In this document: piece after piece, positions 1 through 64,000 of the stretch
How positions within the stretch are numbered: the first letter of the stretch is position 1
Layout of the letters: each line of letters starts with the position of its first letter
Source: Rhodococcus sp. AW25M09
Lineage (GTDB): Bacteria > Actinomycetota > Actinomycetes > Mycobacteriales > Mycobacteriaceae
Reading direction: 5' to 3'
NCBI RefSeq assembly: GCF_000333955.1
Contig: NZ_CAPS01000076.1
Span: 1-64,000 of the forward strand
DNA length: 64,000 nucleotides
Position numbers and translations under genes: made by a program
Notes under the pieces: generated by a model
What the model was told of the DNA's origin: nothing
Databases searched by the model: none
What the model saw: the letters and a program-made list of their open reading frames with translations, nothing else

Positions 1-397
1 AGGGTGCTTCCCGTCCGTGGCAAGTCCGATGGCGCTGCGAATCCACGTTCAGGGTTGCTCCGACGAGTACCCGGATCGCAGTTCTGCGCGCTCGGATCTC
101 CTCGATTCGGTGACCGAGAGCGAAGGGTGGGTCCGTGCATTGCTCGGTGATCACTGGGCGAGTTATGCCTACGAGTTGGTACGAGTTCGGAAACTTGGCG
201 CACAATCGAAATCACGAGGTGGTTGCGGGAGCGTCTGCCACCTGCGTGCCAAGGACTGACTGGTCCGCCGCACGATTCACCGAGAGCGATCGTGAGGCAC
301 ACGGTGTCGAGTTGGAAGAAGGATCTCGGGAGCGGGCTGATCGTGTCGGGGCTTCGGACGCATTTGCCTGCGGTGTTCTGCACCTTTCGATTTGTGC
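1..397. other. Left-edge stretch without a supported gene
   Basis: No recognisable gene here. One plus-strand frame is open from the window edge to a stop at 259 and could be the 3' end of a truncated gene, but its third-position GC is only moderate and its translation is Cys- and Arg-rich without a motif I recognise. The minus strand shows no start with a ribosome-binding site. It lies downstream of the minus-strand Fpg/Nei gene, so it may simply be intergenic sequence. Confidence 0.3.
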
Positions 398-1216
398 TCA
401 TGACTGTTCGCGTGAGCACCACCAGGTGGTGCGTCCGCCGACAGTTCCGCGTGACATCGGCGCACCGCACCGGGGACAGGTCGCATTCGCTTTGCGAAAA
501 GGAATTATCTCCCCGGTGTGCACGCCACCCTTCTTGATCGCAGCTCGGATGGCCCGCCGCAGCACCACTCGAAGCTCGTCGAGTTCCTCGGTCGTGAGCG
601 TCTTTGCTCGCCTGGACGGTGCTTGCTCGCTCTGCCACAGCACTTCGTCGGCAAGAAGATTGCCCACGCCTGCGATTGCGGCCTGATCCAGCAGTCTCGC
701 CTTCAGAGGTGCAGCGCTGGAACCGATTCGGTGACGGAACTCGTCGCGTGTGATCTCGGCGGCATCGGGCCCCAGCGCATCGATGTCGGGTTCGAGCCGA
801 ACTCGACCGAGACGACGCTTGTCGAACAGTCGAAGCTGGCCACCGTCGTCGAACGTCATGGAAAATCGCGTCCATTCCGGCTTGTCGGTGGGCCGCTCGC
901 CGACATGAGGGTCACCGCCGCCGTACCGTGACGTGCTGTCGCCGTCCGGTGCAGTGACGATCACCCGTCCACCCATACCCAGGTGAATGCCCAGCGTCGG
1001 GCCGCTCGATCCGTCGGCCGTGACGGTCTCGCACCACATCGCCTTGCCGCGGCGGCACGCCTCGGTGAGTTGCCCGCCCTTCAGCGCGTGCGCAATCTCG
1101 CCGGGCATGTGCGGGCGACACTCGAAAGTGTCCGCGTCGTCGATGTCGACGATGACGCGACCGAGCGCCTTCTCTACGACCTGTCGGGCATTTTCGACCT
1201 CGGGGAGTTCGGGCAT
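398..1216 (-). CDS. Fpg/Nei-family DNA glycosylase
   Basis: Base-excision-repair glycosylase/AP lyase, 272 aa. The start is fixed by the N-terminal MPELPEVE signature: Pro2 is the Schiff-base nucleophile and Glu3 the catalytic acid in this family, which also requires removal of Met1. The open frame continues upstream, but that extension is Arg/Ser-rich and family-unlike. The helix-2-turn-helix region contains AGVGNLLADEVLWQ, and the C-terminal finger begins CPRC. The finger ends in WWCSREQS, so only three of the four zinc-binding cysteines of the classical CxxC...CxxC motif are present; this may be a clade trait. Family membership is secure, but substrate (8-oxoG versus oxidised pyrimidine) cannot be told. 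Confidence 0.9.
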   Translation of the reverse strand: MPELPEVENARQVVEKALGRVIVDIDDADTFECRPHMPGEIAHALKGGQLTEACRRGKAMWCETVTADGSSGPTLGIHLGMGGRVIVTAPDGDSTSRYGGGDPHVGERPTDKPEWTRFSMTFDDGGQLRLFDKRRLGRVRLEPDIDALGPDAAEITRDEFRHRIGSSAAPLKARLLDQAAIAGVGNLLADEVLWQSEQAPSRRAKTLTTEELDELRVVLRRAIRAAIKKGGVHTGEIIPFRKANATCPRCGAPMSRGTVGGRTTWWCSREQS

Positions 1217-1302
1217 GAGTCGGGAGTACCCGATCGACGGACAATAATCGGTGATACCGCGGACAACATCGACAACGACCGATGCTGGTTCGGTGTTCTC
1301 GG

Positions 1303-1740
1303 CTACGGCGTCTCGGTCGCGTCGGAACTCAGAGGGCCCAGTTCGGCGTCGAGCACTTTCTGTACGACGCGCATCGCAGCCAGCGCGGCCGGTGCTCCGC
1401 AGTAGCCGGCTGTGTGAATGACAGCTTCGGTGATCTCCGTTCTCGTGAGGCCATTGCGGAGAGCCCCCCGAACGTGGCCGGCAAGTTCTTCGTGGGCGCG
1501 CAGCGCGATGAGGATCCCGAGATTGAGCAGACTGCGACTGCGGTGATCGAGGCCGGGACGCGTCCACACCCCTCCCCACACGGTGTCGGTCACGAAATCC
1601 TGAAGTGCAGCGGAGTCGGTGTTCTCGGCGTTGGCGAATGCGCGCTCGACGTACTCCGCGCCCATCACATCTCTTCGAACCTCGAGTCCATCCTGGAAGC
1701 GCGGACCTCTGCTCTGGTTCGTGGACTCGTCGTCGATCAT
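1303..1740 (-). CDS. Carboxymuconolactone decarboxylase family protein (PcaC-like)
   Basis: 145-aa all-helical protein of the AhpD/CMD superfamily. It contains the block LDHRSRSLLNLGILIALRA and the region AVIHTAGYCGAPAALAAMR that carries the active-site signature in 4-carboxymuconolactone decarboxylases. The CxxC of peroxidase-type AhpD is absent (only one Cys in that region), so a PcaC-like decarboxylase or a related lactonase-type function fits better than alkylhydroperoxidase activity. The ATG at 1740 is preceded by GAGAGGGAA at good spacing; in-frame upstream starts lack this. No other protocatechuate-pathway genes are nearby, so the metabolic role is open. Confidence 0.8.
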   Translation of the reverse strand: MIDDESTNQSRGPRFQDGLEVRRDVMGAEYVERAFANAENTDSAALQDFVTDTVWGGVWTRPGLDHRSRSLLNLGILIALRAHEELAGHVRGALRNGLTRTEITEAVIHTAGYCGAPAALAAMRVVQKVLDAELGPLSSDATETP

Positions 1741-1862
1741 GATGTTCCCTCTCGTCCGCTGCGGTGTCGTCAGATCATCGCAGGCGTCGATCGGAGAGGT
1801 CATGATTGCGCAGCGACTCGTGGCCTGCCGATGACGGGAGAAATCACCGGCGACCGTTTCCG

Positions 1863-2105
1863 TCACGTGGAAATGTCGTCCGACGTCGACGGCTCCGGCT
1901 GACTCGAGCCGGTACGAAAATTGCGACCTTCGGGCGGGGCGACGCCCGGCTCACGTGTCGCTCCCATGAACGCGCTACCGCCGACCGCACTTTCGATCCC
2001 GTGGAAGCGTCCGCTTCGCATACGCGAGCGAAGTACGCGGGCGACGGCGACGAAGCCAACAAGAACCGCGGCGAAGCCCACGACAAGTATCAATGCAGCG
2101 TCCAT
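1863..2105 (-). CDS. Small single-pass membrane protein, unknown
   Basis: 80-aa protein beginning with one hydrophobic helix (about residues 3-24, ILVVGFAAVLVGFVAVARV) followed by a basic stretch and a polar, Pro/Ser-rich tail, so a type-III/N-out single-pass topology is plausible. A strong ribosome-binding site, GGAGGA, lies four bases before the ATG, which is the main reason to believe the gene. It is upstream of and codirectional with the carboxymuconolactone-decarboxylase-like gene (about 120 bp gap). No family recognised. Confidence 0.6.
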   Translation of the reverse strand: MDAALILVVGFAAVLVGFVAVARVLRSRMRSGRFHGIESAVGGSAFMGATREPGVAPPEGRNFRTGSSQPEPSTSDDIST

Positions 2106-2811
2106 TGCTTCCTCCCGTGTGCGTCCGTCCTCCTACCGTCGAACATAAAAGCGTCGCCGTCAACGTCTGGCGCTACTCTCTGCTGTCCCGATCAGTCGAT
2201 GCGAGGTAGTTCAGTAGCTCCGATGAGCTCCTCAGCGCTGAAGGTTCGGTCCGTCGTCGCTGGAGAGGGGGTGGTCACGGGACGGTTGCTCTACGCGAGT
2301 TGCTTCCAGGAACAGCTGCAGAAAACTCGAGTGCGATGTGCTTTCCCCCATGACATTCTTCGAGCGAGGCTCCTCGGATGGCTCGGGCATGGCGATTCGC
2401 ATCCCTCCTGGATCGGCTGTTCGGAGAACTCACGTCGTGTCCGACTTCACCTCGAATAGTCTCAGAATTTGAATAGTCAAACAACTGAGACAGTCCCGAC
2501 CGGCACGTAGATCCGACGGCCTGGATGGCGGCCCACTACCTCGGATCGGCAGCGGTATGGTTCCCGAGAGCTGCAGCATTGCCGAGAATGGGGTTTCCGG
2601 GGATGAGTTCGCGTCCGACGTTCGAGGCGTATTTTCTCGCCAGTCGTGTTCGGAGGCAGCAACTCTCACTGTCGCACCGACGATGCGGTGCAGGCCTACG
2701 GGAAGACTCCCGGGCACGCCACATCGACGTCGGTACTGCTGGAGACCGTGGCCTCGTACTCGCCCGACGTCGACGCTGCCGAGCGCCTGTGGGCTATCGA
2801 TGCTCGGTCTG
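2106..2811. other. Gene-poor gap with a possible coding remnant
   Basis: About 700 bp without a supportable intact gene. Between roughly 2680 and 2810 one plus-strand frame shows strongly GC-biased third positions and a protein-like translation (including TSVLLETVASYSPDVDAAE), but it has no start with a ribosome-binding site, runs antisense into the end of the ligase gene, and the surrounding frames are short. It could be a decayed gene or chance. No rRNA, tRNA or transposon end was found. Confidence 0.3.
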
Positions 2812-4875
2812 TCACGTCCCCGCAGCGGTGGGTGGTTCGATCAACATCCTCTTGATCACTTTTCCGGTGGCAGTTCGGGGGAGCTCATCCAGAAACGTGA
2901 TGTCTCGTGGAACGCAGAAGCGGCTCAAGCGGTTTTTGATGTAGGCGCGCACCATGTCTGCGTCGAGGCCCGCCGCACCGCGGCCGACGACGAACGCGGC
3001 AAGACGTTGCCCGTACTCGCTGTCGGGGACACCGACCACAGCGACCTCGCCGACCTGAGGAAGGTTGGCGATGGCGTCCTCGACCGGGCCCGGAAAGACG
3101 TTCTCGCCACCGGAAATGATCATCTCGTCGTCCCTGCCGCAAACGAAAAGCCGTCCGTTGCAGTCGACGAAACCGAGATCGCCGGTGTCCATCATCGCGG
3201 CACCCCGTGCTGACGCGGTCGGCGGCGGTTCGGCATTGGTGTAGCCGTCGAACAGCATGTCGTTGCCGACGAAGATGCGGCCGAGGCTCCCCACCGGTAC
3301 GACGCTGCCGTCGGCATCGAGCACCGCAACCGTCGTGCCGAGCGGCGGCCGTCCCGCAGTGCCAGGGGCCGCGCGCAGATCGTCAGGGGTGGCGATAGTG
3401 GCCCACGAAACCTCGGTGGAACCGTAGAAGTTGTACAGGATATCGCCGAAGACGTCCATGAAGCGGCTGACGGTCGATCCGGTCAACGCAGAGCCGCTGC
3501 AGGCGACGACGCGCAGACTGGAGGTGTCGTAACGGGAGCGCACCGCCTCGGGCAGATCGAGGATGCGTTGCAACATGATCGGTACGGCGATCAACGAGGT
3601 GCATCGATTTTCCTCGATTGCGCGTAGGCAGTCTTCGGCATCGAATCGTTCCTGGAGCACCACCGTTGCTCGCAACGAAGTGCTGATCTGCAGTGCTGCG
3701 AGTCCCCAGCTGTGGAACATGGGTGCTGCGATGAGCATCCGCTCGCCCGTTCGAAGCGGCATCCGAGACAGCATTGCAGCGATGGTTCCGAAGCCCCTCG
3801 GCGTGGGGCGTAGCGCGCCCTTCGGCGAGCCACTGGTCCCTGACGTCAACACGACGACCGACCCGGGACGAGCCGGACGCGCGAATGTTGCCGACGGGGG
3901 CGCGACGAAATGCTCGAGGGTGCGTCGACGCGGGATGGCGGTATGAGAGGAGAGACTGACACGGGTGACGTCGTCGCCGAGGTAGCGAACCATCGAGTCG
4001 AATTCGTCGTCGACGAACACCATTCGAAGTTCGTGACGGGCGGCGATGGCCTCGATCTGGCGCGAGGCCAAGCCGGTGTTGAGCAGCACCACCTCGACTC
4101 CGAGCATGCCGCACGCGACTGTGCATTCGATCATGGCGGAGTGGTTGCGAGCCAGAATTCCTACGGTGCTACCGGGACGGATACCGGATGCATCCAGACC
4201 TGCTGCGATGCGATGTGACCGATGGTGGATCTCCGCGAACGTGCGGGTTCCTCTGTCGTCGATCACGGCGATCTCGTCCGGTGACTTCGCCGTAGCGGCC
4301 GCGAAGCCTCCCCCCAGAGTGAAGCCCCACTTCGACAGCGAGTTCAACTGCCGGTACGCGCGGTCGGGACGTGCCGCGCGGACGACGCCCGTGGCCACCA
4401 TCGTCTTCAGGATGGCCAGTTGTAGCGACCGAGAGTCTCCGCTGTTCGAAACGATCGACGTAGCGGTACCCGACAGAGAATTCTCGAGTTTGTGCAGACC
4501 GCCCTTGACCCAGTCGATGACCGCGCGGTTGTTTTCGGGTTGCGGCGCGTAGGCCCCGCCGAGACCCGCTCGGAACATGGTGACATCGATCTTCGTCTCG
4601 CTCGCGGATTTTGCGGTGAGGGTGAATCTGATGAATCCACCGGACTCGGGGTGTTCGATGGTGATGATCGTTCGGTTACGCCGATTCACCACGAGTTCGA
4701 GGTTGTGTTCGACACCGCCGACTCCGCATCGATACCCGGCTGCCGAATCACGAAGCGTGCAGTATTCGAGGCCCGGGAGGTAGCGAGGGAACATTTCGAC
4801 GGCACTCAAGACCCCGCAGACCTGCTCCATGCCGTGCTCGAAGACCACACTGCAATCGATGACGTCCGAGACCAT
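2812..4875 (-). CDS. Fusion: SRPBCC domain + acyl-CoA synthetase (ANL/AMP-forming ligase)
   Basis: 687-aa two-domain protein. Residues about 1-140 look like an SRPBCC/START-type hydrophobic-ligand-binding fold (polyketide-cyclase/dehydrase-like; FPRYLPGLEYCTLRD, then VDWVKGG-like helix). Residues about 165-687 are a complete ANL ligase: P-loop LTSGTSGSPKGA near 343-354, NFYGSTEVSW, MDTGDLGFVD, and the C-terminal hinge/lysine region LPRTATGKVIKRM. The ligase part resembles mycobacterial FadD2/FadD12-type enzymes that activate fatty acids via acyl-AMP. Start: ATG preceded by AAGGGG. The fusion of a lipid-binding domain to a fatty-acid ligase in one reading frame is unusual; the domain could present a hydrophobic acid to the ligase (inference). 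Substrate unknown. Confidence 0.85.
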   Translation of the reverse strand: MVSDVIDCSVVFEHGMEQVCGVLSAVEMFPRYLPGLEYCTLRDSAAGYRCGVGGVEHNLELVVNRRNRTIITIEHPESGGFIRFTLTAKSASETKIDVTMFRAGLGGAYAPQPENNRAVIDWVKGGLHKLENSLSGTATSIVSNSGDSRSLQLAILKTMVATGVVRAARPDRAYRQLNSLSKWGFTLGGGFAAATAKSPDEIAVIDDRGTRTFAEIHHRSHRIAAGLDASGIRPGSTVGILARNHSAMIECTVACGMLGVEVVLLNTGLASRQIEAIAARHELRMVFVDDEFDSMVRYLGDDVTRVSLSSHTAIPRRRTLEHFVAPPSATFARPARPGSVVVLTSGTSGSPKGALRPTPRGFGTIAAMLSRMPLRTGERMLIAAPMFHSWGLAALQISTSLRATVVLQERFDAEDCLRAIEENRCTSLIAVPIMLQRILDLPEAVRSRYDTSSLRVVACSGSALTGSTVSRFMDVFGDILYNFYGSTEVSWATIATPDDLRAAPGTAGRPPLGTTVAVLDADGSVVPVGSLGRIFVGNDMLFDGYTNAEPPPTASARGAAMMDTGDLGFVDCNGRLFVCGRDDEMIISGGENVFPGPVEDAIANLPQVGEVAVVGVPDSEYGQRLAAFVVGRGAAGLDADMVRAYIKNRLSRFCVPRDITFLDELPRTATGKVIKRMLIEPPTAAGT

Positions 4876-5121
4876 GTCCCACCCCTTGTACCCGCCGAGA
4901 CGACATCAACGCCGCTCCAATACCGACCAGGAGATGGCGGCGTGCACTTGGAACGGGTCATCCGCCTGGATGAACCCGTCATGTTATCCCCCAAGTGCGG
5001 TTCGTGGGGGAAATCGTACGAAATTCGAACTCCGCTATCCGAGCTTCGTCCAACGGCCGAACTCGAAGTCAGGGACGCGTCGGTACGAAGACGCATCCCC
5101 AGCTTCGAGTTCGGGACGGAG

Positions 5122-6588
5122 TTACTTGCTCAGGTTGGGGTTCGAGGTAGCGGTGTTGTCATCGAGGACCGGATCCCAGACATCTCCTGGCAGGTCACCG
5201 GGCAGATGACTGTTGCCGCGGCCGACGAACTTGTCGTCGCGACCCTCGCGTCGCATCGCCTCGAAGTCTGCCAATGCCCCGAATGCCCACTTGCCCAGCA
5301 GTGCAATGGCCACCAGGTTGACCGTCGCCATGGCAGCCATAGCGACGTCCGCCAGAGCCCACACCGTCGTCAGTGCCGACAGGGAGCCGAAGCCGATAGC
5401 CGCAAGGACGATGGTCCGCAGGACATTGAGAAGCTTGCCCTCGACGCCGAGGAAGTTGAGGTTGATCTCCGCGTACGAGTAGTTGCCCAGGATCGACGAG
5501 AACGCGAACGTGAAGATCAACAGCGTCATAGGAATCGTCGTCCATGTTCCCAGCTGAGCGGAGATCGAATCCTGGGTCAGCACCGCACCCGCCACGCCGC
5601 CCGGATCGGCGACGTCGTACACACCCGAGACCAGGATGATGAACGCTGTTGCCGTACAGATGACGATGGTGTCGAAGAAGACTCCGAGGGACTGAATCAG
5701 GCCCTGCTTCACCGGATGCGACACCGTGGCGGTCGCCGCGGCATTGGGTGCGCTTCCCATTCCGGCCTCGTTGGAGAACAAGCCACGCTTGACGCCGTTG
5801 AGCATGGCAGCCAAGATTCCGCCCGTCGTTCCGCCGATTGCCTCGTTCAGGCCGAAGGCGCTGGACACGATCTGACTGAACACCGTGGGGATCTCACCGA
5901 CGTTCATCGCCACGATCACCAATGCGAGCAGCACGTAGATCACGGCCATGACAGGCAAGAGATACTCGGCTACCCGAGCGATTCGCCGAACGCCACCGAA
6001 GAGAATCGGAGCCGAGAGCACCACGAGGAAGACTGCGATCCAGCCTGCATCGATGTTCATCGTGGACGAGAAGGACTCGGTGATCGTGTTGGCCTGAACC
6101 ATGTTGAACGCGAATCCGAAAGCGAAGATCAGCAGGCACGCGAAGACGATTCCCCAGCGGCGCGAACCCAGACCGAGCTGGATGTAGTAGGCGGGGCCAC
6201 CTCGGAAGCTCCCGTCCGGATTACGCACCTTGTACATCTGCGCCAACGTCGCCTCGATGAAGGCTGTCGCCATGCCGACTACGGCGACCAGCCACATCCA
6301 GAAGATGGCGCCCGGTCCACCGAGGGTGATCGCGATGGCGACGCCTGCGATGTTTCCTGTGCCCACTCTGGATGCAAGACCGACACAGAATGCCTGGAAC
6401 GCCGAGATGCCGCCTTCGGCATCCGAGCGAGACCCACCGATTGCCTTGAACATCGACGGCAGCAGTCGAACTTGAACGAATTTGGTGCGGACTGTGAAAT
6501 ACAGCCCGACGCCGATCAACAAGTAGATGAGAAAAACGCTGTAGAGGCGATCTGCCAAGAAGTCGATCACTGAACTGACGGTATCCAC
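5122..6588 (-). CDS. Sodium:alanine symporter family (AGCS) transporter
   Basis: 488-aa polytopic inner-membrane protein of the alanine/glycine:cation symporter family. It has the family signature GLASRVGTGNIAGVAIAIT with the following GGPGAIFWMW, the block GLFSNEAGMGSAPNAAAT, and about ten hydrophobic segments. It imports small neutral amino acids (alanine, glycine) with Na+ in characterised members. It is one of two AGCS genes within 6 kb (the other is at 10905). It lies between the acyl-CoA ligase and the amine oxidase on the same strand, with gaps of about 110-250 bp, so co-transcription is possible but not shown. Confidence 0.93.
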   Translation of the reverse strand: MDTVSSVIDFLADRLYSVFLIYLLIGVGLYFTVRTKFVQVRLLPSMFKAIGGSRSDAEGGISAFQAFCVGLASRVGTGNIAGVAIAITLGGPGAIFWMWLVAVVGMATAFIEATLAQMYKVRNPDGSFRGGPAYYIQLGLGSRRWGIVFACLLIFAFGFAFNMVQANTITESFSSTMNIDAGWIAVFLVVLSAPILFGGVRRIARVAEYLLPVMAVIYVLLALVIVAMNVGEIPTVFSQIVSSAFGLNEAIGGTTGGILAAMLNGVKRGLFSNEAGMGSAPNAAATATVSHPVKQGLIQSLGVFFDTIVICTATAFIILVSGVYDVADPGGVAGAVLTQDSISAQLGTWTTIPMTLLIFTFAFSSILGNYSYAEINLNFLGVEGKLLNVLRTIVLAAIGFGSLSALTTVWALADVAMAAMATVNLVAIALLGKWAFGALADFEAMRREGRDDKFVGRGNSHLPGDLPGDVWDPVLDDNTATSNPNLSK

Positions 6589-6698
6589 GGTGCCATCCTG
6601 GAGTGCTCGGTGTGTGGGTGCGTCGACAGCACGTTACTCGTAGATTGTCGAAAGTTTGCACTGAACAAAGACACCGAAGCTCGTGTTCGGTGGCTGCG

Positions 6699-8033
6699 TC
6701 AACGGTTCATGGCTTCCCAGATCTCGCAGAACGGAACTCGACGCTCCAGAATGCGTTCTGCCGCACGGTGTCCCGACTTCATCGCAGCGGTCACCGTCGC
6801 GGGATCATCCGTCCAGGTGGCCTCACCCGCGAGATGCAGTACACCGCCGATCGGCGTGGCGAGATCGTCGTGATCGCGGGGACGTGAGCCCACCGTCATG
6901 TACGAATACGAACCGTACGAGAACGGATCGTCCTGCCATCGAGTGACATACACGCTGTCCGGTGGAACGACGCGTTCGCCGTACATGCCGCGCAGCGCCT
7001 CGACGATCGAGTCACTGATTCTCTCGTCCGACCAATGCCTGGTCTGCTGTGCGCACGGCCCCGCTGCGAACGTCAGCAGCGTGGGCAACCCGTGCGGCTG
7101 GGTCACGTCGTACCAGGAGTGCCACCAGCGCCCGGCCTCGCCCTGCCGCCGCACGGCGTAGACATTCTCGTCCCAGAATTTGATCGGAAATCGAAGGAAA
7201 ACTTTCTCGAACGCGTTCATCGCAAGTCGGTCCAGCGCACCCGAAACAGGCTCCGGCAGCGGAGGTTCGATGATGAAGTCCGCCGACTCGAGTACCCCGA
7301 TCGGGACTGTCACGACGGCGCGATCGGCCGAGAACGAATGAGACCCGGCCCGTACGAGAACTCCGTCGTCGCTCCAACGGACGTGTGTCACCACGTGCTG
7401 TAGTCGAACGTCCAGGCCCTCGGTCAAACGTACGGCGAGCTCGTCGTAGCCGTCGGGGAACACGACTTCGTCGCCTTCGATGGCATCGTCGTCCAACCCG
7501 TGTGCGTCGAGATCGCCCTGGCCTACCCCCAGCTGTTCTTCGGCTCGGTGGGCGAGGAACTCGCGCACTCGATCGAGTCGGCCGGCATCCCAATCCAACT
7601 GCGTCAGAGTCGCTTCCACTGCATCGCCGAATGACACTCCTGGGGATGACTCGGCAATCGTCGCGGCGAACGCTTCGTCGAAGTAGTGGACATCGGCGGC
7701 GAACCGTGCGGCTGCGTTCTCGCTCAACCTGGTTCCGTCGGGGGAGTAGTAGGCAATGGGGCGGCCATCCGGTTGGTAGCTGCCCACGGTGAACTCGGCA
7801 GTGCCGATACCGAACGCCTGCACGGCGTCGGCAAGAGGATTGTTCTCTATCCCGTGAATCCACGAAGCGCCGACGTCGAAAGTTCTCCCGTCGGCGCGTA
7901 CCGTCCACACCCGGCCGCCGACGCGGTCGCGCGCTTCCAGAACGACGACGCGCTGACCAGCACGGTGCAGAATTCGGGCAGCCGTGGAACCGCAAATTCC
8001 TGCTCCCACAACGAGGGTGTCGAATCGTGTCAT
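6699..8033 (-). CDS. Flavin monoamine/polyamine oxidase (FAD-dependent)
   Basis: 444-aa amine-oxidase-superfamily flavoenzyme. The N-terminal dinucleotide-binding motif VVGAGICGSTAARIL is followed by LEARDRVGGRVW, and the C-terminal FAD-contact block reads LHLAGEATWTDDPATV. These enzymes oxidise primary or secondary amines, including polyamines, to imines with reduction of O2 to H2O2. The motif GASWIHG near residue 60 is typical of the polyamine/LSD1-like branch. There is no signal peptide, so it is probably cytosolic. It begins 30 bp after the kinase gene on the same strand. Substrate is unresolved. Confidence 0.88.
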   Translation of the reverse strand: MTRFDTLVVGAGICGSTAARILHRAGQRVVVLEARDRVGGRVWTVRADGRTFDVGASWIHGIENNPLADAVQAFGIGTAEFTVGSYQPDGRPIAYYSPDGTRLSENAAARFAADVHYFDEAFAATIAESSPGVSFGDAVEATLTQLDWDAGRLDRVREFLAHRAEEQLGVGQGDLDAHGLDDDAIEGDEVVFPDGYDELAVRLTEGLDVRLQHVVTHVRWSDDGVLVRAGSHSFSADRAVVTVPIGVLESADFIIEPPLPEPVSGALDRLAMNAFEKVFLRFPIKFWDENVYAVRRQGEAGRWWHSWYDVTQPHGLPTLLTFAAGPCAQQTRHWSDERISDSIVEALRGMYGERVVPPDSVYVTRWQDDPFSYGSYSYMTVGSRPRDHDDLATPIGGVLHLAGEATWTDDPATVTAAMKSGHRAAERILERRVPFCEIWEAMNR

Positions 8034-8063
8034 CGTCGCTCCGATCTCACGCCGGGGGTGTGC

Positions 8064-9410
8064 TCAGTTTCCTCGACCGGAGTTCCCTCTGCCGGAGTTG
8101 CCGTTACCCGCGTTGCCGTTGCCGGATTTGTCTTTGTTCTTGTCCTTGTTCTTGTCCTTGTCGTTTCCGTTCCCAGGGTTTCCGTTTTCCGGTGGCGGGG
8201 CCGGTGCGACGGGTTCGATGAGCACCGGATTCGACAGGGGTGCCGGAGCAGATTCGGGTGGGTTCGAGAACGCCGGAATCACGGGCTGCGGTGTCGGTGC
8301 GGGCGTCGTGGGCGAATCGGTCGTCGACTCCACGAGCGTCGGTGCGATCGGAGACGTGGGCACCTCGCCCGTTCCGCCGCCCGTGTCGGTCGCCAGCCAC
8401 ACGACGCCCGCTCCGAGTGCGACGAAGAGAACAGCCGCTGTCGGCACGATCCATCGTCGGCGCGGCGATTCCTGGGAAGCGAGCGGCGGAACACCTTCGC
8501 TGGTCGATCCGTCGGTGGGTTGGACAGCCATTGCAGTAGTCGGGGGGAGGGGCGTGGCGCTTCGTGCGAGCCCGCGCAATCGCTGTGCGACAGCAGGTGC
8601 ACCCGGCCGATCCTCCGGCCGCCTCGATGTCATCGCCGTCAGCAACGAGTGCCACTCCGGTCCCAGTTCCTCGGGGACAGCGGGATCACGATGCAGCCTT
8701 GCCACCGCTGCCGCCACCGCACTGCCCTCGAATACCATTGTCCCGGTCAGGCATTCGATGAGAACAAGACCCAGTGTGTAGATGTCGGCCGGTGGGCCGG
8801 CGGCAGTTCCGGTTGCCTGCTCCGGGCTCAGATAATGCGCAGTGCCGACAGTGGTGCCGTGCTCGGTGAGCCGTTCGGCGTCGACTATGCGGGCGATACC
8901 GAAGTCGGCGAGTTTTGCGCACTGTCCCACACCGACGTCCGGCGACTGCGCGATGAGGATGTTGGCCGGTTTGATGTCGCGGTGCACCACACCCCGGTCG
9001 TGAATGTAGGCAAGGGCGTCCGCCAACTCGCATCCGATGAGCGCCACGTGGTCGCTCCGGAGGGGTAGGCCCTCGCGATAAGAACCGAGCGTCGGCCCGT
9101 CGATCAGTTCCATCACCAGGTACGGAACCGGTACTCCCGTTGCATCCGCTGCCGTCCCTGCGTCGTGCAATGTAACGAGACCCGGGTGCGACAGTGACGC
9201 GAGAGTCCGGATTTCGGCGTCGATGCGATTGGCGGTGTCAGCGGGTTCGCCGTGGCGGAAGATCTTCACTGCGACGGATCTGCCGAGCATCACGTCGTGG
9301 GCGTGCACGACATCTGCCATTCCGCCGCGCCCCAGAACGGTGCCCAGGCGATATCGACCCGCGAAAAGGTGATCGTGATCGGCCCGAGGACGAATGTCCG
9401 TTCCCACCAT
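8064..9410 (-). CDS. Transmembrane Ser/Thr protein kinase (PknB-type) with low-complexity extracellular tail
   Basis: 448 aa. Kinase domain about residues 16-285 with GRGGMADV P-loop, VAVK lysine (about 49), HRDIKPAN catalytic loop (Asp about 145), DFG (about 169) and an activation loop containing adjacent threonines EHGTTVGT. One transmembrane helix lies at about 321-340. The outside part has no PASTA repeats; it is Pro/Thr-rich and ends in an Asn/Gly/Lys/Asp tail (repeats of NGN, DKNK and SGRGN), encoded by short DNA repeats near 8090-8165. It is divergent from the EAL gene and followed closely by the amine oxidase. The external domain could bind wall material, but no ligand is evident. Confidence 0.92.
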   Translation of the reverse strand: MVGTDIRPRADHDHLFAGRYRLGTVLGRGGMADVVHAHDVMLGRSVAVKIFRHGEPADTANRIDAEIRTLASLSHPGLVTLHDAGTAADATGVPVPYLVMELIDGPTLGSYREGLPLRSDHVALIGCELADALAYIHDRGVVHRDIKPANILIAQSPDVGVGQCAKLADFGIARIVDAERLTEHGTTVGTAHYLSPEQATGTAAGPPADIYTLGLVLIECLTGTMVFEGSAVAAAVARLHRDPAVPEELGPEWHSLLTAMTSRRPEDRPGAPAVAQRLRGLARSATPLPPTTAMAVQPTDGSTSEGVPPLASQESPRRRWIVPTAAVLFVALGAGVVWLATDTGGGTGEVPTSPIAPTLVESTTDSPTTPAPTPQPVIPAFSNPPESAPAPLSNPVLIEPVAPAPPPENGNPGNGNDKDKNKDKNKDKSGNGNAGNGNSGRGNSGRGN

Positions 9411-9559
9411 GATTCACCGCCGTTCGTCGACTACTTCGAGCACCTTATCGTCAAAGGACGGACCCCAAGAGCGCAGTCCGGTATCGAGACCACCGCTCCG
9501 TCGGGCATGATGATTCACCGGGTGGGGGCAGTTGGAGCAGCATCGAGGAAGGTCCCACC

Positions 9560-10813
9560 ATGCGTCCCTATTCGACGACTGCGCAGATCTCACCGATGTC
9601 GATCGACATCACGTCCGCCTACCAGCCGATCGTCTCTCTGGACGACCGCACCGTGGTGGGGTACGAAGCCCTCGTCCGGACCTGCGGTGACGGTCCGTCG
9701 ATGACGCCGCCAGAACTGCTGCTGGCTGCACGAGCGCAGGGAATCACCGCCGAGTTCGACTGGCGGTGCAGAGCAAGCGCGCTGCGCGGTGCTGTCGAGG
9801 CCGGCTATCCCGAGCGGCTGGCGCTGTTCGTCAATGCCGAGCCCACTGCACTCGATGCGCCGCCTCCACAGGATTGCTTGTCGCTGTTCGCCGAAGCGTC
9901 ACGACTGTCGATCGTCGTCGAAATCACCGAACGAGACCTGATGGGAGATCCGGCCGGTCTGCTGAGGGCGGCCGAGCATGCGCGAAACATGGGATGGCGG
10001 GTCGCCATCGACGATGTGGGTGCAGATTCATCCAGCCTGGCGCTGATCCCGTTGCTGCGGCCCGACGTGATCAAGCTCGACATGGCACTCGTGCAAGGGC
10101 GTTCGACCGACGAGACCGCCGCCATCGTCGCCGCCGTCGCCGCCGAGGCAGAACGAACCGGTGCCCTGGTGCTGGCAGAGGGAATCGAAACCGATCGACA
10201 CGAGAGCTTCGCGCACTCCATGGGTGCCGTTCTGGGACAGGGATACCTCTACGGCGCACCGGCGTCCCTGCCGGATTTCGGCGTGGTCACCGAACCTGTT
10301 CACTCGCTCGATCTGAGCGCAGCCGTCACGGTGCGCGCCCCGGTGGCCGTCACGCCCTACGGTCTGACCCATCCACTCGGTGCCGCCAGGCAGGCCGACT
10401 CGACCTTGCTCGACGCCATCGAGAACAGCCTGCTGCGCAGTGCATACGGTACCGGCTCGTCGACCGTGGTACTGGCGACGCACAGCTCTTCTACGGGCGT
10501 TACCCCTGCCCGCGCGGCAATCTACGAGGATCTGGTGGCACGCACCGCGCTCACGGCTGTGTTCGACTCGCACGCTGCACCGGCAGAGCGCAGCTTCCGT
10601 ACGGTGATCGTGGGCGCAGATGAGCCATTGGCGATGGAACGTTCGATCATCGTTCTCGCTCCGATGTCGAGCGTGGCACTGATCGCAGTCGAGCGTGGTG
10701 CGGGAGACGACGGCAGATTGCTGTACGACTACCGCCTCACCTACGACCGCCATGTGGTCCTCGATGCAGCAACGGTGCTGTTGCGGCGAATACCCGATCG
10801 GTCCGCGATCTGA
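9560..10813 (+). CDS. EAL-domain protein with C-terminal DICT-like sensor domain
   Basis: 417 aa. The N-terminal EAL phosphodiesterase domain (about 15-250) carries YEALVR (Glu about 36), FVNAEP, VVEITER, an aspartate pair in IDDVGADSSS, IKLDM and LAEGIET, so most c-di-GMP- and metal-binding residues are kept; the loop usually DDFGTGYSS is altered to DDVGADSSS. The C-terminal about 150 residues resemble a DICT domain (diguanylate cyclase/two-component-associated sensory module). No GGDEF or membrane segment is present. The start has GAGGAAGG upstream. The likely role is cytosolic c-di-GMP hydrolysis or binding, tuned by an unknown signal. Confidence 0.85.
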   Translation: MRPYSTTAQISPMSIDITSAYQPIVSLDDRTVVGYEALVRTCGDGPSMTPPELLLAARAQGITAEFDWRCRASALRGAVEAGYPERLALFVNAEPTALDAPPPQDCLSLFAEASRLSIVVEITERDLMGDPAGLLRAAEHARNMGWRVAIDDVGADSSSLALIPLLRPDVIKLDMALVQGRSTDETAAIVAAVAAEAERTGALVLAEGIETDRHESFAHSMGAVLGQGYLYGAPASLPDFGVVTEPVHSLDLSAAVTVRAPVAVTPYGLTHPLGAARQADSTLLDAIENSLLRSAYGTGSSTVVLATHSSSTGVTPARAAIYEDLVARTALTAVFDSHAAPAERSFRTVIVGADEPLAMERSIIVLAPMSSVALIAVERGAGDDGRLLYDYRLTYDRHVVLDAATVLLRRIPDRSAI

Positions 10814-10904
10814 GCCGACTGTCCTCGGTCAAGATCACGTAAATTCTGATCTGAATTGCAGTAAAGCCCATCGCCTGCGGTCCAACTGCTGTTCACTCCA
10901 ATAC

Positions 10905-12449
10905 ATGAGCCCTCACCCCCACTCAACAGACTTTCTGGCCGCGGACGGAGGCACGCTCAGCTCGATCGAGACAGCGATCAACAACGCATTCGATCCGATC
11001 TCCGCCGCAGTGTCGAACTTCGTCTTCTTCACCGTGGACATCGGCGGTGCCGCGGTGCCCTTGATCGTGCTGTGGCTGATCCTCGGCGCCATCATCTTCA
11101 CGGTCACCTTCAAATTCATTCAGTTCCGCGGAATCAAGAGATCCTTGATTCTGGTGAGTGGCAAAGAAGACGAGGCCGACGCGCCTGGAGAAGTGAGCCA
11201 CTTCAGAGCCCTCACCGCCGCGGTGTCGGGAACCGTCGGACTCGGCAACATCGCCGGCGTCGCGGTAGCAGTGACGCTCGGCGGACCCGGTGCCACCCTC
11301 TGGATGATTCTCGCAGGCCTACTGGGCATGGCGTCGAAATTCGTCGAGTGCACCCTCGGTGTGAAGTACCGAGACATCAACGAGGACGGCACCGTCTCGG
11401 GCGGACCGATGAAATACCTCACCAAGGGGCTGGCAGAGCGGGGTCTGGCAAAGCTCGGCAAGGTCATGGCGGTCTTCTACGCCATCATCATCACCTTCTT
11501 CGCCATCAGTGGTGGCAATATGTTCCAGGCCAATCAGACGTTCGCGCAGGTTCGCTCCGTCACCGGCGGTGAGGACGGGTTCCTCGGTTCCGATGGGGCC
11601 AAGGCCATATTCGGTCTTGTCATCGCGTCGATCATCGGTCTGGTCATCATCGGCGGAATGAAGTCGATTTCGGCGGTGACAGCGAAGCTGGTCCCGTCCA
11701 TGGCGCTGGTCTACATCGTCGCCTGCGCTGTCGTCATCGGCGTCAACTTCCGCTCGGTCCCGACGGCATTCACCGCGATATTCGAGGGCGCGTTCTCGCC
11801 CGAGGGTGTGGCAGGCGGAGTGCTCGGTGTGATGATCATCGGCTTCCAGCGCGCCGCATTCTCCAACGAAGCAGGGCTGGGATCGGCCTCAATTGCACAC
11901 TCGGCCGTCAAAACCCGACACCCGGTCACCGAGGGCTTCGTGGCCATGCTCGAGCCGTTCATCGACACGGTTGTCATCTGTACCGCAACGGCATTGACCA
12001 TCGTCATCGCCAACACTGTCACCTGGCAGGACCAGCGGGCGATCGTCGCCGAGACGGGCGCGCTTCCCGCCGGCGGCGTGACGCTCACCTCCGACGCCTT
12101 CGAAACCGTGCTCCCGTGGTTCCCGTACGTGCTGACGATCGCGGTCGCGCTGTTCGCGCTGTCGACGGCAATAACCTGGGCCTACTACGGACTGCAGGCC
12201 TGGACGTCGTTGTTCGGACGCAGCCGTTTCTCACGCACCTTCTTCAACATCATGTTCTGCGCGTTCACCGTCATCGGAACCGTGCTCTCGCTCGGCTCGG
12301 TGTTGGACTTCGCCGATGCCACCCTGTTCCTGCTGGCCTTGGTCAACATCACCGGCCTGTACCTGCTGCTGCCGGTGGTCAAGCGTGAACTCTCCGAATA
12401 CATGGCGATGCGCCGGGGTGAGCCGGACAAGGTCGACGCCGAGGCCTGA
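10905..12449 (+). CDS. Sodium:alanine symporter family (AGCS) transporter, second copy
   Basis: 514-aa polytopic carrier. The AGCS signature is present as SGTVGLGNIAGVAVAVTLGG, and the conserved block reads FQRAAFSNEAGLGSASIAHS. It is clearly diverged from the copy at 5122-6588: it has an N-terminal extension, a longer loop after the third helix (DGTVSGGPMKYLTKG) and an extra insertion before the last helices, placing it in a distinct AGCS subfamily. The ATG at 10905 has no clear ribosome-binding site; it is chosen because the family begins about here and upstream in-frame translation is not protein-like. It is followed by a stem-loop at 12473. Confidence 0.9.
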   Translation: MSPHPHSTDFLAADGGTLSSIETAINNAFDPISAAVSNFVFFTVDIGGAAVPLIVLWLILGAIIFTVTFKFIQFRGIKRSLILVSGKEDEADAPGEVSHFRALTAAVSGTVGLGNIAGVAVAVTLGGPGATLWMILAGLLGMASKFVECTLGVKYRDINEDGTVSGGPMKYLTKGLAERGLAKLGKVMAVFYAIIITFFAISGGNMFQANQTFAQVRSVTGGEDGFLGSDGAKAIFGLVIASIIGLVIIGGMKSISAVTAKLVPSMALVYIVACAVVIGVNFRSVPTAFTAIFEGAFSPEGVAGGVLGVMIIGFQRAAFSNEAGLGSASIAHSAVKTRHPVTEGFVAMLEPFIDTVVICTATALTIVIANTVTWQDQRAIVAETGALPAGGVTLTSDAFETVLPWFPYVLTIAVALFALSTAITWAYYGLQAWTSLFGRSRFSRTFFNIMFCAFTVIGTVLSLGSVLDFADATLFLLALVNITGLYLLLPVVKRELSEYMAMRRGEPDKVDAEA

Positions 12450-12472
12450 CCGGCAAACGAATCGGGACGACA

Positions 12473-12515
12473 GACCGGCTGCCGAGAACACGAGGTCCTC
12501 GGCAGCAGGCCGGTC
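12473..12515 (+). terminator. Stem-loop downstream of AGCS gene
   Basis: Inverted repeat: core CTGCCGAG (12479-12486) pairs with CTCGGCAG (12498-12505), and the outer GACCGG/CCGGTC extend the stem across a small bulge. No T-tract follows, as is common in GC-rich actinobacteria. Its position just after the symporter stop suggests a terminator. Confidence 0.5.
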
Positions 12516-12530
12516 GGACAGGCGGGTGCG

Positions 12531-13163
12531 ATGAAGATCGATTTCAAGAAAGCACTCGACTCGTACTCCGCGCGGCACAACGTCTTTCGCACTCTTGTTG
12601 TTCCGTCGCTGGCCTATCTGATGATCGATGGCCGTGGCGATCCGAACACCGCGCCGGAGTATGCGGAAGCAATTGCCGCGCTCTATCCCGTGGCCTACGC
12701 ACTGAAGTTCGCCAGCAAGAAGAATATGGACCGTGACTACGTCGTCATGCCGCTCGAGGCGCTGTGGCGGGCCGACGACATGGCGTCGTTCACCACCGAG
12801 CGCAACAAAGCGCAGTGGAATTGGACCGCCATGATCATGGTGCCCGACTGGATCGATCGCGCGATGTTCGAGGCGGCAGTCGCGGCTGCGCGTGCCAAGC
12901 GCGAATACGCCGCGCTGAACAGGATCCGTTTCGAGAATCTGGACGAGGGACTGTGCGTGCAAACGCTGCACGTCGGTTCCTACGACGACGAGACGCGCGT
13001 ACTGGCCGACATGCATGACGAATACATTCCGAATGCAGGATTGACGATGACCGGTAACCATCACGAGGTCTACCTGAGTGATCCGCGCCGAGTGCCCGCG
13101 GCGAAACTGCGCACCATCCTCCGTCAACCGGTCGCGCAGCGCGCGGAGCCTACGACGCTCTGA
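12531..13163 (+). CDS. GyrI-like small-molecule-binding domain protein
   Basis: 210 aa, single GyrI-like/SHS2-type effector-binding domain. Family landmarks include YLMIDGRGDPNTAPEY near the N-terminus, DYVVMPLEALWRADD, the aromatic stretch WNWTAMIMVPDW, and CVQTLHVGSYDDE...GNHHEVYLSD at the end. Stand-alone members bind or hydrolyse hydrophobic small molecules; no DNA-binding domain is present. The stop is 4 bp from the start of the MFS transporter, so the two are probably co-transcribed, which hints at a shared small-molecule ligand (inference). Confidence 0.8.
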   Translation: MKIDFKKALDSYSARHNVFRTLVVPSLAYLMIDGRGDPNTAPEYAEAIAALYPVAYALKFASKKNMDRDYVVMPLEALWRADDMASFTTERNKAQWNWTAMIMVPDWIDRAMFEAAVAAARAKREYAALNRIRFENLDEGLCVQTLHVGSYDDETRVLADMHDEYIPNAGLTMTGNHHEVYLSDPRRVPAAKLRTILRQPVAQRAEPTTL

Positions 13164-13167
13164 GACG

Positions 13168-14448
13168 ATGTCCGTCATGACCAACGCGGTGCGTCCGGTG
13201 TCGTTCACGGCCGGAACCCTCACCTTGCTCGGTGCGCTCTACTTTGCGCAGGGGCTGCCCTTCGGCTTCTTCACCCAGGCGCTCCCGGTGGTACTCCGTG
13301 AGTCGGGCTTCTCGCTGGTGAAGATCAGTGCCACCGGTGTGCTGTTCGCGCCCTGGGCACTGAAGTTCCTCTGGGCACCGTACATAGATCGCTACGGATC
13401 CAGGCGGCGGTGGCTGCTCTCGCTCCAATGTTCGGCCGCCGCGGTGGCACTGGCGCTGTCGTTTCTGGACCTGTCATCGACGTTGCGCTGGTTGTTCGTC
13501 GGCATCTTCGTCATGAACGTCATCTCGGCCACGCAGGATATCGCGACCGACGGCATCGCCGTGCGTACGCTGACCGCGGCGCAGCGCGGGCTCGGCAACG
13601 GTCTGCAAGTCGGTGCCTACCGGATCGGAATGGTGTGCGGCGGGGGACTGCTGTTGTGGCTGTTCACCTTTGCCGGGTGGCGGGTGCTGTTCGTCGCTAT
13701 GGCACTGCTCATCGTGCTCACGACGATCCCGGTGTGGTGGATGCGCAGCCAACTGGACGCGGCAGATGCAGCTGTCGATCGGCATGCCGAGTCCGAGACA
13801 CCGGTGCGGCTTGCTGTTGCTTGGTGGTCCCGGCTGCGCAGGCCCGGCATGGCGGTGTTCATCCTGCTGATCATCGGGTTCAAGTTCGGTAATTCGATGG
13901 GCTCGGCTCTCGTGGGGCCGTTCCTGTCGGACAGCGGACTGTCACTTGCACAGATCGCGTTGGTCGAGGGCGGCCTGTCGTCGGTCGCTGCGCTCGGTGG
14001 GGCAGCACTGGGAGCCTGGTTGTCCTTTCGGCACGGGCGACGTCACGCGCTGCTGGTCGGGGGAGTGAGCCAAACCCTCAGCCTCGCACTGTACGTCGTT
14101 GCGTCGTTCGGCATCGGTGGATTTCCGCTGTTGGTCACGGCCAACATCACCGAGCACGTACTCGGTGGGGCGGCCACGGTCGCGGTCTTCGCGCTGATGA
14201 TGGACGCATCCGAGAAGCGTTTCGCAGGAAGCGATTACACGCTGATGGCGTGCGCGGTGGTCTTTGCGCAAGGTGCCGCGGGTCTAGCGGCCGGTGTGGT
14301 GGGTGACCTGTTCGGTTACACGGCGATGTTCGGCTCCGCACTCGTACTGTCCGGAATCGGCTGTGCAATGCTGCTCTTCGCACTCGACCGAGGCTGGGGG
14401 CCAGAAGGCCTACAGCAGCCGATTCCACCGAAGACTCTCGCCGGCTAG
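13168..14448 (+). CDS. MFS transporter, RhtX/FptX (siderophore)-like
   Basis: 426-aa, 12-helix major-facilitator protein. The N-terminus GALYFAQGLPFGFFTQALP and the cytoplasmic loop APYIDRYGSRRRW match the RhtX/FptX/AmpG-like branch; RhtX and FptX import rhizobactin and pyochelin across the inner membrane. Start ATG 13168 is 4 bp after the GyrI-like gene; a second in-frame ATG at 13177 is an alternative. No iron box is seen upstream in this operon, so regulation by iron is not evident and a peptide or muropeptide substrate (AmpG-like) remains possible. Confidence 0.78.
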   Translation: MSVMTNAVRPVSFTAGTLTLLGALYFAQGLPFGFFTQALPVVLRESGFSLVKISATGVLFAPWALKFLWAPYIDRYGSRRRWLLSLQCSAAAVALALSFLDLSSTLRWLFVGIFVMNVISATQDIATDGIAVRTLTAAQRGLGNGLQVGAYRIGMVCGGGLLLWLFTFAGWRVLFVAMALLIVLTTIPVWWMRSQLDAADAAVDRHAESETPVRLAVAWWSRLRRPGMAVFILLIIGFKFGNSMGSALVGPFLSDSGLSLAQIALVEGGLSSVAALGGAALGAWLSFRHGRRHALLVGGVSQTLSLALYVVASFGIGGFPLLVTANITEHVLGGAATVAVFALMMDASEKRFAGSDYTLMACAVVFAQGAAGLAAGVVGDLFGYTAMFGSALVLSGIGCAMLLFALDRGWGPEGLQQPIPPKTLAG

Positions 14449-14541
14449 AGGCGACCGCGAAGACGGGGAGTCGTAACCCCTCAGTGCGAACCCGTTCGAA
14501 GTGGTCATGTGGGCGTGCATGATCTTGTCCTGATCACGAGG

Positions 14542-14838
14542 TCAGATCGAGGCGTCGGTGTCCGAGAGAAGGGCACGCAGAGCGCGAACGTGACTCCGAT
14601 AGGCGCTCTTGCCGTTTCTCGTCAGCGAGAGCCAGACCCTGCGCGAGTCGGTGTGCGATCGCTGCTGCACGACGTATCCGGCGTCGACGAGGGCAGCGAC
14701 CTGCTTGCTCAGTGCGGATGCGCTCAACCCGCTGTGTTCCTTGACGATCGAGAGTTCGAGCGTCGTCGCGGCAGCCAGCAGTGCGCAGATTCGCAGCCGA
14801 TGCGCGGGATGAATGATGGGATCGAGATCGTCCGTCAT
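14542..14838 (-). CDS. Winged-helix transcriptional regulator (MarR/PF13601-type)
   Basis: 98-aa DNA-binding protein consisting only of a winged helix: HPAHRLRICALLAAA, recognition region SGLSASALSKQVAALVDAGYV, and wing QRSHTDSRRVWLSLT. The compact size fits the 'winged helix DNA-binding' family of small MarR/ArsR-like regulators. The ATG at 14838 overlaps the stop of the preceding membrane-protein gene (ATGA), so the pair is translationally coupled. It probably autoregulates through the palindrome at 15264-15292. Confidence 0.88.
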   Translation of the reverse strand: MTDDLDPIIHPAHRLRICALLAAATTLELSIVKEHSGLSASALSKQVAALVDAGYVVQQRSHTDSRRVWLSLTRNGKSAYRSHVRALRALLSDTDASI

Positions 14839-15263
14839 CGGCGCGTGCTGCGGTAGTGGACGAACGAGCCGATCGAATAGGTGGTCGCTGCCGCTACCGC
14901 GAGCAGTACCAGCGCCCAGGCGGGAAGGGGCGGGTCCGCGAATGCCAGCGCGACCACTACGAACGCAGCCGACAGTGCGACCGAGGCGAGAAAACCTCGG
15001 CTGGTGGGCAGGGCCCACGGTGTTCCCATGCGGTAGCCGGTGATCACGTTGACGGCGATGGTAGCGAACGCCAGAGTCAGTAGTGCGACGACGCGACCGA
15101 CGTCGCCGAGCAGCGGCGTGAGTGCTATCGCCCCGACGAGCAGCGCGTTGACCGGATAGAGCCATACCGGCCATGGAGTATCGCGCACCGCGCGCTGTAC
15201 TCGGTCGATGTCGTCGAGAGCGGTTCGTGCTTCGGACGAAGTGGGCTTGCCGATGTTTTCCAT
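14835..15263 (-). CDS. Four-helix membrane protein co-transcribed with wHTH regulator
   Basis: 142 aa with a soluble N-terminal about 35 residues and four hydrophobic segments (about 38-52, 58-76, 86-108, 112-132). No family recognised beyond the common actinobacterial arrangement 'small integral membrane protein + adjacent winged-helix repressor'. Start ATG 15263 has no ribosome-binding site; instead a promoter places the predicted transcript start at the ATG itself, so the mRNA is probably leaderless. Function unknown; the regulator probably controls this gene. Confidence 0.78.
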   Translation of the reverse strand: MENIGKPTSSEARTALDDIDRVQRAVRDTPWPVWLYPVNALLVGAIALTPLLGDVGRVVALLTLAFATIAVNVITGYRMGTPWALPTSRGFLASVALSAAFVVVALAFADPPLPAWALVLLAVAAATTYSIGSFVHYRSTRR

Positions 15264-15299
15264 AGTGGAAACTGTATTGGATAGTTTCCACTGTGGCAA
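15264..15299 (-). promoter_or_regulatory. Leaderless promoter overlapped by a perfect palindromic operator
   Basis: On the minus strand a -35 TTGCCA (15294-15299), a 17-bp spacer and a -10 TACAGT (15271-15276) lie 7 nt before the ATG at 15263. A perfect inverted repeat, AGTGGAAACT (15264-15273) and AGTTTCCACT (15283-15292), spaced 9 bp, covers the -10 and most of the spacer. Occupancy by a dimeric winged-helix protein would block polymerase, so autorepression by the gene at 14542-14838 is the simplest reading (inference). Confidence 0.75.
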
Positions 15300-15313
15300 C
15301 AATATTGCGGAGT

Positions 15314-15616
15314 TCAGTTTTCGGTATCGAGATCCACGGGCCGGGGGACCTCCGCATCCCACCGAGCCTGACGTTCGTCGTCGGACTGTTCCCACCACGG
15401 CGTTCCCCGCTCGCCCAGAGCGACCTTGCTTGCCTGCACACCGGCGCGGGCCTCCGGCGCACCGGATGTTCGTTTGACCTCCCTGCGCCAGGCCATGAGG
15501 ATCGATCGCAACTCTGCGTTGCGCTGCTCTGGGATATCGGGATCCGTTGCGCGCCAACGTCGACCCTTGATGACGACGTACCGGCCGTCCTCGGTGCGTC
15601 CCGGTTCTTCGGCCAT
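15314..15616 (-). CDS. Conserved hypothetical protein, about 100 aa
   Basis: 100-aa hydrophilic protein. The core GRYVVIKGRRWRATDPDIP followed by a basic helix with SILMAWRREVKR and the C-terminal GTPWWEQSDDER is a pattern I associate with small conserved actinobacterial and proteobacterial proteins of unknown function. The start at 15616 was chosen by family-like N-terminus; a longer form from 15706 is open but adds a Cys-rich, unfamiliar stretch. It ends 15 bp upstream of the wHTH operon promoter, same strand. Confidence 0.6.
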   Translation of the reverse strand: MAEEPGRTEDGRYVVIKGRRWRATDPDIPEQRNAELRSILMAWRREVKRTSGAPEARAGVQASKVALGERGTPWWEQSDDERQARWDAEVPRPVDLDTEN

Positions 15617-15799
15617 GAGTCCACACTGCCATGTGTCAGCTGCGTAGGTGCACTGCGGCCGCCCGTCCTTGGCGAATCCGACCGACGCAGCCCACCGTGC
15701 ATTCACCGGTGTCGATCATTCCGAACACGGAAGCTGCGACGGTTGAATGCATGATCTACGATTCCCGGACCCGTACCGCGAATTGGAGAGGACGTACAC

Positions 15800-16363
15800 A
15801 TGCGCACCCTGATCGTGACCGCATTCGTTTCGCTCGACGGTGTGATGGAAGCGCCCGGCGGCGAAGCCGGCTATCGCAACTCCGGGTGGACGTTCGAGGG
15901 CATCGAATTCGACCCGGCCGTCTACGAGATCAAGGGCCGCGAGCAGGAAGAGGCCACGGCGCTGCTACTCGGCCGCACGTCGTACGAGGCATTCGCGCCG
16001 ATCTGGCCCACCATGGACGACTTCGCCGGATACAACGCGATGCCCAGGTACGTGGTGTCGAGTACGCTCGAACAGGACGATTCTCGTTGGCCCGCAACCA
16101 TCTTGCGCAGCATCGACGATGTCGCCGAGCTCAGGAACACCGACGGTGGGCCTATCTCGGTACAGGGCAGCGCCACGCTCGGTCGGAGTCTGGCCGACGC
16201 CGGGCTCGTCGACCGATACCACCTACTGGTATTCCCGCTCCTGCTCGGTGCGGGAAAACGATTGTTCAGTGCGGCCGACAAGGACACCACGCATCTGAAG
16301 CTGATCGAACACGAGGTCTACGGCAACGGAATTCAGAAGCAGGTGTTCGACGTTCGTCGATGA
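15800..16363 (+). CDS. Dihydrofolate-reductase-family protein (RibD C-terminal-like)
   Basis: 187 aa. N-terminus MRTLIVTAFVSLDGVMEAPGG, the nucleotide-binding LLLGRTSYEAF, YVVSSTL, and the phosphate loop VQGSATLGRSLADAGLVD plus GAGKRLF are hallmarks of the RibD C-terminal/YwjB-like NADPH-binding reductase group, which are not housekeeping folate reductases. GGAGAGGA precedes the ATG. It converges with the DUF503 gene 22 bp downstream. Physiological substrate unknown. Confidence 0.88.
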   Translation: MRTLIVTAFVSLDGVMEAPGGEAGYRNSGWTFEGIEFDPAVYEIKGREQEEATALLLGRTSYEAFAPIWPTMDDFAGYNAMPRYVVSSTLEQDDSRWPATILRSIDDVAELRNTDGGPISVQGSATLGRSLADAGLVDRYHLLVFPLLLGAGKRLFSAADKDTTHLKLIEHEVYGNGIQKQVFDVRR

Positions 16364-16385
16364 AGGAGCACTCGTGATCGAGGTG

Positions 16386-16682
16386 TCAGACGTCGTCGCT
16401 TCGAATGGTGCGTCGGCGTACCGAGACCAGCTGCAGCTCGGGCCGCGAGGCCGCGACGCGTTCGATTCGATCGAGAACATCGGTGACATGCTCGAGGTCG
16501 CCCGCCACGACCGATGCACCGATACCTGCTCGCCTGTGTAGTTCGCGATGGTCGGTCTCTGCGACAGAGACAGCGAACTTGCGCTGCATCTCGGAGATCA
16601 CCGGCCGAATCACCGAACGCTTCTCCTTGAGGGAGTGCACATCGCCGAGGAGAAAGTCGAATTCTATCCATCCAATCCACAT
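16386..16682 (-). CDS. DUF503/YlxP-like protein
   Basis: 98-aa ferredoxin-like small protein. MWIGWIEFDFLLGDVHSLKEKRSV and the central KFAVSVAETDHRELHRRAGIG match the DUF503 (YlxP) family, found in many bacteria near translation or ribosome-maturation genes. Here it is separated from such genes; it lies alone between convergent neighbours. Biochemical role is not established. Confidence 0.85.
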   Translation of the reverse strand: MWIGWIEFDFLLGDVHSLKEKRSVIRPVISEMQRKFAVSVAETDHRELHRRAGIGASVVAGDLEHVTDVLDRIERVAASRPELQLVSVRRRTIRSDDV

Positions 16683-16715
16683 AGACCGTCCATCTTAGCG
16701 CTGGGAGGACCACCT

Positions 16716-16745
16716 CCCGATGCGGGCCGCACGACCCGCATCGGG
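16716..16745 (-). terminator. Hairpin downstream of car
   Basis: Perfect 11-bp stem CCCGATGCGGG (16716-16726) / CCCGCATCGGG (16735-16745) with an 8-nt loop, 8 bp after the car stop. An adjacent shorter palindrome (GGGAGG...CCTCCC, about 16703-16718) could form on the same RNA. No T-run. Probable terminator for car. Confidence 0.6.
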
Positions 16746-16752
16746 AACGTCG

Positions 16753-19700
16753 CTAGCGCTCGCTGACCAGACCGAGTGCCACGAGATCGGACAGATACTT
16801 CTCGATGAGTTCGCGCCCCAGGTGTGGAATCTCACCGATGGCAGCTGCGAATTCGTCCGCCGGCAGAATGGCACCGGACGACGGGTGTTGGGGACGCGCG
16901 TACGAGTGAATGAGGGGAAGCAGCGAGTGCGACCGCTGCTTGTCCGGTAGCGACTCGACCGCTGTGCTGAAACGCTGGAACCACTCGTCGTAGTTCTCGA
17001 CGATCTCGATGTCGCGACCGGCCTCACGGAGCCAGTCGACGAACGTGTCCAGCGAGATGTTGTCATCGTGTGGGTTGAGAATGTCGAAGGTTCGGTAGCC
17101 CGACAGGTCGTCGCCCGCGATCGTCGTGATGGCAGCAGCGCTGAAATCTGCAGGGAGCCCGTCGTAGTGGGCCAGTGGCCGTCCTTGCTCATCGGTCGGT
17201 GCGCCGGTGCCGGTGGCGTAGAACGTCCGTGGAGCCAAACCGGTGGCCACCACCGACAGGATCAGCCGGGTGAAGACATCCGGAACGTTGAGCTGTCCCG
17301 ACCATCTGCTGTGCGCCAGGATCATATCGGAGCGGAAGACCGACACCGGTAGATCGAACTCGTCGAACGCATTGCGCAACAACACTTCACCGGCCCACTT
17401 GGAGTTGCCGTAGCCGTTGGCGTAAGAGTCGTCGACCGCGCGCGACGGGCTGTCCGTGCGGATGTCGCCGTTCTCTCGGAAGTTATCGACGCCCACTGCA
17501 ACGGCTACCGTCGACAGGTAAGTGATCGGTTTGACGTGATGGGTGCGCGCAAGCCGGATCACCTCGCCCGTTCCGACGACGTTGGGGCCGAAGAGATGCT
17601 CGTACGGGAGTGCATGATTGACCAGCGCGGCGGGGTGGACGATGCGATCGACCCGCTCGGACAGCCTCGCGAAGGCATCTTCGGCCAACCCGAACCGAGG
17701 CGTGCCGAGATCGCCTGCCACGACCTCGAGGGCGGCGTCGGCCAACGTCCGGTAGCGATCGGACAGTTCTGCGTCGCCGCTGTCGAAGGCCGCGTCGAGT
17801 CGAGCTCGCGCGTCGGAGTCGGAGCGTCCGCGCACCAGGCAGATCACCCTGCCGCCGGCCTCGGCTATGCGCTCGAGCCACTCCAGGCACAGGAAGCGGC
17901 CGAGATATCCGTTGGCACCGGTCAACAGAACCGTGTCGGTTCGGTTCCCAGGCTTGGGAAGATGGCGCGCGGCATCGAGTAGAGCATCGTCGAGAAACGC
18001 AGACAGGCTCAGGTCGGAGGCGTGGGCTACGGTTGCGTCGCGACCGTGGACCGATGCGAAGGTTGCGGTGTCGGAATCGCTGTCGCGGGCCGAGGTGATG
18101 TACTCGGCCAGTGCATTCAGGTCCATGGCAGGCCCGGTAATGACACCGACCGGTACATCGACATCGTAGATGTCTCGCAACAGTGTCGAGAACGTCAACG
18201 CCGACAACGAATCTCCGCCGAGATCGCTGAAGTGGGCATCGGGCCTGATGTCGGAGGTCTCGCATCCGAGCAGGGCCTGTGCGGCGTCCCCGACCGTGGT
18301 CAGCACGGGGGCGTCGGCACCGCTGCGTCGAAGCTCGCGCAGGCGCTCGTTCTGACCCGACTCGAGTTCTGCGTAGCGGCGCTCGAGCTCGGCACCATAG
18401 CGTTCGACGAGTTTGGGTCGCAGTTGCTTGCCTGCACCGGACAGCAGTCCGTTTTGCTGCGTGAACGGTTGACGCTCGATCGTCACCTCACGCGGAATCT
18501 CGTACGAGTTCAACGATTCCGCCCGTGCGATGTGCTGCAGCGATTCGATGATCGAACCGGCCGTCGTATTCTGTTGAGCCGGAACGACGACAGCCAGCAG
18601 GTAGGAGCGTTGGCTGTTGCCGTAGACAAAGATCTGATCGACCAGGTCGCTCGTACCGAACAGTGCTTCGAGGCGTGCCAGCGCCACGAACTCGCCCTGA
18701 GCCAGCTTCAGAACGTTCTTGCGGCGATCGACATAGGCGAGCCGGTCCGGCTCGATCTCGGCGACGACATCGCCCGTGCGATAGAAGCCCTCGGAGTCGA
18801 AGACGTCGGCGGTGACGTCGGGACGTTTGTAGTAGCCGGGAATGATGGACGCCGTCTTGAGGAGTAGTTCGCCACGCGGATGCGGAGTGTCGGTGGAGAA
18901 GTAGCCGAGCTCGGGCACGTCGTCGAGCTTGTATTCGATCACCGGTGGCCGCGCAACGACGCCGTCGTGCAACACCATTCCGGCCTCGGTCGAGCCGTAG
19001 TTGTCACGAACCCGCACATCGAGCAACTCCGTGACGAACTCCTTGACCTCAGGGGCGATCGGTGCGGTGCCGACCATCGCCGCCAGGATGCGTCCGCCGA
19101 AGATTGCTGTCCTGTTGCGCTCCAACACCGCCCGACGCGTCTGCTCGTCGTCGCCCCCGGCAGAGCGTTCTGTCTCCCGATCGATCTCGGCGAGCACGGT
19201 GTGTCGAATCATCTCGCACACACGCGGAATCAGCAGTGCCAACGTGGGTCGAGCAAGCGCGAAATCGTCGAACAGTGTCGACAGGTCGCTGGCTCCTGCG
19301 AAGTGCACGGTCCCGCCTGCGGCCAGAGTCGAGAACACGAGTCCGCGCCCGGCCAGGTGACTCATCGGAAGATAGTCGAGGGTGATGACGGGAAAGGCCG
19401 GCTGGTCGGTAGCTTCTGAGGAGGCGCCGGTGTGGTGCCAGGCACCGGTCCACGCACCGCAGACGATTCGCTCGGTGTGCATCGCACCTTTCGGGGTGCC
19501 GGTGCTACCCGAGGTGTAGATCAGCGTTGCGAGTCGGTCGGGATCCTCGGCGTCGGGTAGAGGAACCTCCGGAAGCTGTGCGCCGTCGCGGATCATGTCG
19601 GTGAGTGGTTGGACGACGACGCCCACTGGTTCGGCGTCCTCGCGGGCGGCCGACATGGTGTGCGCGTGAGCGTCGATCGCTCCGTCGTAGTCGAGCACGA

Positions 19701-20271
19701 TGATTCGGCGAATGGACCGGCAATGCGCTGCAACCTGAACCGCCACGGACAGATTGTCGACACCGGCTGCGAGAACGACCGGTTCGACCTCGCTTGCGAT
19801 CGCGGCCAGCTGGCCGGCGGAGGCACCGGCCTGCAGAGGGACGGCGACTGCGCCCAATCGGATAGTGGCCAATTCGGCGATCACGTAATCGACGCCGGCG
19901 AATCCCAGGGTTGCGAAGAAGTCCCCTGGGGCGATGCCGAGTTCGTCGTGCTTCAGTGCCGAGGCCAGGGCGCCTGCATCGGTCCAGGCCTGACCGTAGG
20001 TGATGGTCTCGAACTGCGGGAGCAGGTGGAGGGTGTGGGCGTCGTCGATCTCTCGGCCGCGGCGGCCGAGTGCCGGTCGATCCGAGTAGCGCGTCATGAT
20101 CTCGGCGACCACGCGGGCGAGGTTGGGCGACAACTCCTGCGCTGCGTCGGCCACCGCGCTGACGGGCTCGGCGGCCCGAAACTCACGGTCGGTCTCGTGC
20201 AGGTCCTGGTATCTACTGCGCTGCCTGCTGTCACGATCCTGTTCGCTGTCGACGGTCAGTGTGTGCGTCAT
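16753..20271 (-). CDS. car: Carboxylic acid reductase (A-PCP-R)
   Basis: 1172-aa multidomain enzyme that reduces carboxylic acids to aldehydes using ATP and NADPH. Adenylation domain about 40-640: P-loop IYTSGSTGTPKGAM at about 251-264, DNYGSTEAG near 423, YRTGDVV near 497, hinge DRRKNVLKL. Carrier domain about 655-730: HFSDLGGDSLSALTF with the phosphopantetheine Ser at about 688. Reductase domain about 760-1172: LLTGANGYLGRFL (Rossmann, about 783-795) and the Tyr/Lys pair in YGNSKWAGE (about 954/958). Length and domain order are those of Nocardia and Mycobacterium CARs. It needs a phosphopantetheinyl transferase encoded elsewhere. The divergent neighbour is an acyl-CoA dehydrogenase across a 279-bp AT-richer control region. 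Confidence 0.97.
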   Translation of the reverse strand: MTHTLTVDSEQDRDSRQRSRYQDLHETDREFRAAEPVSAVADAAQELSPNLARVVAEIMTRYSDRPALGRRGREIDDAHTLHLLPQFETITYGQAWTDAGALASALKHDELGIAPGDFFATLGFAGVDYVIAELATIRLGAVAVPLQAGASAGQLAAIASEVEPVVLAAGVDNLSVAVQVAAHCRSIRRIIVLDYDGAIDAHAHTMSAAREDAEPVGVVVQPLTDMIRDGAQLPEVPLPDAEDPDRLATLIYTSGSTGTPKGAMHTERIVCGAWTGAWHHTGASSEATDQPAFPVITLDYLPMSHLAGRGLVFSTLAAGGTVHFAGASDLSTLFDDFALARPTLALLIPRVCEMIRHTVLAEIDRETERSAGGDDEQTRRAVLERNRTAIFGGRILAAMVGTAPIAPEVKEFVTELLDVRVRDNYGSTEAGMVLHDGVVARPPVIEYKLDDVPELGYFSTDTPHPRGELLLKTASIIPGYYKRPDVTADVFDSEGFYRTGDVVAEIEPDRLAYVDRRKNVLKLAQGEFVALARLEALFGTSDLVDQIFVYGNSQRSYLLAVVVPAQQNTTAGSIIESLQHIARAESLNSYEIPREVTIERQPFTQQNGLLSGAGKQLRPKLVERYGAELERRYAELESGQNERLRELRRSGADAPVLTTVGDAAQALLGCETSDIRPDAHFSDLGGDSLSALTFSTLLRDIYDVDVPVGVITGPAMDLNALAEYITSARDSDSDTATFASVHGRDATVAHASDLSLSAFLDDALLDAARHLPKPGNRTDTVLLTGANGYLGRFLCLEWLERIAEAGGRVICLVRGRSDSDARARLDAAFDSGDAELSDRYRTLADAALEVVAGDLGTPRFGLAEDAFARLSERVDRIVHPAALVNHALPYEHLFGPNVVGTGEVIRLARTHHVKPITYLSTVAVAVGVDNFRENGDIRTDSPSRAVDDSYANGYGNSKWAGEVLLRNAFDEFDLPVSVFRSDMILAHSRWSGQLNVPDVFTRLILSVVATGLAPRTFYATGTGAPTDEQGRPLAHYDGLPADFSAAAITTIAGDDLSGYRTFDILNPHDDNISLDTFVDWLREAGRDIEIVENYDEWFQRFSTAVESLPDKQRSHSLLPLIHSYARPQHPSSGAILPADEFAAAIGEIPHLGRELIEKYLSDLVALGLVSER

Positions 20272-20550
20272 GCTCGACTCCCTCCGACGATGCGCGCCGA
20301 ACCTGTCCGGGCGATCGCGATTGTCCAGTAAATATCGTTATCAAAGGTAAGTATATGCCGGAGCCTGTGGTTCCAATCGTGATGCTCCTCATAGTCCGAT
20401 CGATCTTCGATAGCCGTTCGCGGACCGCAGGACTGCGGACGAGGCTCGACGGGGCCGTCGAAATCGGACTTGTATGGTGAGGTCGTAGTCACACGAGAAG
20501 CCTGCGGAACGACTCGGCTACTGGTGCAACCTTTGTGATCGGAGAAGTGA

Positions 20551-22347
20551 ATGTCGGATGTCCTTTCGCGCCGCGACCTAGATTTTCTGCTGTACGAGTG
20601 GCTGGACGTGGCTGGGTTGACCGCTCGTCCGCGCTTCGCAGAACACTCCCGCGAGACCTTCGATGCGGTGCTGGACCTCAGTGCGGACATCGCCCGCAAA
20701 CACTTCGCGCCGCACAACAAGAAGGCGGATGCGCATGAGCCGACGATGAATCCGGACGGCTCGGTCGAGCTGATTCCCGAGGTCAAGGAAGCACTGGACG
20801 TGTATGCGTCGGCAGGTCTGATCGCCGGGCAATTCGACGAGTCGATCGGCGGTATGCAACTACCGACGACGGTCTCTCGAGCGGCAATGGCATTTTTTCA
20901 AGCCGCGAACGCCGGGACCTCGTCCTATCCGTTTCTCACGATGGCCAATGCCAACCTGATCGCGACACACGGCACACCTGATCAGGTGCGCGACTACGTT
21001 CGGCCCATGCTCGACGGACGCTGGTTCGGAACCATGTGCCTGTCGGAGCCGCAGGCCGGATCGTCGCTGGCGGACATCACAACGAAAGCGGTACCGCAGG
21101 ACGACGGCAGCTTCCGTATCACCGGTACCAAGATGTGGATCTCCGGTGGCGATCACGAACTCACCGAGAACATCGTCCATCTGGTACTTGCGAAGACCCC
21201 CGGAGGCCCGCCCGGGGTCAAGGGAATTTCCCTGTTCATCGTGCCCAAGTTCCTCCCGGACGGTGACGGCGGTATCGGCGAGCGCAACGACATCGTGTTG
21301 GCCGGCCTCAATCACAAGATGGGCAACCGCGGTACCACCAACACCCTGCTGGCGTTCGGCGACGGAACCCATTCTCCCGCTGGGCAACCCGGGGCGATCG
21401 GATTTCTCGTAGCCGAAGAGAACCGCGGATTGTCGTACATGTTCCACATGATGAACGAAGCCCGAATCGGCGTCGGCTTTCTTGCCATTGCGCTCGGCTA
21501 TGTCGGTTACCTGAAGTCGGTCGAGTACGCGAAGACGCGTACTCAGGGACGACCGCTCGGCGCAAAGGATCCGGCAGCGCCCCCGGTCGCGTTGATCGAG
21601 CACGCCGACGTCCGCCGAATGTTGTTGGCGCAGAAATCGTATGTCGAAGGCGCGCTGGCGCTCGGGCTCTACTGCTCACGTCTGGTCGATCATCAGGATT
21701 CGGCGTCCGACGATGCGGAAGCAGCGCGATCGACGCTGCTGCTCGATGTACTGACGCCGATCGCCAAGAGCTGGCCTTCGCAGTGGTGTCTCGAAGCCAA
21801 CAGTCTGGCTATCCAGGTGCACGGCGGCTACGGATACACCCGCGACTACGACGTGGAACAGCATTACCGCGACAACCGTCTCAACCCGATTCATGAAGGT
21901 ACACACGGCATTCAGGGGTTGGACCTGCTCGGCCGCAAGGTGGTCATGCAGAACGGTGCGGGACTGGCGCTGCTCGGGGAGCAGATCTCCGAAACCGTCG
22001 AACGAGCGCGCGCCGCAGGCGATGACGCTGCCCGATACGGAGCGGAACTGCATGCCGAATTCGCCAGAATCGTCGAGGTCACCGCGGCAGTGTGGGGGAC
22101 CGGCGATGCAGCCGTAGCCCTGGCCAACTCCACGGCGTACCTCGAGGCGATGGGGCACATCGTCATTGCCTGGATGTGGCTGGAGCAACTACTGGCCGTC
22201 GGTACCGAAACCGGAGACTTCTACGACGGAAAACGTTCTGCGGCCAAATACTTCTTTGTCTACGAGCTGCCGAAGGTGAAGGTTCAGCTCGATCTGCTGG
22301 CGCGACTGGACCGCACCACCCTCGATATGTCACCCGCCTGGTTCTGA
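20551..22347 (+). CDS. Acyl-CoA dehydrogenase, large (about 600 aa) subfamily
   Basis: 598-aa FAD-dependent acyl-CoA dehydrogenase with an N-terminal helical cap, CLSEPQAGSSLADI and WISGGDHELTENI in the middle beta domain, and QVHGGYGYTRDY / PIHEGTHGIQGLDLLGRK at the C-terminal helical domain; the Glu in HEGTHG is the expected catalytic base. The extra C-terminal about 130 residues are typical of the large AidB/DmdC/FadE5-like group. Ribosome-binding site GGAGAAG precedes the ATG. It is followed after 27 bp by an SDR gene, likely one operon. Acyl substrate unknown. Confidence 0.93.
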   Translation: MSDVLSRRDLDFLLYEWLDVAGLTARPRFAEHSRETFDAVLDLSADIARKHFAPHNKKADAHEPTMNPDGSVELIPEVKEALDVYASAGLIAGQFDESIGGMQLPTTVSRAAMAFFQAANAGTSSYPFLTMANANLIATHGTPDQVRDYVRPMLDGRWFGTMCLSEPQAGSSLADITTKAVPQDDGSFRITGTKMWISGGDHELTENIVHLVLAKTPGGPPGVKGISLFIVPKFLPDGDGGIGERNDIVLAGLNHKMGNRGTTNTLLAFGDGTHSPAGQPGAIGFLVAEENRGLSYMFHMMNEARIGVGFLAIALGYVGYLKSVEYAKTRTQGRPLGAKDPAAPPVALIEHADVRRMLLAQKSYVEGALALGLYCSRLVDHQDSASDDAEAARSTLLLDVLTPIAKSWPSQWCLEANSLAIQVHGGYGYTRDYDVEQHYRDNRLNPIHEGTHGIQGLDLLGRKVVMQNGAGLALLGEQISETVERARAAGDDAARYGAELHAEFARIVEVTAAVWGTGDAAVALANSTAYLEAMGHIVIAWMWLEQLLAVGTETGDFYDGKRSAAKYFFVYELPKVKVQLDLLARLDRTTLDMSPAWF

Positions 22348-22374
22348 GTACGAGCTACAAGGAGATTCACACCC

Positions 22375-23136
22375 ATGTCGATCTTGGACAAATTTCGCCT
22401 CGACGGTCGAGTCGTCATCGTGACCGGCGCATCCTCCGGATTGGGCGTCGCCTTCGCGAAGGCAGCCGCCGAGGCCGGAGCGGACGTGGTACTCGCCGCA
22501 CGGAGAGTGGACAAGTTGGCGCAGACCGCGGAGTTGATCGACAGTGTCGGAGGACGGTCGATCACGGTCGCAACCGATGTGGTCGACCCCGACCAGTGCA
22601 CCGCGATGGTCGATGCCGCGGTGGCAGAGTTCGGCAAGGTCGACGTGCTGATCAACAACGCCGGCGTGGGTACCGCTTACCCGGCGACTCGGGAGACACC
22701 CGAGCAGTTCCGCTCGGTGATCGACATCAACTTGAACGGGTCGTACTGGGCGGCCCAGGCATGTGGCCGGGTGATGGCACCCGGCAGTTCGATCGTGAAC
22801 ATCTCCAGCGTGCTCGGACTCACCACCGCGGGCCTACCGCAGGCTGCGTACAGTGCCAGCAAGGCTGCCATCATCGGTCTCACTCGCGACCTCGCACAGC
22901 AGTGGGGAACACGGAAAGGCATCAGAGTCAACGCCATTGCGCCAGGCTTCTTCCGAAGCGAGATGACGGACTCCTACCAGCCCGGGTACCTGGATTCGAT
23001 GGCCTCACGAATGATCCTCGGCCGCAAGGGCGATCCCGAGGAACTGGCCGCCACTGCGATCTGGCTCGCCTCCGACGCCGGGGGATACGTGACCGGTCAG
23101 ACCATTGCTGTCGACGGCGGAATCACGATCACCTGA
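22375..23136 (+). CDS. SDR-family NAD(P)-dependent oxidoreductase
   Basis: 253-aa classical short-chain dehydrogenase: cofactor motif TGASSGLG (about 18-25), NNAGVG, catalytic Ser in NISSVLG and YSASK (Tyr/Lys), C-terminal AVDGGITIT. Start preceded by AAGGAG. Downstream of the acyl-CoA dehydrogenase by 27 bp, which suggests a role as 3-hydroxyacyl-CoA dehydrogenase/reductase in the same acyl pathway (inference). It converges with the JmjC gene 6 bp away. Confidence 0.92.
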   Translation: MSILDKFRLDGRVVIVTGASSGLGVAFAKAAAEAGADVVLAARRVDKLAQTAELIDSVGGRSITVATDVVDPDQCTAMVDAAVAEFGKVDVLINNAGVGTAYPATRETPEQFRSVIDINLNGSYWAAQACGRVMAPGSSIVNISSVLGLTTAGLPQAAYSASKAAIIGLTRDLAQQWGTRKGIRVNAIAPGFFRSEMTDSYQPGYLDSMASRMILGRKGDPEELAATAIWLASDAGGYVTGQTIAVDGGITIT

Positions 23137-23142
23137 CGGCTG

Positions 23143-24405
23143 TTACACGGCCGTCGTCACGGCGATGCCTTCGCGAATCAGCCTGCGCGCAATGACGAGT
23201 GCGTCGTCGGTGTCGAGGCCTGGCAGCGAGTCCAGACGGCAGGGTGTACCGCGCGCAATCTGTTCGAGAGCATCGGCGCACTGGGTCGGCATCGTCACGG
23301 TCTTGTTGCGCAGCACTATCGATACGCCGTCCGTCCCGCGCACGATGCGAGCGATGACGCCGGCCCGGAGCCGAATGGAATCCTCGCCTCGCAATGCCCC
23401 CATGGCGGCCACACTCTGCAGAGGCCGCACCGGTGCCGGTCGGACGAGATCGTCGTACCGATCGGCGACGCGGTCGGCGAGGCGGCGAACCGCGTCGGGA
23501 TCTCGGTCGATCTCGTCGAGGGCGGTGCGCATGGCATCGAGAACTCGGTGGACGTGGGGTACGACGGACTCTGGATCGGTTGGATCGAATCCGGCGGGTA
23601 GCGGAGCACGCACACTCTCGACGTCACCGAGGGCTTTCAGCGCGTGATGAGCGATGTCGTAGTCATTGAACGACGCGACCCCGACTGTCAGGTGAATGGT
23701 GGTATCTCCGAGGGCCTGAGCCGAGTGAATCCACCCGCGAGGAAGGTAGAGCACGTCCCCGGGTTCGAGCACGACATCCAGTGCGGGAGAGTTCGACGCC
23801 TGCTCTTCGACGGCCGAACGCCGGTCGGACCACGGCTGATTGTTGAGTGGATGGACGTGTACCGGCGAGTGAACGATCCACCGCTTGGTGCCTGCGATCT
23901 GAACAACGAACACGTCGTGCACGTCGTAGTGAGGCGAAAAGCCCTGTGACGCTGCCGGTGTGACGTACGAATTCACCTGGGCGGGATGGCCTAGCTCGCG
24001 AACGAGGTCACCGACGAAATGGATCAGCGGTGGCCACAAGCGGTGCAGACCCTGCAAAACGAGGGTATTCCCGGCCGCGAACGATTCCAGCACCGCACCC
24101 GAGTCGATCTGGTCGGTCACCTCTGCTCCGAACCCACCGGAGGCCGTGAAGTGCGTTTTGTCCACCAGCCGGCCGTCCTTGGCCATGCGCACGAACGGTG
24201 TGCGTACTCCGCGTTCGGCAATCAGCTCGTCCACCGCATCGAGCGTCATCAGATCATCGAACGTCTCCGGTAGGTCAGCGGACCGCGTCAGCCTGGGAGC
24301 GATACCCCAGAACCGATCTGCGAATGTCTCGAGGTCGAGGCCGGTGAGACGACGGAGCGCGGACCGGTGATCCGATCCGCGCTCGTCGCTCGACTCAGTG
24401 ATCAA
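23143..24405 (-). CDS. JmjC/cupin_4-type Fe(II)/2-oxoglutarate oxygenase
   Basis: 420 aa. The jelly-roll core contains the facial triad HYD (His159, Asp161) in GFSPHYDVHDVFVVQ and the distal His227 in LPRGWIHSAQ, with GTKRWIV between; the C-terminal half is helical, ending in a winged-helix-like region as in bacterial ribosomal-oxygenase relatives (YcfD/RoxA group). Relatives hydroxylate Arg, His or Asn of proteins. The annotated start is TTG at 24405, overlapping the stop of the upstream repeat-peptide gene as TTGA, implying translational coupling. Because its nearest partner is a tiny repeat peptide rich in Asn/His/Asp, the peptide is the obvious candidate substrate (inference). Confidence 0.88.
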   Translation of the reverse strand: MITESSDERGSDHRSALRRLTGLDLETFADRFWGIAPRLTRSADLPETFDDLMTLDAVDELIAERGVRTPFVRMAKDGRLVDKTHFTASGGFGAEVTDQIDSGAVLESFAAGNTLVLQGLHRLWPPLIHFVGDLVRELGHPAQVNSYVTPAASQGFSPHYDVHDVFVVQIAGTKRWIVHSPVHVHPLNNQPWSDRRSAVEEQASNSPALDVVLEPGDVLYLPRGWIHSAQALGDTTIHLTVGVASFNDYDIAHHALKALGDVESVRAPLPAGFDPTDPESVVPHVHRVLDAMRTALDEIDRDPDAVRRLADRVADRYDDLVRPAPVRPLQSVAAMGALRGEDSIRLRAGVIARIVRGTDGVSIVLRNKTVTMPTQCADALEQIARGTPCRLDSLPGLDTDDALVIARRLIREGIAVTTAV

Positions 24406-24659
24406 GCGCTGCCGTCCGCACCGCCGTCGTGTCCGTTGGGGTTGGATCCGCCGTCGGCCGGGCCTTCGCCCGCTCCGGCGGGACCGTCGGCTCCGCCGTC
24501 GTGACCGTCAGGGTTCGATCCGCCGTCGGCCGGGCCTTCGCCCCCTCCGGCGGTGCCGTCGGCTCCGCCGTCGTGGCCGCCGGGGTTGGATCCGCCGTCT
24601 GCTGGGCCTTCGCCTGCGGCTCCGCCCGAAGTGGTGATGTCGTCGTCGTTGATGCTCAT
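24402..24659 (-). CDS. Small Gly/Asp-rich repeat peptide, candidate RiPP precursor
   Basis: 85 aa. Leader-like N-terminus MSINDDDITTSGGAA, then three near-identical 24-residue units (17-40, 41-64, 65-85, the last shortened), each containing EGPADGGSNPxGHDGGADG. Variable positions are x (G, D, N) and the residue after ADG (T, P, S). Each unit offers one Asn, one His and several Asp. It has no Cys or aromatic residue and is highly acidic. GGAAGG precedes the ATG. The stop overlaps the JmjC oxygenase start. I recall similar 'DGGADGG' peptides annotated only as BatC-like or hypothetical in actinobacteria; no function is established to my knowledge. Confidence 0.8.
   Translation of the reverse strand: MSINDDDITTSGGAAGEGPADGGSNPGGHDGGADGTAGGGEGPADGGSNPDGHDGGADGPAGAGEGPADGGSNPNGHDGGADGSA
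24405..24611 (-). repeat. Three in-frame 72-bp tandem repeats
   Basis: Units at 24540-24611, 24468-24539 and 24405-24467 (truncated) encode the 24-residue peptide repeats. Differences between copies include both synonymous and amino-acid-changing sites, so the array is an older duplication under protein-level constraint, not a recent sequencing or slippage artefact. Confidence 0.85.
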
Positions 24660-24841
24660 CGAGGTCCTTCCAGTCGTGGAGGTTCGTGTGCCCGCGCAGT
24701 GCGAGAACACCGAGGGTATTGACGCAAACTCTGTTCTTCAAACAGCGTCGGATCGAGAATTTCAGACCGATTCGTGCGGGTCCTCTTCGAGTCCGACGGT
24801 TCGACACTAGACCTCGGGGTCGGCCGTGGGACCATGGAACG

Positions 24842-25450
24842 ATGGAGCGATCCCCGGCGCAGCACGTGGTGCTGCTCGACGACGAAGGCCGCGCTGTCGG
24901 CACACAGGACAAGACCACCGTCCACACGCTTTCGACCCCACTGCATCTGGCATTTTCCAGTTACGTGGTCAGGTCCGACGGTGCGGTTCTCCTTACACGG
25001 AGAGCATCGACCAAGACGACCTGGCCCGGGGTGCTGACCAACAGCTGTTGCGGCCACCCGGCACCGGGTGAGGATCTCGGCGATGCAGTGCTGCGACGAA
25101 TCGGCGAGGAACTGGGGCTGCATGCGAGTTCGGCCGAATTGGTACTTCCGCACTTTCGGTATCGGGCCGTCATGGACAACGGAATCGTGGAGAACGAGAT
25201 CTGTCCCGTGTATCGCGTCAGGGTGGACGAGCACGCGTCGCTCGATCCCGATCCGCTCGAAGTCGAGGAGACTCGATGGGTGTCGTGGCCAGAATTCTCT
25301 GCCGGCGTGCTCGACGGCAGCATCGACGTATCACCGTGGTGCCGAACGCAAGTGGAGCAATTGACCGCTGTGGCCGACGAGCCGCTGGCCTGGCCGAGTG
25401 CGGCCGACGATCTGCTGCCTCCCGCCGCCCGCCGTGCCGACACCCACTGA
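24842..25450 (+). CDS. idi: Isopentenyl-diphosphate delta-isomerase, type 1
   Basis: 202-aa Nudix-fold enzyme interconverting IPP and DMAPP for isoprenoid synthesis. Catalytic cysteine region TWPGVLTNSCCGHP (Cys about 69), Nudix-like RRIGEELGL, and the second catalytic site ENEICPVYRV (Glu about 119) are intact; length is normal for type 1. The ATG at 24842 was chosen because the family starts here (QHVVLLDDEG); an ATG 8 bp upstream is out of frame. It is divergent from the repeat-peptide/JmjC pair. Followed after 27 bp by a Nudix hydrolase. Confidence 0.93.
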   Translation: MERSPAQHVVLLDDEGRAVGTQDKTTVHTLSTPLHLAFSSYVVRSDGAVLLTRRASTKTTWPGVLTNSCCGHPAPGEDLGDAVLRRIGEELGLHASSAELVLPHFRYRAVMDNGIVENEICPVYRVRVDEHASLDPDPLEVEETRWVSWPEFSAGVLDGSIDVSPWCRTQVEQLTAVADEPLAWPSAADDLLPPAARRADTH

Positions 25451-25477
25451 TATCGCCGGGCCTGTGGTGTTCGTGCT

Positions 25478-26113
25478 GTGAATGCCGACGCTTCCGGTGA
25501 CCGGGCCGAGGACCGTCTCGAGCGGAGTTCCATCGCGCGTGAACTTGCGCGTTTCGCTCATCGCACCGCCGAAACCGACGGACTGCGCGCCGCTGCGGTA
25601 GCTGTTGCCGTGGGCGGAGCACCGGGGGACAGACGGATGCTGTTGACGAAGCGGCCGGATCGATTGCGCGCACATCCCGGTCAGTACGCCCTGCCCGGCG
25701 GCGGCGTGGATCCGGGCGAGTCCAGCGTGCAGGCGTGCCTTCGGGAACTGGACGAGGAGTTGGGTCTTCGCGCCGCGCCCGCCGACGTACTCGGCAGGCT
25801 GGACGACTACGTCACTCGATCCGGCTACGTCATCACGCCGTTCGTGGTGTGGGTAGGGGACTATTCGTCCTCGTTGCGCCCCAGCGAGGACGAGGTAGCC
25901 GAGGTGTTCGAGGTGACGGTCGACGAATTGGACGTCGATGCCCAGTTCGTCTCGATTCCCGAATCGCCTCGTCCCGTCATCAGATGGCCGTACCGTACCG
26001 GTGCCATCCATGCTCCGACCGGTGCGATCGTCCACCAATTCCGGGAGGTGGCGTTGCATGGTCGCCACACCCGGGTCGCGGACTTCGAGCAGCCCGTGTT
26101 CGCATGGCGCTAA
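25478..26113 (+). CDS. Nudix hydrolase (CoA-pyrophosphatase-like)
   Basis: 211 aa, GTG start. Nudix box GGGVDPGESSVQACLREL followed by DEELGL is complete, with LLTKRPDRLRAHPGQYALPGGG upstream, the pattern of NudL/CoA-diphosphatase-type enzymes (KR...H.GQ.A.PGG). It hydrolyses a nucleoside-diphosphate-linked substrate. It sits between idi and the phosphatidyltransferase on the same strand; specific substrate cannot be told from sequence. Confidence 0.85.
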   Translation: MNADASGDRAEDRLERSSIARELARFAHRTAETDGLRAAAVAVAVGGAPGDRRMLLTKRPDRLRAHPGQYALPGGGVDPGESSVQACLRELDEELGLRAAPADVLGRLDDYVTRSGYVITPFVVWVGDYSSSLRPSEDEVAEVFEVTVDELDVDAQFVSIPESPRPVIRWPYRTGAIHAPTGAIVHQFREVALHGRHTRVADFEQPVFAWR

Positions 26114-26182
26114 CGTGGCCGCAGACACGGTGCCGACGGCCCGCGTGCGCACGAAGAGCAGTACGACAGGAGGTGATCGGTG

Positions 26183-26785
26183 ATGACGGACAACCGTGAA
26201 GTCGAGGTGTCCGATCGCATCGCCACCGTTCCCAACCTGCTCAGCGCCATTCGACTCGCCGGCGTTCCCTTGTTTCTGTACCTCCTGCTGGGTCCCGAAG
26301 CGGACGGCTGGGCGCTGGTCATCCTGCTCGTCAGCGGTGGAACCGATTGGCTCGACGGCAAGCTCGCTCGCATGCTGGGTCAGGCCTCCAAGTTGGGTGC
26401 CGTTCTCGATCCGCTGGTCGATCGGCTCTACGTCGTCAGCACGCTGGTTGCCTTCGTGCTGCGCGGAATCATCCCGTGGTGGGTCGCTGCGATACTGATC
26501 GGGCGCGACGTCGTGCTCGGGTTGACGATGTTCGTCTATCGACGTCGTTCCCTCCCGCCGCCGGACGTCATCTACCTCGGCAAGGCCGCAACTTTCGTCG
26601 TCATGATTGCGTTGCCGGTGCTGCTGGTCTCCACCGGTACCGGTTCGGTGGCCGACGCCGCGGGTCCACTCGGGTACGCCCTGCTCATCTGGGGCACCGC
26701 GCTCTACACCTGGACCGGACTGCTGTACCTCGGCAAGGCCATCGCCGTTGCCAAGGCAGTCGATCCGACAGTGGCCGGCATGTGA
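26183..26785 (+). CDS. CDP-alcohol phosphatidyltransferase (PgsA2-like)
   Basis: 200-aa integral membrane enzyme with about five to six helices. The CDP-alcohol signature DG-x2-AR-x8-G-x3-D-x3-D is seen in DWLDGKLARMLGQASKLGAVLDPLVDR (split across 26360-26440). It transfers a phosphatidyl group from CDP-diacylglycerol to an alcohol (glycerol phosphate, glycerol or inositol phosphate). An unusually complete Shine-Dalgarno, AGGAGGTGA at 26168-26176, serves ATG 26183 or GTG 26180. It opens the block that parallels M. tuberculosis Rv1822 onward and overlaps the DUF881 gene by GTGA. Confidence 0.88.
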   Translation: MTDNREVEVSDRIATVPNLLSAIRLAGVPLFLYLLLGPEADGWALVILLVSGGTDWLDGKLARMLGQASKLGAVLDPLVDRLYVVSTLVAFVLRGIIPWWVAAILIGRDVVLGLTMFVYRRRSLPPPDVIYLGKAATFVVMIALPVLLVSTGTGSVADAAGPLGYALLIWGTALYTWTGLLYLGKAIAVAKAVDPTVAGM

Positions 26786-27654
26786 CGGCGGAGCCCGCGC
26801 AGCGACCACCGGAAGGGCCCAGGAGAAATCCCGTCCCGTCGTTGTTGACGTCGTTGCTGACCGATCACCTCGATCCCGGGTACGCGGCTGCGGCCGGAGA
26901 ACGCTCCGCGCAACACACTCGGAAGCCTCGGATGCCTGCGGCGATCTGGCTGCTGTCCGGGGCCGTCGTCATCGGCCTGATATTCGGTATCGCGTTTTCC
27001 CAATTGGCATCCGGTGCCGCTGTCGACCGCGCCGGTGCCGATGCGTCAGCGGCTGTCCGTGCCGCCCAGGACCGCGGCGAAGAATTGGAATCGACACGAG
27101 ACGAGCTGGCCGAGCAGGTGGCGTCGGAGCGTGATCGCGCCTTGCAGTCCGACGCATCGGGTAGCGCCCTCCTCGACCGATTGAGTGCCGTCGAATCCGC
27201 CGCCGGCATCGACACGGTCACCGGTCCCGGCCTTTCGGTCGCCGTCACCGAGCCGGCGGCCCAGGGTGATTCTTCGGATCGGTCGGTTCGCACAGGCTCC
27301 GGCGCAGCCGTGCTCGATCGAGACATTGCGTCCATCGTCAACTCGTTGTGGGCCAGCGGTGCAGAGGCGGTGTCCGTGAACGGAATCCGAGTCGGACCGA
27401 ACGTGACGATCAGGCAAGCCGGAGGGGCCATGCTCGTCGACAACCGCCCGATCGACTCGCCTTACCAGGTCGACGCGATCGGACCGCCGCAGCGGATCCA
27501 GGTCCAGTTCGTCGTCAGCGATGCGTATCTGAGGATGAGTACGGTGGCGCAGTTGTACGGAGTCGGGTTCTCGGTGCGCCCGGCCGCCGATCTCGAACTC
27601 GGACCCGCCGTTGTGAGAGAGTCGTTCGAGGCACAGGAGGCTGGTCCACCATGA
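26782..27654 (+). CDS. DUF881 membrane-anchored protein (first copy)
   Basis: 290 aa, GTG start overlapping the preceding stop. Cytoplasmic N-terminus, one transmembrane helix (about 55-75), a coiled-coil-like segment (about 85-125), and an external DUF881 domain (ITGPGLSV-type motif TVTGPGLSVAVTEP, VNSLWASGAEAVSVNG, IGPPQRIQVQF). It pairs with a second DUF881 protein around the SBP gene, as in mycobacteria (Rv1823/Rv1825-like) and Bacillus. Role unknown; the conserved cluster is thought to be envelope- or division-related (inference). Confidence 0.88.
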   Translation: MTAEPAQRPPEGPRRNPVPSLLTSLLTDHLDPGYAAAAGERSAQHTRKPRMPAAIWLLSGAVVIGLIFGIAFSQLASGAAVDRAGADASAAVRAAQDRGEELESTRDELAEQVASERDRALQSDASGSALLDRLSAVESAAGIDTVTGPGLSVAVTEPAAQGDSSDRSVRTGSGAAVLDRDIASIVNSLWASGAEAVSVNGIRVGPNVTIRQAGGAMLVDNRPIDSPYQVDAIGPPQRIQVQFVVSDAYLRMSTVAQLYGVGFSVRPAADLELGPAVVRESFEAQEAGPP

Positions 27655-28079
27655 CGGAACACGATTCGACGAACGCCGTACCGGCCGAATTCGACGTGGA
27701 GGCAGCAGCGGATGCACCGATCACCACCGCTCACGGTGCATACGCCATCGCCGCGCTCGCCGCGCTGATCGCGGGGGTCGTCATCGGTACGGTCGCAGGC
27801 CCGCAGGTTCCCGCTGTCGTGGCGCCGTATTTGCCCATCGCGGTCGTCGCCGCGATAGACGCGGTTTTCGGTGGTGTCCGCGCATTCCTCGACGGAATTT
27901 TCGACGCCAAGGTGTTCGTCGTCTCGTTCGTGTTCAACGTCTTGGTCGCCGCGCTGATCGTGTGGCTCGGCGACCAGCTCGGAGTGGGAACTCAGCTGTC
28001 CACCGCCATCGTCGTCGTTCTCGGAATTCGCATTTTCGGCAACGCTGCTGCTCTGCGCCGCCGTCTGTTCGGTGCATAG
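27651..28079 (+). CDS. Small basic protein (SBP/DUF1290) membrane protein
   Basis: 142 aa with three to four hydrophobic helices. The conserved AAIDAVFGGVRAFLDGIFDAKVFV stretch (split by a turn) is the hallmark of the SBP family (DUF1290), which neighbours ftsZ in Bacillus and DUF881 genes in actinobacteria. The N-terminal about 30 acidic residues are an extension. ATGA overlap with the first DUF881 gene and a 3-bp gap to the next imply one operon. Confidence 0.88.
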   Translation: MTEHDSTNAVPAEFDVEAAADAPITTAHGAYAIAALAALIAGVVIGTVAGPQVPAVVAPYLPIAVVAAIDAVFGGVRAFLDGIFDAKVFVVSFVFNVLVAALIVWLGDQLGVGTQLSTAIVVVLGIRIFGNAAALRRRLFGA

Positions 28080-28082
28080 AAC

Positions 28083-28829
28083 ATGACCGACGGCAGGGGA
28101 CGACACGGTTGGCGCGCTCGACGCGGAACAGATCGACGCAGGCGCGGAACGGCGTTCGGCATTCTCGCGCTCGCACTGCTCTGCGTCCTCGGAATCGGTA
28201 TCGCCACGCAGGTACGAGAAACGAGTACCTCCGACAACCTCGAGAGCTCTCGGCCGGAGGACCTGCTGGTCCTGTTGGACTCGCTGACCAGGCGTGAGGC
28301 GTCGATTCGCGACGAGATCAGCACCCTGCAGAGCACCTTGGCGACGCTGAACCAGTCCGGTTCGGGGTCCGAGGCAGCGATGGCGCAAGCGCAGGAACGA
28401 TTGTCCGCGTTGTCGATTCAAGTTGGTACCGTACCTGCTCAGGGGCCGGGGATTACCCTGGTGATCGAGGATCCGAACTCGGGCGTCGGATCCGCGGTAC
28501 TGCTCGACGCCATGCAGGAGTTGCGTGCTGCCGGTGCCGAGGCGCTCCAGATCGACGGCGGCGGCAATTCCGTCCGCATCGGCGTCGACTCGTGGTTCGC
28601 CGGATCCGCAGGGCGGGTGGTGGTCGACGGTCGAGAACTGCAAGCCCCGTACACCTTCACGGCCATCGGCGACCCGCCCACGTTGGCGTCGGCACTCGAC
28701 ATTCCCGGCGGCGTCCTCGATACGGTGACTCGCAACGGCGCTACGTCGAGCATCGCGCAGTCGGACCTGGTCACGGTCTCCGCCTTGCGGGATCCGCGAC
28801 CGCGTCAATACGCTCAGCCCGGTAACTGA
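28083..28829 (+). CDS. DUF881 membrane-anchored protein (second copy)
   Basis: 248 aa: very basic N-terminal tail, a transmembrane helix (about 22-42), a coiled coil (about 55-115) and a DUF881 domain (GPGITLVIEDPN, LRAAGAEALQIDGGGNSVRIG, FTAIGDPPTLASAL). Paralog of the 26782 gene and probable partner of the SBP protein. The next gene, gcvH, begins about 40 bp downstream. Confidence 0.88.
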   Translation: MTDGRGRHGWRARRGTDRRRRGTAFGILALALLCVLGIGIATQVRETSTSDNLESSRPEDLLVLLDSLTRREASIRDEISTLQSTLATLNQSGSGSEAAMAQAQERLSALSIQVGTVPAQGPGITLVIEDPNSGVGSAVLLDAMQELRAAGAEALQIDGGGNSVRIGVDSWFAGSAGRVVVDGRELQAPYTFTAIGDPPTLASALDIPGGVLDTVTRNGATSSIAQSDLVTVSALRDPRPRQYAQPGN

Positions 28830-28869
28830 CCGCCCGATCGCCCGGGCCATGATCGAAGGGAATGCCGCG

Positions 28870-29274
28870 TTGAGCGACATCGAAGCACCAGCTGATCTGT
28901 ATTACACGCCCGAGCACGAATGGGTGCACCGCACGGGTCCCGCGACGGTGCGGATCGGAATCACCGATTTCGCGCAGGCGCAGCTCGGCGATGTGGTGTT
29001 CGTTCAGCTCCCGGCGGTCGGCGATACCGTTACTGCCGGCGAGTCGCTCGGCGAGGTCGAATCGACCAAGAGCGTGTCCGACGTCTTCAGCCCACTGACT
29101 GCGAAAGTGACTGGCGTGAACCAGGATCTGGACGGTGAGCCGGACAAGGTGAACTCCGGACCGTATACCGGCGGCTGGCTGATCGACCTCGAGGTTTCGT
29201 CGGCGGAGGAGTTGGACGCGGCACTGGCACAGATGCTCGATGCTGCCGGATATGCTCTCATCACGGCCGAGTGA
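28870..29274 (+). CDS. gcvH: Glycine cleavage system H protein
   Basis: 134-aa lipoyl carrier shuttling the methylamine group between GcvP and GcvT. The lipoylation motif is GEVESTKSVSDV with Lys at about 67; TPEHEWV near the N-terminus and NSGPYTGGWL near the C-terminus are conserved. I prefer the TTG start at 28870, which has AAGGGA about 8 nt upstream and gives a normal-length protein; an in-frame ATG at 28849 would add 7 residues but has no ribosome-binding site. gcvP is 3.3 kb downstream; gcvT and lpd are not in this window. Confidence 0.93.
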   Translation: MSDIEAPADLYYTPEHEWVHRTGPATVRIGITDFAQAQLGDVVFVQLPAVGDTVTAGESLGEVESTKSVSDVFSPLTAKVTGVNQDLDGEPDKVNSGPYTGGWLIDLEVSSAEELDAALAQMLDAAGYALITAE

Positions 29275-29487
29275 TCGGCCGACTGTCGACACCGGCCAAC
29301 CGGCCACACGGTCCCCGCTGCGCAGGGTACGGTCGACACCGAGCGATTACCCTGTCGGGGCGAAGGTCCAGCAAGCTGTACGACAGCTACGCGACACCGA
29401 ACGTCAAGCAACACCAGATGTGAAGACCATGTACTGCGTTACCCGCGGCGCTCTCTGCCCGGGTGAACGGACTGAGAAGGAGTAACG

Positions 29488-29985
29488 GTGAGCCAGAACG
29501 ACAACGACAGCAACTACGGGGAGTCGCCGGCCGAGACCACCTCGGTCTTCCGTGCCGATTTCCTCCAGGAGCTGGACAACTCCGCGGCCGCCCAGAGCAC
29601 CGAAGCTCCGGTATCGGGCGTCGAGGGATTGCCTGTCGGTGCTGCTCTGCTCGTCGTCAAGCGTGGCCCCAATGCCGGATCGCGATTTCTGCTCGACCAG
29701 CCGACCACCTCTGCCGGACGCCACCCCGACAGTGACATTTTCCTCGACGATGTCACGGTCAGCCGTCGGCACGCCGAGTTTCGGCAGGACGAGGACGAGT
29801 TTCAGGTTGTCGACGTCGGCAGCCTCAACGGCACCTACGTCAATCGGGAGCCGGTCGACTCCGCGGTACTGGCCAACGGCGACGAAGTGCAGATCGGCAA
29901 GTTCCGGTTGGTGTTCCTTACCGGACCGCGGGGCGACAACGGATCTCAGGTCGGCGACGCGTCTGCGGGTGCAGGAAGCCAGTGA
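29488..29985 (+). CDS. garA: FHA-domain metabolic regulator GarA (OdhI-like)
   Basis: 165 aa. N-terminal phospho-acceptor motif ETTSVFRADF (Thr17/Thr18 correspond to the PknG/PknB sites in mycobacterial GarA) and a C-terminal FHA domain (about 68-145: AGRHPDSDIFLDDVTVSRRH, VGSLNGTYVN). In mycobacteria and corynebacteria the unphosphorylated form inhibits 2-oxoglutarate dehydrogenase and NAD-glutamate dehydrogenase and activates glutamate synthase; phosphorylation switches it off by intramolecular FHA binding. GTG start with AAGGAG upstream. Overlaps the MerR gene by GTGA. Confidence 0.94.
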   Translation: MSQNDNDSNYGESPAETTSVFRADFLQELDNSAAAQSTEAPVSGVEGLPVGAALLVVKRGPNAGSRFLLDQPTTSAGRHPDSDIFLDDVTVSRRHAEFRQDEDEFQVVDVGSLNGTYVNREPVDSAVLANGDEVQIGKFRLVFLTGPRGDNGSQVGDASAGAGSQ

Positions 29986-30719
29986 CCGCCGTCGGGCAGC
30001 AGTCCAACGGGGGGATGTCGATTGGCTCCGTCCTCGATCGACTACGGCCCGACTTTCCGGATGTGACCATCTCGAAGATCAGATTCCTCGAAGCCGAGGG
30101 TCTGATCTCTCCGGAGCGCACCCCGTCGGGATACCGGCGGTTCTCCATTGCAGACTGCGAGCGGCTGCGGTTCGTCCTGACCGCACAGCGTGATCAGTAC
30201 CTACCGCTCAAAGTGATCAAGGAACAACTCGAAGCCATCGATCATGGCGTCGCCACAGTCGAGCGGGCCGACGCGTCCGTCAAGAGACCTCGGTCATTGA
30301 CGGTCGCCGCCGGCGAGGTGTCTCCGGAGGAGTTCCTGCCGGATCGAGAGGTCCGTATCAGCAAAGCCGACCTTCTCGCACAGGCCGGTATCGAGGATGC
30401 GTTTCTGACCGAGCTGTTGCGCAGCGGTTTGATCACGCCCGGGCAGGCCGGCTTCTACGACGACGGAGCTGTGACGCTCGCGCGAACGGCACATGCAATG
30501 TTGCAGTTCGGTCTCGAGGTGCGTCACCTGCGTGCGTTCAAACTCGCGGCAGATCGGGAAGCCGGCCTGGTAGCGCAGATCGCCGCGCCGGTTGCCAAGG
30601 GCCGAGACGCCGGTGCACGTGATCGTGCAGAAGAAATGATTCGTGAGTTGGCTGCGCTGTCGTTGACTCTGCACACCTGCCTGGTCAAAGCGGCGGTGCG
30701 CGGTGCGCTCGACCGGTGA
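29982..30719 (+). CDS. ftsR: MerR-family regulator, FtsR-like (Rv1828 type)
   Basis: 245 aa. N-terminal winged helix (MSIGSVLDRLRPDFPDVTISKIRFLE... with YRRFSIADCERL) and a long C-terminal effector-like region. Gene context gcvH-garA-here matches corynebacterial FtsR, an activator of ftsZ, and M. tuberculosis Rv1828. GTG start overlapping the garA stop. The C-terminal domain lacks the metal-binding cysteines of classical MerR proteins. Target in this organism is inferred, not shown. Confidence 0.85.
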   Translation: MTAVGQQSNGGMSIGSVLDRLRPDFPDVTISKIRFLEAEGLISPERTPSGYRRFSIADCERLRFVLTAQRDQYLPLKVIKEQLEAIDHGVATVERADASVKRPRSLTVAAGEVSPEEFLPDREVRISKADLLAQAGIEDAFLTELLRSGLITPGQAGFYDDGAVTLARTAHAMLQFGLEVRHLRAFKLAADREAGLVAQIAAPVAKGRDAGARDRAEEMIRELAALSLTLHTCLVKAAVRGALDR

Positions 30720-30816
30720 CGCGTGCTCGTGTCGGTGCGAATTCAAATAGACTCGGCTGCGACGAGCTGAACCAGCAGATCACAGCCCGGATTTCTCGAG
30801 GTGAGAGGCAGACACG

Positions 30817-31290
30817 ATGAGTGAGATGCGTGTGGTCGGTATTCGTGTCGAACAGCCGCAGAATCAGCCCGTGTTGCTGCTGCGTGAGGCAGACGGCGAC
30901 AGGTACCTCCCGATCTGGATCGGTCAAACCGAGGCTGCGGCAATCGCTTTGGAGCAGCAGGGGGTGCAACCCGCTCGGCCACTCACCCATGATCTCGTCA
31001 AGAATTTGATCTCGGCGCTGGGGCACGAGCTCAAAGAGGTGCGCATCGTGGATCTGCAGGAGGGCACTTTCTACGCCGACCTCGTGTTCGACAAGGACGT
31101 CCGAGTCTCAGCTCGGCCGTCGGACTCCGTAGCCATCGCGCTGCGGGCAGGGGTGCCGATCTTCGCCGAGGAGCCCGTGCTGGCAGAGGCCGGCCTGATC
31201 ATGCCCGACGAGCGCGAGGACGAGGTCGAGAAGTTCAAGGAGTTCCTCGATTCGGTGTCGCCGGACGACTTCAAGGCCACCGACGGGTAA
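30817..31290 (+). CDS. Bifunctional nuclease (BFN/DUF151) family protein
   Basis: 157 aa. BFN-domain features: LLLREADGDRYLPIWIGQTEAAAIA, LTHDLVKNLI, DLQEGTFYADLVF and RPSDSVAIALRAGVPIFAEE. Homologous to M. tuberculosis Rv1829 by order and sequence; plant members have RNase/DNase activity, but activity of bacterial members is poorly defined. Acidic C-terminal helix (EREDEVEKFKEFL). It lies between two MerR-type regulators. Confidence 0.9.
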   Translation: MSEMRVVGIRVEQPQNQPVLLLREADGDRYLPIWIGQTEAAAIALEQQGVQPARPLTHDLVKNLISALGHELKEVRIVDLQEGTFYADLVFDKDVRVSARPSDSVAIALRAGVPIFAEEPVLAEAGLIMPDEREDEVEKFKEFLDSVSPDDFKATDG

Positions 31291-31302
31291 CGGAAGAGTC
31301 TC

Positions 31303-31325
31303 AACCTCAACTTTAGGTTCAGGTT
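31303..31325. promoter_or_regulatory. Imperfect inverted repeat, candidate MerR operator
   Basis: AACCTCAACTT (31303-31313), a single T, then AGGTTCAGGTT (31315-31325): 9 of 11 positions are complementary across a dyad. It lies about 240 bp upstream of the second MerR gene and 13 bp after the BFN stop, in a 270-bp intergenic region without other structure. Spacing and tight dyad fit a MerR-class operator (inference). Confidence 0.45.
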
Positions 31326-31562
31326 TACGGCGCGTTGCGTTGAATCTGCGCGATCGTCCCCATAACGTCTGTGCCAGTGAAGCTCATCGCCGCCGCTGGT
31401 CGGATCTGTTGCAGTTCACGTCTCTTCAACACCTGTCGAGGCGTAGTCTGGCCTGGTACACGGCATGAATTCACGCGAGTACACCGGGGCTCGAGTTACG
31501 TCCCGGACGGATCGCAGTACTGACGATCCGAACGCAGTGAGACATCCGAGAGGGAGCAGTCA

Positions 31563-32243
31563 GTGGGAGATCAGCCGCAGCAGCATCACGGCAGCCGAGA
31601 GTCCGATGCCGCAGGCCGGACCGAGGACACGCCCGTCGATGCCGATGCTCGGGTAGACACCCCCGACCAGGCGTCGAACAGCCGGGTCGACTCACCTCAG
31701 GACATTCAGCCGGGATTGTTCCCCGACGACTCCGTCCCCGACGAACTCGTGGGCTACCGGGTGCCCAGTGCCTGCCAGATCGCAGGCATCACCTATCGTC
31801 AGCTCGACTACTGGGCCCGCACCGGCCTCGTCGTCCCGTCGATTCGAGGCGCAGCCGGGTCTGGAAGCCAGCGGCTGTACTCCTTCAAGGACATGCTGGT
31901 ACTCAAGATCGTCAAGCGGTTGCTCGATACGGGTATCTCGCTGCAGAACATCCGCGTCGCCGTCGATCACCTCCGTCAGCGCGGCGTGGGCGACCTCGCC
32001 AACATCACCCTGTTCTCGGACGGCACCACCGTGTACGAGTGCACCTCCGCAGAGGAAGTGGTGGACCTGCTCCAGGGCGGTCAGGGTGTATTCGGGATAG
32101 CCGTGAACGGTGCAATGCGCGAGCTCACCGGCACGATCGCAGACTTTCCGGCCGAACGAGCAGACGGCGGAGAAAGCCAACCGAGCCCCGAGGACGAGCT
32201 GGCGTCACGGCGCAAGAATCGCGCGAGCCGCAAGACCGGCTAG
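31563..32243 (+). CDS. MerR-family regulator (Rv1830/McdR type)
   Basis: 226 aa with a disordered N-terminal about 60 residues, a MerR winged helix (VPSACQIAGITYRQLDYWARTGLVVPSIR, then GSQRLYSFKDMLVLKIVKRLLDTG) and a short basic C-terminal tail (RRKNRASRKTG). The conserved position after garA-ftsR-BFN corresponds to M. tuberculosis Rv1830, described as a cell-division regulator. GTG start with GAGGGAG upstream. The gene is followed directly by a glycine riboswitch. Confidence 0.88.
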   Translation: MGDQPQQHHGSRESDAAGRTEDTPVDADARVDTPDQASNSRVDSPQDIQPGLFPDDSVPDELVGYRVPSACQIAGITYRQLDYWARTGLVVPSIRGAAGSGSQRLYSFKDMLVLKIVKRLLDTGISLQNIRVAVDHLRQRGVGDLANITLFSDGTTVYECTSAEEVVDLLQGGQGVFGIAVNGAMRELTGTIADFPAERADGGESQPSPEDELASRRKNRASRKTG

Positions 32244-32257
32244 ACTTTCCTACGTCG

Positions 32258-32486
32258 CGCCCGCGCGGGAGAGTTCCGAGGCATCCAGTCTCGGACGCCG
32301 AAGGAGCAACACCTCCCCGTCAATCTCTCAGGCACACGGACCGTGTGGGCTTCGACAACTCTGGAAAGTGGTGGGAGCACCCACCCGCCCAAGGGGAAAG
32401 GTGCCGGCGCGTAAGAACAACGCGCCGTGTTCGACCGAATCTCTCAGGCGCACGCGTCAGCGGGCACACGACAGAGGGGGAGGAGC
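32258..32486 (+). promoter_or_regulatory. Tandem glycine riboswitch
   Basis: Two aptamers in series. First: GCGGGAGAG (about 32264), CGCCGAAGGAGCAA (about 32296-32309), AATCTCTCAGGCA (32322-32334), CAACTCTGGA (about 32356-32365). Second: GTGGGAGCACCC (about 32370), CCGCCCAAGGGGAAAGG (about 32385), AATCTCTCAGGCGCA (about 32438-32452), ending near GACAGAGGGG (32470-32480). The two CUCUCAGGC cores are the glycine-riboswitch signature. It lies 60 bp before gcvP, where glycine binding switches the cleavage operon on. The aptamer linker is short, as in known tandem pairs. Confidence 0.95.
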
Positions 32487-32546
32487 GGCCGGAGCGTATG
32501 CCTCGGTCGTCCGACGCCTCGTCTTTCCGGCACCTGGGAGCACATC

Positions 32547-35414
32547 GTGACCGATCGAACCACCTCGCCCGTCCGTACTTTCGTCGACCGCCACATCGGA
32601 CCCGACACCTCCGAGCTGGTCCGCATCCTCGACACCATCGGCGTCGAGAGTCTCGACGAGCTGGCTCGTAAGGCAGTGCCCTCGTCGATCCTCGACACCG
32701 TGGTGGACGGCGTCCCGAACGGATTGGCGACGCTACCGCCTGCGTTGAGTGAGCACGAGGCGCTCGCCGCGCTGGCCGATCTCGCGGCACAGAACACCGT
32801 GTCGACGTCCATGATCGGCCTCGGCTACTACGACACGTTGACTCCACCGGTGTTGACCCGAGGCATTCTGGAGAATCCCGCCTGGTACACCGCGTACACG
32901 CCGTACCAGCCCGAAATCAGTCAGGGTCGACTCGAGGCGTTGCTGAACTTCCAGACCATGGTCGCCGACCTCACCGGCATGGACGTGGCCAATGCGTCGA
33001 TGCTGGACGAGTCCACCGCGGCGGCCGAATCGATGACGTTGATGCGACGCGCGAACAAAGCATCGAAGTCGCCTCGGATGCTCGTCGACTCCGATATCTT
33101 TCCGCAGACCGAAGCCGTGCTGGCAACTCGCGCCGAGCCGTTGGGGATCGAGCTGGTGTATGCCGATCTGACCGACGGCCTGCCGGACGGAGAGTTCTTC
33201 GGCGTGTTGCTGCAGCTGCCGGGTGCATCCGGCCGGCTGGTCGATCACACGGCCACCATCGAGGCCGCACACGAGCGTGGCGCGTTGGTGGCCGTGGGCG
33301 TGGACCTGCTGGCCGCAACCGTCGTGATTCCGCCCGGAGAAATCGGTGCCGATGTCTGCTTCGGCACCACCCAGAGATTCGGTGTTCCGATGGGATACGG
33401 CGGACCGCACGCCGGATACCTCGCGGTGCGGTCCGGTCAATCCCGTCAGCTTCCCGGCCGACTTGTCGGAGTCTCGCTCGACGCGGACGGGCACAGCGCC
33501 TACCGATTGGCGCTGCAAACCCGTGAGCAACACATCCGCCGCGAAAAGGCGACCTCCAACATCTGCACCGCTCAGGTCCTGCTGGCCATCGTCGCAGCGA
33601 TGTATGCCAGCTATCACGGCGCGGACGGCTTGCGTGCCATAGCAACTCGCGTCAACACGCACGCTCGATCCGTAGCGGCAGGCCTACGGGCGGCAGGTAT
33701 CGAGGTGGTACACACCGAATTCTTCGATACCGTCCTCGCGTCGGTCCCCGGTCGGGCGCAGGCTGTTACCGACAGCGCACAACAGCGCGGTATCAATCTG
33801 CGACTCGTCGACGCCGATCACGTCGCCATCGCGTGCGACGAGGCAACCTCGGCCGAGCACGTCGCCGGCGTGCTTGCCGCCTTCGGTGCCGAGGTCGTAG
33901 AAGCAGGGGTTATCGAGGTAGGGGCCGAATTCTTGCCCGCGAACATGACTCGCACCTCGGAGTACCTCACGCACCCCGCGTTCACTCGGTACCGCACCGA
34001 GACGTCCATGCTTCGCTACCTCCGCGCATTGTCCGACAAAGACATTGCACTGGACCGCAGCATGATTCCGCTGGGTTCGTGCACGATGAAGCTGAACGCG
34101 ACCGCGGAGATGGAGTCCATCACCTGGCCCCAGTTCGCCCGCCAGCACCCCTTCGCTCCGGCGTCGGACGTACCCGGCCTGCGGCGTGTGATCGACGACC
34201 TCGAACGGTGGCTCGTCGACATCACCGGTTACGACGCGGTGAGTCTGCAGCCGAATGCGGGAAGCCAGGGCGAATACGCGGGTCTGCTTGCCATCCGCCA
34301 ATATCACCTCGGTAACGGTGATGCCCAGCGAGTCGTCTGCCTGATCCCGTCGAGCGCACACGGCACCAACGCGGCCTCGGCTGTGATGGTGGGCATGCGC
34401 GTCGTGGTGGTGGCGTGCCGCACCAACGGCGACGTCGACGTCGACGATTTGCGCGCCAAAATCGCCGAGCACGCCGATACGCTCGCGGCGATCATGATCA
34501 CCTATCCCTCCACGCACGGTGTCTACGAGCACGAGATCTCCGAGATCTGTGCTGCGGTCCACGACGCAGGCGGTCAGGTGTACGTCGACGGCGCGAACCT
34601 CAACGCTCTCGTGGGGCTCGCACGCCCCGGCCGATTCGGCGGCGACGTCAGCCACCTGAATCTGCACAAGACCTTCTGTATTCCGCACGGCGGTGGCGGT
34701 CCCGGCGTCGGACCCATCGGTGTTCGGTCACACCTGCAGCCGTATCTACCGGGCCACCCGCTGGCTCCGGAGCTCGGCTCGGGTCCGACGGTCTCCGGTG
34801 CCCCGTACGGTAGCGCCTCGATCCTGACCATCACCTGGGCATACATCGCGATGATGGGTGCGACGGGCCTGCGGCAGGCGACGTTGACGGCGATCGCGTC
34901 GGCCAACTACATCGCCCGTCGCCTCGACGAGTACTTCCCCGTTCTGTACACCGGCGACAACGGCATGGTCGCCCACGAGTGCATCCTCGACCTGAGAGGT
35001 TTGACCAAGGACACCGGCGTTACCGTCGACGATGTTGCGAAAAGGTTGGCCGACTATGGATTCCACGCGCCGACGATGAGCTTTCCGGTGCCGGGAACCC
35101 TGATGGTGGAGCCCACCGAGAGCGAGAATCTGGAAGAGATAGATGCGTTCTGCGATGCGATGATCGCCATCCGACGCGAGATCGATCGCGTCGGATCCGG
35201 CGAGTGGACCGTCGAGGACAATCCGCTGCGCGGTGCGCCGCACACCGCCCGGTGTCTGGTCTCCGAGTGGGACCACCCGTACTCGCGGGAGCTGGCGGCC
35301 TACCCAGCGGGTTACGACCGTCCCAAGGTGTGGCCGGCGGTACGGCGCATCGACGGCGCGCACGGCGACCGCAACCTGGTGTGCTCGTGCCCGCCGATCG
35401 AGGCCTTCGCCTGA
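32547..35414 (+). CDS. gcvP: Glycine dehydrogenase (decarboxylating), P protein
   Basis: 955-aa single-chain PLP enzyme that decarboxylates glycine and loads the methylamine onto lipoyl-GcvH. N-terminal [12 protein letters not shown], the first half's active-site-like motif [12 protein letters not shown], and in the second half the PLP lysine in [18 protein letters not shown] (about Lys708). Length is normal for fused P1-P2 bacterial GcvP. GTG 32547 has GGGAG upstream; the frame runs open further up through the riboswitch but that is not coding. Controlled by the upstream glycine riboswitch. Confidence 0.97.
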
Positions 35415-35459
35415 TCCCGTTCGCTCGGGCCGATTCGCCTGGTCCGAGGAGCGGTGTGG

Positions 35460-36599
35460 TCAGCCCCGCGTGAGCTCGAGCATCGAGATCTCGGGCGGGG
35501 CGGCCACCCGCACCGGCGGACCCCACGCGCCGGCACCGCGAGTGGTGTACAACGTGGTGTTGCCGATCGTGTCCAGTCCTTCGATACTCGGCTGCTGTAG
35601 TGGCACCAGGTAGCGCAGTGGCCAGATCTGGCCTGCATGTGTATGACCCGATACCTGTATGTCGACTCCGAAGTCCGATGCCTCGAGTGCCTGCTTCGGC
35701 TGATGTGCCATCAGCAGTACGAAGCGGTCGGGAGCGATCCCGTCCAATGCCGAGGTGAGGTCGGGTTCGTACGGGGCGGGGGCGGTGGCGTCGTTGATGC
35801 CGGCAATGTCGATCGAGGCATCACCACGGGTGATCGTCGTTCGTTCGTTGCGCAGCACATCGATGCCGAGAGTCGACCAGAAATCGAGCCACTCTCCGCC
35901 GTCGCCGGCGTAGAACTCGTGATTGCCACTGACGGCGAACACCCCCAACGGCGCTTGGAGTTCGCGCAGCGGATCGAGGTCCGCCCCGACCAGGTCGACA
36001 GTGCCGTCGATGAGATCGCCGTCGAGCAGCACCACGTCCGGATTCTGGGCGTTGACCGAATCGACGACCTTGCGCACGAACCCTGCACCTCGGGAGGGAC
36101 CGGCGTGAATATCGGAGACCAACGCCACTCGGAGGCCGTCGAATTCGGCCGGTAGTCCAGAGAGCGAAACTGCAGTATCGGTCACTCGCGGAGTCGCGGC
36201 TTCGAAAAGTCCGTACCCCACCGCCACAACGCTCAGAACTGCAACCATCGCGGAGCCGACCCTCGACACACGCAACCGGACGCCGGCGGAATCACGGTGC
36301 CGCACTGCGAAAACCAACCGGACAACAGTGCAGACCAATCCGACGAGCACCGTCCCCAGGAACAGATACAGCACCACGGCGAGCCAGGTGAGACCGACGA
36401 AGCCCGGACCACGAGCCCAGGACGGATCGAACACTACGCCGCTGCCGAACCCGATCACCGCGCACAGTCCCAGCAGCACCATCAGCACATCTGCGGACCG
36501 TTTCAGTCGGGTCGACGTCTCGGTGACGGAGAGAAACCGCCAGTGCAGGAACAGGGTGAGGAGCAGTAGGAAGACGCCCACAAAAAGTACACGAGACAT
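35460..36599 (-). CDS. Membrane metallophosphoesterase (YkuE-like)
   Basis: 379 aa. Four N-terminal membrane helices (about 3-20, 38-60, 68-92, 112-133), then a calcineurin-like phosphoesterase domain with all metal motifs: VSDIHAG, LLDGDLIDG, SGNHEFY, and SGHTHAGQIWP. The catalytic part faces outside or is membrane-proximal, and related YkuE proteins act on envelope phospholipid-type substrates. Start is 3 bp after the vWA gene stop, so it is the last gene of the glcB-vWA-phosphoesterase run. Converges with gcvP. Confidence 0.88.
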   Translation of the reverse strand: MSRVLFVGVFLLLLTLFLHWRFLSVTETSTRLKRSADVLMVLLGLCAVIGFGSGVVFDPSWARGPGFVGLTWLAVVLYLFLGTVLVGLVCTVVRLVFAVRHRDSAGVRLRVSRVGSAMVAVLSVVAVGYGLFEAATPRVTDTAVSLSGLPAEFDGLRVALVSDIHAGPSRGAGFVRKVVDSVNAQNPDVVLLDGDLIDGTVDLVGADLDPLRELQAPLGVFAVSGNHEFYAGDGGEWLDFWSTLGIDVLRNERTTITRGDASIDIAGINDATAPAPYEPDLTSALDGIAPDRFVLLMAHQPKQALEASDFGVDIQVSGHTHAGQIWPLRYLVPLQQPSIEGLDTIGNTTLYTTRGAGAWGPPVRVAAPPEISMLELTRG

Positions 36600-36602
36600 G
36601 TT

Positions 36603-38315
36603 CTAGTACAGCAACTTTCCGAGTCGATCGATGAGGTCAGGTGAATCCGACGTCGGCACGGTCGACACAGTGCCCCCGGTCTCGGCGGTGACGTCGGCGA
36701 ATGCGGAGGCGTCGGTGCCGTCCCCGATCAGCACGACGTCGACCTGGACCGGCCGCGCCGGATCGGACGCCGCGGTCAAGTCGGTGAGCAGTTGCGCCGC
36801 GGACAAGGGTGAATCGTCGGAACCGTCGGTGATCAGCACGACGGAGTTGACCCGTCCCGGCACGTATCCGGCCACGGCGTCGGCATACGCGACCAACACC
36901 GATGCGTACGTGTACGAACCGGATTCCGGAGTCAACGCCGCAGCATTGGCATCCAGCGCGGCGAGCCTGGGAGTAGTTCCGACCGGAACGTTCATCGGGC
37001 CCGTCGGAACTTCTACCCGGAACGGCCGCGCGTTGTCGAGATCCTCGCTGAAACTCCAGAGGCCGAGCTCGGTGGAGTCGGGTACTCGCTGAAACTGCGC
37101 GCTCAGTGCGCGCACCGTGTTCTGCAAGCGTGTCGCACCGCCCTCGGTGGTGCCCATCGACTCGGAGACGTCGAGTAGGACGGTAGCGCGTCGAGGCAGG
37201 ACCGGATTGCGCAGCACTGCAAGCAGTGCGTCGGTCACCGGGCCCGGTGGAGGGGCGAGCACACCGTCGTCTTCGACGTCGTCGACGGTGAAGCCTGCAT
37301 CCCGAAATGTCTGAGCACCGTCCGGCTGGCGAACGAATTCGACGAAGGCGGATGCCGCTCGGGTGGATGTCTCATCGCCGGCGAGCACTACGGCGGGATG
37401 GTCGGCCACAGGCGTAGGGCCCTGTGGCCGAACGGCGGTCAGGGTCGAGGAATCGGTGGATGCCAATTGCTGTTCGGTGACCGGGACGGCATGGATGGGT
37501 GCGCCGGGGCCCGATGCGTTCTCGAGGGTGGCGAGCGCGTCGTACGTGGTGGAGGTGGACAGTGCGCCGCCTCCGGTGTCGGTGACGGCCAACTCCGACA
37601 TCGCCGACACCAACTCTTTCGACGATGCCTGCTCGACGGTGAGTGCGGTGGCCGGATCACCGCGAACCCCGGCTGCGATCGCCGCAACGGCGAGAGTGGT
37701 TGCGCCGGTATCGGAGCCGGCCGGTAAGGCGAGACGAAGCCCGCCCCACTCGGGCAAGCCGAGAGCCTGCGAGTCTCGCTGCAGCCGAACGAGATCAGCC
37801 CAGCTCGAGCCGATCGCGTCCACTGCGTCGGCCACCGGGGCGGGCGCTGCGAGAACGATCGGACTCGACGCGACGGACCGCGGAGTTCCGTCGATGGCTC
37901 CGCGTTCGGTCACGGCCTCGACATCGGCCGTCGATTGCGGTATCCACAGGCCCGGCCGGTCACCGAGTGCTGTATCCCAGTTGTCGATACCGGAGTTCAA
38001 GTTCGACCGCACCTCGCTGGAGGCCGTCGCTCGAACCTGCACCGTCACACAGTGATCGCGCACCACCGGTGCAGTTTCGTTGAACCGGTCGGCCAACTTC
38101 TCGATGGGTCCGGAGATGTCGGGATCGGCGGCCACAGTGAGCACCGCCGATCCCTCCACACACTGCCCGGCAGCTTCGACCCCTTGATCGGAGATTCGAT
38201 TGCGAAGCTGAAACCATCCGAACACGGCCGCGACGATCACCGCGATCGCCAGCACGACGATCACGGGTCCGGCGGCTATCGAACGCCCGCGCCCTGTGTT
38301 CCGATGTTCACCCAC
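36603..38315 (-). CDS. Membrane-anchored solute-binding-like + vWA domain protein
   Basis: About 570 aa. One N-terminal transmembrane helix (IAAGPVIVVLAIAVIVAAV), then a periplasmic-binding-protein-like domain (about 60-350) and a C-terminal von Willebrand A domain (about 370-570) with MIDAS DVSESMG (DxSxS), later Thr, and LITDGSDD. Corresponds by position to M. tuberculosis Rv1836c next to glcB. The GTG at 38315 was chosen because it is the first start after the glcB stop; a longer frame overlaps glcB and is unlikely. Extracytoplasmic adhesion or sensing role inferred only. Confidence 0.8.
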   Translation of the reverse strand: MGEHRNTGRGRSIAAGPVIVVLAIAVIVAAVFGWFQLRNRISDQGVEAAGQCVEGSAVLTVAADPDISGPIEKLADRFNETAPVVRDHCVTVQVRATASSEVRSNLNSGIDNWDTALGDRPGLWIPQSTADVEAVTERGAIDGTPRSVASSPIVLAAPAPVADAVDAIGSSWADLVRLQRDSQALGLPEWGGLRLALPAGSDTGATTLAVAAIAAGVRGDPATALTVEQASSKELVSAMSELAVTDTGGGALSTSTTYDALATLENASGPGAPIHAVPVTEQQLASTDSSTLTAVRPQGPTPVADHPAVVLAGDETSTRAASAFVEFVRQPDGAQTFRDAGFTVDDVEDDGVLAPPPGPVTDALLAVLRNPVLPRRATVLLDVSESMGTTEGGATRLQNTVRALSAQFQRVPDSTELGLWSFSEDLDNARPFRVEVPTGPMNVPVGTTPRLAALDANAAALTPESGSYTYASVLVAYADAVAGYVPGRVNSVVLITDGSDDSPLSAAQLLTDLTAASDPARPVQVDVVLIGDGTDASAFADVTAETGGTVSTVPTSDSPDLIDRLGKLLY

Positions 38316-38331
38316 GTGGTCGACAAGTCCG

Positions 38332-40506
38332 TCAGCTGTTGACGGCCTTGTACTCCCGTCGACGGCGATGCAGGATCGGCTCGGTGTAGCCATTGGGCTG
38401 ATCGGTGCCCTGGAAGATCAGGTCGCTTGCAGCCTGGAATGCAATGTTGGTGTCGAAGTCGGGAGCCAACGGCTTGTACGTCGGATCCGATTCGTTCTGA
38501 CGGTCCACCACCGGAGCCATCCGCTTCAACGATTCGCGCACCTGCTCTTCGGTGACGATGCCGTGACGCAGCCAGTTGGCGATGAACTGGCTCGAAATGC
38601 GAAGCGTCGCACGGTCTTCCATGAGTGCGATGTCGTTGATGTCGGGCACCTTCGAGCACCCGACACCGTGGTCGATCCAGCGCACGACGTAGCCCAGGAT
38701 CGACTGTGAGTTGTTGTCGAGCTCGTTGCGCTTGTCCTCGTCGGTCCAATCGGTGGACGGTGCGAGGGGAATTTCGAGAATATCGTCGACCGAGGCGCGC
38801 TTGGCCTTGGCGATCTCGTGCTGACGGGCGAATACATCGACCTTGTGATAGTGCAAGGCGTGCAACGTTGCAGCGGTGGGGGAGGGAACCCACGCGGTGT
38901 TTGCACCGGCCTTGGGATGACCAATCTTCTGTTCGAGCATGTCGTGCATCAGATCCGGCATGGCCCACATGCCTTTACCGATCTGCGCCTTGCCCTCGAG
39001 CCCGGCCGCCAATCCGGTGTCGACGTTGAAGTCCTCGTAGGCGGAGATCCATTTCTCGCCCTTCATCGCTCCCTTGCGCACCACGGGACCTGCCTCCATG
39101 GACGTGTGGATCTCGTCGCCGGTGCGGTCGAGGAAGCCGGTGTTGATGAACACGACGCGTTCGGACGCGGCCTGGATGCATGCCTTCAGGTTGACCGTCG
39201 TGCGGCGTTCCTCGTCCATGATGCCGACTTTGAGCGTGTTGTTCGGCAGACCGAGAACCTGCTCGACGCGGCCGAACAACTCGGCAGTGAAAGCAACCTC
39301 GTCCGGTCCGTGCATCTTCGGCTTGACGATGTAGAGCGAACCCGTGCGCGAGTTGGACAGCACGTTGTCCTCGGCCAGCGAATGCATCCCGGCGAGCGAG
39401 GTGAACAGTGCGTCGAGAATGCCTTCGGGAACCTCGTTGCCGTCGGCATCGAGAATCGCGTCGGATGTCATGAGGTGCCCGACGTTGCGGACGAAGAGCA
39501 GCGAGCGACCGTGCAGAGTCAGTTCCGAACCGTCGACCGAGGTGTAGGTGCGATCCTCGTTCAGCGTGCGAGTGAATGTCTTGCCACCCTTGGCGACCTC
39601 CTCGGTGAGATCGCCCTTCATCAGCCCAAGCCAATTTCGGTAGCCCAGAACCTTGTCGTCGGCATCGACTGCAGCGACGGAATCCTCGAAGTCCATGATG
39701 GTCGTGATGGCCGATTCGAGCAGCACGTCCTTGACGCCCGCGCCGTCGGTCTTGCCGATCGGGCTCTCGGAATCGATCTGAATTTCGAAGTGCAAGCCGT
39801 TGTGCACGAACAGGATCGCCGACGGTGCGTCGGGGGTGCCCTGGTAACCGAGCAACTGCGACGGGTCCTGCAGGCCGACGATGTTGCCATCGGAAAGCGT
39901 CACCGTCAGCGATGCTGCGTCGACGACGTATCCGGTGGTACCGACATGCGAGCCGGAGCTCAGCGGCAGCGCCTCGTCCAGGAAATCACGCGCGAACGCG
40001 ATGACCTTGTCGCCGCGGACCTTGTTGTAGCTCGATCCCTTCTCGGCACCGTCGGTCTCGGGGACCGCATCCGTTCCGTACAGCGCGTCGTACAACGAGC
40101 CCCACCGGGCGTTGGACGCATTGATCGCGAATCGGGCATTGAGCACCGGCACCACGAGTTGCGGCCCCGCGGTGGTGGTGATCTCGGTGTCCACGTCTGC
40201 CGTGGTGATCTGGAAGTCGGCGGGCTCGTCGAGCAGGTAGCCGATGTCTTTCAGGAATGCCTTGTACGCAGCGCGGTCGTAGTCGGGGCCGGCATGTTCG
40301 CCGTGCCAGGCATCGACCTTGCCCTGGATTTCGTCACGAACGGCCAGCAACGACTTGTTCTCGGGAGCGAGATCGGCGATCAGCGACGCGGCACCGTTCC
40401 AGAAGGATTCGGAATCGACACCGGTACCCGGCAGCGCCTCCTCCTCGACGAAATCGAATAGGACCTTGGCGACTTGAAGTCCACCAGCCTGCACACGATC
40501 GGTCAT
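38332..40506 (-). CDS. glcB: Malate synthase G
   Basis: 724-aa monomeric enzyme condensing glyoxylate and acetyl-CoA to malate. Landmarks: [71 protein letters not shown] and the C-terminal [21 protein letters not shown]. Length and motifs fit isoform G. Start ATG 40506 has GAGGAATT upstream. Isocitrate lyase is not in the window. The gene heads a same-strand run into the vWA and phosphoesterase genes. GlcB and the riboswitch-controlled glycine cleavage genes both serve C2 metabolism. Confidence 0.97.
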
Positions 40507-40570
40507 GAATTCCTCACTCTTTTCGGTCACGGACACCGGTGACGGTGTCCCCACGACAACGATGGCCATG

Positions 40571-41485
40571 TTACTCGGCGGTAAGTCCGATTCCGAACTC
40601 GCCGTTGGTCAGTAAATTCTGGCATCGAGCGATCAACGCCGAGCGTAGCGGTGCCGCTTCGGCAGACAGTTCACCCTGCGCGCGCACGTACTCCGCTCGA
40701 CCGGCCGCAGTCTCGATTCGAATGGGTTCGAGTCCATACTCGCTCAGGTCGTACGGACTCGCACGCATATCGATCGTTCGCGCGTGCAGAGCCAGCTCGA
40801 AGCAATCGGTCAGAAACTCGGAATCGATCAGCGGTCCGATCTTGTAGCACCATTTGTACAGATCCATGGACGCATGAATACAACCGGGCTGCTCGGACCT
40901 CAGCCGCGACTCCGACGACAGCGGCAGGGAGTTGCGCGGTGCGGCGTCGGGGGTGAAGAACCGGAAGGCGTCGTAGTGGGTGCACCGTAACGTCATCGAG
41001 TCGACCACTTCATCTGTTCCGTCGGGACCGAGTCGTAGAGGCACCTGCTCGTGCCGCTGCGCCGAGCCGCCACCGCGGTAGACCATGGCCCACTCGTGCA
41101 GCCCGAAACAGCCCAGCGCCGCTGGTCGTTCGCGGGTGGCAGCGAGAAGGCCGAGAGTGAACTCGATACTCGATCGGCGTCGCTCCACCAGATCCGACCG
41201 CACCCGAAAGCCCGTTCCCTGGGCCGTTTCCACCTGTTCGTAGGACGCGAACTCGGCGTAATCGCGCGCACGTTCACCGGTCAGAACGACGCCGTGGCCC
41301 GGATTCCATCGGCGCAGTTGACCCGGCCGATGGCTGTAGTAGGTGAACAGGAAATCCAGGACCGGATGGACGCCGCCATGTCCTCGATCGGTCAGATAGT
41401 CACCGACGAGATTTTCGACCCGCGCCGCATGCGCAGCCTGCCGGGTGGTCCACTCCGCTTCGGTCAGCGACGTCGCGCCGGGCAT
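40571..41485 (-). CDS. Conserved protein annotated elsewhere as 3-methyladenine DNA glycosylase
   Basis: 304 aa, soluble. Landmarks [34 protein letters not shown], and [19 protein letters not shown] recognise it as a conserved actinobacterial family usually labelled 3-methyladenine DNA glycosylase, but I see none of the helix-hairpin-helix or AAG-fold motifs that would justify the label, so the function should be treated as unproven. Its ATG directly abuts the stop of the CNNM-type gene (no gap), showing co-transcription. Confidence 0.65.
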
Positions 41486-42628
41486 TCACACGTTCCGTGG
41501 GGGAGCGGTCGAGGAGGTCGGTGCGACGCTGGGCGCCGATTGACCCGGCCGAGGACCTGCCACCCTGTGCGTGCCGTCTCGAACGGTACCGACGAACTCC
41601 TCGACCAGGTCCTCGAGCGCGACGATGCCGACGGTTGCACCCGTCGCGTCGTGCACGGCTCCGAGGTGGCTGCTGGCGCGCCGCAATTTGGTCAGAGCGT
41701 CGTCGAGAACCGTGTCGATGGAGACCACAGGAAGCGCCCTGACGTCACTTCGCGGGATGACCGTGTCGGGTCCGGCCGACTCGTCGGCCATGTCGTCGAG
41801 TACGTCCTTGAGATGCAGGTATCCAACCAGGGCACCCGCCGCATCTTGTACTGGATAGCGCGAGAAGCCGGTCTCGATGACGGCACGTTCGACGGAGCCG
41901 AGTGTCGGTCCGAGAGTGTGATCGGGGCCGGACAACTCGATACTCCGAACCTGATGGTAGGGAATCAGGACCTCGCCGACCGTCCGACCGGACGTTTCGA
42001 GGGCTTGCCGCAGTCGGCGATGTTCCTCCGCGTCGATCAGCCCTTCGGATCGCGATTCGCCGATCATCTGCGACAGCTCCACAGCCGAGACCGACGAGCT
42101 CAGTTCGTCCTTCGGCTCGATACGCAGCATCCGCAGAGTTAGGTTGGCGCACAGGTTGTAGAACCAGATCAGGGGTAGCGCCACCTTGATGAACATCAGA
42201 TGGATCGGTACCAGGACCATGGCGGTGCTTTCCGGACCAGCGATCGCGATGTTCTTGGGAACCATCTCGCCGATGAGGATGTGCAGAACGACTACGAGAG
42301 TCAGGGCGATCGCAAAGGCGATCGGGTGCAGGAACGACTCCGGAATCCCTATCGCCTCGAGCGGAACCTCGATCAGATGCGCTACTGCCGGCTCGGCCAC
42401 GCGGCCCAGCAGAATCGAGCAGATCGTGATGCCGAGTTGAGCGGCCGCGAGCATCTGCGAGAGATTCTGACCGGCCTCGATGACACTCTGCGCGCGCTTC
42501 TTGCCTTGCGCGAGCAAGGCCTCGAGTCGATCGCGACGAGCGGAGATCAGTGCGAATTCGGCTCCGACGAAGAATGCATTACCTGCCAGCAAGAGAACTG
42601 CGAGACCCACTCCGAAGACATCACCCAT
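41486..42628 (-). CDS. CNNM/CorC (hemolysin-C-like) transporter, second copy
   Basis: 380 aa. N-terminal DUF21/CNNM transmembrane domain (about 1-190; [51 protein letters not shown]) followed by a CBS pair (about 200-330). No CorC_HlyC tail, unlike its neighbour; it ends in a Pro/Ser-rich stretch. Family members are implicated in Mg2+/Co2+ transport or efflux. Overlaps the preceding CNNM gene by 8 bp. The pair matches M. tuberculosis Rv1841c/Rv1842c. Confidence 0.9.
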
Positions 42629-44000
42629 CGATCTCTCCCTCCGATCTCATCCGGCCCACGGTTTCGGCGTCCACCGGCAAGATCAGCACCCGGTCTATGC
42701 GGCGGCCGTCCATCCGGATCACTCTGGCCACCCAGCCACCGTCCGCCTCGAGCGGATCCTCGCTGGCAGGGGGAGGCAAGAGGACGAAGTCTCCCTCGGT
42801 CGGGATGCGCCCCAACTCGGTCAGAACCAACCCGCCTATGGTTTCGTACTCACCCTCGGGAGCGGAATACCCCGTCGCCGAAGCGACTTCGTCGATACGC
42901 AACAGGCCGGCGCAGTCCCACCCTTCACCCGAACGCGAAACGTCGAGTTCTGGCTCGTCGTGCTCGTCGCGGACGTCACCGACGATCTCCTCGATGAGGT
43001 CCTCCATCGTGACCATGCCCGCGGTGCCGCCGTACTCGTCGACGACGAGCGCCACCTGCATACCGTCGGCGCGCACGCGTTCCATCACGGCGTCGCCGTC
43101 GAGGCTCGACGGTACGACCGGAACATCGCGTGCCAGGGACTCGACCGTGGTCGAACGACGCTGCGCACCTGGGACGGTGAACGCATGCTTGATGTGGACG
43201 ACACCGACGGTGTCGTCCAGATCGCCGTCGACCACGGGAAAGCGCGAGAAGCCGGTGCGCGCGGCCGTTTCGATCAGATCGGCCACGGTCGCGTCGGTGG
43301 CGAGCGTCTCTATCTTCACTCGCGGTGTCATCAGTTCCTCCGCGGTGCGATCGCCGAACTGCAACGATCGATCCACCAGTCGGGCCGTGTTCTCGTCTAT
43401 GGATCCCTGTTGGGCCGACGTACGAACGAGTGAGCCCAGCTCTTGTGGCGATCGAGCCGACCTGAGCTCCTCGGCCGGCTCGATCCCGAGCCGGCGAACG
43501 AGCCAGTTGGCGGAGCCGTTGAGCCCGTTGATCGCCCACTTGAAGATCAGCGAGAAACCGGCCATTGCTCCGGCGGTGACACGGGCGGTCGACATGGGTT
43601 TTGCTATGGCGATGTTCTTCGGGACCAGTTCACCGAAGATCATCGAGAACGAGGTGGCGAGAATCAGCGCGACCGCAAGCGAGATGCCCGACGCAAGCGT
43701 GTCCGAAGCGCCGAGCGCCCCGGCCACCGGTCGAATGAATCCTGCCAGCACCGGCTCTGCGAGATAACCGGTGATCAGCGTGGTGATGGTGATGCCGAGC
43801 TGCGCGCCGGACAGCTGAAAAGACAGCGTCTTGTGGGCGTGCAGGACCTGGCGCGAGCGCATGTCGCCGTTCTCGGCCTGCGACTCGACTGCACTGCGTT
43901 CGAGAGCAGTGAGCGAGAACTCGGCGGCAACGAACAGTGCGGTACCTGCCGTCAAGGCTACGAATCCGAGCAGACTGACGATCGTGATGAGCGTGGCCAC
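42621..44000 (-). CDS. CNNM/CorC (hemolysin-C-like) transporter, first copy
   Basis: 459 aa, GTG start with GGAG upstream. DUF21/CNNM membrane domain (about 1-200; [49 protein letters not shown]), CBS pair (about 215-345; [23 protein letters not shown]), then a C-terminal CorC_HlyC domain (about 365-445; [20 protein letters not shown]). Divalent-cation transport role inferred from family. The two adjacent CNNM proteins may form a heteromer, since only this one carries the CorC_HlyC domain. Confidence 0.92.
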
Positions 44001-44003
44001 GTG

Positions 44004-44195
44004 TCAACTCCGCCTGAGCCGGGGCCGTCGGAGTTGGGACAAGAGCATCGCGCCGCCGGAGTGGGCGGGGTTGCCGAACATGATATCGCCGGGTTTCTCT
44101 CCCGGCTCGATAGAGGAGCCCTCCGACGTGGAACCGTCGTCGTGCTGCTCAGAGGTTGCCGCATCGGCAACCGAAATAGTGGGTGCCTCGGGCAC
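44004..44195 (-). CDS. Small hypothetical protein upstream of the CNNM pair
   Basis: 63 aa from a GTG at 44195 with AGAAGGGA about 5 nt upstream; the stop is 3 bp before the CNNM GTG start, so it would lead that operon. The sequence is Ser/Glu/Asp-rich at the start, then NPAHSGGAMLLSQLRRPRLRRS, ending in a basic tail. No family recognised. Support is the ribosome-binding site and tight spacing only. Confidence 0.45.
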   Translation of the reverse strand: MPEAPTISVADAATSEQHDDGSTSEGSSIEPGEKPGDIMFGNPAHSGGAMLLSQLRRPRLRRS

Positions 44196-44348
44196 CTGAT
44201 TCCCTTCTGTCTGGTTCGCGCTGTGGCCCCACCCGGTGGAGGAGCCGACTGTTCTGCCTCGCATCCGAACAGGTGAAGCTCGTTGTCGGATGAGTGGCGA
44301 ACACGAACATCTGCGTGTGCTGTGGACGAGTCTAACCGTGCCTGCTCG

Positions 44349-46692
<2,344 letters not shown>

Positions 46693-46696
<4 letters not shown>

Positions 46697-48012
46697 CCGC
46701 GTCGTCCTCGGCGCTCGCCCCGCCTGCCCCCGGTCGGCCCGCTTCGCTCGCGCCGGGACGGTGCTGATCCTCGTGCCCCCCGTGCTGCCCGGGTACCGCG
46801 CTCGGACGCGGATGTCTGGGGAGACTCGGGCAGGGGACGACCGAGGGGCGTTCTGGCTCCCGTCATTCGACGCCACGAGGTCGGATCGGTCTCGGTGTCG
46901 ACCACCGTGGCCGAGACGCCGGCTTCGTCGGCCATGGCACACACGAGATCCAGTTGGTCGGCGGTAGCCAACGTCACGACCGTGCCGCTGGCACCGGCCC
47001 GCGCGGTGCGGCCCGCCCGATGCAGGTAATCCTTGGAATCCACCGGGGGATCGACGTGCACCACCAGCGTGATGTCGTCGACGTGAACGCCACGGGCAGC
47101 GACATCGGTTGCGATCAGTGCGGGCGAACTGCCGTCACCGAAAGCGGCCAGCGCACGCGTACGGTGTGCCTGAGTCTTGTTGCCGTGCAACGACGCCGCC
47201 GAAACGCCCTGTTTGCGGCACTCGTCGGTGAGTCGATCGACGGCATGGGTCGTACGCAGGAACAACACCGTGCGGCCGTCTCTGTTGGCGAGCGCGGCAG
47301 CTACCTCGGTCTTGTGGGCACGATCGACCCGAAACACGTAGTGCGCTATGTCGGGTTCACTCACCGACTCGGCGAGGGAGTGTTCGGCCGGATCGGTCAG
47401 AAACTTCTCGACGAGGCGGTCGACGTCCTGATCCAGGGTTGCCGAGAACAACAGCCTCTGACCGTCGGCGGGCGTCGCGGCAAGGAGCGATTCGACCTGA
47501 GGCAGAAATCCCATGTCCACCATCCGGTCCGCCTCGTCGATCACGGTCACCTGAACCTGGTCCAACGCGATCGACCGTCGCTCGAGCAGGTCGTTCAGCC
47601 GGCCCGGGGTGGCGACCACGATGTCGATACCACGCTGAATATCGCGCATGTTGCGTTCGAGCGGAACGCCTCCGACGAGACCGACGGTGCGCAGGCCGAA
47701 GGTGGCACCGTGGAGGTCGAGTACCTCATGGATCTGGAGCGCGAGTTCTCGAGTGGGGGCGAGCACGAGGCCGCGCGGTGCACCCGGCTCGCTGCGACGG
47801 CCGGCCAGCCGCACGAGCAGTGGAAGTCCGAACGCGAGGGTCTTCCCCGATCCGGTCGGGGCGCGTCCGAGGACGTCGCGGCCGGCGAGCGCATCGGGTA
47901 CGGCAGCGATCTGGATAGGAAATGGCTCGGACACGCCCGCACGGTCGAGAGAGTGCACGAGAACTACCGGCAGTCCCAGGTCTGCGAATGATGGAGCGGA
48001 TTGACCCGGCAT
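46693..48012 (-). CDS. DEAD-box RNA helicase (RhlE/DbpA-like)
   Basis: 439 aa. Q motif (FADLGLP...PFPIQ), Walker A APTGSGKT, PTRELA, ATPGR, DEAD variant VIDEADRM, SAT, and the second-domain motifs ATDVAARGVHVD and HRAGRTARAG are all present. The C-terminal about 50 residues are Arg/Gly/Ser-rich and basic, as in RNA-binding tails. The upstream region carries a 21-bp tandem repeat. Confidence 0.93.
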
Positions 48013-48050
48013 GGTGGTGACCTTACCGCTGCGTCACTCACACCCCGGAG

Positions 48051-48134
48051 ACTTCTTGTCGGTACGCAGAAACTTCTTGTCGGTACGCAGGAACTATTTG
48101 TCGGTACGCAGAAACTTCTTGTCGGTACCCGAGG
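48051..48134. repeat. Four tandem 21-bp repeats between divergent genes
   Basis: Units ACTTCTTGTCGGTACGCAGAA (with single-base variants) at 48051-48071, 48072-48092, 48093-48113 and a diverging fourth at 48114-48134. They lie between the minus-strand helicase start (48012) and the DUF4262 start (48220). The period equals two DNA turns, so identical faces align. The plus strand also reads through as a heptad-like LLVGTQK repeat, but no credible start or ribosome-binding site supports coding. Confidence 0.85.
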
Positions 48135-48219
48135 CAATACTTCGGATAGAACGCACGTTCGAAGAGCGTTCGAGACCGCAACCGCCGAGGGGGCGGTTGC
48201 ATGCCGAGTTGGGGGAGCT

Positions 48220-48690
48220 ATGTGCAAGATGTGTCAGGGGCTGAGTCTCGATGAGTACATCCGAGAGGTGAGGCGCTCGATCGAAGAATTCGGGTGGGCC
48301 TTGCAGTACGTCGAATCGGAAATCGACAGCGATGGAATTCACCCGGCGTTCTGTTACACCGTGGGTCTGACCGATTTCGGCAGCCCGGAGATCGTGGTGA
48401 CGGGGCGAGGGCCGCACGAGTCCTCGCGGATACTGAATGCGCTCGGCACTTCGGTGGCCTCGGGAATGCTGGAGATCGAGGCTGGAATGGGTTGCTCAGC
48501 AGCAGGATTCGAGTTGTTCACCATCGACGTACCGGATTGCTCCGACATCCTCCATGCCGCGTCGGACGTCTACGGTAAGGGGCGCTTCGGTGCAGTTCAG
48601 ACCGTCTGGAGAGACCTGGAGGGCTCGCTGCCCTGGGAAGGCATCCCCTCGACGGTGGTACAGCCGATCTTCGGTCCGCTGCCATTCTGA
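48220..48690 (+). CDS. DUF4262 domain protein
   Basis: 156 aa. DUF4262 landmarks: GWALQYVESEIDSDGIHPAFCYTVGLTDFGSPEIVVTG. An N-terminal CKMC pair precedes the domain. Start ATG 48220 has GGGGGAG; a longer open frame upstream runs through the 21-bp repeats and is rejected. Function of the family is unknown. It is isolated: a strong hairpin follows and the upstream gene is divergent. Confidence 0.78.
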   Translation: MCKMCQGLSLDEYIREVRRSIEEFGWALQYVESEIDSDGIHPAFCYTVGLTDFGSPEIVVTGRGPHESSRILNALGTSVASGMLEIEAGMGCSAAGFELFTIDVPDCSDILHAASDVYGKGRFGAVQTVWRDLEGSLPWEGIPSTVVQPIFGPLPF

Positions 48691-48706
48691 TCCAACTCGT
48701 CTGCAC

Positions 48707-48747
48707 ACTCCGGTGGCGCTGCACGATCCGCGCAGCGCCACCGGAGT
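48707..48747. terminator. Bidirectional terminator hairpin
   Basis: Perfect 16-bp inverted repeat, ACTCCGGTGGCGCTGC (48707-48722) and GCAGCGCCACCGGAGT (48732-48747), 9-nt loop, between the convergent DUF4262 and gnd genes. Likely terminates both. Confidence 0.8.
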
Positions 48748-48760
48748 AGTGCGAACTACG

Positions 48761-50212
48761 TCAGGCTTCGACCTCGGAACGATCGCCGCCCCACAGAGTG
48801 TGGAACTTTCCTTCCGAGTCGGTTCGCTCGTACGTGTGCGCCCCGAAGAAGTCGCGCTGGCCCTGCGTCAGCGCAGCGGGCAGCCGCTCGGCCCGCAGAG
48901 CGTCGTAGTACGAGAGCGAGGATGCGAACGCCGGAACCGGAATACCCAACGATGCCGCAGTGATCACGACGCGACGCCAGCTGTCGATGGCGTCCTCGAT
49001 TGCATCACGGAAATACGGTGCCAGGATCAAGCTGGGGAGTTCGGCGTCGTCGTCGTAGGCATCCTTGATGCGGTTGAGGAACCGCGCCCGGATGATGCAC
49101 CCACCGCGCCAGATCGTGGCGAGGTCGCCGGGATGCAGGTTCCAGTCGTACTCGGTGCTGCCCGCGGCGATCTGATCGAAACCCTGCGCGTAGGCGACGA
49201 TCTTCGACGCGTACAGGGCTCGGCTGATGTCGTGCGTGAACTGCTCCGCGTCGGCCGGTTTGTCAGCGAGTGTTCCCGAGGCCAGCCCAACGGCCGCCTT
49301 GCGCTGAGCCCGCGACCCCGAGAGGGCCCGCGCGAAGACGGCCTCGGCGATACCGGTGACGGGGACGCCGAGATCGAGGGCTGCCTTGACGGTCCAGCGG
49401 CCGGTGCCTTTTTGCTCTGCAGCGTCGACGATCACGTCCACCAGCGGCTGACCGGTCTTGGCATCGACCTGCCGAAGCACCTCGGCGGTGATCTCGACCA
49501 GGTAGCTCTCCAGATCGCCCTTGTTCCATTCGGTGAACACGTCGGCAACCTGCTCAGGGGTGTAGCCCAGGGCATCGCGGAACAGGTTGTACGCCTCGCC
49601 GATGAGCTGCATGTCGGCGTATTCGATGCCGTTGTGCACCATCTTGACGAAGTGGCCCGAGCCGTCCGGTCCGATGTGAGTGCAGCACGGAGTGCCGTCC
49701 ACATGCGCTGAAATGGATTCCAGCAGTGGGCCGAGTGCCTTGTAGGACTCGGCCGGACCACCGGGCATGATCGACGGGCCGTTGAGTGCGCCCTCCTCGC
49801 CGCCCGAGATGCCCGCACCGACGAAGAGCAGCCCGCGCTCCTTCATGGCCGCCTCACGGCGGATGGTGTCGGTGTAGAGCGCGTTGCCACCGTCGATGAT
49901 GATGTCGCCGTCTTCCATCGCGTCGGCGAGTTCCTCGATGACTGCGTCGGTCGGATCTCCCGCCTTGACCATGATGAGGACCCGGCGCGGCTTCGCGAGT
50001 GCGGCCACGAATTCGTCGATGGTTTCGGTGCGGATGAACGTGCCCTCGGTACCGTGCTCGTCGATCAGCGCATCGGTTTTCGCGATGCTGCGGTTGTGCA
50101 ACGCAACGGTATGACCGTGGTGGGCAAAGTTACGGGCGATGTTGGAGCCCATGACTGCGAGTCCGGTGACTCCGATCTGAGCCAGTTCTGTCTCTTCTGC
50201 TGCTGAAGTCAT
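48761..50212 (-). CDS. gnd: 6-phosphogluconate dehydrogenase, decarboxylating
   Basis: 483-aa pentose-phosphate enzyme making ribulose 5-phosphate, CO2 and NADPH. N-terminal cofactor motif GVTGLAVMGSNIARNFA, IIDGGNALYTDT, VGAGISGGEEGALNGPSIMPGG, KMVHNGIEYADMQLI (catalytic Lys), and C-terminal WNLHPGDLATIWRGGCIIRA. Length is that of the long, dimeric type. Start ATG 50212 fits the family N-terminus. Parallels M. tuberculosis gnd1 (Rv1844c) next to guaB1, though here two helicases and DUF4262 are interposed. Confidence 0.96.
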   Translation of the reverse strand: MTSAAEETELAQIGVTGLAVMGSNIARNFAHHGHTVALHNRSIAKTDALIDEHGTEGTFIRTETIDEFVAALAKPRRVLIMVKAGDPTDAVIEELADAMEDGDIIIDGGNALYTDTIRREAAMKERGLLFVGAGISGGEEGALNGPSIMPGGPAESYKALGPLLESISAHVDGTPCCTHIGPDGSGHFVKMVHNGIEYADMQLIGEAYNLFRDALGYTPEQVADVFTEWNKGDLESYLVEITAEVLRQVDAKTGQPLVDVIVDAAEQKGTGRWTVKAALDLGVPVTGIAEAVFARALSGSRAQRKAAVGLASGTLADKPADAEQFTHDISRALYASKIVAYAQGFDQIAAGSTEYDWNLHPGDLATIWRGGCIIRARFLNRIKDAYDDDAELPSLILAPYFRDAIEDAIDSWRRVVITAASLGIPVPAFASSLSYYDALRAERLPAALTQGQRDFFGAHTYERTDSEGKFHTLWGGDRSEVEA

Positions 50213-50290
50213 ACCAACAGCTTTCCCTGCCGAGCGAACTCGCGCGAGCCAACCCCCCCAGATTCGCTCGAACCCGTCCTGGCACAACGA

Positions 50291-50331
50291 CAACGAGGTG
50301 TCGCATTCGTCGAGAATGCGACACCTCGTTG
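50291..50331 (-). terminator. Terminator-like hairpin after DEAD helicase
   Basis: Perfect 18-bp stem CAACGAGGTGTCGCATTC (50291-50308) / its complement (50314-50331) with a 5-nt GTCGA loop. It lies 48 bp beyond the minus-strand helicase stop and about 80 bp upstream of gnd, so it separates the two transcripts. Confidence 0.75.
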
Positions 50332-50378
50332 CGGTCGAAATGTTCTGGCCGGTTCACGACCTCACAGTGAAGAGCAGA

Positions 50379-52130
50379 TCAGTGGCTGCGAGCCGGACCC
50401 TCGAAACCGTCGTACGAGCGGCGATCGGTGCGGCTGCGGAAGCCCCCCGAGCGATGCTCGTCCTGGCGAGGAGCAGACGCGGGTCGGCGATTGTCGGAAC
50501 CCCGGTTGTCCGAACCGCGACCTTCGTAGCTGCGGCCCTCGGAGCCGCGGTACGAGCTCGAGTCGGAGCGACGGGGGCGGTCACCCTGGTAGCCCTCGCT
50601 GGAGCGGGGGTTGGAGCCCTGGTATCCGCCGCTGCTGCGGGGGTTGGAGCCCTGGTATCCGCCGGTGCGGGGACGATCTCCCTGGTAGCCCTCGCTGCTG
50701 CGGGGGTTCGAACCCTGGTATCCGCCGCTGCTGCGGGGGTTGGAGCCCTGGTATCCGCCGCTGCTGCGCGGGTTGGAACCCTGGTATCCGCCGCTGCTGC
50801 GGGGGTTCGAACCCTGGTATCCACCGGTGCGCGGACGGCTGTTGCGGTCACGAGGTGCAGACTCGGCGCGCAACGGCTCACCGGTCGGCTTCTTCGCGCC
50901 GGTGATGCTGTTGAGCTCGGCCGAACCGGGCGAGACGTTGACGGCGGTGGCCTTGACGCCGGCCATACCGGTCAGACGAAGGACCTGACGGCGCTGGTTG
51001 GGGAGCACGATCGCGACGACGGTGCCCTTTTCGCCTGCGCGTGCAGTGCGCCCTGCACGGTGCAGGTAATCCTTGTGGTCGGCGGGCGGATCGACGTGCA
51101 CGACCAGGTCGATGCCGTCGACGTGGATGCCGCGCGCGGCAACGTCGGTGGCGACGAGAACAGGAGTGCGGCCGTTCTTGAAGCGTTCGAGCACGCGGGT
51201 GCGCTGATTCTGCGCTTTGCCGCCGTGCAGTGACTCCGCCGCGATGCCGAGCGCACGCAGGCGATCGGTGATGCCGTCGCAGCCCAGCTTGGTGCGCGCG
51301 AACATGATGGTGCGACCGCCTTCACGGGCACCGATCTCGGAGAGAACAAGATCTTTCTGACCGCGGTCGACCATGAGGACGTAGTGGTCCATGGTCCGGA
51401 CGCTGGCTTTGCCGTCCTGGGTGGAGTGCTCGACGTGATCGGGCAGGAACTGGCGTACCAGCGACTGCACCTCACGGTCGAGAGTGGCCGAGAACAGCAT
51501 GCGCTGACCGTCTGCCGGAGTGTCGGCGAGGACAGCACGCACCTCGGGCAGGAAGCCCATGTCGGCCATCTGGTCCGCCTCGTCGAGCGCGGTGATCTCG
51601 ATCGAGTCGAGGATGCAGGTGCCCTGACGAAGGTGATCGGCGAGGCGGCCCGGGGTGGCGACGAGGACGTCGACGCCGCGTCGCAGCTGCTCGACCTGCT
51701 TGTTGAACGGAGTACCGCCAACGGCGGGCATGACTCGCAGGCCCTGCGCATTGGCGTAGGGGGCGAGAGACTCGACGACCTGGAACGCGAGCTCGCGAGT
51801 GGGAACCAGCACGAGCGAACGCGGGCGCTTGGCGGCCGGGCGGTCGGTGTGCAGCGACAGACGCTGCAGAATCGGCAGACCGAACGCGAGGGTCTTGCCC
51901 GAACCTGTCTGCGCGCGACCGAGAACGTTCTTGCCGGCAATGGCGTCGGGCAGCGCCTTCTCCTGGATGGGGGAGGGCACGGTGATCGAGTTACGAGCGA
52001 GGGCGGCGACAACGGCCTCGGGAAGTCCGAGATCGGCGAAGGTGAACGCCGGTGCAGCTACAGCCGTGGAATCGGACGTAGTGGAATCAGACGTGGTGGA
52101 AACGGGTGTGTTGGAAACAGCGTGGGTCAC
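50379..52130 (-). CDS. DEAD-box RNA helicase with GYQG-repeat tail
   Basis: 583 aa, GTG start with GGAGAGG upstream. Core (about 25-420): FADLGLP Q-motif, AQTGSGKT, PTRELAFQ, ATPGR, LDEADQM, SAT, ATDVAARGIHVD, HRAGRTARAG. The tail (about 440-583) contains eight 10-11-residue units of the type GGYQGSNPRSS, then Arg/Gly/Ser-rich sequence. Such tails bind RNA and can drive phase separation of cold-shock helicases (inference). The 5' leader to the next upstream gene is about 277 bp, roomy for mRNA-level control. Paralog of the helicase at 46693. Confidence 0.93.
   Translation of the reverse strand: MTHAVSNTPVSTTSDSTTSDSTAVAAPAFTFADLGLPEAVVAALARNSITVPSPIQEKALPDAIAGKNVLGRAQTGSGKTLAFGLPILQRLSLHTDRPAAKRPRSLVLVPTRELAFQVVESLAPYANAQGLRVMPAVGGTPFNKQVEQLRRGVDVLVATPGRLADHLRQGTCILDSIEITALDEADQMADMGFLPEVRAVLADTPADGQRMLFSATLDREVQSLVRQFLPDHVEHSTQDGKASVRTMDHYVLMVDRGQKDLVLSEIGAREGGRTIMFARTKLGCDGITDRLRALGIAAESLHGGKAQNQRTRVLERFKNGRTPVLVATDVAARGIHVDGIDLVVHVDPPADHKDYLHRAGRTARAGEKGTVVAIVLPNQRRQVLRLTGMAGVKATAVNVSPGSAELNSITGAKKPTGEPLRAESAPRDRNSRPRTGGYQGSNPRSSGGYQGSNPRSSGGYQGSNPRSSGGYQGSNPRSSEGYQGDRPRTGGYQGSNPRSSGGYQGSNPRSSEGYQGDRPRRSDSSSYRGSEGRSYEGRGSDNRGSDNRRPASAPRQDEHRSGGFRSRTDRRSYDGFEGPARSH
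50570..50826 (-). repeat. Eight tandem 30-33-bp coding repeats
   Basis: Six units encode GGYQGSNPRSS (one EGYQG variant junction) and two encode EGYQGDRPR(T/R). DNA copies are nearly identical, so the array is prone to length change by slippage or recombination. Confidence 0.85.
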
Positions 52131-52407
52131 GCAGTAAAGCCTCTCCGGATTGCGGGCACGCCAATAAGCCCGAAGCTGAGAGCACCCGACAACCGGGGAA
52201 CACGAAAAACAGCCAGAACACATTGAGACGAGCCAGGGCACTGTCACCTGGCCATCGATATGCAGACGAGAGCTACATAAAGTGGGGCTGTTTGTGCCAT
52301 TTCGATTGCTAGGTCGCGATGGCGACCGAGTTCCACTGTACGGTACCGGCCGCACATTGTTCACCCTGAGTCGGTGTGACCTGTGCGACCCCGACCGTAT
52401 CCAAGGC

Positions 52408-53364
52408 TTATCCGAAGAGTCTGCTCAGTTCCTCGAGCCAGGGCATCGCCACGTAGATCGTCGGAAGAACGAGGATCACCACAGCGGTCCCGTAGGCAAC
52501 TGCGGCGATGCGCACGTCGCGGCCGGGACCGCTCAAGCGTTGTACGCGAATGAGGGTGTGCGGACCGCCTGCCGCCATTGCACCTCTCGGTGCAGTAGAA
52601 CCGGCACAGGTGACCAACGCCCGGGCCAGTGGGGTGGGCCCGGTGACCTTCACCGCTGAATCGTCGGCGAGAAGTTCGACCAACAGCTGCACGCTGCCCA
52701 GGGCCGACTTGCTTCGCACGATTCTCGGAAAAGCCTCGTTCACCGCGGTGAATGCCTCGAGGACCAGGTCGTGGCGGGCACGCAGGTGCGAGCGCTCGTG
52801 GCTGAGGATGGCGGTGACTTCTGCCTCGGAGAGTTTGACGAGCGTTCCCCGGCTCAGCACAACCCTCTGCCGCAGACCGGGAAGGCAGTACGCGATCGGC
52901 TCGGCCGCGTCGAGTACGCGGATGTCTGCGTCTCGAAGACCGCGAAAAGGGTTCTCGCTCGTGTTGTTTCGGTCCAGGAGATCTACCAGCATGCGGTGTC
53001 GTGAGCGCCGACGGCGGGTTCGGACCGCTACCTGAACAAAGGAGAACATCAACTTGGCACCGATTCCGAGCGTGATCGCGAGGACGACCACGTAGAAAAG
53101 CCACAACGGCAGGCCGAGCGCGTCGATCTCGTCGGTGGGTGCAGTGGTGGGGCGGCCGTCCGGTCCGGGAACCAGCAGTAGTCCGCCGATCGCAAGGCCG
53201 GAGCTGAACGCCGAGAGTACGGCTGCGAGTGCAATGGCTTGCCACAGCACGAGGGCGGCGCGGGGGGAGCGGTACGGCCAGCTGGCGCGGGCGAGCACCG
53301 CGGGAACCGGCCCCGCCAAAATCAGTGCGAGTACCGCGAATGCCAGCGCAGTCGTCGAGTTCAT
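52408..53364 (-). CDS. M56-family (BlaR1-like) membrane metallopeptidase
   Basis: 318 aa. Membrane helices at about 4-24, 38-60, 85-110 and near 290-310; zinc motif HERSH in ILSHERSHLRARHD, with the later Glu in LLADDSAV-type position. It has no penicillin-binding sensor domain, unlike BlaR1. It lies 11 bp after the BlaI-like repressor gene. Corresponds to M. tuberculosis Rv1845c. Likely cleaves the partner repressor on an envelope signal (inference). Confidence 0.88.
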   Translation of the reverse strand: MNSTTALAFAVLALILAGPVPAVLARASWPYRSPRAALVLWQAIALAAVLSAFSSGLAIGGLLLVPGPDGRPTTAPTDEIDALGLPLWLFYVVVLAITLGIGAKLMFSFVQVAVRTRRRRSRHRMLVDLLDRNNTSENPFRGLRDADIRVLDAAEPIAYCLPGLRQRVVLSRGTLVKLSEAEVTAILSHERSHLRARHDLVLEAFTAVNEAFPRIVRSKSALGSVQLLVELLADDSAVKVTGPTPLARALVTCAGSTAPRGAMAAGGPHTLIRVQRLSGPGRDVRIAAVAYGTAVVILVLPTIYVAMPWLEELSRLFG

Positions 53365-53375
53365 ATCCTCACTTA

Positions 53376-53804
53376 CTACGGCGAGCGTCGGTCCCTCGAA
53401 CGGCCTTCTTCAGCCGAAGTGGGCTCTGTGCTCGATTGTGCCACTTCCAGAGCGGCTAGTGCCTCACGGAGGGCGGCCGCTTCGTCTGCGCCCACCTGCC
53501 CGACGAAGTGCACGAGCGCTGCCGCCCGCCCGCCCGACGCCGGGGCCTGAGACAAAGCGTCGACCATGAGGCTCGCTACCAACTCGTCGCGTCCGTGCAG
53601 CGGCGCGTAGCGGTGCGCTCGATCATCGCGTTGCTGAACGACCAACTTCTTCTTCGCCAGCCGCTGCAGCACTGTCATCACGGTCGTGTAAGCGAGCTCG
53701 CGATGCGTTGCCAGCGCCTCGTGGACCTGCCGGACGGTCTGGGGATCCGACGACTCCCACAAATGGTCCATCACTGCGCGCTCTAGTTCACCAAGACCAG
53801 CCAT
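53376..53804 (-). CDS. BlaI/MecI/CopY-family transcriptional repressor
   Basis: 142 aa. Winged helix with GLGELERAVMDHLWESSDPQTVRQV, LAYTTVMTVLQRLAKKKLV and RYAPLHGRDELVASLM, then a dimerisation helix. Start ATG 53804 matches the family. Corresponds to M. tuberculosis Rv1846c (BlaI). An operator-like dyad is 36 bp upstream. No beta-lactamase is nearby, so targets lie elsewhere. Confidence 0.92.
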   Translation of the reverse strand: MAGLGELERAVMDHLWESSDPQTVRQVHEALATHRELAYTTVMTVLQRLAKKKLVVQQRDDRAHRYAPLHGRDELVASLMVDALSQAPASGGRAAALVHFVGQVGADEAAALREALAALEVAQSSTEPTSAEEGRSRDRRSP

Positions 53805-53839
53805 TCCACCGAGTCTACGGCTAGTCCGACGCGTATGCG

Positions 53840-53853
53840 TACTACCCGTAGTA
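53840..53853. promoter_or_regulatory. BlaI-type operator dyad
   Basis: TACTAC-CC-GTAGTA (53840-53853), a perfect 6-bp inverted repeat with a 2-bp spacer, upstream of the blaI-like gene and within the divergent region to the esterase gene. The TAC/GTA arms resemble BlaI/MecI family sites. Autoregulation inferred. Confidence 0.6.
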
Positions 53854-54004
53854 GTAACGACTCTTCGGTCGGTGTGGGGTCCGTCATAGTTGTCGTTGCA
53901 TCGAATGGGCGGGTCTCGACTTCGGGAATCTCGGGGCGAATATTGTTCACCCGTGATCGTGTCGCCCCGCGGCCCGACTTTCGAGAAGTGAGTGGAGACA
54001 TCAC

Positions 54005-55306
54005 GTGGATTGGTTCGATTCACTGTCGTTGATCGACGGCCCGGTACCGGTGATCGTGTCCGTTCTCGGCGCTCTCGGTGGCGTTTGGCTGCTCGTGTCG
54101 ACGTCGCGGCGCTACGCCACCCGTGCGTTGCCGATCGCTGCCACGGCGGCGATCGTCGTCACCGCGGTCGGCTACATGGTGGTGGAGAAGGTGTGGAGAC
54201 CGTTTCCGGACCCGATCGCCACCTCGATCTACGTGTGGATAGGAGTGGGGCTGGCCGCCGTGTTCGCAGTGGTTCCTCGGCTGATCGCCGCGCGTGGGGT
54301 GCTGGGCAGGATTGTCTCGGTGCTGGCAGCTCTTCTCGTGGTTGCGGCGTCGGCCTTGCACGTCAACCTGGAGTTCGACGCGTATCCCACCGTGGGAAAT
54401 GCGCTGGGAGTCGAGTCGGCAGCCCGCATTCAGTTCTCGAATGTGCCGGCTGCGGTGGAGCAGACCGTGACCGGTGTGCCTCTGGATTCCGTCTGGACCG
54501 TGCCCGCCGGTGTGCCGGCCGCCGGAAAGATCACTTCTGCGGCCGTTCCCGGCACGAAATCGAACTTTTCCGCCCGAGACGCTCAGATCTACCTACCGCC
54601 CGCGTACTTCGCCGATCCTCGTCCACTGCTACCGGTTCTCGTGCTGCTCGCCGGTCAGCCGGGTGCACCGGAGGACTGGTTCAACGGCGGAAAGCTCGCC
54701 CTGACGATGGACAATTTTGCCCGTGATCATGCCGGTCTTGCGCCGGTGGTGGTCGTCGCCGACGGCACGGGGTCGTCCATTGCAAATCCGCTGTGTGTCG
54801 ATTCGCCGCTGGGCAACGTGGACACGTATCTCTCCCAGGACGTGCCGGCCTGGATCGACAGTGCCCTGCAGGTGGACGAAAATCGTGCCCACTGGGCCAT
54901 CGGCGGATTGTCGTACGGCGGTACGTGTTCGATCCAGATGGCGACCAATCATCCCGACGTCTATCCCACGTTCCTCGACCTGTCCGGTCAACGTGAGCCC
55001 ACCCTCGGCGATCGAGATCGCACGGTGCAACAAGTATTCGGCGGCGATTCTGCAGCGTTCACCGCCATCAATCCTCTCGACCTGTTGAAATCGCGTCAGT
55101 ACCCCGACTCGGCCGGTATTTTCGTCGTGGGCGCGGACGACAAGGATTACAAACCCGGCCAACAAGAGATGTACGACGCGGCCAAGGCCGCCGGAATGGA
55201 TGTGCAGTACGTGGAGGTACCGGGCGGACACAGCTTCGAGGTGTGGTCGGAGGGCCTTCGTCGTGAGCTCCCATGGCTGGCAACGAGAACAGGATTGATT
55301 TCGTGA
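54005..55306 (+). CDS. Membrane-anchored alpha/beta hydrolase (esterase)
   Basis: 433 aa, GTG start. Four N-terminal membrane helices (about 12-32, 42-60, 72-93, 98-118) and an extracytoplasmic esterase domain of the antigen-85/esterase-D type (about 170-433): nucleophile GLSYGG, acid near VGADDKDYKPG, His in PGGHSFEVW. The downstream aminoacyl-lipid synthase begins in its last codons (GTGA). In other Gram-positives a hydrolase next to an aminoacyl-PG synthase removes the amino acid from the lipid, a role that fits here (inference). Confidence 0.85.
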   Translation: MDWFDSLSLIDGPVPVIVSVLGALGGVWLLVSTSRRYATRALPIAATAAIVVTAVGYMVVEKVWRPFPDPIATSIYVWIGVGLAAVFAVVPRLIAARGVLGRIVSVLAALLVVAASALHVNLEFDAYPTVGNALGVESAARIQFSNVPAAVEQTVTGVPLDSVWTVPAGVPAAGKITSAAVPGTKSNFSARDAQIYLPPAYFADPRPLLPVLVLLAGQPGAPEDWFNGGKLALTMDNFARDHAGLAPVVVVADGTGSSIANPLCVDSPLGNVDTYLSQDVPAWIDSALQVDENRAHWAIGGLSYGGTCSIQMATNHPDVYPTFLDLSGQREPTLGDRDRTVQQVFGGDSAAFTAINPLDLLKSRQYPDSAGIFVVGADDKDYKPGQQEMYDAAKAAGMDVQYVEVPGGHSFEVWSEGLRRELPWLATRTGLIS

Positions 55307-57957
55307 ACGCGACCGATCCGGAACAACCGGCTGCTGCGACCGCGTCGACGCTGTCGGACGACGGGCACGACCCTGTCGGACCGTCGTGGCTGTCGAAGCG
55401 AGCGACAGCCCTCGCGGTGGTTGCATCCGCGGTGATGCGCCAGCTCCGGCGGGTGTGGTCACTCATCCTGTTCGGTGTCGTGGGAGCCCCGGTCAGTCTC
55501 GCCTTGCTCGCGGTCGTGTGGGCGACGGGCATCACTGCGGCCGTCATGGACGACCGCGGCGAGCTGGACAAGTACTTCGCCGTGGGCATAATGCCGTTCG
55601 AGCACTGGCACCTGTGGACGCCGCTGACCTCGGGGCTGGCGGCACCCAACATCGCCGGTTGTGTCGTGGCGACGATCGCGGTTCTGCTCGCCGCTGCGCC
55701 GATCGAACGCCGCATCGGGTCCCGTCGTTTCGCCGTTGCGGCATTCGTCACCCAAGTGGCCGGTTCACTGCTCGGTCTCGGTCTCGCGGCTCTGGCCAAG
55801 ACTTTCGACGCCGATTGGGGCTTCCGGTTGCACGTCGGTACCGCCGTCGGTCCGACGACCTGGATCTTCGGGGTGGTGCTGGTCGCCACGTCGCGAATGG
55901 ATACGTTGTGGCGCAGGCGGATCCGCGTCGGCGTGCTGGCCTTGCTGGTGACGTTGGCCCTGTTCGGTGGTCACTTGCAGGACGTGATCCGACTGGCTGC
56001 TGCAGTCGTCGGGCTGGTAGCTGGGCCGTGGATCGTGGGCCGTTCGGCGCGTGGTCCTCGATTGGCGGGCACTCAACGTGAAGGGCGCGTGTTGGTGGCG
56101 CTGATCGTCGCCGCGAGTGCCCTGGGCCCGGTGCTGGCAGCCCTGAGCCCCAACGCGGTCGGTCCTTTCGCCGTACTTCGCGACGTGGTTCGAGGAGTTC
56201 CGTACACAGCGGCAGAGGTGCGCGAAATCTGCGCCGATGCGACTACCGACCCGGAGGAATGCCGGCGCGGTCTGCTCGATCTCAGGCTCGGAGGCGTGGG
56301 TCCGACCATCCTGAGCATCATGCCGTCGCTGTTCTTACTGGTGGTCAGCGACGGACTCCGACGGGGCAGGCGCTTCGCCTGGGCGATGGCGTTCGTCTCC
56401 CAGGTGATTCTGCTCGCACTGTCGCTGGCCAACTTCGCCATTCGGTTCTTGGAGGCCGGTGACGACCAGACACTGTTCTACGGACTGGAATCACCGACCG
56501 CATATCGCACCGCCGTGCCGTTTCTGCTGCCACTGATCGTGTTGGTGGTCCTGATCGTCACCCGTCGGTTCTTCGATGTATCGGCACCATCGGGTACTTA
56601 TCGACGATGGACGGCGTCGGTGATCGGCGTCGGCGTCGGACTGGCCCTGGTCTATTCGATCGGTGGGTATCTGGCGCGTGGTGGTTTTGCCGATTCGCCA
56701 TCGTTCGGTGGCCTGTTGGCGGACTTCCCGCAGCGCTTGGTTCCGCCGGTGTATCTGCAGTGGCTCGAACCCGCTCTGTTGCCGCAGAGCATCCCCACCA
56801 CTTTGCTGTTCGAGTGGACCGGAGTGCTGTTCTGGGTGGTGGTATGCGTTCTGGCCGTGAGTACCTTCCTGACTCCGGTGTACGGGCCGGAGACCGACGC
56901 CACCGAACAAGCGCGCGGAATGCTCATGGCCAGCAGTGGATCGGCGCTGTCGTGGATGACGACCTGGCGCGGAAACAGGTACTGGTTCGGTCCCGACGGC
57001 CGCAGCTATGTCGCCTACCGCGTCATCTCCGGGGTTGCGCTGACGACCGGAGATCCCGTCGGTCCGCGAGAGTCGTTGCGCGAGAATGTCGTCGACTTCG
57101 CAGAATTTGCATCGAAGAACGGGTGGATTCCGTGCTTCTACTCCGTCACTTCCGATGTTCGCCGCATCACCGATTCCCTCGGATGGGGCGGAATTCAGGT
57201 CGGTGAGGAGACGGTGTTGGACTTGGACGGAATTGCGTTCACCGGCAAACGATTCCAGGATGTGCGGACTGCGCTCAACCGTGCGAAGAAAGCGGGCGTC
57301 GCCGCCGAATGGATTCGTTTCCCGTCGGCACCGCTGGCCATCACCGACCAGATCACCGCGATTTCCGAGGAATGGGTCGCAGACAAGGGCATGCCCGAGA
57401 TGGGTTTCACCCTCGGTGGTCTCGAGGAGGTCGACGACGAGAACGTCCGGTGCCTGATCGCCGTCGACGAGCACCGGACCGTGCACGGCGTGACCTCGTG
57501 GATGCCGGTGTACGAGGACGGACTGATCGTCGGATGGACGCTCGACTTCATGCGGCGTCGCTCGGAAGGCTTCCGGCCCACGATGGAATTCCTCATCGCG
57601 TCGGCTGCTCTGCTGTGCGAGCAGGAGGGTGCCCGGTTCCTCAGCTTGTCGGGCGCGCCGCTGGCCAAGGTCGACGAGAAGCAACCCGAGCACGTCTCCA
57701 GTGCGGAGCAATCGACCCTGTCGGGGCTGCTCGAGCGACTGTTGGACGTGCTCGGGCGAACTCTCGAACCCGTCTACGGTTTCCGTTCGCTGCTGGCGTT
57801 CAAATCCAAGTTCCAGCCTCGCTACGAGTCCATGCACATGACGTTCGCAGATCCGGCTGCGCTGCCCAGTATCGGGAACGCGATCGGGCGGGCCTACCTC
57901 CCGGACGTGTCGATCGGGCAGGGTTTCAAGCTGGTGCGCACCATGATCGAGCGGTGA
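55303..57957 (+). CDS. MprF/AlpS-like aminoacyl-lipid synthase (DUF2156) with N-terminal membrane region
   Basis: 884 aa. About a dozen hydrophobic segments (to about residue 540), the first group resembling a rhomboid-like fold (GIMPFEHWHLWTPLTSGL), then a C-terminal GNAT-type DUF2156 catalytic domain (about 560-884; FGPDGRSYVAYRVISGVALTTGDPVG, KRFQDVRTALNRAKKAG, WTLDFMRRRSEGFRPTMEFLI). Such domains use aminoacyl-tRNA to aminoacylate PG or diacylglycerol in the outer leaflet. GTG 55303 (AGGA upstream) overlaps the esterase stop; an ATG at 55273 would overlap more. Amino acid and lipid not determined; alanine, as for corynebacterial AlpS, is a guess. Confidence 0.87.
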   Translation: MNATDPEQPAAATASTLSDDGHDPVGPSWLSKRATALAVVASAVMRQLRRVWSLILFGVVGAPVSLALLAVVWATGITAAVMDDRGELDKYFAVGIMPFEHWHLWTPLTSGLAAPNIAGCVVATIAVLLAAAPIERRIGSRRFAVAAFVTQVAGSLLGLGLAALAKTFDADWGFRLHVGTAVGPTTWIFGVVLVATSRMDTLWRRRIRVGVLALLVTLALFGGHLQDVIRLAAAVVGLVAGPWIVGRSARGPRLAGTQREGRVLVALIVAASALGPVLAALSPNAVGPFAVLRDVVRGVPYTAAEVREICADATTDPEECRRGLLDLRLGGVGPTILSIMPSLFLLVVSDGLRRGRRFAWAMAFVSQVILLALSLANFAIRFLEAGDDQTLFYGLESPTAYRTAVPFLLPLIVLVVLIVTRRFFDVSAPSGTYRRWTASVIGVGVGLALVYSIGGYLARGGFADSPSFGGLLADFPQRLVPPVYLQWLEPALLPQSIPTTLLFEWTGVLFWVVVCVLAVSTFLTPVYGPETDATEQARGMLMASSGSALSWMTTWRGNRYWFGPDGRSYVAYRVISGVALTTGDPVGPRESLRENVVDFAEFASKNGWIPCFYSVTSDVRRITDSLGWGGIQVGEETVLDLDGIAFTGKRFQDVRTALNRAKKAGVAAEWIRFPSAPLAITDQITAISEEWVADKGMPEMGFTLGGLEEVDDENVRCLIAVDEHRTVHGVTSWMPVYEDGLIVGWTLDFMRRRSEGFRPTMEFLIASAALLCEQEGARFLSLSGAPLAKVDEKQPEHVSSAEQSTLSGLLERLLDVLGRTLEPVYGFRSLLAFKSKFQPRYESMHMTFADPAALPSIGNAIGRAYLPDVSIGQGFKLVRTMIER

Positions 57958-57981
57958 CGAGGGCTGCGGGTTCCCGGCGGA

Positions 57982-58836
57982 TCAACCGGCGGCGGAGCGA
58001 TTCCGGGACTTCACCGGCCCGCCCACCGACCCGTACACGTGCCGCGTACCGATCGGAACGACAAGGGGACGATCCGACATGGGATCGTCGATCACGGCGG
58101 CCTCCAGCCCGAACACGTCGAGCAGCAGTTGCTCCGAGATGACGTCCTGAGGCCGGCCGGCGGTGACGATTCGTCCCTGCTTCATCACGATCAATCTGTC
58201 GCTGTAGCGGAGTGCCAGGTTGAGGTCGTGCAACACCATGACGATCGTGCGGCCGAGTTCGTCGTGCAGGCGATCGACGAGGTCGAGAACCTCGATGGAG
58301 TGGGCCAGATCCAGGTAGGTGGTGGGTTCGTCGAGCAGCAGAATATCGGTGCCCTGAGCCAACGCCATCGAGATCCACGCACGCTGCCGTTGCCCTCCGG
58401 ACAGCTCGTCGACCGGTCGGTCGGCGAGCTCGCCGATGCCGGTCAGTTCGAGTGCATTCGCCACCTCGGACTCGTCGTCCGAGCTCCACTGCCTGATCCA
58501 CGATTGGTGCGGATGACGACCTCGTGAGACGAGGTCTGCAACTGTCAGTCCTTCGGGAGCGGTCGGTGCCTGCGGGAGCATTCCCAGGGTGCGGGCGACC
58601 TCCTTGGTCTTCATGGAGGAGATTGCCCGACCGTCGAGCATCACACCGCCGGTCTTGGGCCTGAGGAGTCGACCCAGAGAACGCAGCAGAGTGGACTTTC
58701 CGCAGCCGTTCGGACCGATCACAGTCGTGATCACTCCGGTGTGTATCTCGAGGTCCAGATGTTCGACGATGGTGCGATCGCCGTAACCGAGGCTGAGATC
58801 TTCCGCGATCAGACGCGAGGTGTGGCTGGTGGTCAT
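57982..58836 (-). CDS. Siderophore ABC transporter ATP-binding protein (FecE/FepC-like)
   Basis: 284-aa ABC ATPase: Walker A GPNGCGKST, LSGGQRQRAWIS signature, Walker B LLLDEPTTYLD, switch His in VLHDLNLALRYSD. The GRHPHQSW insertion near the Q-loop is typical of iron-siderophore importers. Overlaps the permease stop (ATGA). Converges with the aminoacyl-lipid synthase. Confidence 0.93.
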   Translation of the reverse strand: MTTSHTSRLIAEDLSLGYGDRTIVEHLDLEIHTGVITTVIGPNGCGKSTLLRSLGRLLRPKTGGVMLDGRAISSMKTKEVARTLGMLPQAPTAPEGLTVADLVSRGRHPHQSWIRQWSSDDESEVANALELTGIGELADRPVDELSGGQRQRAWISMALAQGTDILLLDEPTTYLDLAHSIEVLDLVDRLHDELGRTIVMVLHDLNLALRYSDRLIVMKQGRIVTAGRPQDVISEQLLLDVFGLEAAVIDDPMSDRPLVVPIGTRHVYGSVGGPVKSRNRSAAG

Positions 58837-59933
58837 ACGGAAGCCTTTCGGTTACTGCGAACGAGAAGGTACAGAAGGAACGGTCCGCCGAGGGCCGAGG
58901 TGACGATGCCGACAGGCAGTTCCACCGGCAGAATCGTGCGAGCGATGAGATCGCTGGCCACGACCAGCAGCCCACCGAGCAGTGCTGACGCGATGATCGG
59001 TGGGCCGGGGGTCCGCAGGATCCGGAGGGCGATCTGAGGAGCTGCCAACGCGACGAATCCGATGGGGCCTGCCGCGGCAGTGGCGATCGCGGCGAGAGCG
59101 ACGGCAGCGAGCAGCATCATTGCCTGACTGTGTTGCAGGCGCACACCGAGTGATCGCGCGTTGTCATCGCCCAGACGCAGTGCGCCGAGCGTGAACGTCG
59201 CGGCGACGGTGCCGCCGCCGACGAGAACGAGTGCGATAGCCACCGGCCACACCGACGCCCAGTCGGCGCCGTTGAGCGAGCCGTTGAGCCAGACCTGAGC
59301 GCGCGAAACGTCGTTGATGTCGGCGCTGATCAGCAGCCAACCGATCATTGCGGTGAGCATCGCGTTGACGGCGATTCCCACCAGAATGAGCCGGAAGCCG
59401 TCGACACCCTTGCGCCAGGCCAGGGTATAGATCGCGATCGCGGTAAGCAGGCCGCCGATCAGCGCCGCCAGCGGTAGACCGAGGGTGGCGAGCAGACCGC
59501 TGAAGCTGCCGCCTCCGCCGAGGACGATCAACGCGACGGCTGCGGCACTGGAACCGGCGGTGATGCCGAGGATGTCGGGGCTGGCGAGCGCGTTGCGGGA
59601 GATCGACTGGGTGATCGCGCCGGAGATTCCGAGCGCCGCGCCGACGAGCAGGCCGGTCAGAGATCGCGGCAGACGCAGGTCCATCACGATGAACCGCTCG
59701 ATCCTCGTCCCACCGCCGAGCAGTACATCGAGCACCTGCGCTATCGACATCGGAAAGTCGCCACGTCCGATGTTCACACACATGATCAGTACCAGGGCCG
59801 CGGCCAGTAGGGCGGTCGCGATGACCATGAAAGGTCGTCGGACCAGAGAGATCGGACCCAGGCGAAATGCGGGCCGGCCGCGAACGACGCCCCTACTCGG
59901 CGGTGGTGTGGCGGAGTTCAGATCCGTGGTCAC
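58833..59933 (-). CDS. FecCD-type siderophore permease
   Basis: 366 aa, GTG start overlapping the previous stop (GTGA). About ten transmembrane helices with FecCD hallmarks LRLPRSLTGLLVGAALGISG, NALASPDILGITAGS, and GPIGFVALAAPQIALRIL. Inner-membrane channel subunit for a ferric siderophore, partner of the 59930 gene and the ATPase at 57982. Confidence 0.93.
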   Translation of the reverse strand: MTTDLNSATPPPSRGVVRGRPAFRLGPISLVRRPFMVIATALLAAALVLIMCVNIGRGDFPMSIAQVLDVLLGGGTRIERFIVMDLRLPRSLTGLLVGAALGISGAITQSISRNALASPDILGITAGSSAAAVALIVLGGGGSFSGLLATLGLPLAALIGGLLTAIAIYTLAWRKGVDGFRLILVGIAVNAMLTAMIGWLLISADINDVSRAQVWLNGSLNGADWASVWPVAIALVLVGGGTVAATFTLGALRLGDDNARSLGVRLQHSQAMMLLAAVALAAIATAAAGPIGFVALAAPQIALRILRTPGPPIIASALLGGLLVVASDLIARTILPVELPVGIVTSALGGPFLLYLLVRSNRKASV

Positions 59934-61405
59934 AGGCCGACCAACTTCCGGCGTCGGACGAGGGCGATGAAGAACGGCGCTCCGAACAGGGCCAGAACGA
60001 TGCCCACCTGGAGCTCTCCCGGGCGCACGACAACGCGTCCGATCACGTCGGCGACCAGCAACATCACACCGCCCATGAGACCGGCATAGGGGACCAGCCA
60101 GCGGTAGTCGGGACCGGTCACCGCGCGCGCAACATGTGGAACGACGAGGCCGATGAAGGCAATGGGCCCGCATGCTGCGGTCGCTGCGCCGGTCAGCAGA
60201 GTGATGGCCAGGATTCCGACGGTTCGGGTGACCGCGATGTTGGTTCCGAGTGACCGTGCAACGTCCTCACCGAGGCTGATGACGTTCAGGCCGGGAGTGC
60301 TCGCGAGTGCAATGAGGACTCCGACCACAAGAAATGGCAGGACCTGCCACAGCACGTCCAGGCCACGACCGGCGACGGATCCGACCACCCAGAAGCGGTA
60401 GCCGTCGAGGCTGGTCTGGTCGAGCAGCACGACGGCGTTGGTCATCGCCGACAGGAAGAATGCGACGCCTGCTCCCGCCAGGGCCAGATTGATCGGACTC
60501 GATCTACCCGACCCGATCGACGACAGCCCGAATACGACGATGCTCGCTACGGCGGAACCGGCGAAGGCAAACCACAGGTACTGACTCGGTGAGGTGAACC
60601 GGAACAGGTAGATGGCCATCACGACGAAGAAGGCCGCACCGGAATTGAGGCCGAGCAAGCTGGCGTCGGCCAGGGGGTTGCGGGTGTGTCCCTGGATGAG
60701 GGCACCGGCGATACCGAGTGCTGTACCGACGACCAGGGCGAGCACCGTGCGAGGCATTCGCAATGTGCGCACGATGATGTCGGTGTCGGTGCCCGTCGAG
60801 TCGATGAGAGCGTGGGCGATCTCTGCGAACGTCAGTGGGCGCGCGCCGATGGCAATGCTGGCGAGGATGCCTGCCACGAGAGCGACGACCAGGACTGCCA
60901 GGCCGAGCATCCTCCGCCGCCGAACGGCGGCCACCGAACCGTCCGTGGGAATCGGCTCGAATCCCTGGTTGGAAGCGGTCCTTTCGCGGACGACCTCGGA
61001 CGATGCAGCGCCCATCCCGAACTGACGACGAAGGGCTCGGCGCGCGCCGATGGGCCCCTTGGTGGCGCTGTCGCGCAGCGTGAGTCCCAGCCAGCGTCGA
61101 CCGGTGCTCTGACCTTCGTTGCCGTCGCGGTAACCGCGGTTCCAGACGAACAGGGCCGTCGCGATGCAGACCGCAATGGTTCCGAACACGAATCTGTCCG
61201 CCTGGCCGCCACCGTTGTCGTCGCGCAGAGCGCCGACGATCGACCACCCGACGAGCAGCGGAATCAACACGATCAGGGTGTCGACAGCCGCAGCAGCGAT
61301 GCGGGAGCTCCACGGCGGCGGCCCGGTGGGCACGTCCTCGGTCCCGTACTGCTCGCCGCGAGTTCGGCGAGCGACATGGGAGCCGCTGAGTGGAGTTGCA
61401 GTCAC
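59930..61405 (-). CDS. Fusion: RDD domain + FecCD-type siderophore permease
   Basis: 491 aa, GTG start. Residues about 30-130 are an RDD-type membrane domain (SSRIAAAAVDTLIVLIPLL, second helix FGTIAVCIATALFVW, GQSTGRRWLGL), followed by a basic linker and a full FecCD permease (about 163-491; RMPRTVLALVVGTALGIAG, NPLADASLLGLNSGAAF, GPIAFIGLVVPHVARAV). First gene of the importer operon; an IdeR box is 107 bp upstream. The RDD addition to a siderophore permease is uncommon. No solute-binding protein gene is adjacent. Confidence 0.9.
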   Translation of the reverse strand: MTATPLSGSHVARRTRGEQYGTEDVPTGPPPWSSRIAAAAVDTLIVLIPLLVGWSIVGALRDDNGGGQADRFVFGTIAVCIATALFVWNRGYRDGNEGQSTGRRWLGLTLRDSATKGPIGARRALRRQFGMGAASSEVVRERTASNQGFEPIPTDGSVAAVRRRRMLGLAVLVVALVAGILASIAIGARPLTFAEIAHALIDSTGTDTDIIVRTLRMPRTVLALVVGTALGIAGALIQGHTRNPLADASLLGLNSGAAFFVVMAIYLFRFTSPSQYLWFAFAGSAVASIVVFGLSSIGSGRSSPINLALAGAGVAFFLSAMTNAVVLLDQTSLDGYRFWVVGSVAGRGLDVLWQVLPFLVVGVLIALASTPGLNVISLGEDVARSLGTNIAVTRTVGILAITLLTGAATAACGPIAFIGLVVPHVARAVTGPDYRWLVPYAGLMGGVMLLVADVIGRVVVRPGELQVGIVLALFGAPFFIALVRRRKLVGL

Positions 61406-61511
61406 TGTGGTCCGGACTCCTCGCTGTGTCGGTGGTACACGGATTAGGTTACGGAACCCTTGCCCCCAACGTGAGACGAGGTAAGGGTAGCGGTACCTGA
61501 CCGCCGCGATG

Positions 61512-61530
61512 TCTGGTTAGGCTAACCTAT
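61512..61530. promoter_or_regulatory. IdeR/DtxR iron box
   Basis: TCTGGTTAGGCTAACCTAT matches the 19-bp DtxR/IdeR consensus (TTAGGTTAGSCTAACCTAA) at 16 of 19 positions, dyad core GTTAG-GCTAAC intact. It lies between the divergent permease (start 61405) and the 61586 gene, so iron-loaded IdeR could repress both. Confidence 0.85.
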
Positions 61531-61585
61531 GTCAGAGTCGGGGGCGAGACGAGTCCGCCCATCACGAATTTCGAGGAGCGATCAC

Positions 61586-62347
61586 GTGTCAGTGGCAACT
61601 GCGGTATTCACGGGCTGGTCCGATGTGCAGCGATTCGCCAATCGAACCGGCGGGACCGCGCTGCTGAACGGTTCGTGTGCGACCTTGCGCGCACTCAATC
61701 CCGAGTACCCGCGGATGTACGCGGTGGCAGCGATGGCGAACGAGGGTAAACGGCGGTGGTGGCAGTTGGCGGTCGGTGTCGGAGCCGGACGCATCGAGCA
61801 GATGTACCAGAGGTCGCTCGAGGATCTGGGCTTGCCGGAGGGGGCCGCAGTTCAGGTGGCGACGGCCTTGATTCATGCGGTGGTGGGCCGAGTGTCTGCG
61901 CTGCTGGTCGTGGAAGCACGTGCCTGGGATCCGGGTATCGACAATCTGTGGATTCACATGGACAGCGACGGTGGGATCGATTGGGCCGGGGTCGCGTCAC
62001 CGATTCTCCGAGTGCTGCCGGATGACCCGGCGTCGGGTGAGGCCGGCACGGTCACGCTGCCGTGTGAGCAGGCTCTGCTGATTTGGACTGCGCATCGCTG
62101 CACGACGTCACTCGGCGCGGTGTTCAGCGCGATATCGGAGCGCGCTCCGTTGGATGAGCGAGTGTTCTGGGCTCTGGTCGGCGATGCAATCCTGGGCGCC
62201 TCGACGCACGTACCGATTCTGGCCGGGGCGAGCGCCTCGGCCGGTGCGCGCCGGGGCCAGATGCTGCTCGACGCCATGGTTGCCGCGGGTGCTCCCGTGC
62301 GCTCACGCGTCGGGGCTGCGGGGCGCCAGAGGCTTCGCGCCTCGTGA
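61586..62347 (+). CDS. Iron-box-controlled protein of unknown function
   Basis: 253 aa, GTG start with GAGGAG 7 nt upstream and an IdeR box 56 bp upstream. No transmembrane segment and no signal peptide. The architecture weakly recalls FhuF/IucA-C-terminal ferric-siderophore-reductase-like proteins (RVFWALVGDAILGAS near the end), but the C-terminal Cys cluster that binds [2Fe-2S] in FhuF is missing; only three Cys are present (about 30, 166, 177). A siderophore-handling role is likely from context; reductase activity is unsupported. Confidence 0.6.
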   Translation: MSVATAVFTGWSDVQRFANRTGGTALLNGSCATLRALNPEYPRMYAVAAMANEGKRRWWQLAVGVGAGRIEQMYQRSLEDLGLPEGAAVQVATALIHAVVGRVSALLVVEARAWDPGIDNLWIHMDSDGGIDWAGVASPILRVLPDDPASGEAGTVTLPCEQALLIWTAHRCTTSLGAVFSAISERAPLDERVFWALVGDAILGASTHVPILAGASASAGARRGQMLLDAMVAAGAPVRSRVGAAGRQRLRAS

Positions 62348-62364
62348 AGACCTTGCGCTTCAGA

Positions 62365-62383
62365 TGAGGTATGCCTATGCTAA
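62365..62383. promoter_or_regulatory. Degenerate IdeR-like box
   Basis: TGAGGTATGCCTATGCTAA matches the DtxR/IdeR consensus at 14 of 19 positions. It lies 18 bp after the iron-box gene's stop and upstream of the terminator; with no gene starting closely downstream its function is doubtful. Confidence 0.35.
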
Positions 62384-62444
62384 TTTTCTACCGACGGACC
62401 GAGTCGGAGTCCTGAGGGCTGCAGTGACTCTCGGTCCTTGCCAC

Positions 62445-62488
62445 GGTGGGCCTCTCGTTCCTCGCGAGCGAGAGGCCCACCTATTTTT
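62445..62488 (+). terminator. Rho-independent terminator
   Basis: 13-bp perfect stem GGTGGGCCTCTCG (62445-62457) / CGAGAGGCCCACC (62469-62481), an 11-nt loop that can pair further, and a TATTTTT tract on the plus strand. Ends the iron-box gene's transcript. Confidence 0.88.
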
Positions 62489-62570
62489 GTGAGCTGTGCG
62501 TCGTGTATCTCTGATGGAGCGCCGACTCACCGGTCGGCCGACTTGTTTCGATGCGACCGGAGGCAGCGCA

Positions 62571-63032
62571 ATGACGGAATCGAACGGCACCACGGAACAG
62601 AAGCCCTTCGACGCCATGACGCCGGAACAGTTGACCGAGCTGTGTCAACGAGGATTCGACGGAGTCGTCGGTCTGAAGTACCTCGCTGTATCCGGTGACG
62701 ACGTGCGTGCAGAGTGGGACGTGACTCCGCAGCTGCATCAACCCGCCGGAATCATGCACGGCGGAGTCCTGTGTGCGGTGGTGGAATCGGTGGCCAGCAT
62801 CGCCGGGACGGCTTGGTTCGGGTCACGAGGACACGTCGTCGGTGTCAACAACAGCACCGATTTCCTCCGAGCCACACGATCGGGAACCCTGACCGCACAC
62901 GGACAACCGATTCACCGCGGACGCACGCAGCAGCTGTGGCAGGTGGACATCACCGACGACGGTGGACGCCTGATTGCACAAGGGAAAGTCCGGCTGGCAA
63001 ATATCGAAAACACTGCACATCTGGGACAGTGA
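62571..63032 (+). CDS. PaaI-like hotdog-fold thioesterase
   Basis: 153 aa. Hotdog signature HQPAGIMHGGVLCAVVESVAS with the conserved HGG, VGVNNSTDFLRAT, and GRTQQLWQVDI. PaaI/YbgC-type thioesterases hydrolyse acyl- or phenylacetyl-CoA. ATG 62571 has GGAGGC upstream. The stop overlaps the next gene's ATG (TGATG). Confidence 0.87.
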   Translation: MTESNGTTEQKPFDAMTPEQLTELCQRGFDGVVGLKYLAVSGDDVRAEWDVTPQLHQPAGIMHGGVLCAVVESVASIAGTAWFGSRGHVVGVNNSTDFLRATRSGTLTAHGQPIHRGRTQQLWQVDITDDGGRLIAQGKVRLANIENTAHLGQ

Positions 63033-64000
63033 TGCCTATGACGGGACGTAGCGACAACGAAGAATCCTTCGTCGAGTCGGGGGACACCGCGCTGACCCCC
63101 GGCGCATTCGATCGCCTCGAGTCACTCTTCGGTCCGATCGACGATCAACTCGCCCAGCAGTATCCAGGTGACCGAATCGGCGGGCAGCCCTCTCACACCG
63201 TGTACGTCTCGGCGTCGGACGCGTCGGCGGATGTGCCCGCCCTGTGGGGCGCTGCCGCCCTGGCAATTCTGGATGCGCACCCCGATGCGTTCGCCGAACT
63301 CGACACCGCTGACGCGTCCGCCCTCGTGCGTGACCGGTTGAACAGTGCGCCCATCCAGGACCTCAGGTTCGATTTCGAGGACGGTTACGGGTGGCGGTCG
63401 GACGCCGTCGAAGACCGTCACGCAACCGCAGCGGGTGCAGCGCTGTCGGCGTTGGCGAAAGATCCCGCCGGCCCGACCTGGCTCGGCATTCGCGCCAAAG
63501 GGCTTGCCGCACACGAGCGTCGGCGCGGGATTCGAACCCTCGAGCTCGTGTTGGACGGTGCCGGGGGAGTGCCCGACGGGTTCGTGTTCACCGTGCCCAA
63601 GCTCCGTGCCGTCGATCAGGTGGCCGCTGTTGTCGCGTTGTGCGAGGAACTCGAGCGCGCGCACGGCCTACCCGATCGCGCCCTGCGGTTCGAGTTGCAG
63701 ATCGAAAGCCCTCAGGCGGTGATCGGGGCCGACGGCACGACGACGCTTGCGCGGGCGATTACCCGGTCCGACGGTCGCTGCACATCGCTGCACTACGGGA
63801 CCTACGACTACAGCGCCGCGTGCGGGATCACCTCTGCGCAGCAGTCGCTGGCTCATCCGGTCGCCGATCACGCGAAGAACGTCATGCTGGTGGCAGCCGC
63901 GCAGACCGGGGTATGGGTGTGCGACGGCTCGACTCAGGTCGTGCCGACCGGTGACGCCGAGCAGGTTGCGGTGTCCGCGCGGCGGCACTTCGAGCTGGTG
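63032..64000 (+). CDS. DUF6986/HpcH-aldolase-like protein, truncated at window end
   Basis: First 323 codons of a gene running off the right edge, starting at ATG 63032 that overlaps the thioesterase stop. Features of the HpcH/HpaI-citrate-lyase-like TIM barrel: QDLRFDFEDGYGW with acidic metal-site residues, FTVPKLRAVDQVAAV, RFELQIESPQAVIG, and SLHYGTYDYSAACGI. I identify it as DUF6986, a stand-alone actinobacterial aldolase-fold family without assigned reaction. The rest of the gene lies outside the window. Confidence 0.8.
   Translation, partial: MPMTGRSDNEESFVESGDTALTPGAFDRLESLFGPIDDQLAQQYPGDRIGGQPSHTVYVSASDASADVPALWGAAALAILDAHPDAFAELDTADASALVRDRLNSAPIQDLRFDFEDGYGWRSDAVEDRHATAAGAALSALAKDPAGPTWLGIRAKGLAAHERRRGIRTLELVLDGAGGVPDGFVFTVPKLRAVDQVAAVVALCEELERAHGLPDRALRFELQIESPQAVIGADGTTTLARAITRSDGRCTSLHYGTYDYSAACGITSAQQSLAHPVADHAKNVMLVAAAQTGVWVCDGSTQVVPTGDAEQVAVSARRHFELV

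Follow-up and report, generated by a model that had tools for sequence, protein, structure and literature searches.

An Asp/Gly-rich repeat peptide gene and its linked JmjC oxygenase in Actinomycetota: a candidate RiPP-like precursor/modifier pair

Of the bacterial JmjC proteins, those most closely related to eukaryotic RRE-JmjC fusions sit in RiPP-like genomic contexts (PMC12710340). Like the oxygenase analysed here, these proteins combine a PF08007 JmjC domain with an RRE-like domain. The remark is a single sentence about homologues of proteins from fish and algae, and it mentions neither a precursor family nor an Asp repeat, an actinobacterial clade or a Suc_Fer partner. BipG is a JmjC Orn hydroxylase acting on a RiPP precursor (PMC12707348). 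More broadly, BipG/BpmG and PbsQ of the biphenomycin-type RiPPs are JmjC/cupin-like 2OG hydroxylases working on a ribosomal precursor, as is proposed here (PMC12707348, PMC12257519). As portrayed in the relevant portions of those papers, they tailor Orn within multi-enzyme clusters that include an MNIO, a radical SAM enzyme and a protease, whereas the present locus holds one oxygenase and an Asp-rich repeat peptide. NO66, MINA53 and YcfD have ribosomal proteins as their known substrates, whereas here a cognate peptide gene is linked to the enzyme.

For 2OG-dependent Asp hydroxylation of repeated segments, precedent is provided by AspH and the Asp/Asn beta-hydroxylation of EGF domains. In the summary accounts drawn on here, AspH is another enzyme and acts on disulphide-bonded domains in the ER, unlike the pair described here. 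Beta-hydroxy-Asp in iron-binding peptides, as summarised for the potashchelins and similar compounds, is a precedent for a metal hypothesis, but those are lipopeptide siderophores of nonribosomal origin and the peptides considered here are gene-encoded repeats. No description of the peptide was found in open-licence PMC papers, also when the repeat letters were searched as text. The peptide-oxygenase pair appears to represent a family of modified peptides not described before. New here are the core type, the distribution and the partner, for which no description was found; the RiPP-like kind and the enzyme fold are known.

The peptide gene and its oxygenase

The window (the whole stretch of 64,000 nucleotides of Rhodococcus DNA that was analysed) carries the following features.

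24405..24659, minus strand: Asp/Gly-rich repeat peptide, putative precursor, 85 aa, with the stop codon at 24402-24404 (ORF, repeat)
24624..24659, minus strand: putative leader, residues 1-12, MSINDDDITTSG (conserved columns)
24540..24611, minus strand: repeat unit 1, residues 17-40 (TRF, aligned peptides)
24468..24539, minus strand: repeat unit 2, residues 41-64 (TRF, aligned peptides)
24405..24467, minus strand: repeat unit 3, shortened, residues 65-85 (TRF, aligned peptides)
23143..24405, minus strand: JmjC_2/cupin_4 Fe(II)/2OG oxygenase, 420 aa (ORF, profile match)
23665..23994, minus strand: JmjC core with H159, D161, K174 and H227 (PF08007 match in the genome search, invariant columns)
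23146..23442, minus strand: C-terminal winged-helix domain of the oxygenase, RRE-like fold, residues 322-420
Convergent with the pair: SDR gene, named by reading of the sequence
Divergent from the pair: idi, named by reading of the sequence

The peptide ORF (24402-24659, minus strand) consists of 85 codons and a stop, with an ATG start and GGAAGG six bases 5' of it. TRF found 2.8 copies of a 72-bp unit in the gene (88% matches, score 315), and ORF and repeat agree with the original prediction of an 85-residue peptide with three 24-residue units. The peptide contains 13 Asp, 30 Gly and no Lys or Arg, and carries a net charge of -16. In the leader, D5 and D7 are invariant and D6 and I8 almost invariant among 26 aligned peptides; a loose leader motif was present in 125 of 147 peptides and absent from 22. 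When the gene was compared with five close relatives of equal length, codon differences were concentrated at position 3 (17-25, against 2-5 at the first and 2-3 at the second position), which marks the frame as coding and subject to purifying selection. Residue differences to the same relatives numbered 4-7 in the real frame and 8-11 in antisense frame -2, which is also fairly quiet. A chance ORF or repeat artefact was ruled out by the codon-position bias and the conservation of the peptide. No family name was obtained for the window's peptide from Pfam, NCBIfam or PHROGs, and six other peptides of the pairing had no match in NCBIfam.

The TTG start of the oxygenase (420 codons) overlaps the TGA stop of the peptide as TTGA, just as had been read earlier. 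The enzyme passes the curated cut-off of PF08007 JmjC_2 (102.9 bits vs 22, E = 1.2e-29), and H159, D161, H227 and K174 are invariant in 26/26 aligned relatives, which confirms the assignment as a JmjC/cupin_4 oxygenase with an intact HxD...H motif. We take H159, D161 and H227 to be the Fe triad and K174 to be the 2OG-binding Lys, as in MINA53/NO66. At its C-terminus lies a domain folded like a RiPP recognition element (RRE), though NO66/MINA53 share this fold. Searched by sequence, this domain gave one irrelevant match in the PDB (E 0.89) and, against Pfam, matches that were confined to single members and did not include PqqD. In PHROGs the oxygenase matched three families, all of unknown function. 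Outside the window, the same genome has another JmjC_2 match, a weak one of 25.2 bits, in a 128-aa open frame (L205, G000:C142:5649-5849).

The convergent SDR and divergent idi on either side of the pair are where they had been described. Further away in the window, a 1172-aa ORF (16753-20271, minus strand) has the look of a carboxylic acid reductase, with adenylation, carrier and reductase parts named by reading.

Pairing across genomes, peptide variety and a downstream partner

The best 80 of 559 confirmed oxygenase relatives were taken as the reference set; they come from Rhodococcus, Dietzia, Gordonia, Mycobacterium, Williamsia, Cellulomonas and many Microbacteriaceae. By reading, each of these best 80 has a GEGxADGG(S/A)NPxGHDGG peptide immediately upstream of its oxygenase. 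An acidic-ORF rule (ORF end at -260 to +60 nt; last 70 residues with Asp at least 10%, Asp+Glu at least 15% and Lys+Arg at most 6%) fired in 77/80 of them; it missed L033, at a contig edge, L050, with a masked run, and L073, whose frame is split. As a control, it fired for 6 of 747 other long ORFs of the same loci. At 62 further loci of the clade an acidic, Asp-rich ORF was present upstream, in 61 by the rule and in the 62nd by eye; the two sets are not independent, because they share loci (e.g. L114 is L055 in the tree, and the contigs of L117 and L120 equal those of L020 and L022 in length). A gene-encoded candidate precursor linked to a modifying enzyme, which is one criterion for a RiPP, was thus found at 80/80 of the best 80 of 559 and at 62/62 further loci.

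In a class-wide sample of 394 genomes, a profile of the peptide matched 41, and the oxygenase profile matched 127 at 1e-20, 63 of which form a sharp clade at 1e-100 or better. Among the matches listed, the clade oxygenase adjoins the peptide in 41/41 peptide-profile genomes, and a peptide match without the oxygenase occurred in 0 of the 394. The expectation that the peptide always accompanies this JmjC clade therefore held, and the proposal of a precursor peptide with its own oxygenase is strongly supported by co-occurrence. The remaining 22 clade genomes, read directly, carry divergent acidic ORFs in the same place, with (GGAD)n runs, EGPADGGAEGTPGVQDGGADGG units, DSTQADPQGSDPAG units or DGTD/TDGD repeats. 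In a phylum-wide sample 29/396 genomes matched the oxygenase at 1e-60. Fifteen of them are outside the class; seven of these had loci that could be read, and in each an acidic, Asp-rich peptide precedes the oxygenase and a Suc_Fer-like match is present. The association is real and ancient, and it reaches deep across Actinomycetota. A mobile element was considered and rejected: 37 plasmid records match the oxygenase, 33 of them from Streptomyces, and since all are below 60% identity no clade member was seen on a plasmid. At one locus (L183, G274) the oxygenase lies in two neighbouring frames (profile matches to 217 and from 220) beside an intact peptide; this is either a frameshift or an assembly error.

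The peptides are far more variable than the enzyme, and their repeat number is hypervariable (1-4 by motif count). On a 99-row oxygenase tree, which omits 15 rows that were too short or in which the extended start met a stop, peptide types (labelled by pattern, L131 by reading) need 11 changes, against a mean of 49.9 for shuffled labels; a value as low was reached in 0/200 shuffles. For the NPxGHDGG type alone, 2 changes are needed against 27.7 for shuffled labels, and this form made at least one separate appearance on the tree (L150, L154). Peptide types are thus distributed in step with the oxygenase tree, and the two partners have evolved together. Two clade loci (L168 in G081, L169 in G273) have a long, barely repetitive acidic ORF upstream, with GADLxEDQxxGxGPTxEPGA at its C-terminus; from its sequence it reads as a changed precursor type. 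Five Dietzia peptides (L026, L027, L029, L035, L045) have an HHMKGEGEG-like insert between units (HHTKGEGEG in L035), and Ala replaces His in the last unit of L026, L027, L035 and L045.

Clustering of neighbouring ORFs picked out a single family immediately downstream in the same orientation. It is Suc_Fer-like (PF06999), with a Pfam match in 15 of the 84 neighbour proteins scanned, and 17-18 of 18 aligned copies retain its Cys and His; the family presumably holds a [2Fe-2S] cluster. By profile, such a gene is directly downstream in 112/142 clade loci (61 of the best 80 of 559 and 51/62 of the further loci) and in 9/27 more distant ones. These counts come from a profile built with one wrongly chosen ORF (L047), and the loci scored as absent include two with a match just beyond the distance rule (L075, L194) and eight with only 1.1-1.6 kb of downstream sequence. 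The window's closest relatives (L001-L007) have no Suc_Fer-like gene downstream, and no PF06999 match was obtained in the window's genome; the peptide-oxygenase pair can therefore stand alone. The original prediction of a self-contained two-gene pair thus stands for the window's own lineage. A strictly two-gene system is excluded as a general rule, since most relatives have the third gene. No recurrent exporter or protease was seen beside the main clade, among the 84 scanned proteins or by neighbour clustering.

Candidate target residues and rival explanations

The original prediction had one conserved Asn, His and Asp in each repeat, and took these as possible targets. In the window's subfamily Asn is present in 224/227 units and His in 223/227 (best-80 loci), as claimed. 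The single Asp did not hold: each unit of the window's peptide has three (ADGG, HDGG, ADG), and unit 2 has four. Across 147 peptides, Asp and Gly occur in all, His in 130 and Asn in 106; the His and Asn counts are inflated, because several ORF starts are too long. Neither His nor Asn occurs after residue 20 in 18/147 peptides, and the repeat of (GGAD)n peptides, e.g. L135 and L153, offers no polar target except Asp. The usual neighbours of Asp are Ala before it and Gly after it (counts of 869 and 1212). The presence of Asp in all 147 peptides, together with the 18 that have neither His nor Asn, suggests that a common target residue, if one exists, is more likely Asp; His/Asn as a general target is lowered by the same 18. 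As both are nearly invariant in the window's subfamily, Asn and His may play a part there, either as additional targets or by binding metal.

The explanation that we favour, and consider probable with due reserve, is a RiPP-type pair in which the RRE-like domain binds the leader and core Asp is hydroxylated at the JmjC centre. Coupled translation, shown by the overlap, yields peptide and enzyme together. The short acidic leader (MSINDDDITT) would be held by the C-terminal winged-helix domain of the oxygenase, which is probably the recognition element, while the flexible Asp-Gly core would be fed through the Fe(II)/2OG centre, repeat after repeat. Judged by residue conservation and family chemistry, up to about ten Asp side chains per window peptide may be hydroxylated, probably at the beta carbon. 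The product would be a hydroxylated polyanionic peptide, perhaps metal-binding, and its partner in most relatives may be the [2Fe-2S] Suc_Fer-like protein.

If the enzyme modifies the peptide, the pair would be a minimal RiPP system of one peptide and one enzyme, old and widespread in Actinomycetota. Its cores would be cut down to Asp-Gly or Asp-Thr repeats, unlike the usual Cys-, Ser- or aromatic-rich cores, and the ribosomal-oxygenase fold of human NO66 and MINA53 would be tied to peptide biosynthesis. A ready tool for repeat peptides bearing many hydroxyaspartates would be at hand, and a testable function would be given to a conserved gene pair whose peptide side was left nameless by profile searches.

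The same precursor/modifier pair may act on a different residue, the subfamily enzyme hydroxylating His or Asn of SNPxGHDGG much as NO66/MINA53 act on His. The near-invariance of both residues in the units would suit such a target, as would the enzyme's closest relatives with solved structures, which are histidyl hydroxylases. We nevertheless hold it to be unlikely, because the peptides lacking both residues and the (GGAD)n peptides offer Asp instead, and Ala stands in place of His in four units. Another 2OG reaction on the peptide, such as crosslinking/macrocyclisation or desaturation, is less likely again: 2OG-dependent macrocyclisation reportedly occurs in RiPPs, but the structurally solved relatives are hydroxylases and the window's core has no aromatic, Cys or Lys partner. 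Least probable, and in our judgement improbable indeed, is that the peptide is a regulator, chaperone or polyanionic mimic binding an oxygenase that in truth acts on a ribosomal protein, like NO66, MINA53 and YcfD. The fold family is common to ribosomal oxygenases, and a strongly acidic, signal-less, low-complexity peptide could mimic RNA or block the groove for a ribosomal substrate. A precursor is the better fit for a hypervariable repeat number and core beside a less variable leader, and in a more distant clade enzymes of this family are found with short peptides and a prolyl oligopeptidase, a combination typical of peptide maturation.

With Asp hydroxylation as the preferred reading, the most attractive guess for the product's role is metal, above all iron, given that a [2Fe-2S]-type partner recurs, that the enzyme itself uses Fe and that hydroxyaspartate can serve as a ligand. 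The guess is not helped by the promoters: in 146 upstream regions, none of eight operator patterns (IdeR, two Zur, Fur, LexA, SigH, CsoR-like, DosR) scored above shuffled sequence, and a metal-regulated promoter was rejected on this ground. In its full form the idea would be that gene-encoded beta-hydroxyaspartate polypeptides across the phylum, made from cheap Asp-Gly repeats by a single RRE-carrying JmjC enzyme, act as a multidentate ligand for a metal, probably ferric iron, which the Suc_Fer-like or, in the distant clade, FhuF-like [2Fe-2S] protein reduces and releases. This extended scheme is doubtful; if true, it would be a ribosomal counterpart of the hydroxyaspartate siderophores, possibly an intracellular iron buffer.

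Distant relatives of the pair

The acidic-ORF rule fails in 14/27 distant loci, so the pairing belongs to particular clades and not to every PF08007 protein; in four of those failing (L176, L181, L182, L196) no upstream peptide was seen. Eight loci, grouped as f19, form one branch of the oxygenase tree. At least five of them (L180, L191, L197, L200, L201) have a short upstream peptide, EVTSRDxTAGxxxDGTDxSSDFI-like, and by clustering six (L180, L191, L193, L197, L199, L200) have a prolyl oligopeptidase-like gene upstream on the oxygenase strand. Pfam Peptidase_S9 was matched by 7/68 neighbours. At L193 and L201 an FhuF-like protein is encoded, with FhuF_C above and FhuF below the cut-off. The five f19 loci with the EVTSRD peptide, which have a prolyl oligopeptidase-like gene and sometimes an FhuF-like gene nearby, look like a second, separate RiPP-like cluster type. 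At another distant locus (L175, G354), a Cys- and Asp-rich, precursor-like peptide, MAETKTLKMDEIQVETAPAADPQFLICDPDPSDDCWIVCNPNYCY, lies about 170 nt upstream of the JmjC gene.
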